DNA of 64,000 nt, taken from the NCBI GenBank assembly GCA_024998595.1, contig JACOEK010000003.1, forward strand, positions 310,001 through 374,000. Direction: 5' to 3'. The translations under genes and the position numbers were made by a program. The notes under the pieces are model-generated. The model was not told the origin of the DNA, searched no databases, and was given only the letters and a program-made list of their open reading frames with translations. Shown here in pieces: positions 1 through 64,000 of the stretch; within the stretch, counting starts at the first letter, position 1; the number at the start of each line of letters is the position of its first letter. The stretch comes from Nitrospira sp. Its GTDB lineage: Bacteria; Nitrospirota; Nitrospiria; Nitrospirales; Nitrospiraceae.

Positions 1-4193
<4,193 letters not shown>

Positions 4194-4459
4194 ACGACCT
4201 ATCGAGGCTAAAGGTACGGCACTGATGTGTGAGAGTGAAAAATGGATCCTTGGATCAGATCAAAGCCTAGGGTTCGATCTGCAAGACTTGCCCGATGTCT
4301 TGAGAAGACGACGAAAATGGGTCCTCTCGGGTCACTATCATCCATTGCTTATTACACTTAGCATAGGCGGAGAGACGCATCAAGCCTTGAGACGATTTCT
4401 TGCTCCGCGGCAAAGTATCACAATATCAGCCGCTTACCTTCGTGAACCGGTTCGCGCGC

Positions 4460-5167
4460 TCATGGATTCCCCGTAGACGAGGCCGGGCTGTCATCCCGCA
4501 CGATAAATGGCTCCGTATCGAGCGCTCGTTTCAGGTGCGCGGCGGCCTGCTCGGCTTCGACTTCCGTTTGAAACTGACCGGCATACACCCGATACCGACG
4601 GCCGTCCGGAAGATCGACCGCGATCGCTCGAGAACCGGGATAGGCGCTCCTGAGCCGTTGCAGCAGCGCTTGTGCATTGGCGGGGTCGGCAAACGATCCG
4701 ACCTGTACACGCAACACCCCCATCTCACCGGCTCTCCCCTGGTAGCTGATAACCCGCAGTTCGATATCATCCGTACCCCGCCCGACCATGCCAACCGCCT
4801 GGGCGCCTGCAAGCGAGAGATCCAAAATTCGTCCCCGCGCAAATGGCCCCCGATCGTTAATCCGCACCGTCACCTGTCGTCCTGTCGTCAACGACCGCAC
4901 GACCGCCACAGACCCCAGCGGTAACGTGCGATGCGCCGCCGTCAGTTTATGCATGTCGTAGATTTCGCCGCTCGCCGTGCGGTTGCCGTGAAAACCGGGC
5001 CCATACCACGACGCGCTCCCCCGCTCCACAAATCCCAAGGGGTATCCGGGCGGATAAGAAGGACGGGCCGGACTCCAGCCGGCGCAACCATTGAGCCACG
5101 TGGTCAGGAGAAGAACGCACAGAGGGAAAAGAAGACGGCTTGCACTGGTCCTCTCTTCCCCCGGCAT
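4460..5167 (-). CDS. rlpA: RlpA-like septal ring lytic transglycosylase lipoprotein with SPOR domain
   Basis: Lipobox (TTWLNGC), RlpA double-psi barrel (GSASWYGPGFHGNRTASGEIYDMHKLTAAHRTLPLGS), C-terminal SPOR-like repeat. Confidence 0.9.
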   Translation of the reverse strand: MPGEERTSASRLLFPLCVLLLTTWLNGCAGWSPARPSYPPGYPLGFVERGSASWYGPGFHGNRTASGEIYDMHKLTAAHRTLPLGSVAVVRSLTTGRQVTVRINDRGPFARGRILDLSLAGAQAVGMVGRGTDDIELRVISYQGRAGEMGVLRVQVGSFADPANAQALLQRLRSAYPGSRAIAVDLPDGRRYRVYAGQFQTEVEAEQAAAHLKRALDTEPFIVRDDSPASSTGNP

Positions 5168-5175
5168 GAGGCGGA

Positions 5176-5616
5176 TCAAAATTCGTCGAGTGAATGGGTG
5201 CGCAGCACCCCGAGGGCTTTCGTGGTATTCGAGACGGTCAGCACGACAATGGCACGTTTGCCTTCCCGCGACGGGGTGCAATACCCGCACTTCACATTGA
5301 TGCGGGCCCTGGTAAGCGAATCGGCCACTTGTTTCAAAGCGCCGGGCTTGTTCTCCAGGCTTAAAATCAGGGCGGTCTCTTCGCGGAATTTAATTTTGGA
5401 TTTTCTCAGCGCGATCCGCGCGGCATCGACATCGGCCACGATCAGCCGCAGTTTTCCAGGCCCTGTCACTTCCGGCGCGGAAAAGGCCTTGATGTTGACC
5501 CCTGCGGCCCCCAGCACCGCCGCCACTGAGGCCAGCACACCGGGCTTGCTCTGTCCACTCACCACAAATTGCGTCGTTGTCGGCATCGGCTCCTCTCCCT
5601 CTGCTGAGTCAGTCAA
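5176..5616 (-). CDS. ACT domain-containing protein
   Basis: Tandem ACT-like repeats (QSKPGVLASVAAVLGAAGVNIKAFS; ENKPGALKQVADSLTRARINVKCGY). Confidence 0.85.
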   Translation of the reverse strand: MTDSAEGEEPMPTTTQFVVSGQSKPGVLASVAAVLGAAGVNIKAFSAPEVTGPGKLRLIVADVDAARIALRKSKIKFREETALILSLENKPGALKQVADSLTRARINVKCGYCTPSREGKRAIVVLTVSNTTKALGVLRTHSLDEF

Positions 5617-5949
5617 TCAGCCTGTGTGAATCTGCTTATACCCGTAGAGCCATTGAGCAGTCGTCCCACCGATATTTCTGACCGTGTGGGACATGCCCGC
5701 TGGAATGAGGACTTCCTCGCCCGGAGCGGGCGTGAAACGCTGTCCTCCAAACTCCAGTTCCAACCGGCCCGCGACCGGCATGATCAATTCATCCGTCGCG
5801 TGGCGGTAATCCTCCCATACTTGTCCTGGCGGATCAACCCAAAGATCACAACTGAAGCCCCGCGCGAGCCATTCCGTCATTACCCACTGCCGGTCGACTG
5901 TCGCCCTCATCTCGCCTCCGGTCACGGCCGCTCGGGGTATGGCGAACAT
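5617..5949 (-). CDS. Cupin domain protein
   Basis: Cupin motifs (ELIMPVAGRLELEFGGQRFTPAPGEEVLIPAGMSHTVRNIG). Confidence 0.85.
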   Translation of the reverse strand: MFAIPRAAVTGGEMRATVDRQWVMTEWLARGFSCDLWVDPPGQVWEDYRHATDELIMPVAGRLELEFGGQRFTPAPGEEVLIPAGMSHTVRNIGGTTAQWLYGYKQIHTG

Positions 5950-6089
5950 ATCATGCGAAGCACATACGGGGGTATATCACTGTCGATCAGGAACTGATGG
6001 AGCGGACATGAGGATCGAGGCGGAATGTGTGGCGATAGTAGCGCGTGAGCGGTCGCGAGCCCCAGCTCCGCGAACATGTCTCGAACTCA

Positions 6090-7190
6090 TTACGCCGATG
6101 AGCGCAATTCCATGGTCCGGCCAGGCCTGCGTCCCAAGCGGCGTTCGAGGCATGCTAATACGGCAGCCTCATCCGGCGGCAAACAGCCGGCCGAGCGAAC
6201 GAGTGATCTGGAGATCTGCGAGGTCAATGAACTGGCCAAAGACCCCTCCAAGTAGGCTTGTACGATTTCCGGATGCACATAACATTTCCGGCACACGGTC
6301 TTGGTATTGCCGAGTCGCTTCGCCACTGTCTCAATCGCTGTCACGACATTCCGTTTGGCCTGCGCCGCCGAACCACTCGCGTGACACTCTTGCAAAGCCT
6401 TCGCAGCCAGCACCGTGCCGGCCCAGGTTCGAAAATCTTTGGCCGTGAACTCCTCTCCCGCCATACGCCGAAGATAGTCATTGACGTCTGCGGCATCTAT
6501 GCCATGCCTGGCTCCCTGCGCATCGACATATTGAAAGAGCTCGAATCCCGGGAGGTCCCGGCTTTGTCGAACGATACGCGCCAACCGGCGGTCCTTGAGG
6601 TCCACCAGATGCACGATCCCGCTTTTGCCGCGAAATTCGAACCGGACCGTCGCCCCGTCGACCTTGGCGTGACGGTCGCGCATCGTGGTCAGACCGAAAG
6701 ACTTGTTGGTCTTGGCATATTCCTCATTGCCGATTCGGATCAGCGTCGTCTCGAGCAACCGCACAACCGTGGCCAAAATCTTTTCTCGCGGAAGGCCAGG
6801 CAAAGCCAAGTCTCGCTCGACCCGCTTCCGGATACGCGGCAAGAGCCTGGCGAACGCGAGCATCCGTCCATATTTATTCTCATCCCGAACTTCCTGCCAG
6901 CGCGGGTGATAGCGATATTGCTTTCGCCCTCTGGCATCACGCCCGGTCGCCTGTAAATGGCCATTGGGATCTGCACAGATCCACACGTCTTTCCAGGCGG
7001 GAGGAATGACAAGGGAGCGGATACGGCGAAGGTGTCGCTCATCGCGAAGCGGGATTCCGGAGGCGCTGAGATACGCATGGGTTCCGCGCTTCGTGACGCG
7101 CCTGAATCCTGCCACGCCTTCTCTCACATACCGCAGCCCGGCAGAGCGTGCCGACCCCAAGACATCTTTCGGCGAGATGATTCGCATCAT
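6090..7190 (-). CDS. DNA topoisomerase IB
   Basis: Topo IB signatures IPPAWKDVWI, TKNSFGLTTMRDRH-like block, FRGKSG, and CYVHP containing the catalytic Tyr. Confidence 0.93.
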   Translation of the reverse strand: MMRIISPKDVLGSARSAGLRYVREGVAGFRRVTKRGTHAYLSASGIPLRDERHLRRIRSLVIPPAWKDVWICADPNGHLQATGRDARGRKQYRYHPRWQEVRDENKYGRMLAFARLLPRIRKRVERDLALPGLPREKILATVVRLLETTLIRIGNEEYAKTNKSFGLTTMRDRHAKVDGATVRFEFRGKSGIVHLVDLKDRRLARIVRQSRDLPGFELFQYVDAQGARHGIDAADVNDYLRRMAGEEFTAKDFRTWAGTVLAAKALQECHASGSAAQAKRNVVTAIETVAKRLGNTKTVCRKCYVHPEIVQAYLEGSLASSLTSQISRSLVRSAGCLPPDEAAVLACLERRLGRRPGRTMELRSSA

Positions 7191-7221
7191 GATTGGGTGT
7201 GCGCCATGAATTGAAGAGGGG

Positions 7222-8796
7222 TCATGCTTTCCCCTGCTCCTTTACCAACCCTGGTAAAATTGCTTTGAAGAAGGCGTTTTGAATCAGCGTTCCCATCACC
7301 TGCCACGTATCAGCAGAGGGATTCGTCACCGGGCCTGTTATGCCTGCGTCCGCCGCAACCTGATCCTGGCCCGGATTGTTGAGCAGTTCTACGATGCCAC
7401 TGATGACCGACTCGAACACTTTTTTTGTCCATGCCTTCTCCTCATCTTGCTCCGGGTCATAGACTTCAACATCTTTGAATATCGGCTTGAGATAACCGGA
7501 CACTTGTTTGTGGCGGATGGAGAGCTCGCTGAAGAGTGAGAGGTTGCCTCGATGGACATCGAAGTCGGCATAAGACCGCAGCACATCGTTGAACGATTTC
7601 AGATCGGTTTTGACAATTTGCACTCCGACATCGAAATCGGGAGATGGCTTCTCAGGCCGGAACGTGCCGACAATGACGCTGCGCCCCGTGCCCATAAGCC
7701 GGCCCGTCACTTTGATGACCGCATCGCCTCCTTGCAACTCGCGCAACCTGGTGGTGAAGTTGTCGAGATCTGCATTCACCTCTGAGACAAACACCCGGTA
7801 AGGGTGGCTGGTTGTCTTATTCACGAATCCAAACTCGCTGTCCAACACCTTTCCTTGGTTCACATTGATGACCAGAAGAGGACTGTCCTTCGCTTTCTTG
7901 GCCACAGCCACGGCTTCTGCCCGGCGGGCCTCGTCTGTGGGGCGTCGGCGATACAAATAGTCTGCCTTCACCCCTTCCAAACGGATTTCCCGCACATCCG
8001 CCACCTGCTTCCACGGCGCATATTCGGCATGGCCGTTCGCGGTGATCTTGCCCCGATCGAGCTGCAGGCTGTAGCCCCCGGCGAGACCGGCAAAATCGTG
8101 TAGCGCGAGATCGTCCAGGTTGAAATCGACAGTGAAGGCCGGAAGCGGTTTGGTCAGCACATTAGCATGGCCTTCAGCCGCGACACGGCCCCCTTCCGGA
8201 AGCCGTGCTTCCAGTTTGATCGCGGACGGATACTCCTGACCTTCTCCGCCACGGTTGCTGATCTCCCTGGCCTCGAACTGTATGTCAGTGAGTTTCACCG
8301 GCGGCGCCTTCGAATGGTCGAAGTATGTGATCTGGGCCTGCGTTACCTTCAACTCGCTGATCCGAAGCGGCAGGAGGTTTCGAACGATGTCCTGCCAGCC
8401 GCTCGGGCGTGCCTCATTGAGCTCCGTCTTGGCTTGGGGGCGCGTCAAGTCGGCGGACGGTCCGTCGAGCCGATGGTCGCTCACAAGGTTGCCCGTCAGT
8501 AATCCAGTTAAATGAATGCCCGCATGCCATTTTGGAATGTGAACCATCGGAGGATGAGGATGGCGTTTCTGGATGAGAGTCACGTTTTCAAGATCGAGCG
8601 ACAGGGTCAGAGGATGAAGGTCGAGTTTGCCGATGCGAAGGGTATGCACGTTGAGCGAGGCGTTAGCTTTGTCTTCAATATACTTCCTCACTGGCTCATC
8701 GGCGATTGCCGAGGCGAGCAACATCAGGGTTACGAGGGCGACCCCAATACCCCCGACCCACTGTATCCAACGTGCAATGATCGGGTGAGTAGGCAC
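7222..8796 (-). CDS. DUF748/AsmA-like membrane-anchored protein
   Basis: N-terminal TM helix followed by a long AsmA/DUF748-like beta-rich region (TLSLDLENVTLIQKRHPHPPMVHIPKWHAGIHLTGLLTGNLVSDHRLDGPSADLTR). Confidence 0.75.
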   Translation of the reverse strand: MPTHPIIARWIQWVGGIGVALVTLMLLASAIADEPVRKYIEDKANASLNVHTLRIGKLDLHPLTLSLDLENVTLIQKRHPHPPMVHIPKWHAGIHLTGLLTGNLVSDHRLDGPSADLTRPQAKTELNEARPSGWQDIVRNLLPLRISELKVTQAQITYFDHSKAPPVKLTDIQFEAREISNRGGEGQEYPSAIKLEARLPEGGRVAAEGHANVLTKPLPAFTVDFNLDDLALHDFAGLAGGYSLQLDRGKITANGHAEYAPWKQVADVREIRLEGVKADYLYRRRPTDEARRAEAVAVAKKAKDSPLLVINVNQGKVLDSEFGFVNKTTSHPYRVFVSEVNADLDNFTTRLRELQGGDAVIKVTGRLMGTGRSVIVGTFRPEKPSPDFDVGVQIVKTDLKSFNDVLRSYADFDVHRGNLSLFSELSIRHKQVSGYLKPIFKDVEVYDPEQDEEKAWTKKVFESVISGIVELLNNPGQDQVAADAGITGPVTNPSADTWQVMGTLIQNAFFKAILPGLVKEQGKA

Positions 8797-9017
8797 AACA
8801 TTGACCTCTTCCTATTGTTTTGAGGACATCCCAGGGTACCAAACCAGCACAATCCTCCAACTCGGATGAACCCTAGTGGTGAAAAAACCGACAACAGGAC
8901 AAATGCAAAGCGATATGGCATAGACCTCTGCAGCCCTGCGGTTCAGACAAGGGTATACTGTCACATGCGTAGGCCCAGTGCGGCCAGACAGATTTTCTAG
9001 AGGGGGGAATCTCGGCC

Positions 9018-9632
9018 ATGACGGACTATCTCGACGTGTCGTATCGATTCACGCTGCTCGTAGCCACTCTCTTGATCATCGGATGTACAGGTCCACAGCA
9101 TACCTATCCGGCAGGAGATTTCCCGGGTTCTGGACTTCCCTCTCCGAGAGAAATCATCTCTATGGATACGTCGTGGGAAAGGGAGTTTGGACAGGTCCAA
9201 GGAGTTAAAGCCAGCGGACTCGTGTTTGTCTCGGGTCAGGTGAGCGTCGATGAGAAAGGCCTCCTCGTCGGCAAGGGCAGCCTGGAAACACAGATGCGAC
9301 AGGCCTATGCCAACGTGGCGAAGGTGCTGCAGCAGTTGAATCTCACCATGAATGATGTGCTGGAGGAAACGCTCTACGTCACGGACATGCCACCAGCGCT
9401 CACCCTCGGTCCAAAAATCCGGCGCGAGGTCTATGGCGGTCCGCCTGCCGTGGCGAGTACATTGCTCCAAGTGCAACGTCTTGCCTTTGCCGATGCCATG
9501 ATCGAGATCCGGGTCATTGCGAAGGCGGGAATGACAGCCTCGCCACGTTCGGGAGGATCATCGGATGAGTCGCCGCGGCGTGGAAGCCGCGGCGGCGGGC
9601 GAGGGCGAAGCGGGGGATACGGAGGGTATTAG
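9018..9632 (+). CDS. RidA/YjgF-family protein with lipoprotein signal and Gly/Arg-rich C-terminal tail
   Basis: Lipobox TLLIIGC, RidA core (GLVFVSGQVSVDEKG...NVAKVLQQLNLTMNDVLEETLYVTD), tail SPRRGSRGGGRGRSGGYGGY. Confidence 0.85.
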   Translation: MTDYLDVSYRFTLLVATLLIIGCTGPQHTYPAGDFPGSGLPSPREIISMDTSWEREFGQVQGVKASGLVFVSGQVSVDEKGLLVGKGSLETQMRQAYANVAKVLQQLNLTMNDVLEETLYVTDMPPALTLGPKIRREVYGGPPAVASTLLQVQRLAFADAMIEIRVIAKAGMTASPRSGGSSDESPRRGSRGGGRGRSGGYGGY

Positions 9633-9682
9633 TGACCGGTTGAAGCTTTCAGGTACGTTGGCTCGTCGGAGAATGGGGGCGG

Positions 9683-9714
9683 TGACCAGGCAACAATGGT
9701 CTGTTGCCCGGTCA
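9683..9714. terminator. Candidate bidirectional terminator hairpin
   Basis: TGACCAGGCAACA-N6-TGTTGCCCGGTCA, one mismatch, in a convergent gap; no strong T-run. Confidence 0.45.
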
Positions 9715-9746
9715 TGTGGCACGCGCTCTCTTCCCTTCAAGGAGGT

Positions 9747-10112
9747 TCAGCAGTGAACGGCACTTAGACAGACAACGGGCTCACTCCAATTAGCTTGCGG
9801 TTTGCGTTGTTCGACATGTCCGGCTAGCCAGCGCAATCGAATCTGATCCGCGTCAGACATCCGGATAAACTCGAGTCCCACCTGCCCGTCGCTCACCCAA
9901 CGCACAGCCGCCAACTTGATCTGCATGGGTGAGGGGCTGGTAGGGAACGTCAGCCGCAGGTCCACATACTGGCCCACCTTGAGTTTCATGCGCGTCGTCA
10001 GGAGGCAGCCCGGCACGGAGAGATTGACCATTTCCGCCTGTCCGACCAGGCCGTTACACGACAACACACAGGTGCTCTGTACTGACGCTCGTGAACTGTA
10101 TCGCTTTTTCAT
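9747..10112 (-). CDS. PilZ domain protein
   Basis: RYSSR (RxxxR) near the N terminus plus NLSVPGC (D/NxSxxG) and AVRWVSDGQVGLEF. Confidence 0.75.
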   Translation of the reverse strand: MKKRYSSRASVQSTCVLSCNGLVGQAEMVNLSVPGCLLTTRMKLKVGQYVDLRLTFPTSPSPMQIKLAAVRWVSDGQVGLEFIRMSDADQIRLRWLAGHVEQRKPQANWSEPVVCLSAVHC

Positions 10113-10238
10113 CCGTCCTCCTCGTGGTGTGGGCCGCCGAATCAGCTGATACTCAAGCCTAGCCGAGGGGTCGCACCGGCACATTACCTGGTGTTGGTAA
10201 CTCGGAAGGGGGGGAATGTAGAGGATGGATGGCAAAAA

Positions 10239-10277
10239 AAGGCCGCGACTACCCTCTTTTTCTAAGGTAGCCGCGGC
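10239..10277 (-). terminator. Rho-independent terminator of nrdJ
   Basis: On the minus strand GCCGCGGCTACC...GGTAGTCGCGGCC followed by TTTTTTT. Confidence 0.8.
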
Positions 10278-10310
10278 TTTGCCGTCATGCTGAACACTGG
10301 TTCGTCGAGG

Positions 10311-13300
10311 CTATGAGCACCCGCTCGTTTCTCCGCAACTCATGCACTTCAGACAGGTTCCGTTGCGCACCAGGGTGAACTGTTTGCAATTCTGGCAAGG
10401 GTCACCTTCGTACCCCTTCTCCTTGGCTTCCTGGCGCACCGAAGTCACGGTGACGGTCTCGCGCTTCAGTTCCACCTTATGCGCGACGCTGCCATTGCCC
10501 GGCCGATGACTATGGCCGTTGCCGCCGTTCATCCCGTTCCGCCGCACAGGCAGATGTTCGGTGAGGATCGACGACTTGGCCAACGCGGTCATGTCCGCCT
10601 CTTCATCCACGCATTCCGGATCTTGTTCATCCTTCTTCATCGAATCCATGCGCAGATCTTCTTCACGCACCTGCGACAGATCGGTCCGCTCCAGATACGT
10701 GATCGCGAGTTCGCGGAAGATGTAGTCGATGATCGACGTCGCCATCTTGATACGATCGTTCAGTTTCACCGGCCCGTTCGGCTCGAAGCGGGTAAACACG
10801 AAGGCTTCGACGAACTCCTCCAGCGGCACGCCGTGCTGCAGGCCGAGAGAAATCGCGATGGCGAAATTGTTCATCAAGCTGCGGAAGGCGGCGCCTTCCT
10901 TGTGCATATCGAGGAAAATTTCGCCGAGCGTGCCGTCCTCGTATTCGCCGGTGCGAAGATAGAGTTTGTGGCCACCGATGATGGCCTTCTGCGTGTACCC
11001 GCTGCGTCGAGCCGGGAGCGACCGCCGCTTGTGGAGGTACCGCACCAGCACGCGCTCGGCCACTTTTTCAGCCACGGTCAAGACGCTGGGCGTCGCTTCC
11101 GCGCCCTTGCCGCTGTCGGATGAGGCGTTGAGCGGTTGGCTCAGCTTCGATCCGTCACGATAGAGAGCCACGGCCTTGACCATGCTCTTCCAGGCGAACA
11201 GGTATGCCGCTTTCACATCTTCCAGCGTGGCGTCGGCAGGCATGTTGATAGTCTTGCTGATGGCGCCGCTGATGAATGGCTGGGCCGCCGCCATCATGCG
11301 GATATGAGCATCGACGGCAATATAGCGCTGACCGATCCTGCCACAACGATTGGCGCAATCGAAGATGGGCAGATGTTCGAGCTTGAGGTGTGGCGCGCCT
11401 TCCACGGTCATCGTGCCGCAGCAATAGTCGTTCGCCGCCGCCACATCTTCCTGAGTGAAGCCCAGGGTCTTGAGCATGTTGAACGTCGGGTCCGCCAACT
11501 GCGCGTCGTTGATGCCGAGTTTCTGCCTGCAGAAATCTTCACCCAAGGTGTACTTGTTGAAGACGAACTGGATTTCGAACGCCTGCGCCAACGATCCTTC
11601 CAGCCGCTCCAGCGCCGCATCGTCGAAACCCTTTTGACGCAGTACTTCGTGATTGATGAACGGCGCACCCTTCAAGGTTTGATGGCCCGCACAATAGGCT
11701 CCGATGTCCCGGATTTGCGCATCGGTGTACCCGAGTGCCTGCAAAGCCGGGGGTAGACTCTGGTTGATGATCTTGAAGTAGCCCCCGCCCGCCAGTTTTT
11801 TGAACTTGACCAGGGCGAAATCCGGTTCGATGCCGGTTGTGTCGCAATCCATGACCAGTCCGATCGTGCCGGTCGGCGCAATGACAGTCACTTGCGCGTT
11901 GCGGAACCCGTAAGCCGTGCCCAATTCCAAGGCACGATCCCAGGCGCGCCGCGCCGCCAAGAGCATGGCCGGTGGACAATGTTCCGGTTGAATCGAGGCC
12001 GGCAGAATCGTGAGGTCCTCATACTCCTCATGAGGCGCGCTATACGCCGCCCGCCGGTGATTCCGGATGACGCGCAACATCGATTCCCGATTCCGGTTGT
12101 AGCCGGGGAAGGGACCGATCTCCGCCGCCATTTCCGCCGACGTCGCATAGGATTCGCCGGTCATGATCGCCGTGATCGCGCCGCAAATCGCCGTCGCCTT
12201 CTGCGAATCATAGGGAATGCTTTGTTTCATGAGGATGGTACCGAGGTTGGCGTAGCCCAGCCCCAGCGTCCGATACTCGAAACTCTTCTGCGCAATCGCG
12301 CGGCTGGGGAACGAGGCCATCAACACGCTGATTTCCAGGGCCACGGTCCAGAGACGGACGGCATGGCGGAAGGAATCCAGATCGAACTCCCCTTCCGCGT
12401 TGAAAAACTTGGCGAGGTTCAAGGAGGCCAGGTTGCAGGCCGTGTCGTCCAGGAACATGTATTCGGAACAGGGATTCGACGCGTTGATCCGCCCGTCTTC
12501 CGGACAGGTATGCCATTCGTTGATCGTCGTATCGTACTGTGTGCCGGGATCGGCGCAAATCCAGGCCGCCCAGGCGATTTTGTCCCAGAGGTCCCGGGCT
12601 TTGATCGTCCTGCTGACCTTGCCGTCGATCCGGCGGCGCAATTCCCAATCGCCATCCCGCTCCAAGGCATCGAAGAAGCCGTTCGGGATACGCACGCTGT
12701 TGTTGGAATTCTGCCCCGACACGGTCTGGTAGGCCTTGCCGTCCCAATTGGTGTCATATTCGTGAAACACAAAGTGGGTGTAGCCCTGCTTCGCATAGTC
12801 GAACATGCGATGGATATAGGCTTCCGGCACCATGTCGCGACGGGCGGCGGTCACGGCTTCCCGCAACACCTGGTTGTGCTTCATATCCAACTCGAGGTGC
12901 CCCAATCCCTGCGCATCGACTAATTGGCAGGCCTTGAGCACGGCATTGAGCCGTTGTGCACAAATCTTGGAGCCGGTGACCATGGCGGCCACCTTCTGCT
13001 CTTCGACAACTTTCCAGTCGATGAATTCTTCGATATCGGGGTGATCGAGATCCAGGCAGACCATCTTGGCCGCGCGCCTGGTCGTTCCGCCCGACTTGAT
13101 CGCCCCGGCGGCGCGATCGCCGATCTTCAGGAACGACATGAGCCCTGACGAACGCCCGCCACCCGACAAGGACTCGCCGTCGCCGCGCAACCGCGAGAAA
13201 TTCGTGCCGGTGCCGGATCCGTACTTGAAGAGCCGTGCTTCGCGAACCCATAGGTCCATGATGCCGTTCTCATTGACCAGATCATCTTCAATCGACTGGA

Positions 13301-13853
13301 TGAAACAGGCATGGGGTTGAGGATGCTCAAAGGCGTTTGTCGCCCGCACCACCTCGCCCAATTTGGGATCGACGTAGAAGTGGCCCTGCGCCGGCCCCGA
13401 CAGCCCGTAGGCATAGTGCAGCCCGGTGTTAAACCATTGCGGGCTGTTGGGAGCGGCCATTTGATAGGCCAGCATGTAACACATTTCATCGTGGAAGGCG
13501 GTCGCATCCTCCGGCGTTTTGAAATAGCCGTGATTCTTGCCCCAGAAGGTCCAGCACCCGGCCAACCGGTTGAACACCTGACGGGAGTCGCGCTCGCCTC
13601 CCAGCACGGGCTTGCCTGCGGCATCCACCACCGGCGTGCCATCCTCATGAACTTGCGGGACACCGGCTTTCCGGAAGTATTTTTGCGCCAGAATATCGAT
13701 CGCCAACTGCGTCCAATGTTCCGGGATATCGATATGCTCCAACTTGAAGACGGTCGATCCGTCGGGATTCCGGATCTCCGAGGAACGTTTTACGAACGCA
13801 AGACCCTCATAGGGGCTCTGCCCACGCTTGGTGAATCTACGTTCAATCCTCAC
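10311..13853 (-). CDS. nrdJ: Adenosylcobalamin-dependent (class II) ribonucleoside-diphosphate reductase
   Basis: 1180 aa; class II RNR motifs ([54 protein letters not shown]) and C-terminal Cys-rich [28 protein letters not shown]. Confidence 0.96.
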
Positions 13854-13987
13854 TGGTTCCTCCTTAACAGATGCCTAACGTTCGGTGCAGATGCCGGACG
13901 GCGAGTGTGTATTGGTTGGGACGGGAAAAGAGGCCTGGCCATCCAGAGGTACATTCTCTTTGAAAAACGCTCTCGACTGCATTGCAT

Positions 13988-14031
13988 ACTAGATATAGTG
14001 ATCCCATTTTTTTGTCAAACAAAATGTTGTG
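13988..14031 (-). promoter_or_regulatory. Putative tandem NrdR boxes bracketing the nrdJ promoter
   Basis: Minus strand: CACAACATTTTGT (14019-14031) and CACTATATCTAGT (13988-14000), centres 31 bp apart, with TTGACA (14013-14018) between. Confidence 0.75.
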
Positions 14032-14112
14032 GCACACCTGTGAGTAATGGGGATAAGCTGGTGATAGCGGCTCCGCTAGATTTGGGGCTGCTTTTCTCCA
14101 TTTTTCGCTGAG

Positions 14113-14121
14113 TTATCCACA
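14113..14121 (+). promoter_or_regulatory. Consensus DnaA box TTATCCACA
   Basis: Exact match to TTATCCACA, overlapping the left arm of the hairpin CCACAGCC-TTCCAGA-GGCTGTGG. Confidence 0.5.
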
Positions 14122-14181
14122 GCCTTCCAGAGGCTGTGGAAGAAGTTTTTCACAGGGAGGCGAGAAAATTCCTGGCACAGA

Positions 14182-14556
14182 CTAAAAAGCGAGCCGACCG
14201 ACCTTCACTGTCGCCTCCTCGACCCCTCGTAACGGGACAAATTGACCGCCGATACCCAGCACCAGCACCGGTTGATCCAACACGTTCGTTTCAAACAGGC
14301 TGAGCAGGCCCCAATTGTTGCGCCGGGTATTCGGCCGGACGACTCCTTCGACGAGTTTAGGACCCTGCGATCGAAAAATCGATCGGATCAGTTCGCGGTC
14401 GCGGCGCGGTCCGGATTGATCCATTTTATCGATCTCGGCCGACAAGCGCGCTTCGACGAACTGCAGATAGGTCTCCATCGTCGGATTGGTCGCCGCCAAC
14501 CAGACCGCAATCATCAAACTTCCGACCAATCCGGCCAAAGTCACCGTACTCATCAC
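14182..14556 (-). CDS. DUF4359-like small membrane-anchored protein
   Basis: N-terminal TM then NPTMETYLQFVEARL...; weak family recognition. Confidence 0.6.
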   Translation of the reverse strand: MMSTVTLAGLVGSLMIAVWLAATNPTMETYLQFVEARLSAEIDKMDQSGPRRDRELIRSIFRSQGPKLVEGVVRPNTRRNNWGLLSLFETNVLDQPVLVLGIGGQFVPLRGVEEATVKVGRLAF

Positions 14557-14714
14557 GTACTTTCTGCGAGCATGCGCCGCACGATCAATAGCGGACGACA
14601 GGCGTTCGGCGGTTTGACAAATGCGCCACGTCTGTTTAGCTTACGCCCGATTTCCAAGGAATGGAATACGAAGGCGTGTGTTCACGCCTGTTCGACAGTC
14701 ACGGAGGAGCCACT

Positions 14715-15005
14715 ATGTTCGTCTGGAGTAAACGCCTCGTTGCCGGCCTGCTGGCAGGTTTTGTCCTGCTCATCGGAATATTCCTTGTTCAGGGGGAGCC
14801 GGAATCGATCAGCGGCCTGAAGATCCACACCACCCGCTGGATGGCGGTGAACTATATCGGTCTGCTGATATGGGTGTTTATCTGGATGTTCGATCAAGCC
14901 CGTGTGCGTGGAAAGAATGTGTTGCTGTGGCTGGTGCCCTTTGCCTTGGCACCGCTGCCGACCTTGATGCTGTTTATTTTGTTTCTGCAACGGAAGGTGA
15001 AGTAG
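14715..15005 (+). CDS. Small multi-TM protein
   Basis: MFVWSKRLVAGLLAGFVLLIGIFLVQG..., three predicted hydrophobic segments; preceded by GGAGGAG. Confidence 0.65.
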   Translation: MFVWSKRLVAGLLAGFVLLIGIFLVQGEPESISGLKIHTTRWMAVNYIGLLIWVFIWMFDQARVRGKNVLLWLVPFALAPLPTLMLFILFLQRKVK

Positions 15006-15046
15006 CGCCGACGGACGCTGACGAAAAGAGGCTTTCGCACCCCCTG

Positions 15047-16312
15047 CTAGCAGGATGCCTCGACCTCGCCCCTCCCCGCGTTCAATTCTGCATGGTGGGC
15101 GACGGGCTTGCGAAGCAGCCACAGTAGCCACAGGCCCGGCAACGCAGCGAGGAAGGTCACAAAGAAAAACGGACCCCATCCCGCCGCTCCCACCAGTTTC
15201 GCCGCAGGCCAGCCGAGAAAGACCCGACCGAGCGCTTCGACGGAGGAGAGCAGCGCAAACTGAGTCGCCGTGTAGCGGTGGTTGCAGAGCGACATGACGA
15301 GCGCCACGAAGGCTGCGGTCCCCATTCCTCCGGTAAGGTTTTCCACTCCAACTGCGAAGGCCATCACCGCATAACTCTTCCCAGTCCAAGCCAACCACAT
15401 GAATGAGAGGTTCGAGAGGGCCTGCAGGATGCCGAATACAAACAGCGAACGGAACAGACCCAAGCGCGGCATCAGTCCACCGCCGATGAACGCGCCCAGA
15501 ATGGTCGCGCCCATCCCGAATGCACGGACCACTCCGATCTCCTCAGACGAAAACTGCATCCCCCGCAACAGAAAGGACGTCGTCAGCGCCCCGGCGAAGG
15601 CGTCGCCGAGTTTGTAGAGCACGATCAATCCTAACAGCGCCACCGCCATGGGACGTGAAAGGAATTCCGTCAGCGGCCCCCAGACTGCTTCCGCCATCGA
15701 TTGCGGAGCCGCCTGCGCGTTTTCTGGTTCAGGACTCAGTAGAATGGTCACCACCCCCAGCCCCATCAAGCCAGCCATGCAAAGGTAGGCTGCCGACCAG
15801 TTCAGGCGGGAGGCCAGGATCAGGGCCAGCGATCCGGACGCAATCATGGCAATCCGATACCCCATCACCCATGTCGCGGCACCTAAGCCCCGTTCCTCCG
15901 GTTTCAGGACATCGGTCCGATAGGCGTCAAAGACAATGTCTTGTGAAGCGGAAAGAAAGGCGACTGCCAATGCCAAGGCCGCGAACACCTGCGCGCCTTC
16001 TGTCGGACCGATCAGTGCCATAACGGCCAGCGCGAGAGCGAGACCGGTCTGGGTCACGATCATCCAGCCCCGACGCCTCCCGAGCCAGGGAGGAACGATG
16101 CGGTCCATCACCGGGGCCCAGAGGAATTTCATCGTATAGGGAAGTCCGACGTACGCGAACAACCCTATGGTCGTCAGATCCAACCCCGCTTCAGTCAGCC
16201 AGGCCTGTAACGTCCCACCTGTGAGGGCCAGCGGCAACCCCGAGGCAAAACCCAGTGGCAGCATGATGCCGAGGCGTGGCGTCAGATATGCGCGAATGGA
16301 TGAATGGTTCAT
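15047..16312 (-). CDS. AmpG-like MFS transporter
   Basis: 12-TM MFS pattern; PLGFASGLPLALTGGTLQAWLTEAGLDLTTIGLFAYVGLPYTMKFLWAPVMDR is AmpG-like. Confidence 0.88.
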   Translation of the reverse strand: MNHSSIRAYLTPRLGIMLPLGFASGLPLALTGGTLQAWLTEAGLDLTTIGLFAYVGLPYTMKFLWAPVMDRIVPPWLGRRRGWMIVTQTGLALALAVMALIGPTEGAQVFAALALAVAFLSASQDIVFDAYRTDVLKPEERGLGAATWVMGYRIAMIASGSLALILASRLNWSAAYLCMAGLMGLGVVTILLSPEPENAQAAPQSMAEAVWGPLTEFLSRPMAVALLGLIVLYKLGDAFAGALTTSFLLRGMQFSSEEIGVVRAFGMGATILGAFIGGGLMPRLGLFRSLFVFGILQALSNLSFMWLAWTGKSYAVMAFAVGVENLTGGMGTAAFVALVMSLCNHRYTATQFALLSSVEALGRVFLGWPAAKLVGAAGWGPFFFVTFLAALPGLWLLWLLRKPVAHHAELNAGRGEVEASC

Positions 16313-16524
16313 ACGATCAAGGAACCGGGTCGCTTACGAGGTGCAGCATACCACTGCCCTGTACGTTGAAGGCATCAGAATCGCGAATCTCTCTGGGCCC
16401 ATCCCGAGTAGTGCTGGCCGGTGACCGCTCCATCGTCTCTCCCGGCGAACTGGCTCTGATGTGAATCAGGGGGAGGCTTTTGTATAGCTGAACTGGTATA
16501 AGTAGCGAAAGGGAGAGGGATGAG

Positions 16525-16929
16525 ATGAACGTGACAAACTTAGGCCTCTCGTGGAATTCCCGTTACCTCGAACTGTCGCCGACGGAAATGGCGGTCGCCA
16601 TCGTAGCAGCACTTCTGGTGGGCGGAGCGGTCCTCTATTTTCTCCTCAAGGTGTTACGAAGCAGACCCGTGAAACTGCTCGGCATGGGTCTCCTGTTGGC
16701 GGGGATTGCACTGGTCGGCTGGCTGGCGCTCGATCAGCATCAGCAGGATGAGCGCACGCGCGTCTCCGAGATCTGGAGTCGCACCTTCGAAAACAGCGCG
16801 ATCAAAGACTTCGAATCCTGCGTCGCCAATAGGACGCCCCGCAGCCCCGGCGCGCAATACCGTGTCGAAGTGGTGACCGAATGTGGAGACGTGGCGAAGG
16901 CCATTAAAGAAGGGCTGGAAGTCCGTTGA
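16525..16929 (+). CDS. Uncharacterized membrane protein
   Basis: Two N-terminal TM segments; preceded by GGGAGAGGG. Confidence 0.65.
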   Translation: MNVTNLGLSWNSRYLELSPTEMAVAIVAALLVGGAVLYFLLKVLRSRPVKLLGMGLLLAGIALVGWLALDQHQQDERTRVSEIWSRTFENSAIKDFESCVANRTPRSPGAQYRVEVVTECGDVAKAIKEGLEVR

Positions 16930-16980
16930 GCTTTGAGCTCTCGCACCCTCACGGGAACTGCGTCTATCGCTGTTTTCTCG

Positions 16981-17826
16981 TCATGGTGATTGGGAGCGGG
17001 TCCTGAGGTAGATGAACCAGTAGACAAGCGCCACCAGGACCGTTCCGCCAACGATATTTCCAAGTGTGACCAGCGCCAGGTTGCTGAGCGCGCTCGTCAA
17101 CGACAGCGGTACCGCGCTTCCAGCCGTCAACGCCATTCCGAGCGGCAGGAAGAACATATTCGCCACGGAATGTTCGAAGCCGCAGGCCACGAAGGCGCTG
17201 ATGGGAAACAGGATCGCAAGGATCTTGTCCGCCACGCTCCTCGCACCCATACACAACCAGACCGCCAGACACACCAGGACATTGCACAAGATGCCACGGG
17301 CGAACGCGGACAGCGGATCGAGGGCAATTTTGCTGCGCGCGATGCGCACCATCGTCTCGCCGACTGCCCCATCTCCCAACAGGTGTATCCCGGCAAGGAC
17401 CACCAATATCGCCGTGCCACCAGCCCCCAGCAGGTTCCCGAGGTACACCCAGATCCAATTCCTGACCACCTGCCGCGTCTGCACACAGCCGGCAGCCCAG
17501 GCCATCGCAATCAGATTGTTCCCGGTGAAGAGTTCCGCACCGCCGACGACCACCAGTATCAGCCCCAAACTAAACGTCGTTCCCCCGGCCAGGCGCAACA
17601 ACCCGAACGGCAAGGTTGGCTCACCTTTTCCCCCCGTGATCGTTACCGTGTAAAAGAGCGCCCCCAAGGAAATAAACGCGCCGGCCAGGACGGCCAGGGC
17701 CACCATCGTCGGCACCGCCGTGTTTACCTTGGCCAGGCCGAGTTTACACACGCGTGCCGCGATCTCCGGCGGCGGATAAGCATCCGCGATGGAACCGTTT
17801 GGAGAGCTGGAGGGTTCGGCAGTCAT
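16981..17826 (-). CDS. Formate/nitrite transporter family protein (FocA/NirC)
   Basis: FNT signatures (GGAELFTGNNLIAMAWAAG, NLLGAGGTAILV, CGFEHSVANMFFLPLG); overlaps fdhF by 4 nt. Confidence 0.93.
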   Translation of the reverse strand: MTAEPSSSPNGSIADAYPPPEIAARVCKLGLAKVNTAVPTMVALAVLAGAFISLGALFYTVTITGGKGEPTLPFGLLRLAGGTTFSLGLILVVVGGAELFTGNNLIAMAWAAGCVQTRQVVRNWIWVYLGNLLGAGGTAILVVLAGIHLLGDGAVGETMVRIARSKIALDPLSAFARGILCNVLVCLAVWLCMGARSVADKILAILFPISAFVACGFEHSVANMFFLPLGMALTAGSAVPLSLTSALSNLALVTLGNIVGGTVLVALVYWFIYLRTRSQSP

Positions 17827-20546
17827 GTGATCAACATCACGTGAGGAGATGGGTGCGGCGTCACGCTCGGCGGTAGTTTTTCAATCCGCACTGTCGAGAC
17901 TTTATACTCAGGACACTTGGAACTGTCATCCGCACTGGATGACAGCAACACGTTCAGATCCGTATCGGGGAAGTGAAAACTCGTGAACAACTCTCCCGGC
18001 TGCACCCGTTCGCTGATCATCACGGGAAGCGTGGCCTCACCACGCGCGCTGACCAGCCGGACCAGATCGCCATCACGAAGCTCCAATGTGGCCGCATCAC
18101 TCGCGTGCATTTCCAACACATCGGTATCGACCACCTGCATGATTTCGGTTCGCCTGGTCTGTGCCCCGCAGTTGTAATGTTGCAAGATGCGGCCCGTGAT
18201 CAGTACCAGCGGATACGCCTCGCTCGGCGCTTCGCCCGGCGGCAAATAGTCCACCCCGACGAATCGCGCCTTCCCTTTTGGAAACGACTCCTCGTGCATC
18301 AACGAGGTGCCTGGATGTTCTTTCGAGGGCACCGGCCACTGCAATCCCTCCGGCGCATCCAGTCGATCAAACGACACACCGGCAAACAGCGGCGCCAGTT
18401 GCGCAATCTCATCCATGATCGCCGAAGGATGGGAATACTGCATGGGATAGCCCATCCGCGCGGACACTTCGCACACCACCTGCCAGTCCGGCAGCACCCC
18501 CTCGGGAGGCTCCACCACCTTTCTGATGCGCTGGATGCGCCGCTCAAGGTTCGTGAACGTCCCGTCCTTTTCAAGAAATGAAGCCCCGGGAATAACGAGA
18601 TGTGCCAGTTTGGCCGTTTCGCTGAGAAAAAGATCCTGAACGACGAGGAAATCCAGTTGCTTGAGCGCCGCATGAACTTTTTTCAGATTGGGATCGGTCT
18701 GGGCCACGTCATACCCGATGATCCACAGACTCTTGAGCGTGCCGGCCAGCGCCGCATCCCACATGTCCGGGGTCTTCATGCCCCGCGCCGTCGGCAAGGA
18801 GCGCCCTGTGATCGCCAGGTGCGCCGCGGCAAGTCCTGGATCGGTGAGCGACTGATACCCGGCAAAAAATGTGGGCAGGCATCCGACATCCGAGGCACCC
18901 TGCACATTGTTCTGGCCGCGAAGGGGATTGATACCGGTGCCCGGTTTGCCGATATGGCCCGTGGCCAGCGCGAGATTCACCAGCGCCATCACCCCGTGAC
19001 TGCCCCAGCGATGTTCGGTCATGCCCAGGCCATGCACCGCCATGGAGCCGCCGCTGGTGGCATAACGACGCGCGGCTTCGGCGATGAGATGAGCCGGCAC
19101 GCCGGTCAGCTTGGATGCCAGCGCGGGAGTATAATCCTCGACTGCGGCCAGCCATTCCTCGAAGCCTTCGGTCCGGTCACGCACGAACGCCGCATCGGTC
19201 AACTGTTCTTTGGCGATGACATGCCCCATGCCATTCAGAAGGGCCACGTTGGTCCCGGGATGCAGCTGTAGATGAAGGTCAGCCAGTCGGGCCAGTTCCG
19301 TACGCCGGGGATCGATTACGATCAGCGCGGCACCCCGTCGTACGGCCTGTTTGATACGCGCGCCGACCACCGGATGAGATTCGGTGGGATTGGCTCCGAC
19401 CACAAGGATCAGCTTCGCCAGATCCACATCATGAATGGAGTTGGTCGCTGCCGATGCGCCGAGTGTCTCCATCATGCCGGTCACGGTGGCGCTGTGGCAG
19501 ACCCGCGCGCAGTTGTCGATATGATTGCTGCCGATCACGCAGCGCATGAATTTGCCGAAGAGGTAATTTTCTTCGTTCGTGCCGCGGCTGGAAGAGATCG
19601 TCGCGAGCGCGTCCGGACCATGGGCTGCTTTGATTCGGGTCCATTCCTCGGCAATCCGATCAAGTGCGGCCGGCCAGGAGAGTTCCATCCACTGGTCACC
19701 CTGCCGGAGCAGCGGCGTGCGGAGCCGGTCAGGCGCGTAGTTATAGGTCCACCCGAATCGTCCCTTCATGCAAGCGTGGCCCTGGTTTGAAGAGCCATCG
19801 TCAGCCGGCACCATCCGTACCACGCGGTCGTTCAGCACACCAGCGTCCAAGGTGCAGCCGACGCCGCAATAGGCACACGTCGTGCGAACCGACCGATCGG
19901 GCGGACCTTCTTCGAGGATCGTCTTTTCGATCAATGCGCCGGTGGGACATTCTTTGACGCAGGCTCCGCAAGACACGCAATTGGAGGACGCCAATGCTCC
20001 AGTCTTCCCGGCCAACAGGGCCGCCCCCGCCGTCGGCCTGGTTGCGAAGCCTCGATACACCATCGTCAGGGCATGCGTACCCTGAATCTCATCACAGGCC
20101 CGCACACAACGGGCGCATGAGATACAGACGGTATTGTCGAAGACAAAAAACGGATTGGAGCGATCGACAATATTGGCCCTACCGGCAGGCTGCGGATACC
20201 GGACCTGATTTAATCCCACCGACCTGGCCAACCGCTGCAACGGTTCCGGTACTCGATCCCCCGGCGGTTGCTCGGAGAGATACAGCTCAACGAGGTGTTT
20301 TCTGAGACGCGTGAGCCGATCGCTTTCGGTGTAAACGACCATCCCTTCGCGCACCGGTGTGGTGCAGGAGGCCGGGGTACCACTCACCCCATCGATTTCA
20401 CAAAGACAAAGGCGACAGGACCCGAACGGGGTCAAATGGTCCGATGTACACAGCCCGGGAACGGCAATTCCCGCCCGTTTCGCCGCGCGATAAATCGAGT
20501 CGCCGGGCGAGGCCACCACCGATCGTCCATTAATCTGCAGATTCAC
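17823..20546 (-). CDS. fdhF: Formate dehydrogenase alpha subunit (molybdopterin, NAD-linked type)
   Basis: N-terminal [2Fe-2S], 4Fe-4S repeats (CISCARCVRACDEIQGT, CVSCGACVKECPTGAL), Moco domain; active-site RVCHSATVTGM encodes Cys, not Sec. Confidence 0.93.
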   Translation of the reverse strand: MNLQINGRSVVASPGDSIYRAAKRAGIAVPGLCTSDHLTPFGSCRLCLCEIDGVSGTPASCTTPVREGMVVYTESDRLTRLRKHLVELYLSEQPPGDRVPEPLQRLARSVGLNQVRYPQPAGRANIVDRSNPFFVFDNTVCISCARCVRACDEIQGTHALTMVYRGFATRPTAGAALLAGKTGALASSNCVSCGACVKECPTGALIEKTILEEGPPDRSVRTTCAYCGVGCTLDAGVLNDRVVRMVPADDGSSNQGHACMKGRFGWTYNYAPDRLRTPLLRQGDQWMELSWPAALDRIAEEWTRIKAAHGPDALATISSSRGTNEENYLFGKFMRCVIGSNHIDNCARVCHSATVTGMMETLGASAATNSIHDVDLAKLILVVGANPTESHPVVGARIKQAVRRGAALIVIDPRRTELARLADLHLQLHPGTNVALLNGMGHVIAKEQLTDAAFVRDRTEGFEEWLAAVEDYTPALASKLTGVPAHLIAEAARRYATSGGSMAVHGLGMTEHRWGSHGVMALVNLALATGHIGKPGTGINPLRGQNNVQGASDVGCLPTFFAGYQSLTDPGLAAAHLAITGRSLPTARGMKTPDMWDAALAGTLKSLWIIGYDVAQTDPNLKKVHAALKQLDFLVVQDLFLSETAKLAHLVIPGASFLEKDGTFTNLERRIQRIRKVVEPPEGVLPDWQVVCEVSARMGYPMQYSHPSAIMDEIAQLAPLFAGVSFDRLDAPEGLQWPVPSKEHPGTSLMHEESFPKGKARFVGVDYLPPGEAPSEAYPLVLITGRILQHYNCGAQTRRTEIMQVVDTDVLEMHASDAATLELRDGDLVRLVSARGEATLPVMISERVQPGELFTSFHFPDTDLNVLLSSSADDSSKCPEYKVSTVRIEKLPPSVTPHPSPHVMLIT

Positions 20547-20598
20547 CCGGCGTTTCCTCGTTTGCCCTGTTCGTCTCGTGTGTATCCCGAGCGACGTT

Positions 20599-22095
20599 TC
20601 ACGTCTTCAGTTTACTGCGGAACTCGACCGGAAAATGTTCGATGGCCGTGAGCACGGGGTAGGGCGCCCGCCCGCCGAGGGCGCAGAGACTCGCCAGCTT
20701 CATGGTTTCGCCCAGATCGCCCAACAGCGCTAAATCATCGATGGTGCCGCCGCCGGCCTGAATGCGTTCCAGAATTTCGCGTCCCCGCACGGAACCGATA
20801 CGGCAGGGCGTGCACTTCCCGCAGGATTCGTCGGCGGTGAAGGCCATGAAGTGCCGCGCCAGGTCCACCATGTCGGTTTCATGGTCGTAGACCACGATCC
20901 CGCCATGCCCGAGAACCGCGCCGGCCTTGGCAAACGCGTCATAACAAATCGGCAGATCCAATCCGGTCGACGGAAAGAGGCTACCGAGGGGCCCGCCGAC
21001 CTGCACCGCCTTGAACCGTGAGCCTGGCGCCATTCCCCCGCCGAACTCCTCCAATATCTGCCGCAGGCTCAACCCGAACGGCACCTCCACCAATCCGGGA
21101 TGTTTCACCCGTCCACCCAACTGCAACGCAATGGTGCCTCGGGACTGTTCGGTGCCGAGCGAGGCGTGCCAGGCGCCTCCTCGTGACAGAATCTGAGGGA
21201 TCGTGGCGAAGGTCAGGACATTGCTTACGATGGTTGGCCGGCCGTACAAGCCTACCTGGGCGGGATACGGAGGCCTAGCACGCACGACGCCCCGCTTTCC
21301 CTCGAGCGATTCGAGGAGCGCCGTCTCTTCTCCGCAGACATAGGACCCGGCCCCCTCCACCACCTCGATCGGGAACGACTCGCCGTTTAACTCCAGCAAC
21401 TCCGCGTCATCGGCCTTCTGAATGGCTGCGCGCAACGTGGCTGCCGCCGCCGGATATTCCTGCCGGCAATACACAAAGGCCCGATTCGCGCCGATAGCCC
21501 TGGCACAAATCAACATGCCTTCCAGCAGGCGAAAAGGATCCCCTTCCAGAATCAGCCGATCGCAGTAGGTGCCAGCATCCCCTTCATCGGCATTGGCGAC
21601 CACAAATTTTTCTCGGGCCTTGGTCTGTTGCGCCACCTTCCATTTATTCCAGACCGGAAAGGCCGCCCCGCCACGTCCTCGCAGCTGCGAGATGCGGAGT
21701 TCTTCGATAATCGCATCAGGAGTGAGTCTGAACGCCTCCTCCAGCCCGACCAGCCCGCCGCGCGCCTGGTATTCATCCAGGGCCAAGGGCTCGGTCTCGC
21801 CGAAGTTGGCAAAGGTATAGCGGGTCTGGTTCGCCAGAAAGGGAATGGCCTGGACAGGGGTACCGCCCGTTCCGGAGAGAATGGACGGCAGGTCTTCCGG
21901 CGCGACATTGAACCAGGCTACCCGCCCGTCTAGACCGTCCCGTTCCACCATCGGCTCAAGAAAGAACGCCCCTCGCGAGGAGAGGCGAATGAGTTGAACC
22001 TCGGGACGGTCAGCCCAGGCGTCCGCCAGCAGGCCGGCTCCGGCCGCTCTGGCGGAGGTATCGTTGAAAAGATACAGTCGCGTCGCGCTGTTCAT
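20599..22095 (-). CDS. NuoF-like NADH-binding subunit of the formate dehydrogenase (beta)
   Basis: GRGGAAFPVWNKW, NADEGDAGTYCDRLIL, YVCGEETALLESLEGKRG, ESCGKCTPCRIGS; start MNSATRLYLF. Confidence 0.92.
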   Translation of the reverse strand: MNSATRLYLFNDTSARAAGAGLLADAWADRPEVQLIRLSSRGAFFLEPMVERDGLDGRVAWFNVAPEDLPSILSGTGGTPVQAIPFLANQTRYTFANFGETEPLALDEYQARGGLVGLEEAFRLTPDAIIEELRISQLRGRGGAAFPVWNKWKVAQQTKAREKFVVANADEGDAGTYCDRLILEGDPFRLLEGMLICARAIGANRAFVYCRQEYPAAAATLRAAIQKADDAELLELNGESFPIEVVEGAGSYVCGEETALLESLEGKRGVVRARPPYPAQVGLYGRPTIVSNVLTFATIPQILSRGGAWHASLGTEQSRGTIALQLGGRVKHPGLVEVPFGLSLRQILEEFGGGMAPGSRFKAVQVGGPLGSLFPSTGLDLPICYDAFAKAGAVLGHGGIVVYDHETDMVDLARHFMAFTADESCGKCTPCRIGSVRGREILERIQAGGGTIDDLALLGDLGETMKLASLCALGGRAPYPVLTAIEHFPVEFRSKLKT

Positions 22096-22096
22096 G

Positions 22097-22564
22097 TTAG
22101 CGGTATCGTTCCAGCATCGTCTCCACCTGAGACGGCAGCACACGACCATAGAGGTCCCGGTCGATCAGCACCGTCGGAGAGACGGCGCAGTTCCCGGCGC
22201 ATGACATCGTGTCGAGCGTAAATTTCCCTCCCGACGTCGTTTCACCGACGTCGGCGCGAAGATAATTCTGTAGCTCCCGCAAGACACGGCCGCACCCGTT
22301 CGCGTAACAGGATTCTCCCATGCAGACACGAATGACATGGCGGCCCGGAACGGTCACCCGCAGGTCTGGATAGTAGGAAAGCACTCCTGCGATCTGTGCG
22401 GTAGTTGCGCCCACCCTGTGCGCGATCTCCGGAATCGCATCCACGGGCACATGCCCGAATGATTCTTGAATGGCCAGCAACGTCTTGAGAATATTGGGCG
22501 GGTCAATCCGTACCTGCAGGAGAATCTTTTCGACCTGCTCATGCATATCAGGACCCTGTTCCAT
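22097..22564 (-). CDS. NuoE-like [2Fe-2S] subunit of the formate dehydrogenase (gamma)
   Basis: IRVCMGESCYANGC...LDTMSCAGNCAVSPTVLID thioredoxin-like ferredoxin pattern. Confidence 0.92.
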   Translation of the reverse strand: MEQGPDMHEQVEKILLQVRIDPPNILKTLLAIQESFGHVPVDAIPEIAHRVGATTAQIAGVLSYYPDLRVTVPGRHVIRVCMGESCYANGCGRVLRELQNYLRADVGETTSGGKFTLDTMSCAGNCAVSPTVLIDRDLYGRVLPSQVETMLERYR

Positions 22565-22620
22565 CTCTCATCGCTCTTCTATTCTAGGTCGCTAACGCAT
22601 GTGAGCATTCACGTCTCACA

Positions 22621-23991
22621 TCAGCAGAGGCCCACATGCTCGCGTAGGAGGTTGTAATCGAATGCGGCAATGCCGCCGCGCAGGAGACCGAAATCACGCC
22701 CTTCCATCTCATCGATGAGACCGGCCACCCGGTCGCGCCCCTCGGGCGTCCTGGCGACATGCCGCGGGGTGTCGCCGCCCAGCGCCGGAGACTCCCGGTC
22801 GGCCCATTCCAGATAAACGGTCTCAAAGAACGCCTTCAGCAACGCTCGATCCTCTTCGGCGGTCACCACCACCTTCAGCGGTTCGGTGCCGGATAGCTCA
22901 TCCTTCGTGACCTGCCTGGTCGGCGGCTGCACGCTTTCACCGCGAAAATGCAGCGAATATCCGAAGGTCGCCGCCAGACTATGTTTGGTTGCGTCCAATC
23001 GCTCCTGGGAATCACATTCGAGAAACAGCTTCGTCGCCGTCACCGTGACCCGCGCCCGCACTTCATCCGCCCTTGTATCCGTCTTCGCGCGTTGAACGAA
23101 GCGACGAAGTTTCCCCGATCCGGTATTTGCCGCCCCTCGCGGCGGCGCTTCCTCCGTCCAGCCCTCCAACTCGCTCATTCCTCCGGCGATGAAGGTGAAT
23201 TCGTGATGTTCGTACAGCGCCATGACATAGAAATAAGGCCCACCCGCTTCGGTCCGAAAGCGTATCTCGCTTACCGCTTCCAGCAAGGCCGCCAAACGCA
23301 TGCGCGCAAAATTTTTCAGCAGGAGATGACCAAACCGCTTGGCGAATTCCGGCCAATCGCCGAGTTCAAACGACCCACCGACCACTTCCATCTCACGCCG
23401 TTCTTCACCGGTGGTCTCATACAGCGCCCGTGCATCCCCCTCCGACAGCACCAACAATGGGCCAGCCAGGACCGCCAAGGTACTTTCCGGATCGCCCGGT
23501 TCACGCACCAGACGCGTAAACAAGACCTGCCCGGATTCGCCGTCCAGGTCCAGACTCTCAGCCGGTATCTCATACAGCCGGCCGTTGCCCATGGACCGCA
23601 GGGTTCGGCGCACCGAGCCGGGCTGACGCGGAAGGATCTCAACCAAGTCGAGGTAGGAATGTTTCAAGGGGTCGAGCCATACCCTCTCCTCCTCCGGGAT
23701 GTGTTCGGTGATGACATCGCGCAGCTGTTCGACAAGGGTCAGCTGTCCGTCTTCCGGATAGAAGTCGGCATAGAGCAGGAGATCCGCCAATTCGACCTCC
23801 TCCCGCAGGGGCGATAACGGCGACTGGTTTCCCAGTTCAACATACACCTGCAACGCCCGCTCGAAGGCGATCCGGCGCTGCTGTGCAAATCCGGGTGAGA
23901 CCGACAGCTGGTCGAGCCTGGACAGGAGACGCGCAAGGTCTTTGGGCACCGGCGCCGAACGCCCGGCAACCCGTTCATTCGCGAGCTTCAT
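22621..23991 (-). CDS. Uncharacterized protein at the head of the formate operon
   Basis: 456-aa ORF, same strand as fdh genes; C terminus (ESPALGGDTPRHVARTPEGRDRVAGLIDEME) resembles the MbcA/ParS-type C-terminal motif. Confidence 0.75.
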   Translation of the reverse strand: MKLANERVAGRSAPVPKDLARLLSRLDQLSVSPGFAQQRRIAFERALQVYVELGNQSPLSPLREEVELADLLLYADFYPEDGQLTLVEQLRDVITEHIPEEERVWLDPLKHSYLDLVEILPRQPGSVRRTLRSMGNGRLYEIPAESLDLDGESGQVLFTRLVREPGDPESTLAVLAGPLLVLSEGDARALYETTGEERREMEVVGGSFELGDWPEFAKRFGHLLLKNFARMRLAALLEAVSEIRFRTEAGGPYFYVMALYEHHEFTFIAGGMSELEGWTEEAPPRGAANTGSGKLRRFVQRAKTDTRADEVRARVTVTATKLFLECDSQERLDATKHSLAATFGYSLHFRGESVQPPTRQVTKDELSGTEPLKVVVTAEEDRALLKAFFETVYLEWADRESPALGGDTPRHVARTPEGRDRVAGLIDEMEGRDFGLLRGGIAAFDYNLLREHVGLC

Positions 23992-24093
23992 GAATCTCCT
24001 CCATGACGACCACTTCCGGAAGGGTCGCAGTGGCAGCCGACGGCTGCTTCCATTTAGGCTTCAGGTGAGGAACTCCTCCGGGAAGGTAGGGCC

Positions 24094-25032
24094 TCATTGA
24101 TTTCCCAGGGGAACGACCCGCTCATAGTCCTCGCCGAAATTGAACTGACGGACCGTCAGAACCGGACAGGGCGCATGACGCAGCATCGCACCGGCTATAC
24201 TGCCCAGTAGCACATGGGAGATCCCGCGCCGGCCATGCGTGCCCATGATCATCAAGTCGAACCCCTGCTGCGTAACATAGGCGGCAATCGAATCAGCCGG
24301 CAACCCCGGTTTGAGCACATGATCGGTCTGGATACCGTGGGCTGTCACGCAGGCGGATAACACGCTCAACCGCTTCTCCAGGTAATCCCGCTGTTCCTTC
24401 CACTCTTTTGCGTGGCTCAGGCTGAAATCCAACCCGTAGGCCACCGGTTCCATCGCGTGGAGGATGGTGATGGCGGCCCCAAGCGGTTTCGCAAACTGCA
24501 CGGCATACTCCAGCGCGTCCAGCGAACAGGTGGAGAGGTCGGTCGGAACCACAATGCGCTTGATGGTTGTCGTTGTCGCCCCTCCAGCCCCGCTCTTGTC
24601 CGCTTTGACTGCTAGGACTGGACAGGGAGACACGCGCACGATCCGCTCGGCGGTACTGCCGATCAATACATGATCCAATCCCGTGCGGCCATGGGTGCCG
24701 ACCACCACCAGGTCCGCGCCGATGGTCTGGGCGACGGTTTGAAGCACCTGACTGGGAATGCCGACTTCGATGCGCGTCGTGATCGGTTGACCGGCCGCCT
24801 TTGCGCGCACCTGAAGGGCGACCAGCTGACGATTCGACTCGCCGCGCAAGTGGTCCAGGTACATTTTATTGACCGTGTAGTCCGGATCCATCCCCGGATA
24901 GAGTTCCAGCGCGGTCACCACGCAAAGGTCGGCCTTCCACGTCCTGGCAAGAGTCAGGGCATAACCCATGGCCCGATCGGCGCAAGCTGAGAAATCGGTC
25001 GCGAACAGGATCTGCTTGATCAGGGAAGCCAT
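24094..25032 (-). CDS. Tandem universal stress protein
   Basis: Two UspA domains with GTHGRTGLDHVLIGST and GTHGRRGISHVLLGS ATP-binding motifs. Confidence 0.92.
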   Translation of the reverse strand: MASLIKQILFATDFSACADRAMGYALTLARTWKADLCVVTALELYPGMDPDYTVNKMYLDHLRGESNRQLVALQVRAKAAGQPITTRIEVGIPSQVLQTVAQTIGADLVVVGTHGRTGLDHVLIGSTAERIVRVSPCPVLAVKADKSGAGGATTTTIKRIVVPTDLSTCSLDALEYAVQFAKPLGAAITILHAMEPVAYGLDFSLSHAKEWKEQRDYLEKRLSVLSACVTAHGIQTDHVLKPGLPADSIAAYVTQQGFDLMIMGTHGRRGISHVLLGSIAGAMLRHAPCPVLTVRQFNFGEDYERVVPLGNQ

Positions 25033-25035
25033 GGC

Positions 25036-25470
25036 CTAGGCCGCCTCCACATTCAAGAGGAGCAATTCTCCCTTCATGTTCTGATGGATCGAGCAACGGA
25101 ACTCGTGCCGTCCCGGCCGTTCCATCACAAATCGAATGACCGCTGATTTTTTTCCGTCCAAGAACAGCCCGCCGATGCCCCGGCCATACGTCACGATGCC
25201 ACCTGATTCGACTCGCGTCGGAATGCCATCAAACATGGTCGACCCGAAGTCGTGGCGTTCCTGATCTTCATTGGTGATGGTAATGACCGTGGCTACCCCC
25301 AGCCGGAGAGGCGCCTGTTTCGTGACGAAGGCATAATCCTTGATCGCCACCTCAATCCGTTGTTCAGCTTGGGCTCCTCCTTGTGAGCACAGCGCCAGGA
25401 CAAAACAGACTGCCAACCAGACCCGCCCTCCGCTCAGAATTACCGACCTCTGCTTCAACCCCATAACCAT
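25036..25470 (-). CDS. Cupredoxin-like secreted protein
   Basis: Signal peptide; ligand pattern HDFGS...CSIHQNM consistent with His-Cys-His-Met type 1 copper. Confidence 0.7.
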   Translation of the reverse strand: MVMGLKQRSVILSGGRVWLAVCFVLALCSQGGAQAEQRIEVAIKDYAFVTKQAPLRLGVATVITITNEDQERHDFGSTMFDGIPTRVESGGIVTYGRGIGGLFLDGKKSAVIRFVMERPGRHEFRCSIHQNMKGELLLLNVEAA

Positions 25471-25479
25471 GACTCCTCC

Positions 25480-25983
25480 TTATGACGGACTCTTACCTGT
25501 TCGCGCCTTCACCCGCTTCGTAGGCAACGGAACCGTCAAGACCGGACAACCGGCAGTTCGTACAACTTTCTCTGCCGTCGTGCCGAAAAAAATCTTTTCG
25601 ACACCGCCTACCGCTCCTCCATAACTGCCCATCACCACCAGGTCAACCCCTTCCACCCGCGCGGTCCTCGCAATTTCCTCGAAAGGGGAGCCGTCGGCCA
25701 GGATCCGTTTGATCGTCACCCCTTTTGCCTCTTCCCATGCCAGTAATTGACGGGCATTCAAGCGAGCATAGTGATTCAGCCGCTTCTTCTGCTTCGCGGC
25801 TTCAGCCGTCGGCGCCAACCCGAGGCGGTTCAGCGCATCCAGACTCTTGGTGTCGACGACGTGGAGCAACAGCACCTCCGCCTGATTCGACTTCGCGAAA
25901 GACAGGGCGATCCGGAAGGCTTCTTCGGAGCAGGGCGAGAAATCCACCGGCACAAGAATTTTTGTGAATAAACAGTCGGCCAC
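25480..25983 (-). CDS. Universal stress protein
   Basis: KILVPVDFSPCSEEAFRIAL and VVMGSYGGAVGGVEKIFFGTTAEKVVRTAGCPVLTV. Confidence 0.9.
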   Translation of the reverse strand: MADCLFTKILVPVDFSPCSEEAFRIALSFAKSNQAEVLLLHVVDTKSLDALNRLGLAPTAEAAKQKKRLNHYARLNARQLLAWEEAKGVTIKRILADGSPFEEIARTARVEGVDLVVMGSYGGAVGGVEKIFFGTTAEKVVRTAGCPVLTVPLPTKRVKARTGKSPS

Positions 25984-26470
25984 CAGACCTCCACTATTCC
26001 GTACAGCTACGACATCAGCAAACCCGATGCCATCGTCAAGAACGTGTAACTTCTACGAAATCACCAAGATCCCCTGTGAATCATGCACCGTCTGGCGGAC
26101 TCGGTCGGTGCCTTCACCTGGCCGGTGGTGTCCTGCTACAGGCTTTATCTCGCCCCTGTAGCGGAACGCCACAGATTACAGAAAGCCGTTCGATTCTGGA
26201 AGAGTGGTCGGAGATGAACGCATTGTCGCTTCTAGCATAAAGGTGCGAGGCAGGTCTGTCGATTCGAGACCAAGGTGCTTGCGCACTGTGATGGCATTGC
26301 TCTTGCTCGACGAGTCTTCGAAAGGCAGGCGTCATGTCGCGCACATCGTGGCTATTGGTTGGAGCGTTGATTTTCGGCACGGCCGTCGTAGTGTACCTGA
26401 TTTTCTTCTGTCCGACGGAATGCCATTGAGCTTGGCTCTTGGAAAGATCCAGGGCCTTCATTGGATACCT

Positions 26471-27145
26471 ATGAAGACGGAAAGCATTTTTCAGATCACC
26501 ATCGCCGGGGATGGAATCGTACTCGACGGGATTCTCGGAATCCCTGAACAGCCGAAGGGTGTCATTGCCTTCGCGCATGGCAGCGGTAGCGGACGCTTCA
26601 GCCCGCGCAACCAATTCGTCGCCCGGGTCTTGGAAGCAGGCGGATTTGCGACCTTGCTCTTAGACTTGTTGACGCCTGACGAGGCAGACGATCGGAACAA
26701 AGTCTTTGACATCGATCTCCTGGCGGATCGCTTGCTTCTCGCGCAAAATTGGCTACACACGCATGCCCGCACGAGGGGACTCCGCACGGGATATTTTGGC
26801 GCCAGCACGGGAGCCGGGGCTGCTTTGCAGGCGGCGGCTCGTCAACCAAAGGCGGTGGGTGCCGTCGTATCGCGCGGCGGTCGGCCCGATCTCGCAGGCC
26901 CCTACCTTGGCGGGGTCACGGCGCCAACCCTGCTGCTCGTCGGCGGCGACGATGGCCCGGTCGTCGGCATGAACGAAGAGGCGCTCGCGCAGCTCACTTG
27001 TCCGAAACAGCTGATTATCATCCAAGGTGCCACTCATCTTTTTGAGGAACCAGGCACGCTTGAGCAAGTCGCCCAAGAATCGCTCCACTGGTTCCGTCGT
27101 TATCTCGATTGGGAACCGCACCGAGCAAAGGAGTCCCACCAATGA
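26471..27145 (+). CDS. Dienelactone hydrolase-like alpha/beta hydrolase
   Basis: GVIAFAHGSGSGRFSPRN; GYFGASTGAGAAL nucleophile elbow; C-terminal His region GATHLFEEPG; start at MKTESIF preferred over 26204. Confidence 0.85.
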   Translation: MKTESIFQITIAGDGIVLDGILGIPEQPKGVIAFAHGSGSGRFSPRNQFVARVLEAGGFATLLLDLLTPDEADDRNKVFDIDLLADRLLLAQNWLHTHARTRGLRTGYFGASTGAGAALQAAARQPKAVGAVVSRGGRPDLAGPYLGGVTAPTLLLVGGDDGPVVGMNEEALAQLTCPKQLIIIQGATHLFEEPGTLEQVAQESLHWFRRYLDWEPHRAKESHQ

Positions 27146-28005
27146 ACACGCTCCTCGCAGTCGATGGATCCGATCATTCCTACGAAGCCGTGCGGGCGCT
27201 CAAGCATCTGCGCCGTGCGGATCAGCTCACGCTTCTTCACGTCGTCGATGCACCGCGCCCGGCCTACCCCATGATGGTGCCTGAAGTCGCTCAGGAACTG
27301 TACGCGCAATTGGAGCGCAGCATGAAAGAGGACGGCCAGCAGCTATTGACGCGGATCCAATCACTCCTTCCCCTTCACAGCGGGCCGGTCACCAAACTGC
27401 TGCACGTGGGATCACCGGCGGAACATATCGTGGCTGCGGCTCAATCCTGCCATGCGGATCTGATCGTCATGGGGGCCAGAGGTCTGGGACCGGTGAAGGA
27501 ACGGCTGCTCGGCAGCGTCTCCCATCGCGTGTTGAGCATGGCCCCCTGCGCCAAATTGATTCTCCACGGGTCACTCCGAGAGTTGAGGCAGGTCCTCCTC
27601 CCTCTGCAGGGGCCGTCAGACGCCGAGGCGGCGCTACGCTTTCTCGCCAAACAGCCCTTTCACGAACCGGTCAGCGTGAATCTCCTGGCTGTACTCCCGC
27701 CCACACGTCCACCCTGGCCAGTAGACGACTCCGCCGCCGAGAAACTGGAGGCGCAAGCGCTGCGTCATGCCCGGGAATTCATCGAGGACGTGGCGGCGAC
27801 CCTTCGCACGCAGGGCTATTCAACTCGCAGCGCAAGTGTGCTGGGCACTCCACTCACCATGATTCTGCATGAGGCGGAGAAGTTAGGGGTGGATCTGATC
27901 ATGGTCGGTTCGCACGCGAGGCAGGGCGTGACGCGATTCGTCCTGGGAAGCGTCTCCCATGCCGTGCTCCATCGCGCCCCATGTCAGGTGCTGGTGTTTG
28001 AATGA
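27142..28005 (+). CDS. Tandem universal stress protein
   Basis: MNTLLAVDGSDHSYEAVRAL; VMGARGLGPVKERLLGSVSHRVLSMAPC; VGSHARQGVTRFVLGSVSHAVLHRAPCQVLV. Confidence 0.9.
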   Translation: MNTLLAVDGSDHSYEAVRALKHLRRADQLTLLHVVDAPRPAYPMMVPEVAQELYAQLERSMKEDGQQLLTRIQSLLPLHSGPVTKLLHVGSPAEHIVAAAQSCHADLIVMGARGLGPVKERLLGSVSHRVLSMAPCAKLILHGSLRELRQVLLPLQGPSDAEAALRFLAKQPFHEPVSVNLLAVLPPTRPPWPVDDSAAEKLEAQALRHAREFIEDVAATLRTQGYSTRSASVLGTPLTMILHEAEKLGVDLIMVGSHARQGVTRFVLGSVSHAVLHRAPCQVLVFE

Positions 28006-28078
28006 TCGGACGAGGCTTGAGCCGAGTAGAGTGCTTACGAGGTGAGTCACAATCAGAAGACGAAGGTCAGTAGCCTGC

Positions 28079-28134
28079 CAGGCGGTTCAGGAGGCCGTCC
28101 AGGAAGGCCGCCGGCGTCTTTGCTGAACCGCCTG
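28079..28134 (-). repeat. Dispersed hairpin element, minimal copy (D)
   Basis: Terminal inverted repeats CAGGCGGTTCAG/CTGAACCGCCTG with the right-end core GCGGCCTTCCTGGACGGCC; abuts the stop of the gene ending at 28137. Confidence 0.65.
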
Positions 28135-28136
28135 AG

Positions 28137-28544
28137 CTAGCAGGGCTGGCCGTTGAACACACAAGGCTTATATCGCGCGATATCGAACTCGATGTCTTCC
28201 TGATAGACCCGTTCGTTTCCGTTCACGCCGTCCTGATCCGGGTCGTTGAACATCGTGTGATTCCACCAATAGAAGAGTGGAAATTGCTCGGTGTAATACA
28301 CAGGATTACCGTAATTGCTTCTCGTATACTCCTGCACCAAACGTCCAGTGACATAGTCGACCTTCCCGTCTCCGTGCAATGAATAGAGCATGATGAACAT
28401 TCTCGACTCATGATCGTAAAGTTCATCGAGACGGCTGTTCAGGTCCGGCTCGATCGGGAGGGGTTCCGTGGGCCAACCGGGGGCTGGCGCAAGCAGAACG
28501 CATAGCATCAGGACCGCCATTGTGGCAATACGAAGGTTCGTCAT
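28137..28544 (-). CDS. Uncharacterized secreted protein
   Basis: Signal peptide MTNLRIATMAVLMLCVLLAPAPGWP; no family recognised. Confidence 0.65.
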   Translation of the reverse strand: MTNLRIATMAVLMLCVLLAPAPGWPTEPLPIEPDLNSRLDELYDHESRMFIMLYSLHGDGKVDYVTGRLVQEYTRSNYGNPVYYTEQFPLFYWWNHTMFNDPDQDGVNGNERVYQEDIEFDIARYKPCVFNGQPC

Positions 28545-28690
28545 AGCTGGGAAATCCGCCCGACATCTCAGCAGGATCAACGTGAAAATCATGCTATCAC
28601 TAGCCTCCAGACCGTTCAAGCGCTCACCTGACTTTTTCGCGACACTGTCACCTTGCTGATCCCATGCGGCTCCTCTTATAATCGCGCACG

Positions 28691-30034
28691 ATGTCCTCCA
28701 CCATGCCACGCGCATCACTCCATACATTAGGCTGCCGCCTGAGTCAGTCCGAGACGGCCATGCTGGGCGATAGCCTGACGCGCCAAGGCTACCAATTGGT
28801 GAACTATGGGGAAGAGACAGATCTGCTCGTCCTCAATACCTGCTCGGTGACGGAGAATGCGGAGAAAGACTGCCGCTACGCCGTCCGCAAGACCCTCCGC
28901 CACTCTCCCAACGCATTCGTGGCGGTCACCGGTTGTTATGCCCAGACGGGCGCCGCGAAACTGCAGACGGTTCCGGGCATTGATCTGATCGTCGGCACAC
29001 AGTTCAAAATGAATCTGCCGGAGTACCTCCCGGCTCCAACCCAGCTGCGAAAACAGCCGGAAGCGGAACTCCGCCATAGTAGAACCATCGATCGAGAAGA
29101 CTTCGTTCTGCCAGGCACCGCCTATTCCGACTCCACCCGGGCGCTGCTCAAGGTCCAGGACGGATGCGACTTCATGTGTAGCTTCTGTCTGATTCCTTTC
29201 GCCCGCGGGCGCGAACGCAGCCGGGTCGCCGGAGATGTCTTACGGGAAGCTCGCGAACTTGCCGCCCACGGCTACCGGGAACTCGTACTCACCGGCGTAA
29301 ACATCGGCCAATATTCTTATCAGGGCATGGACCTCGTTGACCTGCTCCAGGAGCTCGAAAACATTCCCGACGTGGTCCGGCTCAGGATTTCCTCCATCGA
29401 ACCGACTACGCTGCCTACCCGGCTTCTGCAACACATGGCCGCCTCGACGAAGCTCTGCCATTATCTGCATCTTCCGTTACAGAGCGGCGACGACGGCATT
29501 TTACAGGCCATGAACCGGCGCTATGGTCTGCGTGAATATGAAGAACTGGTCGAGCAGGCCATGGCTCTCATGCCGGATCTCGGCCTGGGAACCGATCTCA
29601 TGGTCGGCTTCCCCGGTGAGGATGAACAGGCGTTTGCGAACACCATGCGCATCGCCGGGCACCTCCCCTTCTCTTATTTCCATGTGTTCAGTTATTCGTC
29701 CAGGCCCGGCACGCCGGCGGCTCGCCTCGAACCCCAAAATCCTCCCGCCGTCATCCGGGAACGGAGCAAGGCCCTGGCGGAGCTGTCTCGAGCCAAAGCC
29801 CTGGCATTTTATCAGCAACAGATCGGACACACCGTGTCGGTGCTGTTCGAACAGGGTGAACGCGACGGATTTCGCACCGGCACAACCGCCAATTTCACCC
29901 GCGTGGCCGTTCCGGCCGAGACGGTTACCGCCGGCTCGATCCACCCTGTCACCATAACCGGCATCATGGACGGCTTGGCCTATGGTCAACTCACGTCGCG
30001 TTCCGCCGCGCCAGCCCACAGAACACTGCTATGA
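28691..30034 (+). CDS. mtaB: tRNA t6A37 methylthiotransferase MtaB
   Basis: MTTase: TLGCRLSQSETAMLGD, radical SAM CDFMCSFC, TRAM region; MtaB-like QxGCRxNQxE-type start. Confidence 0.9.
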   Translation: MSSTMPRASLHTLGCRLSQSETAMLGDSLTRQGYQLVNYGEETDLLVLNTCSVTENAEKDCRYAVRKTLRHSPNAFVAVTGCYAQTGAAKLQTVPGIDLIVGTQFKMNLPEYLPAPTQLRKQPEAELRHSRTIDREDFVLPGTAYSDSTRALLKVQDGCDFMCSFCLIPFARGRERSRVAGDVLREARELAAHGYRELVLTGVNIGQYSYQGMDLVDLLQELENIPDVVRLRISSIEPTTLPTRLLQHMAASTKLCHYLHLPLQSGDDGILQAMNRRYGLREYEELVEQAMALMPDLGLGTDLMVGFPGEDEQAFANTMRIAGHLPFSYFHVFSYSSRPGTPAARLEPQNPPAVIRERSKALAELSRAKALAFYQQQIGHTVSVLFEQGERDGFRTGTTANFTRVAVPAETVTAGSIHPVTITGIMDGLAYGQLTSRSAAPAHRTLL

Positions 30035-31389
30035 CACAACCGAACAAGCCCCATACCGTGCATATCGAAACCTTCGGCTGCCAGATGAACGAGTACGACT
30101 CTGAACTCGTCCGGACCTTGCTCCGTAACGCGGGATTTGAATTTACCGAGGATCGCGAACGCGCCGACGTGATGCTCATGAACACCTGCGCCATCCGTGA
30201 AAACGCTCACAATAAGGTCTACGGGCATCTCGCGGAGCTCAAGGCGGTGAAGGAGCAACGCCCCCTGGTCGTCGGCGTGCTGGGCTGCATGGCGCAAAAC
30301 CTCAAAGAAGAACTGACGGAGAAACAACCGCTCGTGGATGTACTAGTGGGACCAGACGGATACCGGCAATTGCCGGGCCTCCTAACCAACGCGTTGAACG
30401 CCGAAGAGCAGAGATTGACGCGCCGGGGGCTAGCCGTCGATCTGTCTGAATACGAAACCTACGACGACATTCTTCCCGAGCGCGACGACAGCTCCAATGC
30501 CTGGATCGCCATCATGCGGGGCTGCGACAATTTCTGCAGTTTCTGCGTGGTGCCCTACACGCGCGGCCGCGAGCGATCACGGGATCCCGAGGGTATCCTG
30601 CGCGAAGTGGCGGTGTCGGTGGAAGCCGGCCACCGGCAGATTACGCTGCTCGGGCAAAACGTCAATTCCTACCGATATGACGACTGGGACTTCGCCCGCC
30701 TGATTCTTGCGGTGGCCGATGTGCCGGGCGTGCAGCGGGTCCGATTTACGTCCCCGCATCCCAAAGATTTTCCCCCAGCCCTCTTGGATGCCGTGGCCGG
30801 CCATCCGAACATCTGCAAGCACATCCACCTGCCGTTGCAGTCCGGCAATGACCGTATTCTGGAACTGATGAATCGGACCTACAGCCGGAAGGAATATCTG
30901 GACCTGGCCGCCACTATCCGCCGCCGGCATCCCGGTATTGCCCTCACGACCGATATTATCTGCGGATTCTGCTCGGAAACCGAAGAGGAGTTTCTGGACA
31001 CGTATCTGGTCGTCGAGGAAGTGCAGTACCACTCTGCCTATGTGTTCAAATATTCGGAGCGGAAAAATACCATTGCGGCCAGAAAGTTCCCCGATGATGT
31101 GCCGGAAGCCGTGAAAGGTGAACGAGTCAGCCGGCTCGTGGACCTGCAACGCCCGGTGACCGCGCGCCTCAACCGGGAATTGATCGGCCAAACCCTCCCC
31201 GTCATGGTCGAAGGTGATTCAAAACGTTCTGCGGATCAATGGATGGGCCGCACCGATACCGGCATTTACGTCATTTGGAACAAGAGCGACGCTCCAGCCC
31301 AGCTTGGGAGCATCCAACCGGTCACGATCCTCGACGGAAGTGCCGCCGTGCTCATGGGCCGGCGCGAGCCCGATACTATTCTTCCGTGA
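30031..31389 (+). CDS. miaB: tRNA-2-methylthio-N6-dimethylallyladenosine synthase MiaB
   Basis: ETFGCQMNEYDSELV, RGCDNFCSFCVVPYTRGRERSR, LLGQNVNSY. Confidence 0.95.
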   Translation: MTQPNKPHTVHIETFGCQMNEYDSELVRTLLRNAGFEFTEDRERADVMLMNTCAIRENAHNKVYGHLAELKAVKEQRPLVVGVLGCMAQNLKEELTEKQPLVDVLVGPDGYRQLPGLLTNALNAEEQRLTRRGLAVDLSEYETYDDILPERDDSSNAWIAIMRGCDNFCSFCVVPYTRGRERSRDPEGILREVAVSVEAGHRQITLLGQNVNSYRYDDWDFARLILAVADVPGVQRVRFTSPHPKDFPPALLDAVAGHPNICKHIHLPLQSGNDRILELMNRTYSRKEYLDLAATIRRRHPGIALTTDIICGFCSETEEEFLDTYLVVEEVQYHSAYVFKYSERKNTIAARKFPDDVPEAVKGERVSRLVDLQRPVTARLNRELIGQTLPVMVEGDSKRSADQWMGRTDTGIYVIWNKSDAPAQLGSIQPVTILDGSAAVLMGRREPDTILP

Positions 31390-31425
31390 ATCGTCCTCAC
31401 GTCGTTCACAATCAGCTAGTGCATC

Positions 31426-31475
31426 TCGTTCTACCGCGTTGCGCGATGGGCAGTTCCCCTCGCAATGCAGAACGA
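31426..31475. other. Imperfect long hairpin in the miaB downstream spacer
   Basis: TCGTTCT-acc-GCGTTGCG...CGCAATGC-AGAACGA. Confidence 0.45.
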
Positions 31476-31866
31476 CCGTCTTTTGCAGGGCGGAGCGGAC
31501 ATTGTTGCCCAGTCCTGAACATTCCTTGCCAAAATTTAGACGCTCGCCCTCGTCAGACTGACAAAACCGAGGGACGCTCACCTCTCTTCGGTTGGCTGTA
31601 TTTTCAGTCCCTCTCCCAGGCGTACTATTCCTTCCATCTCAACGGAGCGTTTTCACTGCCTTGAAACATCAATAGGTTAGGCTGTCGCGTTCAGCGCGTG
31701 CCATCACGCCCGCCGCTCAACATCTACACACACATGACTCTGGCGGGAGCGAGAAATCCTGCTCTCCAAGTCTACGGAAACAGGGCATAGCCTTTGCTTG
31801 GACCCTTCTGGCAACCACAAACACCCAGGTTCATCAATCACCGACCGAGCCAGAGGACGTCGCACC

Positions 31867-31992
31867 ATGAAGAAAGAGATCACCCACGTAGAAGAAGCCC
31901 CTAAGGGGATCAGCCTGGAAACCATCATCGCAGTCGGAGTCTTCGGATGGATGGCTCTCGGCGTGGTGATGATGGGCCTGGGCATCTGGTAG
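31867..31992 (+). CDS. Small single-TM protein (41 aa)
   Basis: MKKEITHVEEAPKGISLETIIAVGVFGWMALGVVMMGLGIW. Confidence 0.5.
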   Translation: MKKEITHVEEAPKGISLETIIAVGVFGWMALGVVMMGLGIW

Positions 31993-32078
31993 TCCCGATC
32001 CGTCGTTTTGCGCTTTCTCCCTGAAGCCGCGCCGCCCCTGTCCTTGACCGCCTCGACCAGCCGAGAAGGAAGACCGCC

Positions 32079-33119
32079 ATGCTGATTCACGGCTCCCGCT
32101 CCTTTTTGACACAAACCCTGAATTCCGGATTCCTCGGATTGCTCCTGATGGGAGCCACGGCCGCCGGTTGCTCATCGACCGCCGCCTCCGTTCAACAGAA
32201 GGCCGCCACGCAGCCGCAAGGCTCCGTCCGGCTCGAAGAAGTCGCCGATTGGGAATTTGAAGCCTCCCATCCCAGCTCCATTGATACCGCTACCCTCGAC
32301 AGCCTGTTGCGAGCGGTCGTGATTGCGGAGGCGCAGACGGATTTATCGAATCTGCCCGTGGATGGCAGCAAGCCGATGGCAGTGTTCAGCGATGAGGACG
32401 TGCGTTATCTTGCTCCCCTGCTAGCCCAAGCGTTGTCCCAAGCGCAACCCGAATACGTGGTCGCTTTCCGGCTATCCTCATCGGCAGGGTCAGGCTCTGA
32501 ACCCACCGCGGGCACCCTTTACGTCAAGAACGACCGGTTATATCTTACGCTCACCGAGCACAACGGCTCTCTTGCGAAAGTCGAGTCGACCTTGTTCGGG
32601 AGCGGAAGACCGGCGCGTCTCGTGACCATCAATCCCGCCTCCGCCGGACAAGTCGAGCAGGCGTTGCCGGCTGCGACTCAAGGCCGGCAGCAGATGAAGT
32701 CTCTCGCGATCGACTATGCCCAGTTTGCCCAAAAGCCGGAGCGGGCCCCGATGACGGCAGCAACCGTTGCCCCGGCTTCTCAACCGGTGCAAACCATGGC
32801 CGCGCGACCTGTGGCCGCCGTCACACCGGAACCATCCGTCAAGATCCAAGCAGCCGCGCATACACCGGCCATCGAGAAGGTGGCGGCAAACCTGTCTCCT
32901 GCGGAAGACGAACGATTGAACGAGACACTTCAGGAATTACAGGACGCGCGGGACGCCATGGCCCGCAAGGATGCCAAGATCACGGCGCTGCGGAGAGATT
33001 TAGAGTCGATGCGGATGCAATTGGAAACGAAGGACAAGGAACTCCGGGCGGTGAAAAGCACTCAGCAGACGCAACCCAAACGCGAGACCCGCAATAAGGC
33101 TGAACTCACGGTCCGCTGA
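32079..33119 (+). CDS. Lipoprotein with C-terminal coiled coil
   Basis: Lipobox MGATAAGCSS, C-terminal heptad-like segment EDERLNETLQELQDARDAMARKDAKITALRRDLESMRMQLETKDKELR. Confidence 0.7.
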   Translation: MLIHGSRSFLTQTLNSGFLGLLLMGATAAGCSSTAASVQQKAATQPQGSVRLEEVADWEFEASHPSSIDTATLDSLLRAVVIAEAQTDLSNLPVDGSKPMAVFSDEDVRYLAPLLAQALSQAQPEYVVAFRLSSSAGSGSEPTAGTLYVKNDRLYLTLTEHNGSLAKVESTLFGSGRPARLVTINPASAGQVEQALPAATQGRQQMKSLAIDYAQFAQKPERAPMTAATVAPASQPVQTMAARPVAAVTPEPSVKIQAAAHTPAIEKVAANLSPAEDERLNETLQELQDARDAMARKDAKITALRRDLESMRMQLETKDKELRAVKSTQQTQPKRETRNKAELTVR

Positions 33120-33136
33120 TCGCTCGCGGACCCACC

Positions 33137-33853
33137 TCAGCCCACATCGATCAGCTCCGGCTTCAACAGCACAATCTCTCTCGAGATCGGCGGCCGGAAA
33201 TTCATCCGGCAGTAACACCCGTAAGTCACATAGGTATCCTGCAAGCAATAGAGGGCGATCTCCCTGCCCTGCCCGTCCGCCCACATTTGCGCCACCTGCG
33301 ACCCGCTCCCCGACTTACTCTCCACGTTCAAGGCCCGCGCGAGCACATCCAGCTTGACCCATCCACGATTGTCCCAGTTGCTCCAGATGGCCATCGTGTC
33401 GTAAACGGGCTCCGCGCGAAACTTAGCCAGATTGATCTCCATAGTGGGCTTCACTTGGTGGATGATTGAACGTTTCTTGATGAAGGGCAGGTCGAAATTG
33501 AGCCCGTTATGGGTAATGAACAGCGACGGACGCGACTGGGCGAGATGGCTCCAAAACGCCCGCAGGAGCGCCTGTTCGTTCGCCCCGTACCAGGAGGTGG
33601 CGCCCCTAGGTTCCAAGGTATCCGTGAACTCCAACAAACCGATGCAGACGATTTTGCTGAACGTGCCGTCGAAGGAAGACTTTTCGTAGAGTTCTTCATC
33701 CAGTCGGTGCTGCACCTGCGCTTCTCCAACGGCAAATAGATCGCCGCCGCTCTCGTCGAAGGTGGCATCTCCCGACGTGAGCTGCCGTCCGGCAAGGCGC
33801 GCCCATTCTTCCCTGGGAGCCTGCACCGTTTCGATATCCAGCACCACTTTCAT
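33137..33853 (-). CDS. PolB-like predicted 3'-5' exonuclease
   Basis: DIETV motif I, ITHNGLNFDLPFIKKRS motif II. Confidence 0.8.
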   Translation of the reverse strand: MKVVLDIETVQAPREEWARLAGRQLTSGDATFDESGGDLFAVGEAQVQHRLDEELYEKSSFDGTFSKIVCIGLLEFTDTLEPRGATSWYGANEQALLRAFWSHLAQSRPSLFITHNGLNFDLPFIKKRSIIHQVKPTMEINLAKFRAEPVYDTMAIWSNWDNRGWVKLDVLARALNVESKSGSGSQVAQMWADGQGREIALYCLQDTYVTYGCYCRMNFRPPISREIVLLKPELIDVG

Positions 33854-33859
33854 ACGCCC

Positions 33860-34252
33860 TTACACCTTCCCCTGCTGAAGCGCCGCGATAACGGGCCGGT
33901 CGGCCGGAGGAAACTCGAAGGAGGCCATTTCATGAGGGTAGACCCATCGTAGCTCCGCACAGTCCATCGCGATCGCAACACCCGCCTCGATCCGGCAGCA
34001 AAAGAAATGCAGTTCCACAACCTTCTCGGGATATTCATGTCGTACGATCTGAAACGGAGTCGGCGCGCCGATTCGAACTTGCAACTCTTCCCACAACTCC
34101 CGATGCAGACATTCCTCCAACGTTTCGCCCGTTTCTCGTTTTCCGCCGGGAAACTCCCACAATCCCCCCATGTGCGCACCGGCTTTCCGGCGCGCGATCA
34201 GATACCGTCCTTCGTGGGTGATGATTCCTGCCGCAACCTCGATCACCTGCAT
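33860..34252 (-). CDS. MutT-type NUDIX hydrolase
   Basis: NUDIX box GGKRETGETLEECLHRELWEELQV. Confidence 0.92.
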   Translation of the reverse strand: MQVIEVAAGIITHEGRYLIARRKAGAHMGGLWEFPGGKRETGETLEECLHRELWEELQVRIGAPTPFQIVRHEYPEKVVELHFFCCRIEAGVAIAMDCAELRWVYPHEMASFEFPPADRPVIAALQQGKV

Positions 34253-34336
34253 CGCAACCTTCCCGGCCTCGACTCATCGCACCATGTGCCCTTCGCGCTG
34301 TGTGATTCCTGGGTACAACGACCCGTTCGGCGATGA

Positions 34337-35056
34337 TTATTTCTCCCCGAACGGATAGGTTTTGCACAGCGGCTTCATCGGACAGAGGAGACAGTAGGGA
34401 TTTCTCGCCGTGCAGATCGTGGCGCCGAAATCCATGATCGCCTGATTGAAATCATACCCCTTGCCGCGCGGGATCAAGGTTTCAGAGAGTTCCCACAACG
34501 CATTTTTTTGCGTTTTCGGATCACCCTCGGCGATGAACACCCGGTGTAACACACGGATCACGTTCGTATCCAGAATCGGCGCATCTTCGTTGAACGCGAA
34601 TGAGCGAATCGCTCCGGCAGTGTACCGCCCGATGCCTTTGAAGGATAACAATTCTTCTGCGTCACTCGGCAATTGACCGCCATACCGGGCCACGGTCTCG
34701 CGAGCGATGCTGTGTAGTCGCTCGGGACGAATGTTGTACCCCAAGGGATACCAGGTCTGTTTGACCTCCGCCACCGGTGCATCGGCCAATTCGGCGAACG
34801 ACGGATAGCGTTCCAAAAACTCATGGTATTTCGGAATTACCCGATCCACCTGCGTCTGCTGAAGCATGACCTCAGAGACCAGGATGTGGTAGGGATCCGA
34901 CGTTTTTCGCCATGGCAGGTCGCGGCCATGCTCCTTGTACCACTTCAACAACCGGTTCTGGAATCGCTGTTTCTGCCCGCGCGCGAGCGGGATAGCGGGG
35001 GCGGAGGACTGCTTCTTCCTTCGGGGAGATTTCTGACCGCGAGACTTTATTGGCAT
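34337..35056 (-). CDS. mutY: A/G-specific adenine glycosylase (MutY-like), lacking the C-terminal NUDIX-like domain
   Basis: SEVMLQQTQVDRVIPKY, FKGIGRYTAGAIRSFAF, LDTNVIRVL, [4Fe-4S] C-x6-C-x2-C-x5-C; ends just after the cluster loop. Confidence 0.88.
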   Translation of the reverse strand: MPIKSRGQKSPRRKKQSSAPAIPLARGQKQRFQNRLLKWYKEHGRDLPWRKTSDPYHILVSEVMLQQTQVDRVIPKYHEFLERYPSFAELADAPVAEVKQTWYPLGYNIRPERLHSIARETVARYGGQLPSDAEELLSFKGIGRYTAGAIRSFAFNEDAPILDTNVIRVLHRVFIAEGDPKTQKNALWELSETLIPRGKGYDFNQAIMDFGATICTARNPYCLLCPMKPLCKTYPFGEK

Positions 35057-35129
35057 AAGGGTCCGTGAGGCGTGGCGGCATTCTAAAAGGCGGTGGGTCG
35101 AAAATCAAACCAGCCGGAAAGAACTGAAG

Positions 35130-35182
35130 AGGATCGCAGGACGGGGTCTCCCGGCGAAGCCCTCCCCGCCCTGCGATGTTTC
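35130..35182 (-). terminator. Hairpin downstream of 35208-35573
   Basis: ATCGCAGG...CCTGCGAT with GC-rich inner stem. Confidence 0.5.
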
Positions 35183-35207
35183 GTGCCGCGTGATACGGCC
35201 GATTATG

Positions 35208-35573
35208 TTACTGCGGCGAGGCCTGTACCTTCGTCCCCTCCTTTACAGGCGGATCGATCACAATGTTCGGTCCCTGCACCTTCGGCAAAATCCCCGCTCC
35301 TGGTTTTTCCAATAGGCGTAGGTTTTGATCATTGATCGAGAGTTTCTGCGATACGTGCCGATCGTCAAAGGCCGCGGAGCCGCTGAGCGCAGATTCCCCG
35401 CCGCCGTTGGCACGGCCCGGATCGTTGGCCAGCACCTGACCGTTGACCGGATCAGTCGCCTTGCCCATCGGATATCCGGGATGCTGGGGCAACAGCGCGG
35501 GATTGGCAAATGCGACGGCGGCGCCCAACATTCCGATCACTGAGAACAACGTTATGGATAATGAGGTTTTCAT
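35208..35573 (-). CDS. Uncharacterized secreted protein
   Basis: Signal peptide MKTSLSITLFSVIGMLGAAVAFA; start at 35573 preferred over 35789. Confidence 0.65.
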   Translation of the reverse strand: MKTSLSITLFSVIGMLGAAVAFANPALLPQHPGYPMGKATDPVNGQVLANDPGRANGGGESALSGSAAFDDRHVSQKLSINDQNLRLLEKPGAGILPKVQGPNIVIDPPVKEGTKVQASPQ

Positions 35574-36137
35574 ACGACACCTCCATTGGGGCGGATAAAA
35601 TGACAGCGCCCTCGGGCAATCCAGCCGCAAGGGCGCACAATGGACATCTGGAGATGAAGGAACGGACGCTCGCAGGAAAAGAGTCACCCCGGCATGATGA
35701 TTACCTCCAGATGTCTTCTTCAGCTTCTTCCTCCGGGACGGCCTAGTCAAGCTGGTCGAACAGGGCCGGCCATGCGGCTTTGCGGGCATGACGACGGCTG
35801 TCGGAGTACGTCTCGATCTTAATCAGAGAGCCTGCTTTCATGCCGCGGCTGCAGCCCCGATGCCGAAGGCCAGGGCCGATTCCATACCCTAGTGATTTTC
35901 CCACCGCCAAATGACCCGAGACATTATCCTGATCGCACCCGCAACGGGCGGCATGGTATGTCAATCTTTCAACACACTCGTCACTCACAGGCGTTCGCCA
36001 TCTCGTCTCAGATGGCGAGAAGAGAGGGCCTTAAGCGGCGAGAGGTTCTGTGCGGCACGCTTGAGGCTTCACCTGGAGTTCGACGGTGCACCAGGGTAAC
36101 GCCATTACTCACGACACCCGAGGATGCACAGCATCAT

Positions 36138-36461
36138 ATGTCCATGACAGTTCATTACCGCGTGTCTCTCTCTGCGGATTCCACTACGACCGGCGAAGGG
36201 CGACTGTTGGATCTTTCCCTGGAAGGCTGTCGGATCGAATCCCCCAGACATTTACCCGTCAACACCTATCTCTCGCTTCGCCTCCAGATCTCGCCGGATG
36301 ACATGCCGATTCTGGTCGACCTTGCCGCAGTGCGGTGGACTCGCGGCACGAATTGCGGCGTACATTTTTTGTCCATTCAACCGCTGCAGGCCGCCAGACT
36401 GCAGACGTTTCTCGCCTCCGCGTCGCCCCAAAAACAGCCCCCGGCACCTGGATTGGACTAA
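36138..36461 (+). CDS. PilZ-like domain protein
   Basis: LLDLSLEGCRIESP and LAAVRWTRGTNCGVHFL; similar layout to the PilZ gene at 9747. Confidence 0.65.
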   Translation: MSMTVHYRVSLSADSTTTGEGRLLDLSLEGCRIESPRHLPVNTYLSLRLQISPDDMPILVDLAAVRWTRGTNCGVHFLSIQPLQAARLQTFLASASPQKQPPAPGLD

Positions 36462-36522
36462 ACCAAATCCGCTGAGCAGGGAGCCGAAATTTACCCTTGC
36501 CTTTTGTTTATTGCTTCAGCAT

Positions 36523-36552
36523 CCTAGGGGCAGACCTAGAGATATCCCTAGG
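36523..36552 (+). promoter_or_regulatory. Three CCTAG(G) motifs at 12-bp period
   Basis: CCTAGG at 36523, CCTAG at 36535, CCTAGG at 36547, upstream of the 36592 gene. Confidence 0.45.
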
Positions 36553-36591
36553 TTCTTTGTAGGCGCAATCATTACACTCAGGAGTGAGGTC

Positions 36592-37209
36592 ATGAACGAG
36601 GATAATCAGAGCCGACGAATCGACGTGCTGGCAATCGGCCTATTCGGTCTAGCAGTGGGAGCACTGACCCTGGGAGTCGCCCAGCTCGGGTGGATTCAGC
36701 ACAAGAACATGGTGGGAGCCCTGGTGATTGCGCTCATCTTCGGCGGAGTGGTGCAGCTCCTCGCAGGCATCACCGACATACGCTATAACGAGCAATTGGG
36801 CGGTACCGCGCTCACGATGTACGGCTTCCTCTGGATTACCCTCTGCACCGTCAAACTGGTAAGCGCCAGTTCTACCGTGCAATTTGATGCGGTGCTCTAC
36901 GCGCCGATCAACCTCGTCTACGCCGTCTTTTCCGGCGTGATGATCTTTCTGACGGCCTATCGCAACCTGACGCTCAGCGCTCTGCACGTGGTGATTACCC
37001 TGACATTTCTGGCCACCACCTTCGCGCGGCTTGATTTCATCAGCGAGTTGTTGCCGGGATGGGGCCATATCATCGTTGGCCTGATGGCCTTTTATCATGC
37101 GGTCGGCAGCCTGACGCAGGCCTTCACGGGCAAATCCATTCTTCCGCTGGGCCCGCCGCTCCTCTTTCACGCACATAAGCCCATGCACTCGATCGCCAAG
37201 GCGGTGTAG
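36592..37209 (+). CDS. GPR1/FUN34/YaaH (SatP-like) acetate/succinate transporter family protein
   Basis: Six-TM pattern; LFGLAVGALTLGVAQLGW, GVVQLLAGITDIRYNEQLGGTALTMYGFLWI. Confidence 0.8.
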   Translation: MNEDNQSRRIDVLAIGLFGLAVGALTLGVAQLGWIQHKNMVGALVIALIFGGVVQLLAGITDIRYNEQLGGTALTMYGFLWITLCTVKLVSASSTVQFDAVLYAPINLVYAVFSGVMIFLTAYRNLTLSALHVVITLTFLATTFARLDFISELLPGWGHIIVGLMAFYHAVGSLTQAFTGKSILPLGPPLLFHAHKPMHSIAKAV

Positions 37210-37264
37210 CGCAGGATGAAGACAGCCAGCCGGCTGCGATGACGTACTTCGTTGCGCGTTACTC

Positions 37265-37388
37265 GTAGGCTGTTCAAAAAGGCTGTCCAGCAAGGCCGCA
37301 GCGAGTGAAGAGGGAATCGTACTCTGCTCGTACGGTGAGCCTCTGATCAAAGCGAGAACGCCGCTGGCAGACTTTTTCAACAGCCTAC
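37265..37388 (-). repeat. Dispersed hairpin element, full-length copy (A)
   Basis: Terminal inverted repeats GTAGGCTGTTCAAAAAGGCTGTCCAGC / GCTGGCAGACTTTTTCAACAGCCTAC, central CGTAC...GTACG. Confidence 0.85.
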
Positions 37389-38107
37389 TACCAGTCGGCG
37401 CCAAGGCGATCTACCACGAGTTGATGCACCACAGCCTGAGGACCGAGGCAGGCTAGATACAGAGCGGCCTCCGCGATGTCGAAGGGGTCGATCTTTTCGC
37501 TGGCTGTTCTCGCCTCGGGCGTCGCATCGACCAATTCGTCTGCGACCCCGCCGGGACAAAGCGCGCTGACTTTGATCCGGTAAGATCGGCCTTCGTCAGC
37601 CAGTGACTTCGTCAGCGCCATGATGGCGTGTTTGGAGGCGCTATACGTACCCGTTCCGCTCCAGGCCTGCACACCAGCCACGCTCGACATGTTGATTATG
37701 GTTCCCCCGCCCTGTTTTTTCATCTGAGAGAACCCGGCGCGGCAACACAAGAATGTCCCCCGGACATTGGTTCGCATCACGTCGTCGAACGCATCGGTGC
37801 TTGTCTCCGCAAGCCGCCGGCCGCCGAAGATGCCGGCATTGTTGACCAGGATATCCAGGCGGTCGTACCGACGGATGGTCTCCGCCATGAGCTGCTCGAC
37901 CTGAGATTCGTCGGTAATATCCGTCTGCAGCGCGAATGCCTTGCCTCCTGCTGATTCGATCTGCGCGACCGTCTCCTCACATTTATAAAATCGTCTGGCC
38001 GCGACCACCACCGTCGCCCCTTCCTGAGCAAACCGCAGGGCAATCGCCTTGCCGATTCCGCTGCTGCTCCCGGTCACCACCGCAATTTTTCCCTTCAACC
38101 GGCTCAT
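37388..38107 (-). CDS. SDR family oxidoreductase
   Basis: TGSSSGIGKA, NNAGIF, YSASK motifs. Confidence 0.93.
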   Translation of the reverse strand: MSRLKGKIAVVTGSSSGIGKAIALRFAQEGATVVVAARRFYKCEETVAQIESAGGKAFALQTDITDESQVEQLMAETIRRYDRLDILVNNAGIFGGRRLAETSTDAFDDVMRTNVRGTFLCCRAGFSQMKKQGGGTIINMSSVAGVQAWSGTGTYSASKHAIMALTKSLADEGRSYRIKVSALCPGGVADELVDATPEARTASEKIDPFDIAEAALYLACLGPQAVVHQLVVDRLGADW

Positions 38108-38244
38108 ACTCCCTCCCTGCAATATTTCCGTTATCCTGAGATCACCGTCCGCACCACTGCGGAGGCCTCTGATCGCATACGAGGTGAATCCCGCCCCAAT
38201 GGCTTCGCATCCCGAGTCGGAAACAGGCAGGCTGCAGGGCTGTA

Positions 38245-41200
38245 TCAGAGGTGATGCGCGACGAAGGCCTGGTCGCCGATGGCCGCCCGTGCCACATCCA
38301 GCAAGTGACGATGGTGGGTGAAGATCAGAACCTGGCCCTCCTCGGCAAATCGAGCCAAGGCCCGGAGGATCTGAGCCACGCGCCGGTCGTCGGAAGTGAT
38401 GAGCGCATCGTCCAGGACGAGCGGCATCTGCGGGTGTGCCGCCCGACGGACCTCCAGCGCCGCCAATCGCAAGGCGAGATACAATTGATCCGCTGTGCCT
38501 TCGCTCATTTCCTCAACGGTCACACGAGCGCCGCCCGGTCGCAGGGCGCACAATCGCGGCTGACCCGCGGAATCGTCGCTGATCAACCGTTCATAGCCCC
38601 CGTCCGTCATCAGTGCGAAATAGACCGAGGCCTTGGTAATCATAGGAGCCTGTGCCCGTTCCCGAAAACGGTTTAAGGCTTCCTGCAGCAGCGCGCGAGC
38701 CAGCTTCAGCCTGGCCCAGGGCCTGATGGCAGCGCGATACCGCGCAGCCGCGGACTCCATAGCCTCGCGTGCCAGAGCGGCGCGATCCGATGAGTCGATG
38801 GCATTCAAGGCCAAACGCGCCTGTTCTTCGGCTCGACGCGCAGACGTCTGCTCCTCCTCACGGATGATGATCTCCGACCGGCACTGCTCTCGCTCGCTCT
38901 CGATCGTCACCGCATCCCGACCGGACAGGCGCCGACGAAGTTCCGCTTCGGAATGGGAGGATGCCGCTGCCATCTGCTGCCGCACTTGATTGAGTGCTGC
39001 GGCTGCCTCACGCTTGCGCTGGGCCGATTCCTCACGATGCGGTAATTCCTCGAGACTCGCCGCCCCTGCAGCCGCGCAGAGCCGCGCCAATATCGCCTGC
39101 TGCGTTGTTTGGTCCGATGCCGCGCGTCGTCGCTTGTCCTCGGCCTTGCGTTGATCGCGCAAAAGCGTGGCCTGTTCTTGTTCGGCAATCCTGGCCGCCG
39201 CGACTCGCCCGCGTAAACGATCCGCAAAGTCCTCCACGACCTGGGGTGCCGGCGCCCCAAGCAATCCAGCCACATCCTTGGATTGCGCGCTAAGATCATC
39301 GAGAATAGCCTGCACCTGGGCCTTGCGCTGCTGCGCTTCACTCAACGCCGCCGCCCGCCGTGCCACACCATCCAATTCATCGAGGCGAACGTTGATCGCA
39401 TCCGGGATCGTATCGGACGCGAGAAACAACCGCGCATGCCACTCTTGCAAAGCCTGCCGGTGGCGCTGCAAATCGCACTCCGCCTCGGCAATCGAACGGT
39501 CGAGGTCCCGGCGTTCCATCCGTTGCACGTTCGCCGCCTTCTCCTTCGCATTGTGGGCCGCCTCAGCCTCCATGGCTTTCGTGTCGCAATGAACCGCCTG
39601 TTCGAGTAATGACGGCAATCCGGCGACATCGGCTGAGATCAGCTCACTGACGGGTTGACCAAGCTTCAGAAGAGCTGCTCTGATTCCCGTCACCGCATCC
39701 TTCGTCTCCTCTTGCAACCGGTCACCCGCAGCACGCAACGCCCCCACCCGCTCCGCCACTTGCAGCGCATCGGTTCGCCGCCCTTGCCATTCTCGTAACG
39801 GTTCCGGATCGAGATCGGGCAGACCGGCTTCTTTCAGCCGCTGCGCCCATGCAGCAAGGATTTCTCCGCGGCCTGCCGTCAGCGTCGAAATCTGCCGTTC
39901 GATCTCCGATCGCCGCGTCTCCATTTGCTCGATTCGCCCTGTGCATTCCTCAAGGCCTGCCGCGCGTTTGGCATCGGCGCGCAAGAGGTCCGCCTGCCGG
40001 TCGGCCTCACTCAAGGACGCTTCGAACATCTCCGGGAGCGCCCGGCCCGGTTCAAAGCCCAGCGCCAGTTGATCGAGATGTTGGGTTCGGTCGATGTAGG
40101 CGCGGCGAATCGCCGTCCAGCTTTCATCGCGCCTGGTCCGCGCCTGACGCAGCGTCTCCGCCGTCACCACCTCACCCTCGGCCGCCAACTGCCTGAGTCG
40201 CAGCCGTTGCCCGTCCATGTCGCGGGCCAACAACTCCTGTTCATCGCGCACCTTGCGGATCTGCTCGTCGAGATCGGTTAATTCCCGCTTCGTGAGCGCA
40301 ATCTGCGCATCCAGCAAGGGTTGGGTTCGGCGCAGGGCCTGATCGGAGGTAAGTCCGACATCGGACAGCGCCTGTTCGAGGACAAGCTCCATCTCTCGCC
40401 GCTGCCGATCCAGTTCGCTTTGTCGTCTGATCACGTCACCCAGAGATTGGGCTTCCCGAATAGCGGTGGTGAGTTGCTGCCTGGCAGCGGGATCGGTCGG
40501 GCGCCACGCTTCCGCCTGATCGAATGCCAGGGCCTGATCCAGTACCCGGGCACGTTGACGATACTGGTCGAGCCGGTCACCTAATCGACTAACTTGCGTC
40601 AGGTGATCGTCCAGGACTAAACGGTCGGCGGAGGAAGGCACGGCTTGCAGAACCTCACGCAACTCACGTCCCGGCGCCAGTCGCGCGACGGCCACGACAA
40701 GGTCGGCCTCGAGAGAAGCGATCACCGCCTCCTGTTGTTGCACCTCGATCCGGTGACGGGCCGCTGCCCCCACGCCCAAGACCAACCGTTCGATCGCAGC
40801 GGCATGCTCCAGCACCAAAGGTTCGAGCATCAAGCCATCGAGCGCGTGCGCGCATCGCTCTGCCTCCACCTGCGCTTCTCGCAGGTTGCGCTCAGCATGG
40901 TCGAGTTCCTGCAAGGCCGCCAGCCGCTCTTCCCGCGCCCGCTCGGCGAGGTCAGGAATTCCCGTGAACGATGTAAGCAGGGCCGCCGCAGCGTCCTGCG
41001 CACGCAGCAAGGGTTCAACCGTACGCAGTTCGGTCAATTCGTTTTCACGCCGCCGCAAACGCTCCAAAGTGACGTTCACCTCTGCCAGCGTCGCCGCTGC
41101 GGTTTCATGCGCGCGGTTCAAGCTTTGCCACTCCGCCGGTTTGGTTTGCGCCTCCCGCCAGGCCTGCCGCTGTTCGTCGAGCCGGCGGCGCGCCTCGTTG

Positions 41201-41775
41201 ATGACCGCATTCTGCGCGCGTCCGTGCGGGCCGTAGAGTTTTTTCGCATCGATTTCCAATGCCGCCAGCAATGCCGCAATTCCCCTGGTTCCCGCGCTCG
41301 CTTCGAACAGGGCGGATCCCAAGTCCCCCTCGCCGCGTAGGAGAATCTTGCCGCCTTCGCGCAAACGGGCATGGGTGAGTCCGAACATGGCCTCGAACTC
41401 GGCCCGCTCGAGCCCCGCGGTCAATCCGCGCTCGTGACTCGTATCCACGGCCAGAGCCGGTTCGGGCAGCTCCGTCCGGCCATTGAGCCTAGCAAGCGTC
41501 GCTCCTTTGCCCTTACGGCGGACGAAGCCAATGCGCTCCCCGTCGGTCGCGGCGAAGATGCCGCCGATCCGGAGATCCGCAGCGGCGTGGACAAAATCAT
41601 CCGGGCTCCGCACCGGAATGCCGAATCGTAAATCCATCATGGCCCGCAGGGCAGACGACTTGCCCGCTTCGTTGGGACCATAAATCAGGTGGAGATTGGA
41701 AGCGCCCGTCGAAAAATCCAGCGTCTTGCCCGTGAAAGGACCGTAGGCCTGGAGCAACAGCTTGAGCAGCTTCAC
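38245..41775 (-). CDS. YhaN-like AAA ATPase (Rad50/SbcC-related)
   Basis: Walker A GPNEAGKSS, long coiled coil, C-terminal SEGTADQLYLALRLAALE and LVLDDALITSDD. Confidence 0.9.
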   Translation of the reverse strand: MKLLKLLLQAYGPFTGKTLDFSTGASNLHLIYGPNEAGKSSALRAMMDLRFGIPVRSPDDFVHAAADLRIGGIFAATDGERIGFVRRKGKGATLARLNGRTELPEPALAVDTSHERGLTAGLERAEFEAMFGLTHARLREGGKILLRGEGDLGSALFEASAGTRGIAALLAALEIDAKKLYGPHGRAQNAVINEARRRLDEQRQAWREAQTKPAEWQSLNRAHETAAATLAEVNVTLERLRRRENELTELRTVEPLLRAQDAAAALLTSFTGIPDLAERAREERLAALQELDHAERNLREAQVEAERCAHALDGLMLEPLVLEHAAAIERLVLGVGAAARHRIEVQQQEAVIASLEADLVVAVARLAPGRELREVLQAVPSSADRLVLDDHLTQVSRLGDRLDQYRQRARVLDQALAFDQAEAWRPTDPAARQQLTTAIREAQSLGDVIRRQSELDRQRREMELVLEQALSDVGLTSDQALRRTQPLLDAQIALTKRELTDLDEQIRKVRDEQELLARDMDGQRLRLRQLAAEGEVVTAETLRQARTRRDESWTAIRRAYIDRTQHLDQLALGFEPGRALPEMFEASLSEADRQADLLRADAKRAAGLEECTGRIEQMETRRSEIERQISTLTAGRGEILAAWAQRLKEAGLPDLDPEPLREWQGRRTDALQVAERVGALRAAGDRLQEETKDAVTGIRAALLKLGQPVSELISADVAGLPSLLEQAVHCDTKAMEAEAAHNAKEKAANVQRMERRDLDRSIAEAECDLQRHRQALQEWHARLFLASDTIPDAINVRLDELDGVARRAAALSEAQQRKAQVQAILDDLSAQSKDVAGLLGAPAPQVVEDFADRLRGRVAAARIAEQEQATLLRDQRKAEDKRRRAASDQTTQQAILARLCAAAGAASLEELPHREESAQRKREAAAALNQVRQQMAAASSHSEAELRRRLSGRDAVTIESEREQCRSEIIIREEEQTSARRAEEQARLALNAIDSSDRAALAREAMESAAARYRAAIRPWARLKLARALLQEALNRFRERAQAPMITKASVYFALMTDGGYERLISDDSAGQPRLCALRPGGARVTVEEMSEGTADQLYLALRLAALEVRRAAHPQMPLVLDDALITSDDRRVAQILRALARFAEEGQVLIFTHHRHLLDVARAAIGDQAFVAHHL

Positions 41776-43031
41776 GCCTCTGCTCCTGGATCAGTCAGAC
41801 GCGCCAACACCGTGGCTTCTGCATCCATCATGAGACTTTTCAATTCGACCTGGTCGTCGAGCTTCGGAACGTCTCCGGCTGCTACTTCTTGCGGCAGGGA
41901 GCCAAGCAGATCTCCGAGTTCGGTCTGCGCCCATCGAAGCAATTCCGACTCGTCGCCGATAATTGAATCGACGAGGCGGACCAGTTCTCCCACCGCATCC
42001 TGGCGTTGCACGGTCTGAGCGCGATCCAGGGGGGCGGACAGGTCGAGTCGCACCTGCTCGATCCAGACTTCCGCCTCGCCGATATCCTGCGCCGCCCCAT
42101 ACATCGCCGCCGCCAACGTACCGGGCTGGCTCGCTTCCAGCCGATGGAGTTCCGTCGATCCCGCCAAGGTCACCCGCACCGCATGCAGGCGATCCCTCGC
42201 ACCGGTGAGCACCGGTTCCACCGCATGGCGGAACGCCTCCCCCAACGCCTCCAGGCGATGTATGCCGTCCAGCGAAACCGTCACCTGATTCCAGCGCACG
42301 ACATCGAGCGCCACGAACTCACTCTCGATTCGCCCCGCCTCGATCGTCACCAACTCGCATCCCTTCGGCCCCGTTTCTTTCGCATGACGGCCCTGCAGAT
42401 TGCCGGGAAACAGAATGCGCGGCTTATCGTGAAGCACCTCACGCGCATGCACATGCCCCAGTGCCCAGTAATCGTAGCCCTTCGCGATCAATGTCGGGAG
42501 GTCCGTCGGCGCATAGGTGTCATGCCCGGCGCGGCCGGTCAGGCTCGTGTGCAAGAGACCGATATTGAAGAAGCCGGACACGGGAGGCGGATAGGCTGGA
42601 ACCAGATCCTCATCAACCGCACGTTCAGGGAAGCTGCGGCCATGGATCGCAACCGACAGTTCCTCGATCCGGACCGTCTGGGCAGTGCGGCTGGAAAATA
42701 CAGTGACATTCGACGGCAGGATGAGCTGTTTGGAGATGACACCCTGTGCATCATGATTTCCTTGAACGATGAAGGCCTGGATTCCCTCTCGCTCCAGCCT
42801 GACCATCTGCCCGCGAAAGAACAGCCCGGTGTGAAAATCCTGCCAGTCGCCGTCATAGAGATCCCCGGCCAGCAGGAGAAAGTCCACACGCTCGCTGATG
42901 GCCCTGTCGATCAGCCGTTCGAACGCGCTCCGTGTCGCTGTCCGCAACCGCTCCACCGGCGCGCCGTCGTACCGGTCGAGCCCGCGTAAGGGGCTGTCAA
43001 TATGGAGATCAGCGGCGTGAATGAAGCGCAT
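41772..43031 (-). CDS. YhaO/SbcD-like metallophosphoesterase
   Basis: MRFIHAADLHIDSPLRGL, LLAGDLYDG, GNHD; overlaps the ATPase gene by 4 nt. Confidence 0.9.
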   Translation of the reverse strand: MRFIHAADLHIDSPLRGLDRYDGAPVERLRTATRSAFERLIDRAISERVDFLLLAGDLYDGDWQDFHTGLFFRGQMVRLEREGIQAFIVQGNHDAQGVISKQLILPSNVTVFSSRTAQTVRIEELSVAIHGRSFPERAVDEDLVPAYPPPVSGFFNIGLLHTSLTGRAGHDTYAPTDLPTLIAKGYDYWALGHVHAREVLHDKPRILFPGNLQGRHAKETGPKGCELVTIEAGRIESEFVALDVVRWNQVTVSLDGIHRLEALGEAFRHAVEPVLTGARDRLHAVRVTLAGSTELHRLEASQPGTLAAAMYGAAQDIGEAEVWIEQVRLDLSAPLDRAQTVQRQDAVGELVRLVDSIIGDESELLRWAQTELGDLLGSLPQEVAAGDVPKLDDQVELKSLMMDAEATVLARLTDPGAEA

Positions 43032-43287
43032 GACCGAGGTATCCTCTGACAAGTACCGGAGCGAACGGAGCGTCGCGTGATTCCGCATCTCGCCTAACAC
43101 CGATATGATGCGCGGAATCAGGAAGTATGTACCTCATGAACGTCACGGCTACAAGCCTACCCCCAAAGCACTCGTCTGGCCTTCACCCGGAGCTGCTCTC
43201 TCCGAAGGAATGATACGGGAGCAGTAAGCCCCTCACAATGCCCGCCAAGCCCGCCCACCGGCGTCCGATGGGCGGGACAGAGCCGGA

Positions 43288-43449
43288 CTACCGCCCTGAA
43301 GATTGTTTGCGGCATCCACACTGACAATTGATCTGCGCGCAGCGACAGGCATTGGCCTGGCAACCGCATGAACAGGTCGAACAGTCGCACGTTCCGCAGC
43401 AAGCGCTTTTTGCGATCTTCGGCGAGGTGGATGTCTTCTTGTCGGCCAT
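43288..43449 (-). CDS. Cys-rich small protein, metallothionein-like (53 aa, 12 Cys)
   Basis: MADKKTSTSPKIAKSACCGTCDCSTCSCGCQANACRCAQINCQCGCRKQSSGR. Confidence 0.7.
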   Translation of the reverse strand: MADKKTSTSPKIAKSACCGTCDCSTCSCGCQANACRCAQINCQCGCRKQSSGR

Positions 43450-43470
43450 GTCGGGTCTCCTTTGATGAGC

Positions 43471-43488
43471 CAACGCGTGATTGCGTTG
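43471..43488. promoter_or_regulatory. Inverted repeat CAACGC-N6-GCGTTG in the divergent intergenic region
   Basis: Perfect 6-bp arms 22 bp upstream of the Cys-rich gene start. Confidence 0.4.
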
Positions 43489-43555
43489 TCACAGAGGCTG
43501 ACGGAGCCCCCCTGAAAACCTTACAGTCCGCCGCAAAGTTTGGTAAGCTGCCCTC

Positions 43556-44143
43556 ATGAATATTGAATCAACACCATCGACCGCACTCTCGCCGGAAGCC
43601 ATTGCGCAGCTGGTGCAGGGACATAGACAATTCCTGGCTTTTCTTGAGCGGCGGGTGGAATCGAGAGCCGTAGCTGAGGACATTCTCCAAACGGCCTTTG
43701 CGCGCGGCTTGGAGCGAGGAGCCGGCGTGAAGGACGAAAAGGTCGTCGCTTGGTTCTATCGAGTGCTCCGCAACGCAGTGATCGACCACTACCGGCAGCG
43801 ATCCACCGTCGAACGAGCGATGGAAGCCTGGACCAGAGAATTTCCGGATGTCCAGGAACCGGAGGCTGAACTGCGGCAGGAAATCTGCCAATGCGTGTCG
43901 AGCCTGCTCGAGACCCTCAAACCCGAATATCGCAAAGCCCTACAGATCGTGGATCTCGAAGAAGGCAAACTGAAAGACCTGGCGGAACAGACAGGCATCA
44001 CGGCCGACAATGCGGCCGTCCGCGTGCATCGAGCCAGGGCCGCGCTGCGTCGCCGGATCGAACAGGCCTGCGGCACCTGTGCTGTTCATGGTTGCGTGGA
44101 TTGTTCGTGCGAAGGTTCCAGCGGATCGAAATGCGGGACGTGA
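43556..44143 (+). CDS. ECF-like sigma-70 family factor with Cys-rich C-terminal tail
   Basis: Sigma region 2 (DILQTAFARGLERG...WFYRVLRNAVIDHYRQR) and region 4; tail CGTCAVHGCVDCSCEGSSGSKCGT. Confidence 0.88.
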   Translation: MNIESTPSTALSPEAIAQLVQGHRQFLAFLERRVESRAVAEDILQTAFARGLERGAGVKDEKVVAWFYRVLRNAVIDHYRQRSTVERAMEAWTREFPDVQEPEAELRQEICQCVSSLLETLKPEYRKALQIVDLEEGKLKDLAEQTGITADNAAVRVHRARAALRRRIEQACGTCAVHGCVDCSCEGSSGSKCGT

Positions 44144-44213
44144 GGTAGACAACTTAACACATTGGAACGCGATTCTTGCATTTGGCGCGACCGCCCCCGT
44201 ATGCTCAAATTAT

Positions 44214-44433
44214 TATGACCGAACCGACCATTACCATCTCCAATTTAAGCCTGGCGGAACTCAAGAATCTGGTCGAAGGCATCGTCGACGACCGGTTGCG
44301 CACGCTGCTGGGTGATCCGGATCTCGGCGCGCCGTTGGGCGAGTCTGTGCGTGAACGTCTGAAGCAGTCCCTCGCCTCGACGGAACGCATCACCGGTGAC
44401 GAGGTGGCCGACAAGCTCGGCCTCCGGTGGTAA
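44214..44433 (+). CDS. Putative antitoxin
   Basis: 72-aa ORF directly upstream of a RelE/ParE-like ORF (1-nt gap). Confidence 0.65.
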
Positions 44434-44434
44434 C

Positions 44435-44710
44435 ATGCCCTGGTTTCGCTTGGCTTTTCGCCCCGATGTGATCACTGACCTGCGCGCTGCCGATCCTGCC
44501 ATGGCTCAGCGATTGTTCGACAAAACGAAGTGGCTGGCCTCCAACGTCGATAACCTGCGTCATGAGTCGGTCGCTACCGACCTGCCCGGGATTCATAAAT
44601 ACGCCGTGGGCGACTGGCGGATTTTTTATTCAATCGACCGCACCGAACAACTCGTGGACATTCACCACATTCACCACGCAGCGCCGATCCAACAGGCCAG
44701 ACCAGCCTGA
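44435..44710 (+). CDS. RelE/ParE-family toxin-like protein
   Basis: LAFRPDVITDLRAADPAMAQRLFDKTKWL...LPGIHKYAVGDWRIFYSID...LVDIHHIHH. Confidence 0.8.
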   Translation: MPWFRLAFRPDVITDLRAADPAMAQRLFDKTKWLASNVDNLRHESVATDLPGIHKYAVGDWRIFYSIDRTEQLVDIHHIHHAAPIQQARPA

Positions 44711-44712
44711 CC

Positions 44713-45021
44713 ATGATGAATCTCACCTGGACCGCCATCGAACGGTTGCGCAAGCTCATCGAGGAACATCCTGAAGATCCGGTCGTGAGGATTACGCTGC
44801 GCGACGTGGACGCTCAACGCCTATCCCTGTCGATCACCCTGGAACCTGCGGCACAGGAAGAGGATGAAGTGCAACATATTGAAGGTTTAACCGTGGCGCT
44901 GGATAGGGCGAGCGTGCACCGCACAACCGGAATGACCGTGGACTTTCAGGCGGACAAGGGATTCGCCTTCGTGCATCCCCCGGCGGATGAGCTGGGGCTC
45001 ATCATGCCTAGCAGTAATTAG
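44713..45021 (+). CDS. Cys-less HesB/IscA-like protein
   Basis: LTWTAIERLRKLIEE...VQHIEGLTVALDRASVHRTTGMTVDFQADKGFAFVHP resembles A-type scaffold architecture without Cys ligands. Confidence 0.55.
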   Translation: MMNLTWTAIERLRKLIEEHPEDPVVRITLRDVDAQRLSLSITLEPAAQEEDEVQHIEGLTVALDRASVHRTTGMTVDFQADKGFAFVHPPADELGLIMPSSN

Positions 45022-45208
45022 CCGGGATGCTGAAAAACACCGCCGCCTTGCTGAAGACACTGGGCGCTCACCGGCTCGCGCCCCTGCGCAAACCTGACGC
45101 TCCTTATTCTTCGCGTCGCGCACCTCGCAGGCTGAACGTATCGCAAGGACACGCCTCGCCCACTCGCATTGCTGCGGCCTTGCCGGACAGCCTTTTTTGA
45201 CATTTTGT
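45022..45208 (+). repeat. Dispersed hairpin element, diverged/expanded copy (C)
   Basis: Left end GGGATGCTGAAAAACACCGCC; right end TTGCTGCGGCCTTGCCGGACAGCCTTTTTTGACAT; starts right after the TAG stop at 45019-45021. Confidence 0.65.
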
Positions 45209-45223
45209 GGGATTTGACAATGC

Positions 45224-45766
45224 CTAGGATTTCATCCGGGGAAAGACGCTGCCGAAATGCATGGTGAACGTGCCCCGGGCCACATCCGCCACATACCGTT
45301 CCAGAGCTTCCTGAATGACGGGAAAGGCCAGGTCGTCCCATGGAATGGCGTCCAGCGCGAACAACTGCACATCCAGGCTTTCCGTACCGGGTTTGAATTC
45401 CGGCGTGCGCATGGTCCCGCGAAATATCATGTGCACCTGGCTGATGCGGGGCAGGCTCAGGACGGCATACAAAGAGGTGATCTCCACCTCTGCATGCGCT
45501 TCTTCGAAGGTTTCGCGAACAGCGGCTTGCTCGGTACTTTCCCCGATTTCCATGAAGCCGGCGGGAAACGTCCAGTGTCCGATACGCGGCTCGATCGCCC
45601 GGCGGCAGAGCAAAATCTTGTCTTCCCACTCGGGAATACAACCGGCGACGATTTTCGGATTGATGTAATGGACGACCTGACAGGTTTCGCAGACGAACCG
45701 CGGCAGGTTATCGCCGGGAGGAATTTTTTTCGACAGCCCGGCCCCACATTCGCTGCAGAATTTCAT
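45224..45766 (-). CDS. NUDIX hydrolase with N-terminal zinc ribbon
   Basis: FCSECGAGL...FVCETCQVVHYINPK zinc ribbon; NUDIX box GFMEIGESTEQAAVRETFEEAHAEV. Confidence 0.92.
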   Translation of the reverse strand: MKFCSECGAGLSKKIPPGDNLPRFVCETCQVVHYINPKIVAGCIPEWEDKILLCRRAIEPRIGHWTFPAGFMEIGESTEQAAVRETFEEAHAEVEITSLYAVLSLPRISQVHMIFRGTMRTPEFKPGTESLDVQLFALDAIPWDDLAFPVIQEALERYVADVARGTFTMHFGSVFPRMKS

Positions 45767-45800
45767 TGCGGCTCCCGATCACGACGAGAGAAAGACAGAA

Positions 45801-46994
45801 ATGGATAGCACAATTCAGGCATTCTTTGCACCCTGCCCACGCGGCCTCGAAACCGTCCTCGCCGAAGAACTTACCGACCTGGGCGCGGCCGGCGTCAAGG
45901 CCACAGCCGGAGGTGTGGCCTTTCGCGGCACCCTCGCCATCTGTTATCGGGTGAATCTCCAAAGCCGCATCGCCAGCCGCATTCTCCTGCGGATTGCGGA
46001 AGGCGCCTATCGCGATGAACACGATGTGTATGACGCGGCACACGCCATCCGCTGGCAGGATTGGTTTACCCCGCAGCAACGCATCAAAGTAAAGGTGAGC
46101 GCGCACCGTTGTCCGCTGAAGAGCCTGGACTTTGTGACGCTGCGGGTCAAGGATGCGGTCTGCGACCGATTCCAGTATGCCAGAGGCAAACGCCCCTCTG
46201 TCGACACCCACGCACCGGACATCCTGATCGCCGTCTATTTAGACGGGACACATTGCACATTTTACCTGGATACGTCCGGTGATCCGCTGTTCAAGCGAGG
46301 GTGGCGAAAGTCCTCCGGCGAAGCACCCATCAGAGAAAATCTCGCGGCCGGCATCTTGCGCCTTGCCAAGTGGACTCCGGACATCCTGCTGTACGACCCC
46401 ATGTGCGGCAGCGGAACGTTTGTCGTCGAGGCGGCCCTGATGGCCCGTCACATCGCGCCCGGCATCGGCCGCCACTTTGCGTTCGAAAAACTGCTCTCAC
46501 TCGATCCTCCGACGTTCAACAACCTCCGCGCTGAACTCCAGGCCGCGGAGATCGTCTCCAAGCCTTGCCTGATTCACGCCGCCGACGAGAGCGCACAGGC
46601 GATCACGTCGATGAAAGCCAATCTCACTCTTGCCGGACTCACGGACGCGGTAACATTACAACAGGGAGATGTACTGCACCTGCCTGCGCCGGCGGAAGCC
46701 GGGCTCCTCGTCACCAATCCTCCCTACGGTCACCGTATGGGAGAGGTCGAGACATTGCAGTCATTTTATCCTCAGTTCGGCGACCATCTAAAAAAGCACT
46801 TCTGTGGTTGGACCGTCCAGATTTTTACCGCCGACATGAAGCTGCCAAGCCTGTTGCGCCTGGCGCCCTCCCGCCGGGTGCCGTTGTTCAACGGGGCCAT
46901 CGAGTGCCGCCTGTTCGAATTCCGCATGGTGGCCGGGAGTCTCAGGAAACCAAGACCAGCAGGACAACTCTCTCAGGGCCACAGTCACAAGTGA
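45801..46994 (+). CDS. THUMP domain class I SAM RNA methyltransferase (RlmL-like N-terminal type)
   Basis: THUMP region, DPMCGSGTFVVEAAL and TNPPYGHRMGE motifs. Confidence 0.92.
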   Translation: MDSTIQAFFAPCPRGLETVLAEELTDLGAAGVKATAGGVAFRGTLAICYRVNLQSRIASRILLRIAEGAYRDEHDVYDAAHAIRWQDWFTPQQRIKVKVSAHRCPLKSLDFVTLRVKDAVCDRFQYARGKRPSVDTHAPDILIAVYLDGTHCTFYLDTSGDPLFKRGWRKSSGEAPIRENLAAGILRLAKWTPDILLYDPMCGSGTFVVEAALMARHIAPGIGRHFAFEKLLSLDPPTFNNLRAELQAAEIVSKPCLIHAADESAQAITSMKANLTLAGLTDAVTLQQGDVLHLPAPAEAGLLVTNPPYGHRMGEVETLQSFYPQFGDHLKKHFCGWTVQIFTADMKLPSLLRLAPSRRVPLFNGAIECRLFEFRMVAGSLRKPRPAGQLSQGHSHK

Positions 46995-47077
46995 CCCACC
47001 TGCACGACGGCCGAAGAGACGCTTGACAGAGGCGGCCAAGCCTCTTATTTTCAATTCATGTCATTCGAAGCGCCGCC

Positions 47078-48634
47078 ATGCCGGTCTCACGTGAGATGCG
47101 GAACCCTATGAACGCATCCCACGCGCCCCTTGACGCCCCGCAGCAAGAGCACAATCTGTCGCTCTCACGCCTGATCATCGTATCCAACCGCGAGCCCTAC
47201 GAACACCGGCTAGTGAAGAATCACCTGATCTGGGAACGTGCATCGGGTGGACTCATTTCTGCGCTTGACCCCATGATGCGGCGGCTGGGTGGGACCTGGA
47301 TCGCCTGGGGTAGCGGCAAGGCGGATCGCGATGTGGTGAACCAGGATATGGTCGTCGAAGTGCCCCCCGACGCCCCGACCTACCGCTTACGCCGTGTATG
47401 GCTGGAGAACGGCGAAGTGAAGGGCGGCTATCAGGGGTACGCCAACCAAGTCCTCTGGCCCCTCTGCCACCTCACCCTGGACCGCGTGGCTTACCGGAAA
47501 GCATTTTGGCATGCCTACCAGGCCATGAACGCGCGCTTCGCAGACGAGGTTCTCCGGGAGCTGGCTGACAAACCGGGGTTCGTCTGGATTCACGATTTTC
47601 ATCTGGCGTTGCTCCCCGGCCTCATCAAAGCCTCCCTGCCCGCCCAGCCGGTGGCGATTTTCTGGCATACGCCCTGGCCCGGGCCCGATGCCTTTCGGAT
47701 TCTGCCTGAACGTCGAGAACTCCTCGAATCCTTATTGGCCGCCGATCTGATAATGTTCCAGACCCAAAACTTTCTGCACTGCTTTATTGAATGCGCGAAA
47801 GAGTTCCTGGGTGCGGATGTCGTGCATGACGACCATCACATCGACTATAAAGGTCGCCGCACCAGGCTGGTCGCTCGCCCCATCAGCATCAGTTATCAAG
47901 CGTGGGCCGAACGGGCGCAATCGCCGCAAGTCACGCGTGCCATGGACGTCCTGCGCAATCTGCACATCTTTCAGCCGACAGTACGCATCGGGCTCGGCGT
48001 CGATCGGCTCGACTATACGAAAGGGCTCCTCAAACGGTTGTGGGCCATCGATGCGTTCTTCCAGCAGTATCCGCAGTATCGAGGCCATTTCACCTTTATC
48101 CAGATCGCGGTGCCGACGAGAGGTGATGTCGAAACCTATCGCAGCTATCGAGAGCTGATCCGCGAAACGGTCAACGAGATCAATATGCGATATGGCACGA
48201 TCTCTCATCCTGGCAGCCCGCAAGCCTCGCGCTGGCGGCCGATCGAGTTTCGAGAGGGGCGCATCGGGATGGATACCCTGGCGGCCTATTACCGCATGGC
48301 CGACCTGGCGTTGGTAAGCTCAGTCTATGATGGCATGAACTTGGTAGCGAAGGAGTATGTCGCCAGCCAGGTCGAAGAGAAAGGCGTGCTGCTGGTGAGC
48401 CATATGGCCGGCGCGGCAGAAGAATTGACCGAGGCGCTGCTCATCAATCCCTACGACCCGGAAGGGGTGGCCGACTCCATTCGCCAGGCGTTGGAGATGC
48501 CGTTCGCCGAACGCCGCGACCGGATGCGACGCATGCGCACCTATCTCGGGGCGCATGACATTCGTGCCTGGGCCGATGACTGCCTGCGCGACGCAGGAAT
48601 TCTCCCACCTCATGACAGTCCCGCCCTTGAATAA
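47078..48634 (+). CDS. otsA: GT20 glycosyltransferase, trehalose-6-phosphate synthase-like
   Basis: IIVSNREP, WIHDFHLALLPGLI, FWHTPWPGPDAFRILP, GLGVDRLDYTKGL, SSVYDGMNLVAKEYVA; start may be the internal MNASHAP. Confidence 0.88.
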   Translation: MPVSREMRNPMNASHAPLDAPQQEHNLSLSRLIIVSNREPYEHRLVKNHLIWERASGGLISALDPMMRRLGGTWIAWGSGKADRDVVNQDMVVEVPPDAPTYRLRRVWLENGEVKGGYQGYANQVLWPLCHLTLDRVAYRKAFWHAYQAMNARFADEVLRELADKPGFVWIHDFHLALLPGLIKASLPAQPVAIFWHTPWPGPDAFRILPERRELLESLLAADLIMFQTQNFLHCFIECAKEFLGADVVHDDHHIDYKGRRTRLVARPISISYQAWAERAQSPQVTRAMDVLRNLHIFQPTVRIGLGVDRLDYTKGLLKRLWAIDAFFQQYPQYRGHFTFIQIAVPTRGDVETYRSYRELIRETVNEINMRYGTISHPGSPQASRWRPIEFREGRIGMDTLAAYYRMADLALVSSVYDGMNLVAKEYVASQVEEKGVLLVSHMAGAAEELTEALLINPYDPEGVADSIRQALEMPFAERRDRMRRMRTYLGAHDIRAWADDCLRDAGILPPHDSPALE

Positions 48635-50684
48635 TCGAGGCCGAGCCGCAACCATCGAACCGCAGTACGCTACAGGCCGACGACTCTTCCTATCGGTGCT
48701 GCTGAGTCTCTGGACCGTCCTGAGCGGCTGCACCCCGCTCTCCAAACTGTTCGCCGTTACGCCACCACCGGAGCAGCAAGTGGATCGGCAACAACAAACG
48801 ATGGTGGCCAGGCTGGCTCCGCGGATCGAGGCCGAACTGCAAGACAATCTCAACGTGATGCTCCCGGCAGTGCGTAAAACCCTGGCGGACCAGACGAACA
48901 AGCCGGCGAAGTTCAAGCGCGATATGGTGCTGGACACACTGGCTGATCCTTGGAAGGGCCTCACTACGATCGAACAGACCGGTCTGTTGGCGGCTACAGC
49001 TGCCGAATCGGGAATCGAGGAACTGCCCGCCGTCATCGAAATTCTCGAGGAAGGGATGGATCGAACCGGTGCCCCTTTCGCGCCGCTCACGTTTCCGGTG
49101 ACGTTGGCGCCTGAGGACCTTCTGACTTTTCTGACCGACGTGCTTGAACATGCCTATCAGGACCGGGAGCAGGCTCTGCGCCACCTGTCGCCACAGGATC
49201 GGGATTTTCTTTTCACCCAGGCCCGCCCGTTGGCGGAACAATTCACCCCGCAAATCACCCCACCGGCCAGGCTGGCGGAGGCCGACGCCGCCGTCCGCTA
49301 TGCGACGCTCCTCATGCAGCAGGTGGATTATGCGTCGCTGATTGCCGCCGCGCAGCGATTGGCACGCCTCGGCAACCGGAAGTTTTTGCAACAATTGGAC
49401 ATTGCGCTCCACCATCGAAAGCCGGTCACCCAGACGATTCCCGGTATCACCGGAGATCTGCTCCTGGTCCAGCAGACCTCCTATGGCCTCCTGGTGATAG
49501 GTGGCCACGGCCCCAATACGTATGACCTCGACAAGGGCGCCGCGCTCATCATCGATCTTGGCGGCAATGACACCTATCGTGGGCTCATCGGCGCCAGCCC
49601 GAACAGCGACCTGGGCAACAGTGTGGTGATCGACCTGAGCGGGAACGATTTGTATCAGCCCTTCGCGCTCGGGTTGGCCACGGGGCGCGCCGGCATCGGC
49701 ATCGTCATCGATCATAGCGGAGACGATACCTATCGGTTGGCACCGGGATCCGGAGGGGTCGGCTTTGCAGGGCTGGGTATCCTGTATGATGGAGCAGGAC
49801 AGGATGTCTATGAAGGAAGCCGCTTTACCCAAGGCGCAGCCTTCGGTGGGTTCGGCCTCCTGGTGGATCGCGCCGGCGACGATCGCTATACGAGTTTCGG
49901 CTATGCGCTGGGCTTCGGCGGACCATTGGGGGTAGGCGCCCTCATTGATGTTTCCGGTAACGATTCGTACGAATGCGGTGGAAAATATCCGAGTGCCTAC
50001 AATGAAACGGACGCGCCGAATGCCCGCCCAAACGACCCCGTCTTTCAATACGATTGCTTCGGGCTTGGCACCGGCGCGGGGCTCCGCATCTTCAGCAAGC
50101 TACAGGCGCAGCGCGCGCAAAGTCTGGCCGGCGGATGGGGCTTGCTGATCGATTTGGCCGGCCGGGACCGTTACCGCAGCGCAAACTTTTCGCAAGGACA
50201 CGGGTATTTTTTCGGCCTGGGGGTGAAACTCGATCTGGCCGGCGATGACGACCATCAGGCGGCGAGGTACGGTCTGGGAACCGCGGCACATTTCGGCGTG
50301 GGCCTCAGCCTCGATTATCAGGGCAAGGATCGGTACGGTTCCAAGGGGCCATTCTATAACGGCGGCACCGCCTGGGACGGGAGCGTCGCGCTGGCCATAG
50401 ACGGCGGCCCGGACAGCGACTTGTATGACCTGCCCGCCTCGACCGGATTGGGCATGGCTGATCTGGGCGGCTGGGGGCTCTTCATCGAAGAAGGCGGGGC
50501 CGATCAGTACTTTGTCGGTCGCGGCCTCGGACAAGGAGCGGATACGAGCATCGGCGCATTTTTCGACATGGAAGGACGAGACGACTATTCTTCTGTTTCG
50601 GTTCCGAATGGTAATGCGCGACCGGAACGGCTCAATCGAAAGACTTACATTGAGAACGGAGGCAGCCTCTTCATCGACCGATAG
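48612..50684 (+). CDS. Lipoprotein with tandem G-x-D-x-x-G-x-D-x-Y solenoid repeats
   Basis: Lipobox-like LWTVLSGC, then ~10 repeats such as IIDLGGNDTYRG, VIDLSGNDLYQP, VIDHSGDDTYRL, LVDRAGDDRYTS, LIDVSGNDSYEC. Confidence 0.8.
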   Translation: MTVPPLNNRGRAATIEPQYATGRRLFLSVLLSLWTVLSGCTPLSKLFAVTPPPEQQVDRQQQTMVARLAPRIEAELQDNLNVMLPAVRKTLADQTNKPAKFKRDMVLDTLADPWKGLTTIEQTGLLAATAAESGIEELPAVIEILEEGMDRTGAPFAPLTFPVTLAPEDLLTFLTDVLEHAYQDREQALRHLSPQDRDFLFTQARPLAEQFTPQITPPARLAEADAAVRYATLLMQQVDYASLIAAAQRLARLGNRKFLQQLDIALHHRKPVTQTIPGITGDLLLVQQTSYGLLVIGGHGPNTYDLDKGAALIIDLGGNDTYRGLIGASPNSDLGNSVVIDLSGNDLYQPFALGLATGRAGIGIVIDHSGDDTYRLAPGSGGVGFAGLGILYDGAGQDVYEGSRFTQGAAFGGFGLLVDRAGDDRYTSFGYALGFGGPLGVGALIDVSGNDSYECGGKYPSAYNETDAPNARPNDPVFQYDCFGLGTGAGLRIFSKLQAQRAQSLAGGWGLLIDLAGRDRYRSANFSQGHGYFFGLGVKLDLAGDDDHQAARYGLGTAAHFGVGLSLDYQGKDRYGSKGPFYNGGTAWDGSVALAIDGGPDSDLYDLPASTGLGMADLGGWGLFIEEGGADQYFVGRGLGQGADTSIGAFFDMEGRDDYSSVSVPNGNARPERLNRKTYIENGGSLFIDR

Positions 50685-50807
50685 CAGGATGGTGCAAATG
50701 CCCGCCAGCCTTGTTCTCGCATCGTCAAGAGTCTCAACGTACCCCGAGGGTACGCCTCACCTCTTCACTCGCTGCGGCCTCGCTGGACGGCCATTTTGAC
50801 TATCCTG
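50685..50807 (+). repeat. Dispersed hairpin element, full-length copy (B)
   Basis: Ends CAGGATGGTGCAAATGCCCGCCAGC / GCTGGACGGCCATTTTGACTATCCTG, central CGTACCC-CGA-GGGTACG. Confidence 0.85.
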
Positions 50808-51023
50808 TAAGCCTGCGCATCGTTGACTTGCACGCTCACTTCTCGAATGAGGACACACCCCCAAAGACTCCGGCGGTCAAGCATTCGAACTCCCATCACA
50901 ACCGCCGCTTGACTCCCCTGCCTCCATGGCTATCTCAAAGAACGGTGATCAACGGGAACGAACATCATTCCTCGTGACCGATTCATCTTCCTTGTGATGA
51001 CCACCTCAGATCTGGAGGACGAT

Positions 51024-53420
51024 ATGACCGATTCGAACGGCCCCATACTCACGAACCTTCCGATACTCCCGCTGAAACGAACGGTGCTGTTCCCCGGCAC
51101 GATGATGCCGCTGACGGTCGGGCGCGACCGTTCCATCGCCGCCGTCGAAGCCGCGCTCAAAACGGAAGACAAGACATTGCTCGTCGTGGCGCAGCGGGAT
51201 GCGCAGACCGATCAACCGATGCTCGAAGACCTGTACACGATCGGGACCAAAGCCGTCATCAAGCAAACGGCCCGAACCTCGGAAGGTCATTATAATATTT
51301 TGATCCAGGGATTGGAGCGGTTCGTGCTGTTGAAGCTCGACCAGGTGGATCCCTATCTGCAAGCGCGGGTGAAGCAGTTGCCGGCTCCCAGCGAGCGGAA
51401 TACGGAGGTCGAAGCGCTGCATCGGGCAATCCTCGACATCATCACGGAACTGCCCAAACTGATTCAGACTCCGGGCGTGCATGAAGCCGTGGCGGCGCTG
51501 GGAACCGAAGAAGACCCCGTGCTGTTGGCCTACCGCATTGCCTCGTTGTTGAACCTCACATTGGACGGCGAACAGCAGTTGCTGGAAGCATCGACCCGCG
51601 CGGATCTGTTGCGTGGGCTCTACGCGGCGTTGTCGCGAGAGGTTCAGATTCTTCAGTTGCGGGACAAGATCACCAGCGAAGCCAGGGAGAAACTCGGCAA
51701 AACCCAGCGGGAATATCTCCTGCGCGAGCAGCTGAAGACCATTCAGCAGGAGTTGGGCGAAAGCAACGGTGAGGAAGACGAGGTTGCCGCGCTGAGAAAG
51801 AAGGTCCAGGAGGCCGATCTTCCTGAACATGTGAGAAAAGAAACCGATCGCGAGTTGACCCGACTGGCGAAAACGCCCAGCGCGTCGCCGGAGCATCAGG
51901 TCATCCGCAGCTACCTGGAACTGGTCCTCGAACTGCCGTGGAATAAATCTTCCGAAGAAGGGTTGGACCTCGCACACGTTCGAAAGGTGTTGAACGAGGA
52001 TCACTACGGCATCAAGGAAGTGAAAGAACGGATCGTGGAGCACCTGGCAGTTTTGAAATTGAACCCCTCTGCCAAGGCACCGATCCTTTGCCTGGTCGGC
52101 CCTCCCGGTGTGGGGAAGACCAGTTTGGGTCAATCCATTGCCAAGTCCATGGGGAGGACCTTCGAGCGCTTCAGCCTCGGCGGGTTGCATGACGAGGGCG
52201 AACTGCGCGGCCACCGCCGCACGTACGTCGGCGCCTTGCCCGGACGGATTGTCCAAGCAGTGCGGCGGGCCGGCGTGAACAATCCCGTCATCATGCTGGA
52301 CGAGGTCGATAAGCTCGGGCGCGACTTCCGCGGCGACCCCGCGGCGGCACTGTTGGAGATTCTGGATCCCGCGCAGAACCATACGTTCCGCGACCATTAT
52401 CTCGATCTGCCGTTCGACCTGTCGAAGGTGTTTTTCATCACGACGGCAAATACGCTGGAGACCCTCTCGCAGCCCTTGTTGGATCGCATGGAAATCATCC
52501 GCGTGAATGGCTACAGCGAACGGGAGAAACGGGAAATCGCCTTGCGGTACCTCTGGCCGAGACGCCTGAAGGAAGCCGGTCTCAAGGCAGCAGAGGTGAA
52601 TCTGCCCGATCTCGTGCTCGACCATATCATCGGCCGGTACACGAGGGAATCCGGCGTGCGGCAACTGGAGCAGATGTTGGGCCGCATTACGCGAAAAGTA
52701 GCGGTGACCTTTGCCGATCGGCCTGCCGATTCCCCGGCCGCACCGGTCGAGATCACGCAACCGCTTCTGGACGAATGGCTCGGGCAGGAACGATTCCAAC
52801 CGGAAGAGGCGCGAAAGAGTCTACCGGCTGGTGTCGCCACCGGTATGGCCTGGACGCCGACAGGCGGTGATGTGCTCTATATCGAAACGACCCTGCTGCC
52901 CGGCAGTCACGAGTTGACGCTCACCGGACAACTCGGAGACGTCATGCAGGAATCGGCTCGCGCGGCGCGCAGCTACCTCTGGTCGCATGCCGAAAGCATG
53001 GGGCTGGACATCTCGCGCTTCAAACGGAACGGTGTGCATATCCACGTCCCTTCAGGAGCTATTCCGAAAGACGGCCCTTCGGCCGGTATTACGATGGCGA
53101 CCGCGCTGGCCTCGGCCTATGTCGGCAAACCGGTGCGGAGCGACACGGCCATGACCGGCGAGATCAGCCTCACGGGCCTCGTTCTGCCCGTCGGCGGGAT
53201 CAAAGAGAAGGTGCTGGCCGCTCATCGCGCCGGCATCAGGCGGATCATTCTCCCGAAGGCCAATGAGAAAGACCTGAAGGAAGTGCCGCAGGAAGTTCGC
53301 GATGAACTCACGATCATTCCTGTTGAGCGCATCGAAGAGGTGCTTCCGGCGGCATTCAACCAGGATGCGGCCTCGTCGACGGACAAACACGAGCCCGTGG
53401 CGACGTCCACCGCATCGTAA
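51024..53420 (+). CDS. lon: ATP-dependent protease Lon
   Basis: [20 protein letters not shown], catalytic [37 protein letters not shown]. Confidence 0.97.
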
Positions 53421-53425
53421 GCTGT

Positions 53426-53452
53426 GGGCCCCGGCTGAGAAGCCGGGGCCCC
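53426..53452 (+). terminator. GC-rich hairpin after lon
   Basis: GGGCCCCGGCT-GAGA-AGCCGGGGCCC; only a weak T tract. Confidence 0.55.
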
Positions 53453-53607
53453 GTTCACCGAGCGCTCTTTCGCCGCACAGTCTTAGCCGGCGTGTGTCCA
53501 TGACTCACCCATCCAACCGCCTTGCCCTTCCGTAAAGACATATGTCAGGATGAAAAAGCTGTCTGATTGATGCGCGTCTCGCGCGAACCGGCAAAGGAGA
53601 TGATTCC

Positions 53608-54027
53608 ATGCCATCCAACATAGAGATCGGACCGATCGTGAAGATGACCAAGCCCGACGAGGAGTGGAAAAAACTGCTGTCTTCCTCCGCCTATCGGGTG
53701 TTGCGGCATGAGGATACCGAACGGGCCTTTACCAGTCCGCTACATGAAAATCACCAGACCGGCGTGTATCACTGTGCAGGCTGTGACCTCCCCGCCTATT
53801 CCTCCGAGCATAAGTTCGATAGCGGCACCGGCTGGCCCAGTTTCTGGCAACCCGTCGATCCCAAAGTCGTCGAGACACGCACCGATACCAAATTCTTCAT
53901 GACGCGGGTCGAAGTGCACTGCGCGCGCTGCGGCGGCCATCAAGGACATATTTTCGAAGACGGTCCCAAACCCACGGGGTTGCGCTACTGCATCAACGGC
54001 GTCTCGTTGAAGTTCGTTCCCTCCTGA
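53608..54027 (+). CDS. msrB: Peptide-methionine (R)-S-oxide reductase MsrB
   Basis: YRVLRHEDTERAFTSPLHENHQTGVYHCAGCDLPAYSSEHKFDSGTGWPSFWQP...GLRYCINGVSL. Confidence 0.95.
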   Translation: MPSNIEIGPIVKMTKPDEEWKKLLSSSAYRVLRHEDTERAFTSPLHENHQTGVYHCAGCDLPAYSSEHKFDSGTGWPSFWQPVDPKVVETRTDTKFFMTRVEVHCARCGGHQGHIFEDGPKPTGLRYCINGVSLKFVPS

Positions 54028-54153
54028 GGGCCACCGGATCGGCGGATCGGATTCTGCGACTCATCTCTGTTGTCACGGTGATTACAATCGTCCCATCGAG
54101 CGTTGGTCGTACCTTGCAATTTGTCGTTGAACACTCCTAGACTGGGACATTCC

Positions 54154-55320
54154 ATGGCTTTTCTCCCCTCACTGCGTCCTCCGTTTGCCGCCCTCGTGAT
54201 GGGCATCACGTTGATCGGCTGTTCCCAATCCAATGATGTCATTTCAACCAATCTGAACGCCTGCCTCATCGTGACCGAAGCCGAGGTGGAATTCGCCATC
54301 GGCACGCCGGTGACCCCGGGGCTGCGACAGAATGACCGCCAGTGTCTCTATCAGGCGAAGCGCAATCCGCAAGAGACGGTCATGGTCGAACTGAATGCCG
54401 GAGCGGATGGGGATCGAAAAAGTCTCTTCCAGGATCAACGCTCAAAAGCCGGTCATCAGCCGGTTCCCGGGGTCGGGGATGGAGCCTTCACGCTGCGTTC
54501 TCCCATTGGAGGTATCCAGCTGACGTTTTTGAAGTCGGATGCGCTGGTGACCCTTTCACTCACGTCATCAAAACAGGCTAATCCGCAGGCAGCGGTGACG
54601 AACCTGGCCAAGGTCGCCGCCACCAGAATCGGCACCCCGATTCGCGCGACTGGGGCTACCGCGGCGGAACCGGGAATCACCGGAACGCCCTCACAGTGGG
54701 CCGGCGAGTGGTACGGCTGCATGCCTGTCGGCATGATGTACGGCAAGGGCCATCTGACGCTGAACGAACGCGGTACGTGGACGATGACGACCGCCGTGGT
54801 CATGCCGGGCACGATCATCGCGGACCGTGGGCGCTGGGAGGCGGAATCGTATCAGGAGATTCTGCATGGCACATATAAAGTCGCCGGCAGCGACCGGTTT
54901 TCCACCACCGGCATTTTGAGTGTGACCTGGGACAAGCTCGCAAAGAATCAAGGGCCCACTAAATTCGATCCGCTCCTCTGGCAATCGTTCACCGCGATTC
55001 CACGCAAGGTCGCCGTCAAACGGCTTCCGACAGTTGAACCGTCCCTGGTAGGCACATGGGAGGGTTCCTCCAAGTTTGTCGATCGGCAGGAGGAATTTGT
55101 CTGGACGATTACCGCGGCCAACGTCTCCGAATTCTTCCGAGCGACGTCGCAGACCGGCCGCATCGAGCAGGAACAAGACCGCTTTCAACTGGTCGTCCCG
55201 CAAAGCAAAACGCCGCCTCTCTCCCTCCGAGTCTTGGCCCAGGATAAAATGGAACTCACCGATACCAGCGGCACGGTGTCGCAATGGAATCGGAATGAAA
55301 AACTGCTGGCGCGCTGTTAG
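54154..55320 (+). CDS. Uncharacterized lipoprotein
   Basis: Lipobox GITLIGCSQS. Confidence 0.75.
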   Translation: MAFLPSLRPPFAALVMGITLIGCSQSNDVISTNLNACLIVTEAEVEFAIGTPVTPGLRQNDRQCLYQAKRNPQETVMVELNAGADGDRKSLFQDQRSKAGHQPVPGVGDGAFTLRSPIGGIQLTFLKSDALVTLSLTSSKQANPQAAVTNLAKVAATRIGTPIRATGATAAEPGITGTPSQWAGEWYGCMPVGMMYGKGHLTLNERGTWTMTTAVVMPGTIIADRGRWEAESYQEILHGTYKVAGSDRFSTTGILSVTWDKLAKNQGPTKFDPLLWQSFTAIPRKVAVKRLPTVEPSLVGTWEGSSKFVDRQEEFVWTITAANVSEFFRATSQTGRIEQEQDRFQLVVPQSKTPPLSLRVLAQDKMELTDTSGTVSQWNRNEKLLARC

Positions 55321-55412
55321 CTTCGCACTGATCGGAACCCCCTCCTCATTTCGAAGCCGACCTGCCTCCTGCGCATCTTGAACTGTTTTCCCGCCTCCGA
55401 TAGACTGACAGC

Positions 55413-55817
55413 ATGCGGGTACTCATCACCACAGTTTTCCTTGCATTATCGATACTGCTAACGACCCAGTTCCAGGTCGCAGCAGCCGCAGATCGCTCTG
55501 CCCCAGAAGTGAACCAGTTATTCGACCACGTGATCCCGAAAGGGCTCCTTCGCGACCTGTACAACCAAGCCCTTTCGACGTTTCACGAATACATCGAGTT
55601 GGAGGGCAGCCTGCCCGGCGAGGGCTCGCCACAGCAACAGCCAGGTGAATTTCGACTCAAACTCTTTCCTCAGGGCAAGTCCCGCTCAGAAGAGCATCTG
55701 AGTGCCGAAGGGTCGTATCGTCTCGCACCGGACAGCGACCAACGGGAATTCACGCTGCGATTCAAATCCACCAAGAAATCCCCACGTCTCGTCACCCCGA
55801 ATGACGAGGTGATCTGA
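55413..55817 (+). CDS. Uncharacterized secreted protein
   Basis: Signal peptide MRVLITTVFLALSILLTTQFQVAAAA. Confidence 0.7.
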   Translation: MRVLITTVFLALSILLTTQFQVAAAADRSAPEVNQLFDHVIPKGLLRDLYNQALSTFHEYIELEGSLPGEGSPQQQPGEFRLKLFPQGKSRSEEHLSAEGSYRLAPDSDQREFTLRFKSTKKSPRLVTPNDEVI

Positions 55818-56143
55818 CGATCAGTGAGTCATGCGCTGAGACTCACCCTTCTTGCCCTTGACCCCAACCTCAGCGAAGCATAAAATACACTTCTGGTTTA
55901 CGGTCCGCCTCAATCTGGAGGTCGGAGCTATGTTCTTCCTTGGGACACCAATCCAACAGGATGAACGTGGCAGGTGTACCCTTCTCTCCCCTCAAACTTT
56001 TCCAATTCAGACGGCCGAATTGCAAGCATTCGATCAACGCATCCTTGTGCGCACGCTTGCGTATTCTCTACGCCAGGTTTTGATGACCGGTACGGCGGCG
56101 CATGAAAAAGGACTCGCGCGATATCCGCGCGGGAGCGTGGCCT

Positions 56144-56323
56144 ATGTCAGGAGTCTATTGGGGAATCGTGACAGGTCTCCTCGCCATGGTAGTGACCCTC
56201 TTCGTCTGCATAGATATTCTGTACGGTGGAGAGGGAAGATCCTCGAAGAGGCTCGGAGATGGAATCGGTGAGTCGAACGAGACGGTCGGATCCGCGACGA
56301 CCGGCTCACGTCAGGCCGCGTAG
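56144..56323 (+). CDS. Small membrane protein
   Basis: MSGVYWGIVTGLLAMVVTLFVCIDILYGGEG..., one TM helix. Confidence 0.45.
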   Translation: MSGVYWGIVTGLLAMVVTLFVCIDILYGGEGRSSKRLGDGIGESNETVGSATTGSRQAA

Positions 56324-56368
56324 GGCCCTGCAAGCCCGGCTGGCTGATGAAGGAGAGACGCCATAGAG

Positions 56369-56390
56369 GCCGCCGCGAAGCGGCGGCTTT
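56369..56390 (+). terminator. Rho-independent terminator
   Basis: GCCGCCGC-GAA-GCGGCGGC-TTTT. Confidence 0.75.
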
Positions 56391-56439
56391 TATCGACGCC
56401 TAGGCAAACAATCTGTTGAGTCATCAACGGAGGTGCCAC

Positions 56440-56610
56440 ATGGAAGTCGAGATCATCGGTGTCGGAACAATGATCGCGTTGGTATGGCTGATTGCCTGGT
56501 CCATGGCAGGCGAGAGCGAGTCCGAGAGACGACGAATGGCCTCGTCGCCTGACAGCGGTCACTCATTCGGAACCGCTCCCGGCGAAGCACGGGTCAGACA
56601 CGCGGCCTGA
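56440..56610 (+). CDS. Small membrane protein (56 aa)
   Basis: MEVEIIGVGTMIALVWLIAWSMAGESESERRR..., preceded by GGAGG. Confidence 0.5.
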   Translation: MEVEIIGVGTMIALVWLIAWSMAGESESERRRMASSPDSGHSFGTAPGEARVRHAA

Positions 56611-56730
56611 ACCTGGGCTCTGTTTCACGCAGAACGCACTCTGCACGCCTTCCTGATCGGTGGGAGCGGCGCGGACTGTAAGGTTTGCCGGCAGCCGGCG
56701 GGGAAATCAAAAGTCTATTGTGTTGCTGTG

Positions 56731-58014
56731 TCAGGCGAGAATCTTCGGCTGCCCGATTCCGGCGATCACCTCCTCGGTAATCACGACAGACTTCACGCCG
56801 CTCAATGCCGGTACGTCATACATAAGATCCAGCATAACCTCTTCGAGAATCGTACGCAGCGCGCGCGCGCCGGTTTTCATCACCGCTGCTCGACGGGCAA
56901 CGGCTTTGACGGCGGCTTCAGTAAATTGAAGGTCGATGCCTTCGATTTCGAAGAGGACCTGATATTGTTTCACGAGCGCGTTCCTTGGCTCGGTGAGCAC
57001 CCGAATGAGGGCAGGCACATCGAGGTCCGCCAGGGTTGTCAGGACCGGGAAGCGACCCACGAATTCCGGGATAAGCCCGAATTTGAGAAGGTCTTCGGAT
57101 TGCACGCATCGCAGCACTTCACTGTGTCCATCGATCTCGCCCGCAGGAGTGATCGCTCCGAACCCCAACCGTTTGGGCATCGTCCGTTGAGCGATCATGG
57201 CATCCAAACCGACGAACGCACCGCCCGCGATGAACAGAATATTCGTCGTATCCACGCGAATGTAGTCTTGCTCCGGATGCTTGCGTCCGCCCTTGGGCGG
57301 CACATTGCACACCGTTCCTTCGACCAGCTTCAGAAGCGCCTGCTGCACGCCTTCGCCGGATACATCCCTCGTCAGTGATGGATTTTCAGACTTGCGGCTG
57401 ATCTTGTCGATCTCATCGATATAGATGATACCGGTTTCGGCGCGGGCAACGTCGTAATCGCAACTCTGCAGCAGCTTCAGCACGACGTTCTCCACATCTT
57501 CGCCGACATATCCGGCCTCGGTCAGCGCCGTCGCATCCGCAATGGTAAACGGCACATGGAGGATACGGGCCAGCGTCTGGGACAGCAGCGTTTTCCCCGT
57601 CCCCGTCGATCCGATCATGAGGATGTTGCCTTTTTCGAGGTCGACGTGTTTGAGCCGTTCCCGATTCACAATACGTTTGTAATGATTGTGAACGGCGACG
57701 GAGAGGACTTTCTTGGCGCGATCCTGCCCGATCACATATTCGTCGAGCTTGGCTTTGATGTCCGTGGGCTTGGGAATGACCAGTGGGAGGGGCGACGCGG
57801 AAGCCTGGGTACCGTTAGGCTTGTTCTTGGAGAGGGACAGGGAGCAGCGCTGAATACATTCTTCGCAGATGGACACCGCGGCCGGGTTGCGACAAGAAGT
57901 GCAGGCGAACGGCTCTGAGTTGGTCACGAGCGTCCGGCCCGCCTCCTGAGGCTTGCCACAAAACGAACAGCGCCGGTCTGGTTTCTGCGTAGAATGCCGC
58001 GTGTCCCAGAACAC
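56731..58014 (-). CDS. clpX: ATP-dependent Clp protease ATP-binding subunit ClpX
   Basis: N-terminal zinc finger [52 protein letters not shown]. Confidence 0.93.
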
Positions 58015-58158
58015 CGCGTTTCCTCCATGCTACGAGATACGCGTGGATGCGATGGCTCATTTTATGCCTCTGCGATAGCGACCTGCAAGCATGGGCAAGC
58101 CTCACTCTCAGTTCCTGACCACCCCGAACAACCGTCTGGCGGAAGGCGTACCATCTTG

Positions 58159-58908
58159 CTAAAAGGTCACGCCAAGCCCCCCGGCGATGATATGGGTGCG
58201 ATAGTTCAAGGTGAACGATGGCCCGCGAGCCCCATTCGTGAATTCACTCTCCCATTGATAATTCGCCACGAAATATTTGTACTCCGTGAAGAGAAACAGG
58301 CGGTCCGTGACATTGGCCCGGACGCCGCCGAGAAACTGGTATGCAAATGCACCGTCGGCTGCATTTTCATGCACCACACCGATAGTGCTATGCTGGAGAT
58401 TCAGATCCCGCGCAAATCCTCCCGACAATCCCGCTCCGATTCCGATATACGGCTGAATCGTTTCTCCCGGATAGCGCAGCAACAGATTCGCCATGGCGTT
58501 GATCGATTGCAGACGGAAATTCGCCGATCTCGTCACGCCCCCACTCGTGGCCGTGGGGGCAGTTACTTTTCCGTCGAGCCCAGAGAATTCGGCCTCCAAG
58601 CCTACATACCGGCCGGCAAATGCGGGGAAAAATCCGATCTTTAATCCACCGCCGAGTCCGCCCTGAACGTCCGTATTCGTAAACGGGTCTTCCTGCAACC
58701 GGACGGGGCGATTCAAAGGACGACTCCCCTGCATGTAGATGCTGATGTACATTTCCGTTTTCGTGTCTGCCGATTTCGCCTCAGCCGATGTGGCCGGAGA
58801 CTCCGCAGCGCTCGTTGCAGGATCGGCTGCCAGCGACGGAGGGGGATAGGCCGACACCAATACACCGGTGAACAACACGGCAACCAGAGAGCAGCATACT
58901 GATTTCAT
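58159..58908 (-). CDS. Outer-membrane beta-barrel protein
   Basis: Signal peptide; OmpW/porin-like pattern ending in aromatic-rich strand ...TLNYRTHIIAGGLGVTF. Confidence 0.75.
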   Translation of the reverse strand: MKSVCCSLVAVLFTGVLVSAYPPPSLAADPATSAAESPATSAEAKSADTKTEMYISIYMQGSRPLNRPVRLQEDPFTNTDVQGGLGGGLKIGFFPAFAGRYVGLEAEFSGLDGKVTAPTATSGGVTRSANFRLQSINAMANLLLRYPGETIQPYIGIGAGLSGGFARDLNLQHSTIGVVHENAADGAFAYQFLGGVRANVTDRLFLFTEYKYFVANYQWESEFTNGARGPSFTLNYRTHIIAGGLGVTF

Positions 58909-59090
58909 GGGTGACTCCTGTGAATACGTGGCAAAACAGGACCAGAACGGCATGCAATAGGCCACTCATATCATGAGGGAAGTGCGCCACAAACTGATTC
59001 GGCAGTTTCCGCAGTACGCCATGCCGTCAGCAGGCGGGAACGAGTGAGGCGTCGATAATGGTAGGTTTTCGTACGTACAGAGGTCGGCAG

Positions 59091-59681
59091 TTACGCTTCG
59101 ATGAGGAACTGTCTGATGGTTTCCGGTGGAACCAGACCAACCAGCAGTTGGTTATCCGACCGTTGAAGCAGCGGCACGCCCTGGTGTTCCGTCTCTGCCC
59201 AAAGATCTGCCCATCCATTGAGTACCCGATCAACGGACGGCGCGGCCGATCCGGCAACCTCCGTTCCTGCAAACCCATGACGTTCCGCTTCCACCTGCAA
59301 CAATCGTTCATCGGAGAGATCCAAATCATTCACCCAGAACACCCGATACAACGAACGGATGAACTCACCGGCTCTCCCAGGATGAATGCGCAGTGCGCGA
59401 GCCGCCGCAGCGATGGCGAACCTGGTCCGTGGCTTTCCCGTCGGCACTGTGATGGACAGTTCCGGCGCGAGCCGACGGACCATCTCCACCTCTTGGTTCA
59501 ATTCGGCGCGTAAATGTCCGGCCCAGGTTGCCCTGGGCGTAGGCAAATGCGGGGCATGCTGCACCCCATGCCAGGAAATCTGCTCCATGACACCAAGCCC
59601 ATGAAGACGTTCATGCATCGCATAACAGAACGGGCAGTTGAAATCGCTGTACAATCGAAATTGAGTGATAGTGTCCGTCAT
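59091..59681 (-). CDS. DsbA-family (FrnE-like) oxidoreductase
   Basis: YSDFNCPFCYAMHERLHGLG CxxC; start MTDTITQF. Confidence 0.85.
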   Translation of the reverse strand: MTDTITQFRLYSDFNCPFCYAMHERLHGLGVMEQISWHGVQHAPHLPTPRATWAGHLRAELNQEVEMVRRLAPELSITVPTGKPRTRFAIAAAARALRIHPGRAGEFIRSLYRVFWVNDLDLSDERLLQVEAERHGFAGTEVAGSAAPSVDRVLNGWADLWAETEHQGVPLLQRSDNQLLVGLVPPETIRQFLIEA

Positions 59682-59745
59682 TGAGCAGCCGGGGACGGAA
59701 GGAGAGCAATGATGCGCACGGGCGCGCCCGTACCTCCGGCAATTT

Positions 59746-60504
59746 TCATCGGCAGCGCCACCAGGGTGGCGCCCGATAGGGAACTTCTTCAAGACCTGCC
59801 ACGTTCTCAAGCCCATACAGTCCGGCAGCATTGACGATCCGATGCACAACAAAATCCTGAGACGGCCCGTAATCGATGCTGGGCGTATCGATGCCGATTC
59901 CGGAAATGTGTCGCTGGCTCACGAGAAGCTCTGCGACTTCTCTGGAGAAGCCGGGGAAATGGAGCGTTGTCGGAACATCCGGCGTCGCGCTGCCGAAATA
60001 TCGCTCGCGGTCTTTCCAGTATGTGCCCCAGCCGGTCAGCATCATGACGATGGCGCCCGGGGGGATGGCCCCATGGCTGGCCTCCCACCGATGGACGTCA
60101 CTGATGGATAGGCGATAATCACGATCAACGGCCGCCGCCGCACGCACATCGATGACGACCGCAGGCCCCATTAAATGCTCGACTGGAATTCCGTCGATCC
60201 CCGCTTGGCCCTGCGCAAAATGAATGGGCGCATCCATGTGTGTGCCTGCATGCTCCGACAGTGCCACCTGCCCAGTGGCATACCAGTCTTCTGTTGCCGT
60301 GCCACCCCGTTGCATAGAGTCGCGATGAAACGGAGGATTGCTGGGCCACACTTGAGTCGTTTCATCAAAGGGGTACGTCAGGTCAAGCACTCTCGGCCCC
60401 GCCCCGGAGGCCCAAGACCAGCCCAGAACCGCCCATTCAATCACCACACAGGCGATCAGAGCCGATCGCGTAAGCTGACGAAGAGACCTTGCCTTTGGAA
60501 CCAT
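59746..60504 (-). CDS. Cyclase family protein (kynurenine formamidase-like)
   Basis: DLTYPFDETTQVWP, HAGTHMDAPIHF, GIGIDTPSIDYG. Confidence 0.9.
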   Translation of the reverse strand: MVPKARSLRQLTRSALIACVVIEWAVLGWSWASGAGPRVLDLTYPFDETTQVWPSNPPFHRDSMQRGGTATEDWYATGQVALSEHAGTHMDAPIHFAQGQAGIDGIPVEHLMGPAVVIDVRAAAAVDRDYRLSISDVHRWEASHGAIPPGAIVMMLTGWGTYWKDRERYFGSATPDVPTTLHFPGFSREVAELLVSQRHISGIGIDTPSIDYGPSQDFVVHRIVNAAGLYGLENVAGLEEVPYRAPPWWRCR

Positions 60505-60934
60505 GATTACCCCCAACGTAAGTGACGGCGGCCCGGCGCGGCCATGTCGGGCGCACATACGGTACCCTCTCACATCCCGGTAGCGCAACGGACAAGGTTC
60601 GATCACCATGTTTGCTTTTCCGGACATCGATGCTCATAAGTGGGACTGAATTAATTCAACTTCCAAAGCGCACATGGACCTCGAATTAATACCTCCACTC
60701 GAACTTAACATATGCATCACAGATCATTGTTTTTAAAGATATCTTATATCATCTACAAACACGCATTCATTCTCAACGTTTAGATAATTAACCGCCCATT
60801 CTTTGGGTGGATTCCCCCATGCATTGAGCGAAGAAGCTCCGACGATTCGTCAAGTTTCCTCTGCCGCCCGCCGATACAGGCCATAACCTGAAGTACGTAC
60901 GCGCGTACCGAACTATGTCTGCGCCAGACCGATC

Positions 60935-62275
60935 ATGGCACTAGTCAAAACATCCGACGATAACAGGAAACTCGACAAGTCCGACACACTCGTACTCAGC
61001 CCGGAGAATCTTCGGGTGGGGATGTATGTCGATCTGAATTGCGGCTGGTTCAAACATCCCTTCCCGCGACGCTCGTTCAAACTGAGTTCCCCGAGCCAAA
61101 TCGCCACGATTAAGGGGCTTGGTCTCAGCACCGTCCTGGTCTACCCCCGAGAATCAGACCCGGACCCGGATGCAGAGGGAACGCCGGCCGAAACCGCGCC
61201 GACCTCGACCGCCGTGGCGGAACCGGAAATAGCATCTCCTCCGGAAGAGACCGCTACCGATACGGATCCTCCTCCCACGGAACAAGAGCTTCCGACGCAT
61301 GGCGACTATCATCAAGCAGTAGAATTGGCCTCTGAGACCTACCGCCAGATGCTCGGCACCAGTACTCAAATGATGGACGATCTCACGAACGGCTCAGAAG
61401 AAGGCATGCGCTCCGCCGAAACCATGATCGGCGGCATCAGCGCACTGTTGACCAATACGGAGTCCGCCGGCACCGTGGCCAGCGCCTTCGACCCCGAAGA
61501 TGTCGGCGATGCAAGCGTCCTCCATTCACTGAACGTGGCGACACTCTCCATGATGGTGGCCCAGCAATTTGACATCGACCAGGACGCGCTGCAGATGATC
61601 GGCCTGGCGGGCCTTTTGCTCGACATCGGGGAGCGGCGTATTCCGCGTCATATTCTAGAGACCCGTGCGCGGCGGTCAGAAACGGAACATGTTAAGTACC
61701 AACTGCATCCCTATCTCGGGGTGGAAATGCTGCGAGGATTTCCCGGCATTCCCGAAGAGGTCTTGGACGTGATCCGAAGCCACCATGAACGACTGGATGG
61801 TTCCGGATACCCTGAGAAGTTGAAAGGGGATCAGATTTCATTTCCTGCGAGAATCGTCAGCGCCGTCGATCACTACGACACTCTGGTCAACAGTCTCTAC
61901 GCCGAGGAAGCGCTTTCACCGGCGGAGGCGCTGGCGACCATGTACAAGCATCAAAAACAGCTGTTTTCAACCGAGGTCGTGGTGGCCCTGATTCACACGT
62001 TGGGCGTCTATCCTCCGGGAACCGTCGTGTCCTTGTCCGATGGTTCGTTCGGCCTCGTCCTGAACATCAACTTCAAAAATCGCATGAAGCCTCTGGTGTT
62101 GATTTACCATCCCACTCCGGGCCACGAACCCCACACCGTCGATCTCCTGCAAGACCCGGCTCTCACCATTCTCCGTGCCGTGCCTCGCGAGGAGCTGCCC
62201 CGCCCGATCGTCGACTTCTTCCGGCTCAAACGGTGGACGGGTTATTTCATCCAATCCACCATGCGTACGGCATAA
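60935..62275 (+). CDS. HD-GYP domain protein with DUF3391, degenerate HD motif
   Basis: DUF3391-like VLSPENLRVGMYVDLNCGWFKHPFPR; HHERLDGSGYPEKLKG; HD position reads LLLDIGERR. Confidence 0.88.
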   Translation: MALVKTSDDNRKLDKSDTLVLSPENLRVGMYVDLNCGWFKHPFPRRSFKLSSPSQIATIKGLGLSTVLVYPRESDPDPDAEGTPAETAPTSTAVAEPEIASPPEETATDTDPPPTEQELPTHGDYHQAVELASETYRQMLGTSTQMMDDLTNGSEEGMRSAETMIGGISALLTNTESAGTVASAFDPEDVGDASVLHSLNVATLSMMVAQQFDIDQDALQMIGLAGLLLDIGERRIPRHILETRARRSETEHVKYQLHPYLGVEMLRGFPGIPEEVLDVIRSHHERLDGSGYPEKLKGDQISFPARIVSAVDHYDTLVNSLYAEEALSPAEALATMYKHQKQLFSTEVVVALIHTLGVYPPGTVVSLSDGSFGLVLNINFKNRMKPLVLIYHPTPGHEPHTVDLLQDPALTILRAVPREELPRPIVDFFRLKRWTGYFIQSTMRTA

Positions 62276-62341
62276 GGCGGCGCGCTACAGATCTGCTCAG
62301 ATCACTGGCAGCGGCGCGGTGCAGTATGGTATCTCCCAAGC

Positions 62342-64000
62342 ATGGCTCTCCCCCGTGTGCTCCTCATCATTCCCCCGCTGACGCAATTAAACACGCCCTA
62401 TCCCGCGACCGCCTATCTCGCAGGCTTCTTGCGGTCCCGGGGGTATGAGGCGGAGCAGGCCGATCTTGGCCTCGACATGATTCTGCGTCTCTTCTCACGG
62501 GCCGGACTACAGGAAGCGTTTCGTCGCATCAAGGCACATAGGAGGCCTTGGCGCGGAGAGGTGCAGCAATTCCTGGCGCTCGAAGACAGTTACCTCGCAA
62601 CCATCGAACCGGTCATCGCCTTCCTGCAAGGGAAGGACCCTATGCTGGCCCCGCATCTCGCCCGCCCGGGATTTCTTCCCGAGGGCCCACGCTTTGCCGC
62701 CGACGGGCGACCGGGACCAGGACCGTTCGTCACTTCCCCGACCGACAATGCCCGACACCGCGCCACGCTATATATCGAGGATCTGACGGATCTGCTCCAC
62801 GAAACGATTGCGCCGCACCTGTCCCTGAACCGGTATGCCGAACAGATCATGCAGGCGACCTCCTCCTTCGACCGGATTGAAAAGGCTTTGGCTGCCCCCC
62901 TCAGCTTCACCGACGAACTTCTCCTCCAGGCCCTCGAGCCTCACCTCCTCCGCAGCTCGCCCGATGTCGTGGGTCTCACTGTGCCTTTTCCAGGCAATCT
63001 ATTCGGCGCCTTGCGCATAGCTCAAGCGATCAAAGCGCGGCGCCCAGCTACGGCCGTTGTCCTTGGCGGTGGGTATGTGAACACCGAACTTCGGCGCTTG
63101 AAGGATACGCGGCTCTTCCAATACGCGGACTACGTCACGCTCGATGACGGTGAACGCCCTTTTCTTTGCCTGCTCGACTTCCTGGCGGGGGGACGGTCTC
63201 AAACCATGCTCTGCCGGACCTTTGTGCTGGCCGACCGGCAGGTTCTCTTCCGAGACGGGAGTACCGAGCCGGACATACCTATGCACGAACTCGGCACCCC
63301 GACCTACAATGGACTTCCGCTGGGCCGTTACCTCTCGATCCTGGACAGCCTTAACCCGATGCACCGGCTTTGGTCGGAAGGCCATTGGAACAAACTGACC
63401 GTCGCCCACGGCTGCTATTGGAAACAATGCACGTTCTGCGATGTCGGGCTGAGTTACATTGCGCGCTATGAAATGACGCCGACCGATGTCTTGATGAGGC
63501 AGATTGACGCCCTCATCCGTGAGACCGGCCAGCGCGGGTTTCACTTCGTCGATGAGGCCGCCCCGCCTGCCGCGTTAAAAGCGCTTGCGCTTCGCTTGCT
63601 GGAGACAGACCAGACCATTTCCTGGTGGGGAAATATTCGCTTCGAAGAAGCCTTTTCACCGGATCTGGCAAGACTCCTGGCAGCCTCCGGCTGCATAGCC
63701 CTCACGGCAGGACTCGAAGCGGCATCGGACCGTTTGCTCAGGCAGATGAAAAAGGGGATCACCGTAGACCAAACCGCCCGAGTGGCCGCGGCGTTCCGCC
63801 ATGCCGGCATCCTGGTTCATGCCTACCTCATGTACGGACTCCCTGGTGAGACCATCGCCGACACGGTGGATTCTCTGGAACGCGTGCGGCAATTGTTTGC
63901 GAACAATCTGTTGCAGTCGGCCTTCTGGCACCGCTTCACCGTCACCGCTCACAGTCCGGTGGGACTCAATCCCGCCACGGAAGGCATCACCATCCTCGGT
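62342..64000 (+). CDS. B12-binding domain radical SAM protein (3' end outside window)
   Basis: Open frame from ATG 62342 to the window end, missing from the ORF track; MALPRVLLIIPPLTQLNTPYPATAYLAGFLRSRGYEAEQADLGLD; VVGLTVPFPGN; HGCYWKQCTFCDVGLSYI. Confidence 0.88.
   Translation, partial: MALPRVLLIIPPLTQLNTPYPATAYLAGFLRSRGYEAEQADLGLDMILRLFSRAGLQEAFRRIKAHRRPWRGEVQQFLALEDSYLATIEPVIAFLQGKDPMLAPHLARPGFLPEGPRFAADGRPGPGPFVTSPTDNARHRATLYIEDLTDLLHETIAPHLSLNRYAEQIMQATSSFDRIEKALAAPLSFTDELLLQALEPHLLRSSPDVVGLTVPFPGNLFGALRIAQAIKARRPATAVVLGGGYVNTELRRLKDTRLFQYADYVTLDDGERPFLCLLDFLAGGRSQTMLCRTFVLADRQVLFRDGSTEPDIPMHELGTPTYNGLPLGRYLSILDSLNPMHRLWSEGHWNKLTVAHGCYWKQCTFCDVGLSYIARYEMTPTDVLMRQIDALIRETGQRGFHFVDEAAPPAALKALALRLLETDQTISWWGNIRFEEAFSPDLARLLAASGCIALTAGLEAASDRLLRQMKKGITVDQTARVAAAFRHAGILVHAYLMYGLPGETIADTVDSLERVRQLFANNLLQSAFWHRFTVTAHSPVGLNPATEGITILG

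Follow-up and report, generated by a model that had tools for sequence, protein, structure and literature searches.

A conserved hairpin family directly behind stop codons in Nitrospira: probable CTAG/YTAR-targeting miniature transposons, with some copies probably kept as gene 3'-end elements

The 64,000-nucleotide stretch of a Nitrospira sp. genome analysed in this study (contig JACOEK010000003.1, positions 310,001 to 374,000; hereafter the window) contains four members, copies A to D, of a dispersed hairpin family. These hairpins are probably MITEs that target CTAG, or more generally YTAR, and that carry a conserved hairpin, some copies of which have been retained as elements of gene 3' ends. 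The family had been recognised in the initial annotation from the letters of the window alone, and it proved to be real: A and B are full copies, C is a variant, D is a short deletion derivative, and all four start 0–2 nt past a TAG stop, as originally described (Table 1).

Table 1. Hairpin copies and adjoining genes in the window
Feature	Position	Strand	Basis or remark
Copy A, complete 124-bp hairpin	37265..37388	- (read 5' to 3' from the proximal gene)	covariance model and fold
Proximal gene of A, short-chain dehydrogenase of the SDR type (assigned from its sequence)	37388..38122	-	TAG stop at 37388-37390
Convergent neighbour of A	36298..37209	+	its TAG lies 56 nt from the distal hairpin end
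Copy B, complete hairpin	50685..50807	+	covariance model and fold; directly 3' of TAG (50682-50684)
Proximal gene of B, 709 aa, uncharacterised	48555..50684	+	ORF
Copy C, variant carrying an extra apical module (GACACTGGGCGCTCACCGG..), about 187 bp	45022..45208	+	after TAG 45019-45021
Proximal ORF of C, 102 aa	44713..45021	+	ORF
Copy D, deletion derivative in which the outer stem and a single core arm (GTCCAGGAAGGCCGC) remain	28079..28134	-	2 nt past TAG 28137-28139
Proximal gene of D, 196 aa	28137..28727	-	ORF

The covariance model built here (129 positions, 39 pairs) matches copy A at 37263-37390 (131.6 bits, E 1.7e-29) and copy B at 50682-50810 (121 bits, E 6e-27). In copy C, the lower core alone is matched (45113-45183, 27.6 bits, E 1.6e-4), the apical part being the extra module, and copy D is matched at 28076-28137 (18.7 bits, E 0.02) with a fold z of -3.7. 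Relative to dinucleotide shuffles, the fold z values are about -5 on both strands of copy A, of which the plus strand folds better, and -6.7 and -5.1 on the two strands of copy B. Read from its dehydrogenase side, copy A consists of TAG, TAGGCTGTTGAAAAAGTCTGCCAGC, the hairpin, and GCTGGACAGCCTTTTTGAACAGCCTA; the SDR locus has orthologues in 28 genomes. No Rfam family was found at or above the gathering cut-off in the window, 11 loci from several clades gave no relevant weak match, and copy A had no match among plasmids. The apical module of copy C is also present in L012, L022, L023, L077, and L099, and many hairpins (copy C, L012, L022, L023, L098-L104, L387, and L404) have an apical module (GACACTGCCGGCTCACCGACTCGCCGGCGTCCACAAACGTGGCGCTCATT..) in much the same position, resembling an exchangeable or nested part. 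A short insert, GGGACAAGAGCCTGTCTTGGCAGGCTCGGGGTGGGTGGGTAAGAAGG, is found in the apical loop of L028, L100, L102-L104, L397, and L404. Elsewhere in the window, a perfect 22-nt inverted repeat (GCCCCGGCTGAGAAGCCGGGGC, 53428-53449) is located just past an 808-aa ORF ending at 53420 and is probably a plain terminator stem.

A blastn-type search of the window's genome (G000) identified 33 places, and the covariance model gave 71 matches at E <= 0.01, i.e. about 70 copies, which excludes the possibility that the family ends with the four copies of the window. Matches occur in each of the 29 genus genomes searched, with 38–112 per genome except in G004, a complete genome with only 2; this near-absence is a useful natural case for finding what the element requires. 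At the level of the phylum, 136 of 296 genomes have a match at E <= 1e-4. The length of the copies varies by single bases (122-126 nt); an ORF running through the element, seen by eye in one copy, is unlikely to be coding in view of this variation. Two or three hairpins are occasionally found back to back past one stop (L045/L047, L049/L051, and L461), as if one had been inserted at the end of another.

Genes were called from ORF length and codon-position GC (coding-like ORFs), with no annotation used. In the window's genome, the gene-side end of the hairpin is located exactly past a stop in 25 of 67 copies (TAG 19, TGA 5, and TAA 1) and between -1 and +2 nt from a stop in 39; the corresponding numbers in N. 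defluvii are 23 and 33 of 69 copies, and a background sample of 213 N. defluvii genes ends with TGA (82), TAA (74), or TAG (57). When the direction of the hairpin is set by its conserved motifs, the stop is touched nearly always by the same end. TAG and the 0–2 nt spacing are thus enriched genome-wide, in agreement with the original proposal of an element that is mobile and replicated and is linked to the 3' ends of genes. Convergent gaps, which hold three of the four window copies, are not preferred in general (27 of 69, 39%, versus 66 of 201 genes, 33%). The neighbours of the hairpins are ordinary chromosomal genes, including urease and ThiS/CysK/MoeB-like genes, and some copies are located inside operons (ureC/ureF). 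For instance, the hairpin at L166:9565-9696 lies within an operon, between a ureC-like gene (TAG, offset 0) and the next urease gene, where it may set differing expression levels in the urease operon.

It had also been suggested that the elements supply the stop codon by insertion. At the lolA and SDR loci, the last residue of the protein is the same in genomes that have the element and in genomes that lack it, and a truncating, stop-creating insertion was therefore rejected; because the orthologous proteins of these two proximal genes end alike in both states, the stop predates the insertion. In most genomes, the SDR locus is empty or contains only a 14-nt remnant. At the lolA locus of four genomes (L360, L361, L367, and L373 in G014, G007, G027, and G011, respectively), a different palindromic element, CCCGGACTATTCATGAAT..ATTCATGAATAATCCGGG, has been inserted at the same TAG, and the TAG recurs on its far side in L367; this is another stop-landing family.

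Young copies reveal the unit in which the hairpin is carried. In N. defluvii, these are 199-bp units with 96-100% identity over about 207 bp and with matching NTAG on both sides: the hairpin is followed by a tail ending in GAGTTTTTCCGCARCCTG and then by the same four bases as at the left. A young unit of about 200 bp thus comprises the hairpin of about 125 nt, a tail of about 60-75 bp, and an inverted repeat at the opposite end. When this end of the unit was searched for, it occurred as inverted pairs separated by about 200, 273, 320-350, or 1325 bp. Insertion sequences of 1325 bp, which contain one transposase ORF and are flanked by CTAG/CTAG or TTAG/TTAG, are likewise bounded by GAGTTTTTCNGCANCCTGNTAG, and their protein matches DUF772 and DDE_Tnp_1. 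Inverted pairs of the same end bound both the 199-348-bp units and a 1325-bp insertion sequence (G001 and G020), one end of the units being the hairpin foot. Exact 4-bp duplications were found at 40 units from the genus and family (CTAG 29, TTAG 6, CTAA 4, and GTAG 1), and 39 of these 40 correspond to YTAR, which is the target duplication of IS5 (PMC10359306). Each strand of YTAR contains TAG or TAA, and therefore insertion at a stop re-creates that stop; the young units, with their 4-bp YTAR duplications, are therefore MITEs whose target is itself a stop. They insert in either orientation, and of the 40 units, 8 have a gene stop beside the hairpin alone, 12 beside the tail alone, 1 at both sides, and 19 at neither.

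Solitary old copies, including A to D of the window, no longer have a visible 4-bp duplication. All copies in the window's genome look old and are mutually diverged, the best between-copy match being mostly 70-90%. No cognate IS5-like transposase was found in this genome at E <= 1e-30, although one is present in 12 of the 29 genus genomes; because it is absent there, we infer the mobiliser of these copies. Some old copies of N. defluvii still have a degraded right end, located precisely where the young units have theirs, with offset 62 giving the strongest signal of all positions (z 4.0); this signal is clear in N. defluvii and weak in the window's genome. Old copies are likely to descend from units of the young type. 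In G145, which belongs to another family of the order, the units (L347-L356) end differently (GGGAATGTTGAA../..TTCAACAGGCCC) and are flanked by what appear to be 5-bp duplications, such as ATTCA, ATAAA, and ATTGG. Judging from these ends, the hairpin of G145 rides on another type of transposon, and therefore no single transposase would explain all copies.

On the basis of these features, we propose that an IS5-group DDE transposase, acting in trans, would place the unit of about 200 bp at YTAR, mostly CTAG, duplicating 4 bp. Where a unit landed on a stop codon, the stop would be re-made by the duplication and the protein would remain intact, the insertion itself being neutral in orientation. 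The tail would decay with time, copies with the hairpin directly past the stop would be retained in preference to others, and selection would then maintain both their sequence and their pairing. The likeliest benefit to the host would be that the hairpin stands in for the gene's own 3'-end signal, displaced by the insertion, and that as a 3'-end structure it limits read-through, antisense entry, or 3' decay.

Against this MITE explanation, the old copies at TGA stops, including the five at offset 0 noted above, are inconsistent with YTAR unless the stops changed later, and the insertion step does not predict the replication-strand bias of old copies. With the two replication halves confirmed by GC skew, 72 of 90 old copies face one way, compared with 131 of 213 genes (p = 0.002). 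This bias, together with the fixed orientation of old copies and the lack of a visible duplication at solitary ones, would be expected if the hairpins moved by directional single-strand transposition of the Y1/HUH-like kind (IS200/IS605 or REP/RAYT), which would place single hairpins 3' of TAG on one of the replication strands and leave no duplication. We regard such a process as very unlikely. No Y1 transposase (RAYT, PF01797) was found in G000, G004, G006, G008, G013, G016, G022, G024, G026, or G027, and G000, G006, G013, G016, and others among these carry about 70-80 copies; moreover, 4-bp duplications flank the young units, which show no strand bias (11 of 22), and some old copies are still followed by remnants of the right end of the long unit.

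The sequence of the hairpin is conserved well beyond its surroundings. Among nine genomes with a hairpin past the TAG of lolA, mean pairwise identity is 0.913 in the hairpin, 0.620 at fourfold sites, and 0.591 in the next 75 nt, a rate comparison that is blurred by visible between-species recombination at this locus and in which single pairs are not clean. Between the window's genome and N. defluvii, 34 pairs of copies matched by their flanks (three on one side only) are identical at 0.741 of hairpin positions and 0.460 of the next 60 nt. Double changes that preserve pairing number 141 in 32 pairs, against 38.9 +- 5.1 expected from shuffles (maximum 56 in 500). Selection on structure would be the simplest reading of these double changes. 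Intra-palindrome repair could be the source of some of them, a rival for the paired part of the hairpin but not for the unpaired core motifs. The earlier suggestion of an mRNA 3'-end element gains partial support, as copies at orthologous loci are much better conserved than the non-coding DNA beside them and their pairing is kept; any molecular role is putative. Conservation and orientation suggest that the hairpin may by now have a function at the end of the gene.

The same data bear on the reading that the copies are purely selfish MITE debris, in which abutment to stops would result from the YTAR target combined with purifying selection on genes, the apparent covariation would result from template-switch repair of imperfect palindromes, and the hairpin would be functionless. 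Half of the young units are already at stops and show no orientation bias, insertions are often lost, as at the SDR locus, G004 has retained only two copies, and palindrome repair is an established mutational process. Such an origin is nevertheless unlikely to account for all observations: it predicts neither the orientation bias of old copies, which touch the stop with the hairpin side (39 of 67 in the window's genome and 33 of 69 in N. defluvii, versus 8:12 for hairpin and tail sides in young units), nor the 91% identity of the lolA hairpin versus 62% at fourfold sites, nor the conservation of unpaired core motifs across phyla. Retention of some CTAG/YTAR-targeting MITEs as 3'-end elements remains our preferred reading.

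Several features bear on the form in which a retained hairpin might act. The Nitrospira consensus contains TGAAAA...TTTTGA beside a GC-rich CCAGC/GCTGG stem on both strands, and this arrangement at the 3' ends of genes is what would be expected of a bidirectional intrinsic terminator, in which an A-tract, a GC stem, and a T-tract halt RNA polymerase behind the gene on either strand. This role, which had also been put forward at the outset, agrees with the U-tract of the Nitrospira copies, although the U/T-tract is missing in several relatives (G045, G109, and Desulfuromonadales). A simple terminator scan did not flag copy A, copies are located inside operons (ureC-hairpin-ureF) with little room for a promoter, and convergent gaps are not clearly enriched. 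We therefore consider a terminator function possible but doubtful. The RNAalifold consensus is -34.8 kcal/mol for the gene-sense strand and -48.8 kcal/mol for the antisense strand, and two core pairs are G.U on the antisense strand and vary as GU/GC/AU and GU/UG. These values point to the antisense strand as the putative folded strand, as RNA or as single-stranded DNA. If it acts as RNA, transcripts arriving from downstream would fold, be bound by protein, and shield the gene end from antisense transcription; the stronger antisense fold, the variation at the core pairs, and a possible tandem G.A beside the apical stem are consistent with such a role. It is quite unlikely, however, given that the wobble asymmetry outside the core pairs is small (169 G.U versus 130 A.C) and that downstream genes are mostly co-directional.

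Relatives of the hairpin are present in other phyla. When 84,980 species genomes were scanned for CTCAACGTAC-N-GTACGCCTC, at least 119 stretches were identified, of which about 11 are estimated to occur by chance, and among the matches listed, the model confirmed 15 of 22 less expected records at E < 0.001. One of these 15 (L266) is labelled Nitrosospira and contains a copy of the Nitrospira-like type. Relatives occur in Rokubacteria (51 and 15 copies per genome), Firmicutes, Desulfuromonadales (15), a CPR bacterium, and Treponema; further counts per genome are 27 in Peptococcaceae (about 20 nearly identical), 22 in Uhrbacteria, 7 and 3 in Clostridia, 4 in T. vincentii, and 3 in Methylomirabilota, and one Clostridia genome gave 0 model matches. 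Across phyla, the outer stems differ completely and the core, CGTT.. / CAACGTAC-GTACGCCTC / GCCTTG, is kept. Many of these copies also touch a TAG, and in Peptococcaceae and Rokubacteria the unit again consists of CTAG, hairpin, tail, inverted repeat, and CTAG. We tentatively raise the idea, with less than even confidence, that the family represents an as yet unnamed class of small transposons, found across the bacteria and specialised for stop codons, in which the duplication restores the stop, the element brings its own structured 3' end, spread is of low cost, and domestication has occurred repeatedly; the conserved core (CGTTCTC .. CAACGTAC/GTACGCCTC .. GGCCTTGC) would then be read by a host or transposon factor common to many phyla.

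If the proposed mechanism is right, it would explain how repeats can be packed behind stop codons without damage to genes, and the insertions would form a natural series from young to old by which the change from a selfish element to a useful 3'-end part could be timed. It would also add to genome annotation a structured element that has so far carried no label and that reaches dozens of copies per genome in Nitrospira and in certain other phyla, and provide a testable link between the target choice of a transposon and the 3'-end architecture of genes.

We found no described family that the conserved hairpin matches and no name for it in Rfam or in the literature searched; searches of open-licence papers on Nitrospira repeats, the core motif, and stop-codon MITEs gave no description of it. 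Integron attC sites are structured sites behind genes with a fixed orientation and a strand-specific fold, and in this respect they are similar to the hairpins. Same-orientation clusters of the hairpin are suggestive of integron cassettes, but the neighbours are ordinary operons rather than cassette arrays, and this candidate was rejected. ERIC elements are imperfect palindromes of about 127 bp located near gene ends, as is the hairpin family. They are not known to share sequence with the hairpins. ERIC copies at 3' ends in Yersinia change mRNA levels, but their hosts are different, and the review describing this effect mentions neither stop codons nor CTAG (PMC10969869). The same review describes QMITE2 of Coxiella, a MITE that is located mostly in 3' untranslated regions, as the hairpins are, but that is described there for Coxiella, is shown with direct repeats of 7-9 bp, and is given no stop-codon target (PMC10969869).

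The resemblance to REP and MITE classes noted initially divides between the two. Like the REP/REPIN-RAYT system, the hairpins are extragenic palindromes with many copies and vertical persistence, and some REPs are located close behind stops (PMC12306157). Unlike the hairpins of about 125 nt, REPs are 20-40 bp in length (PMC3733652), and a RAYT/REPIN origin was ruled out, as the genome contains no Y1 transposase and the young units carry target-site duplications. The MITE side of the resemblance is retained, based on the shared ends and the YTAR duplication. The hairpin family differs from IS5-group MITEs in possessing a conserved core hairpin of about 125 nt that is unrelated to the interior of the insertion sequence and in occurring in many phyla with differing outer stems. 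Like these MITEs, it is short, has no visible coding capacity, has ends in common with a full IS5-like element, and generates a 4-bp YTAR duplication. Although the cognate transposase is absent from the window's genome, these end and target features suggest that the family works in the manner of an IS5-type MITE.
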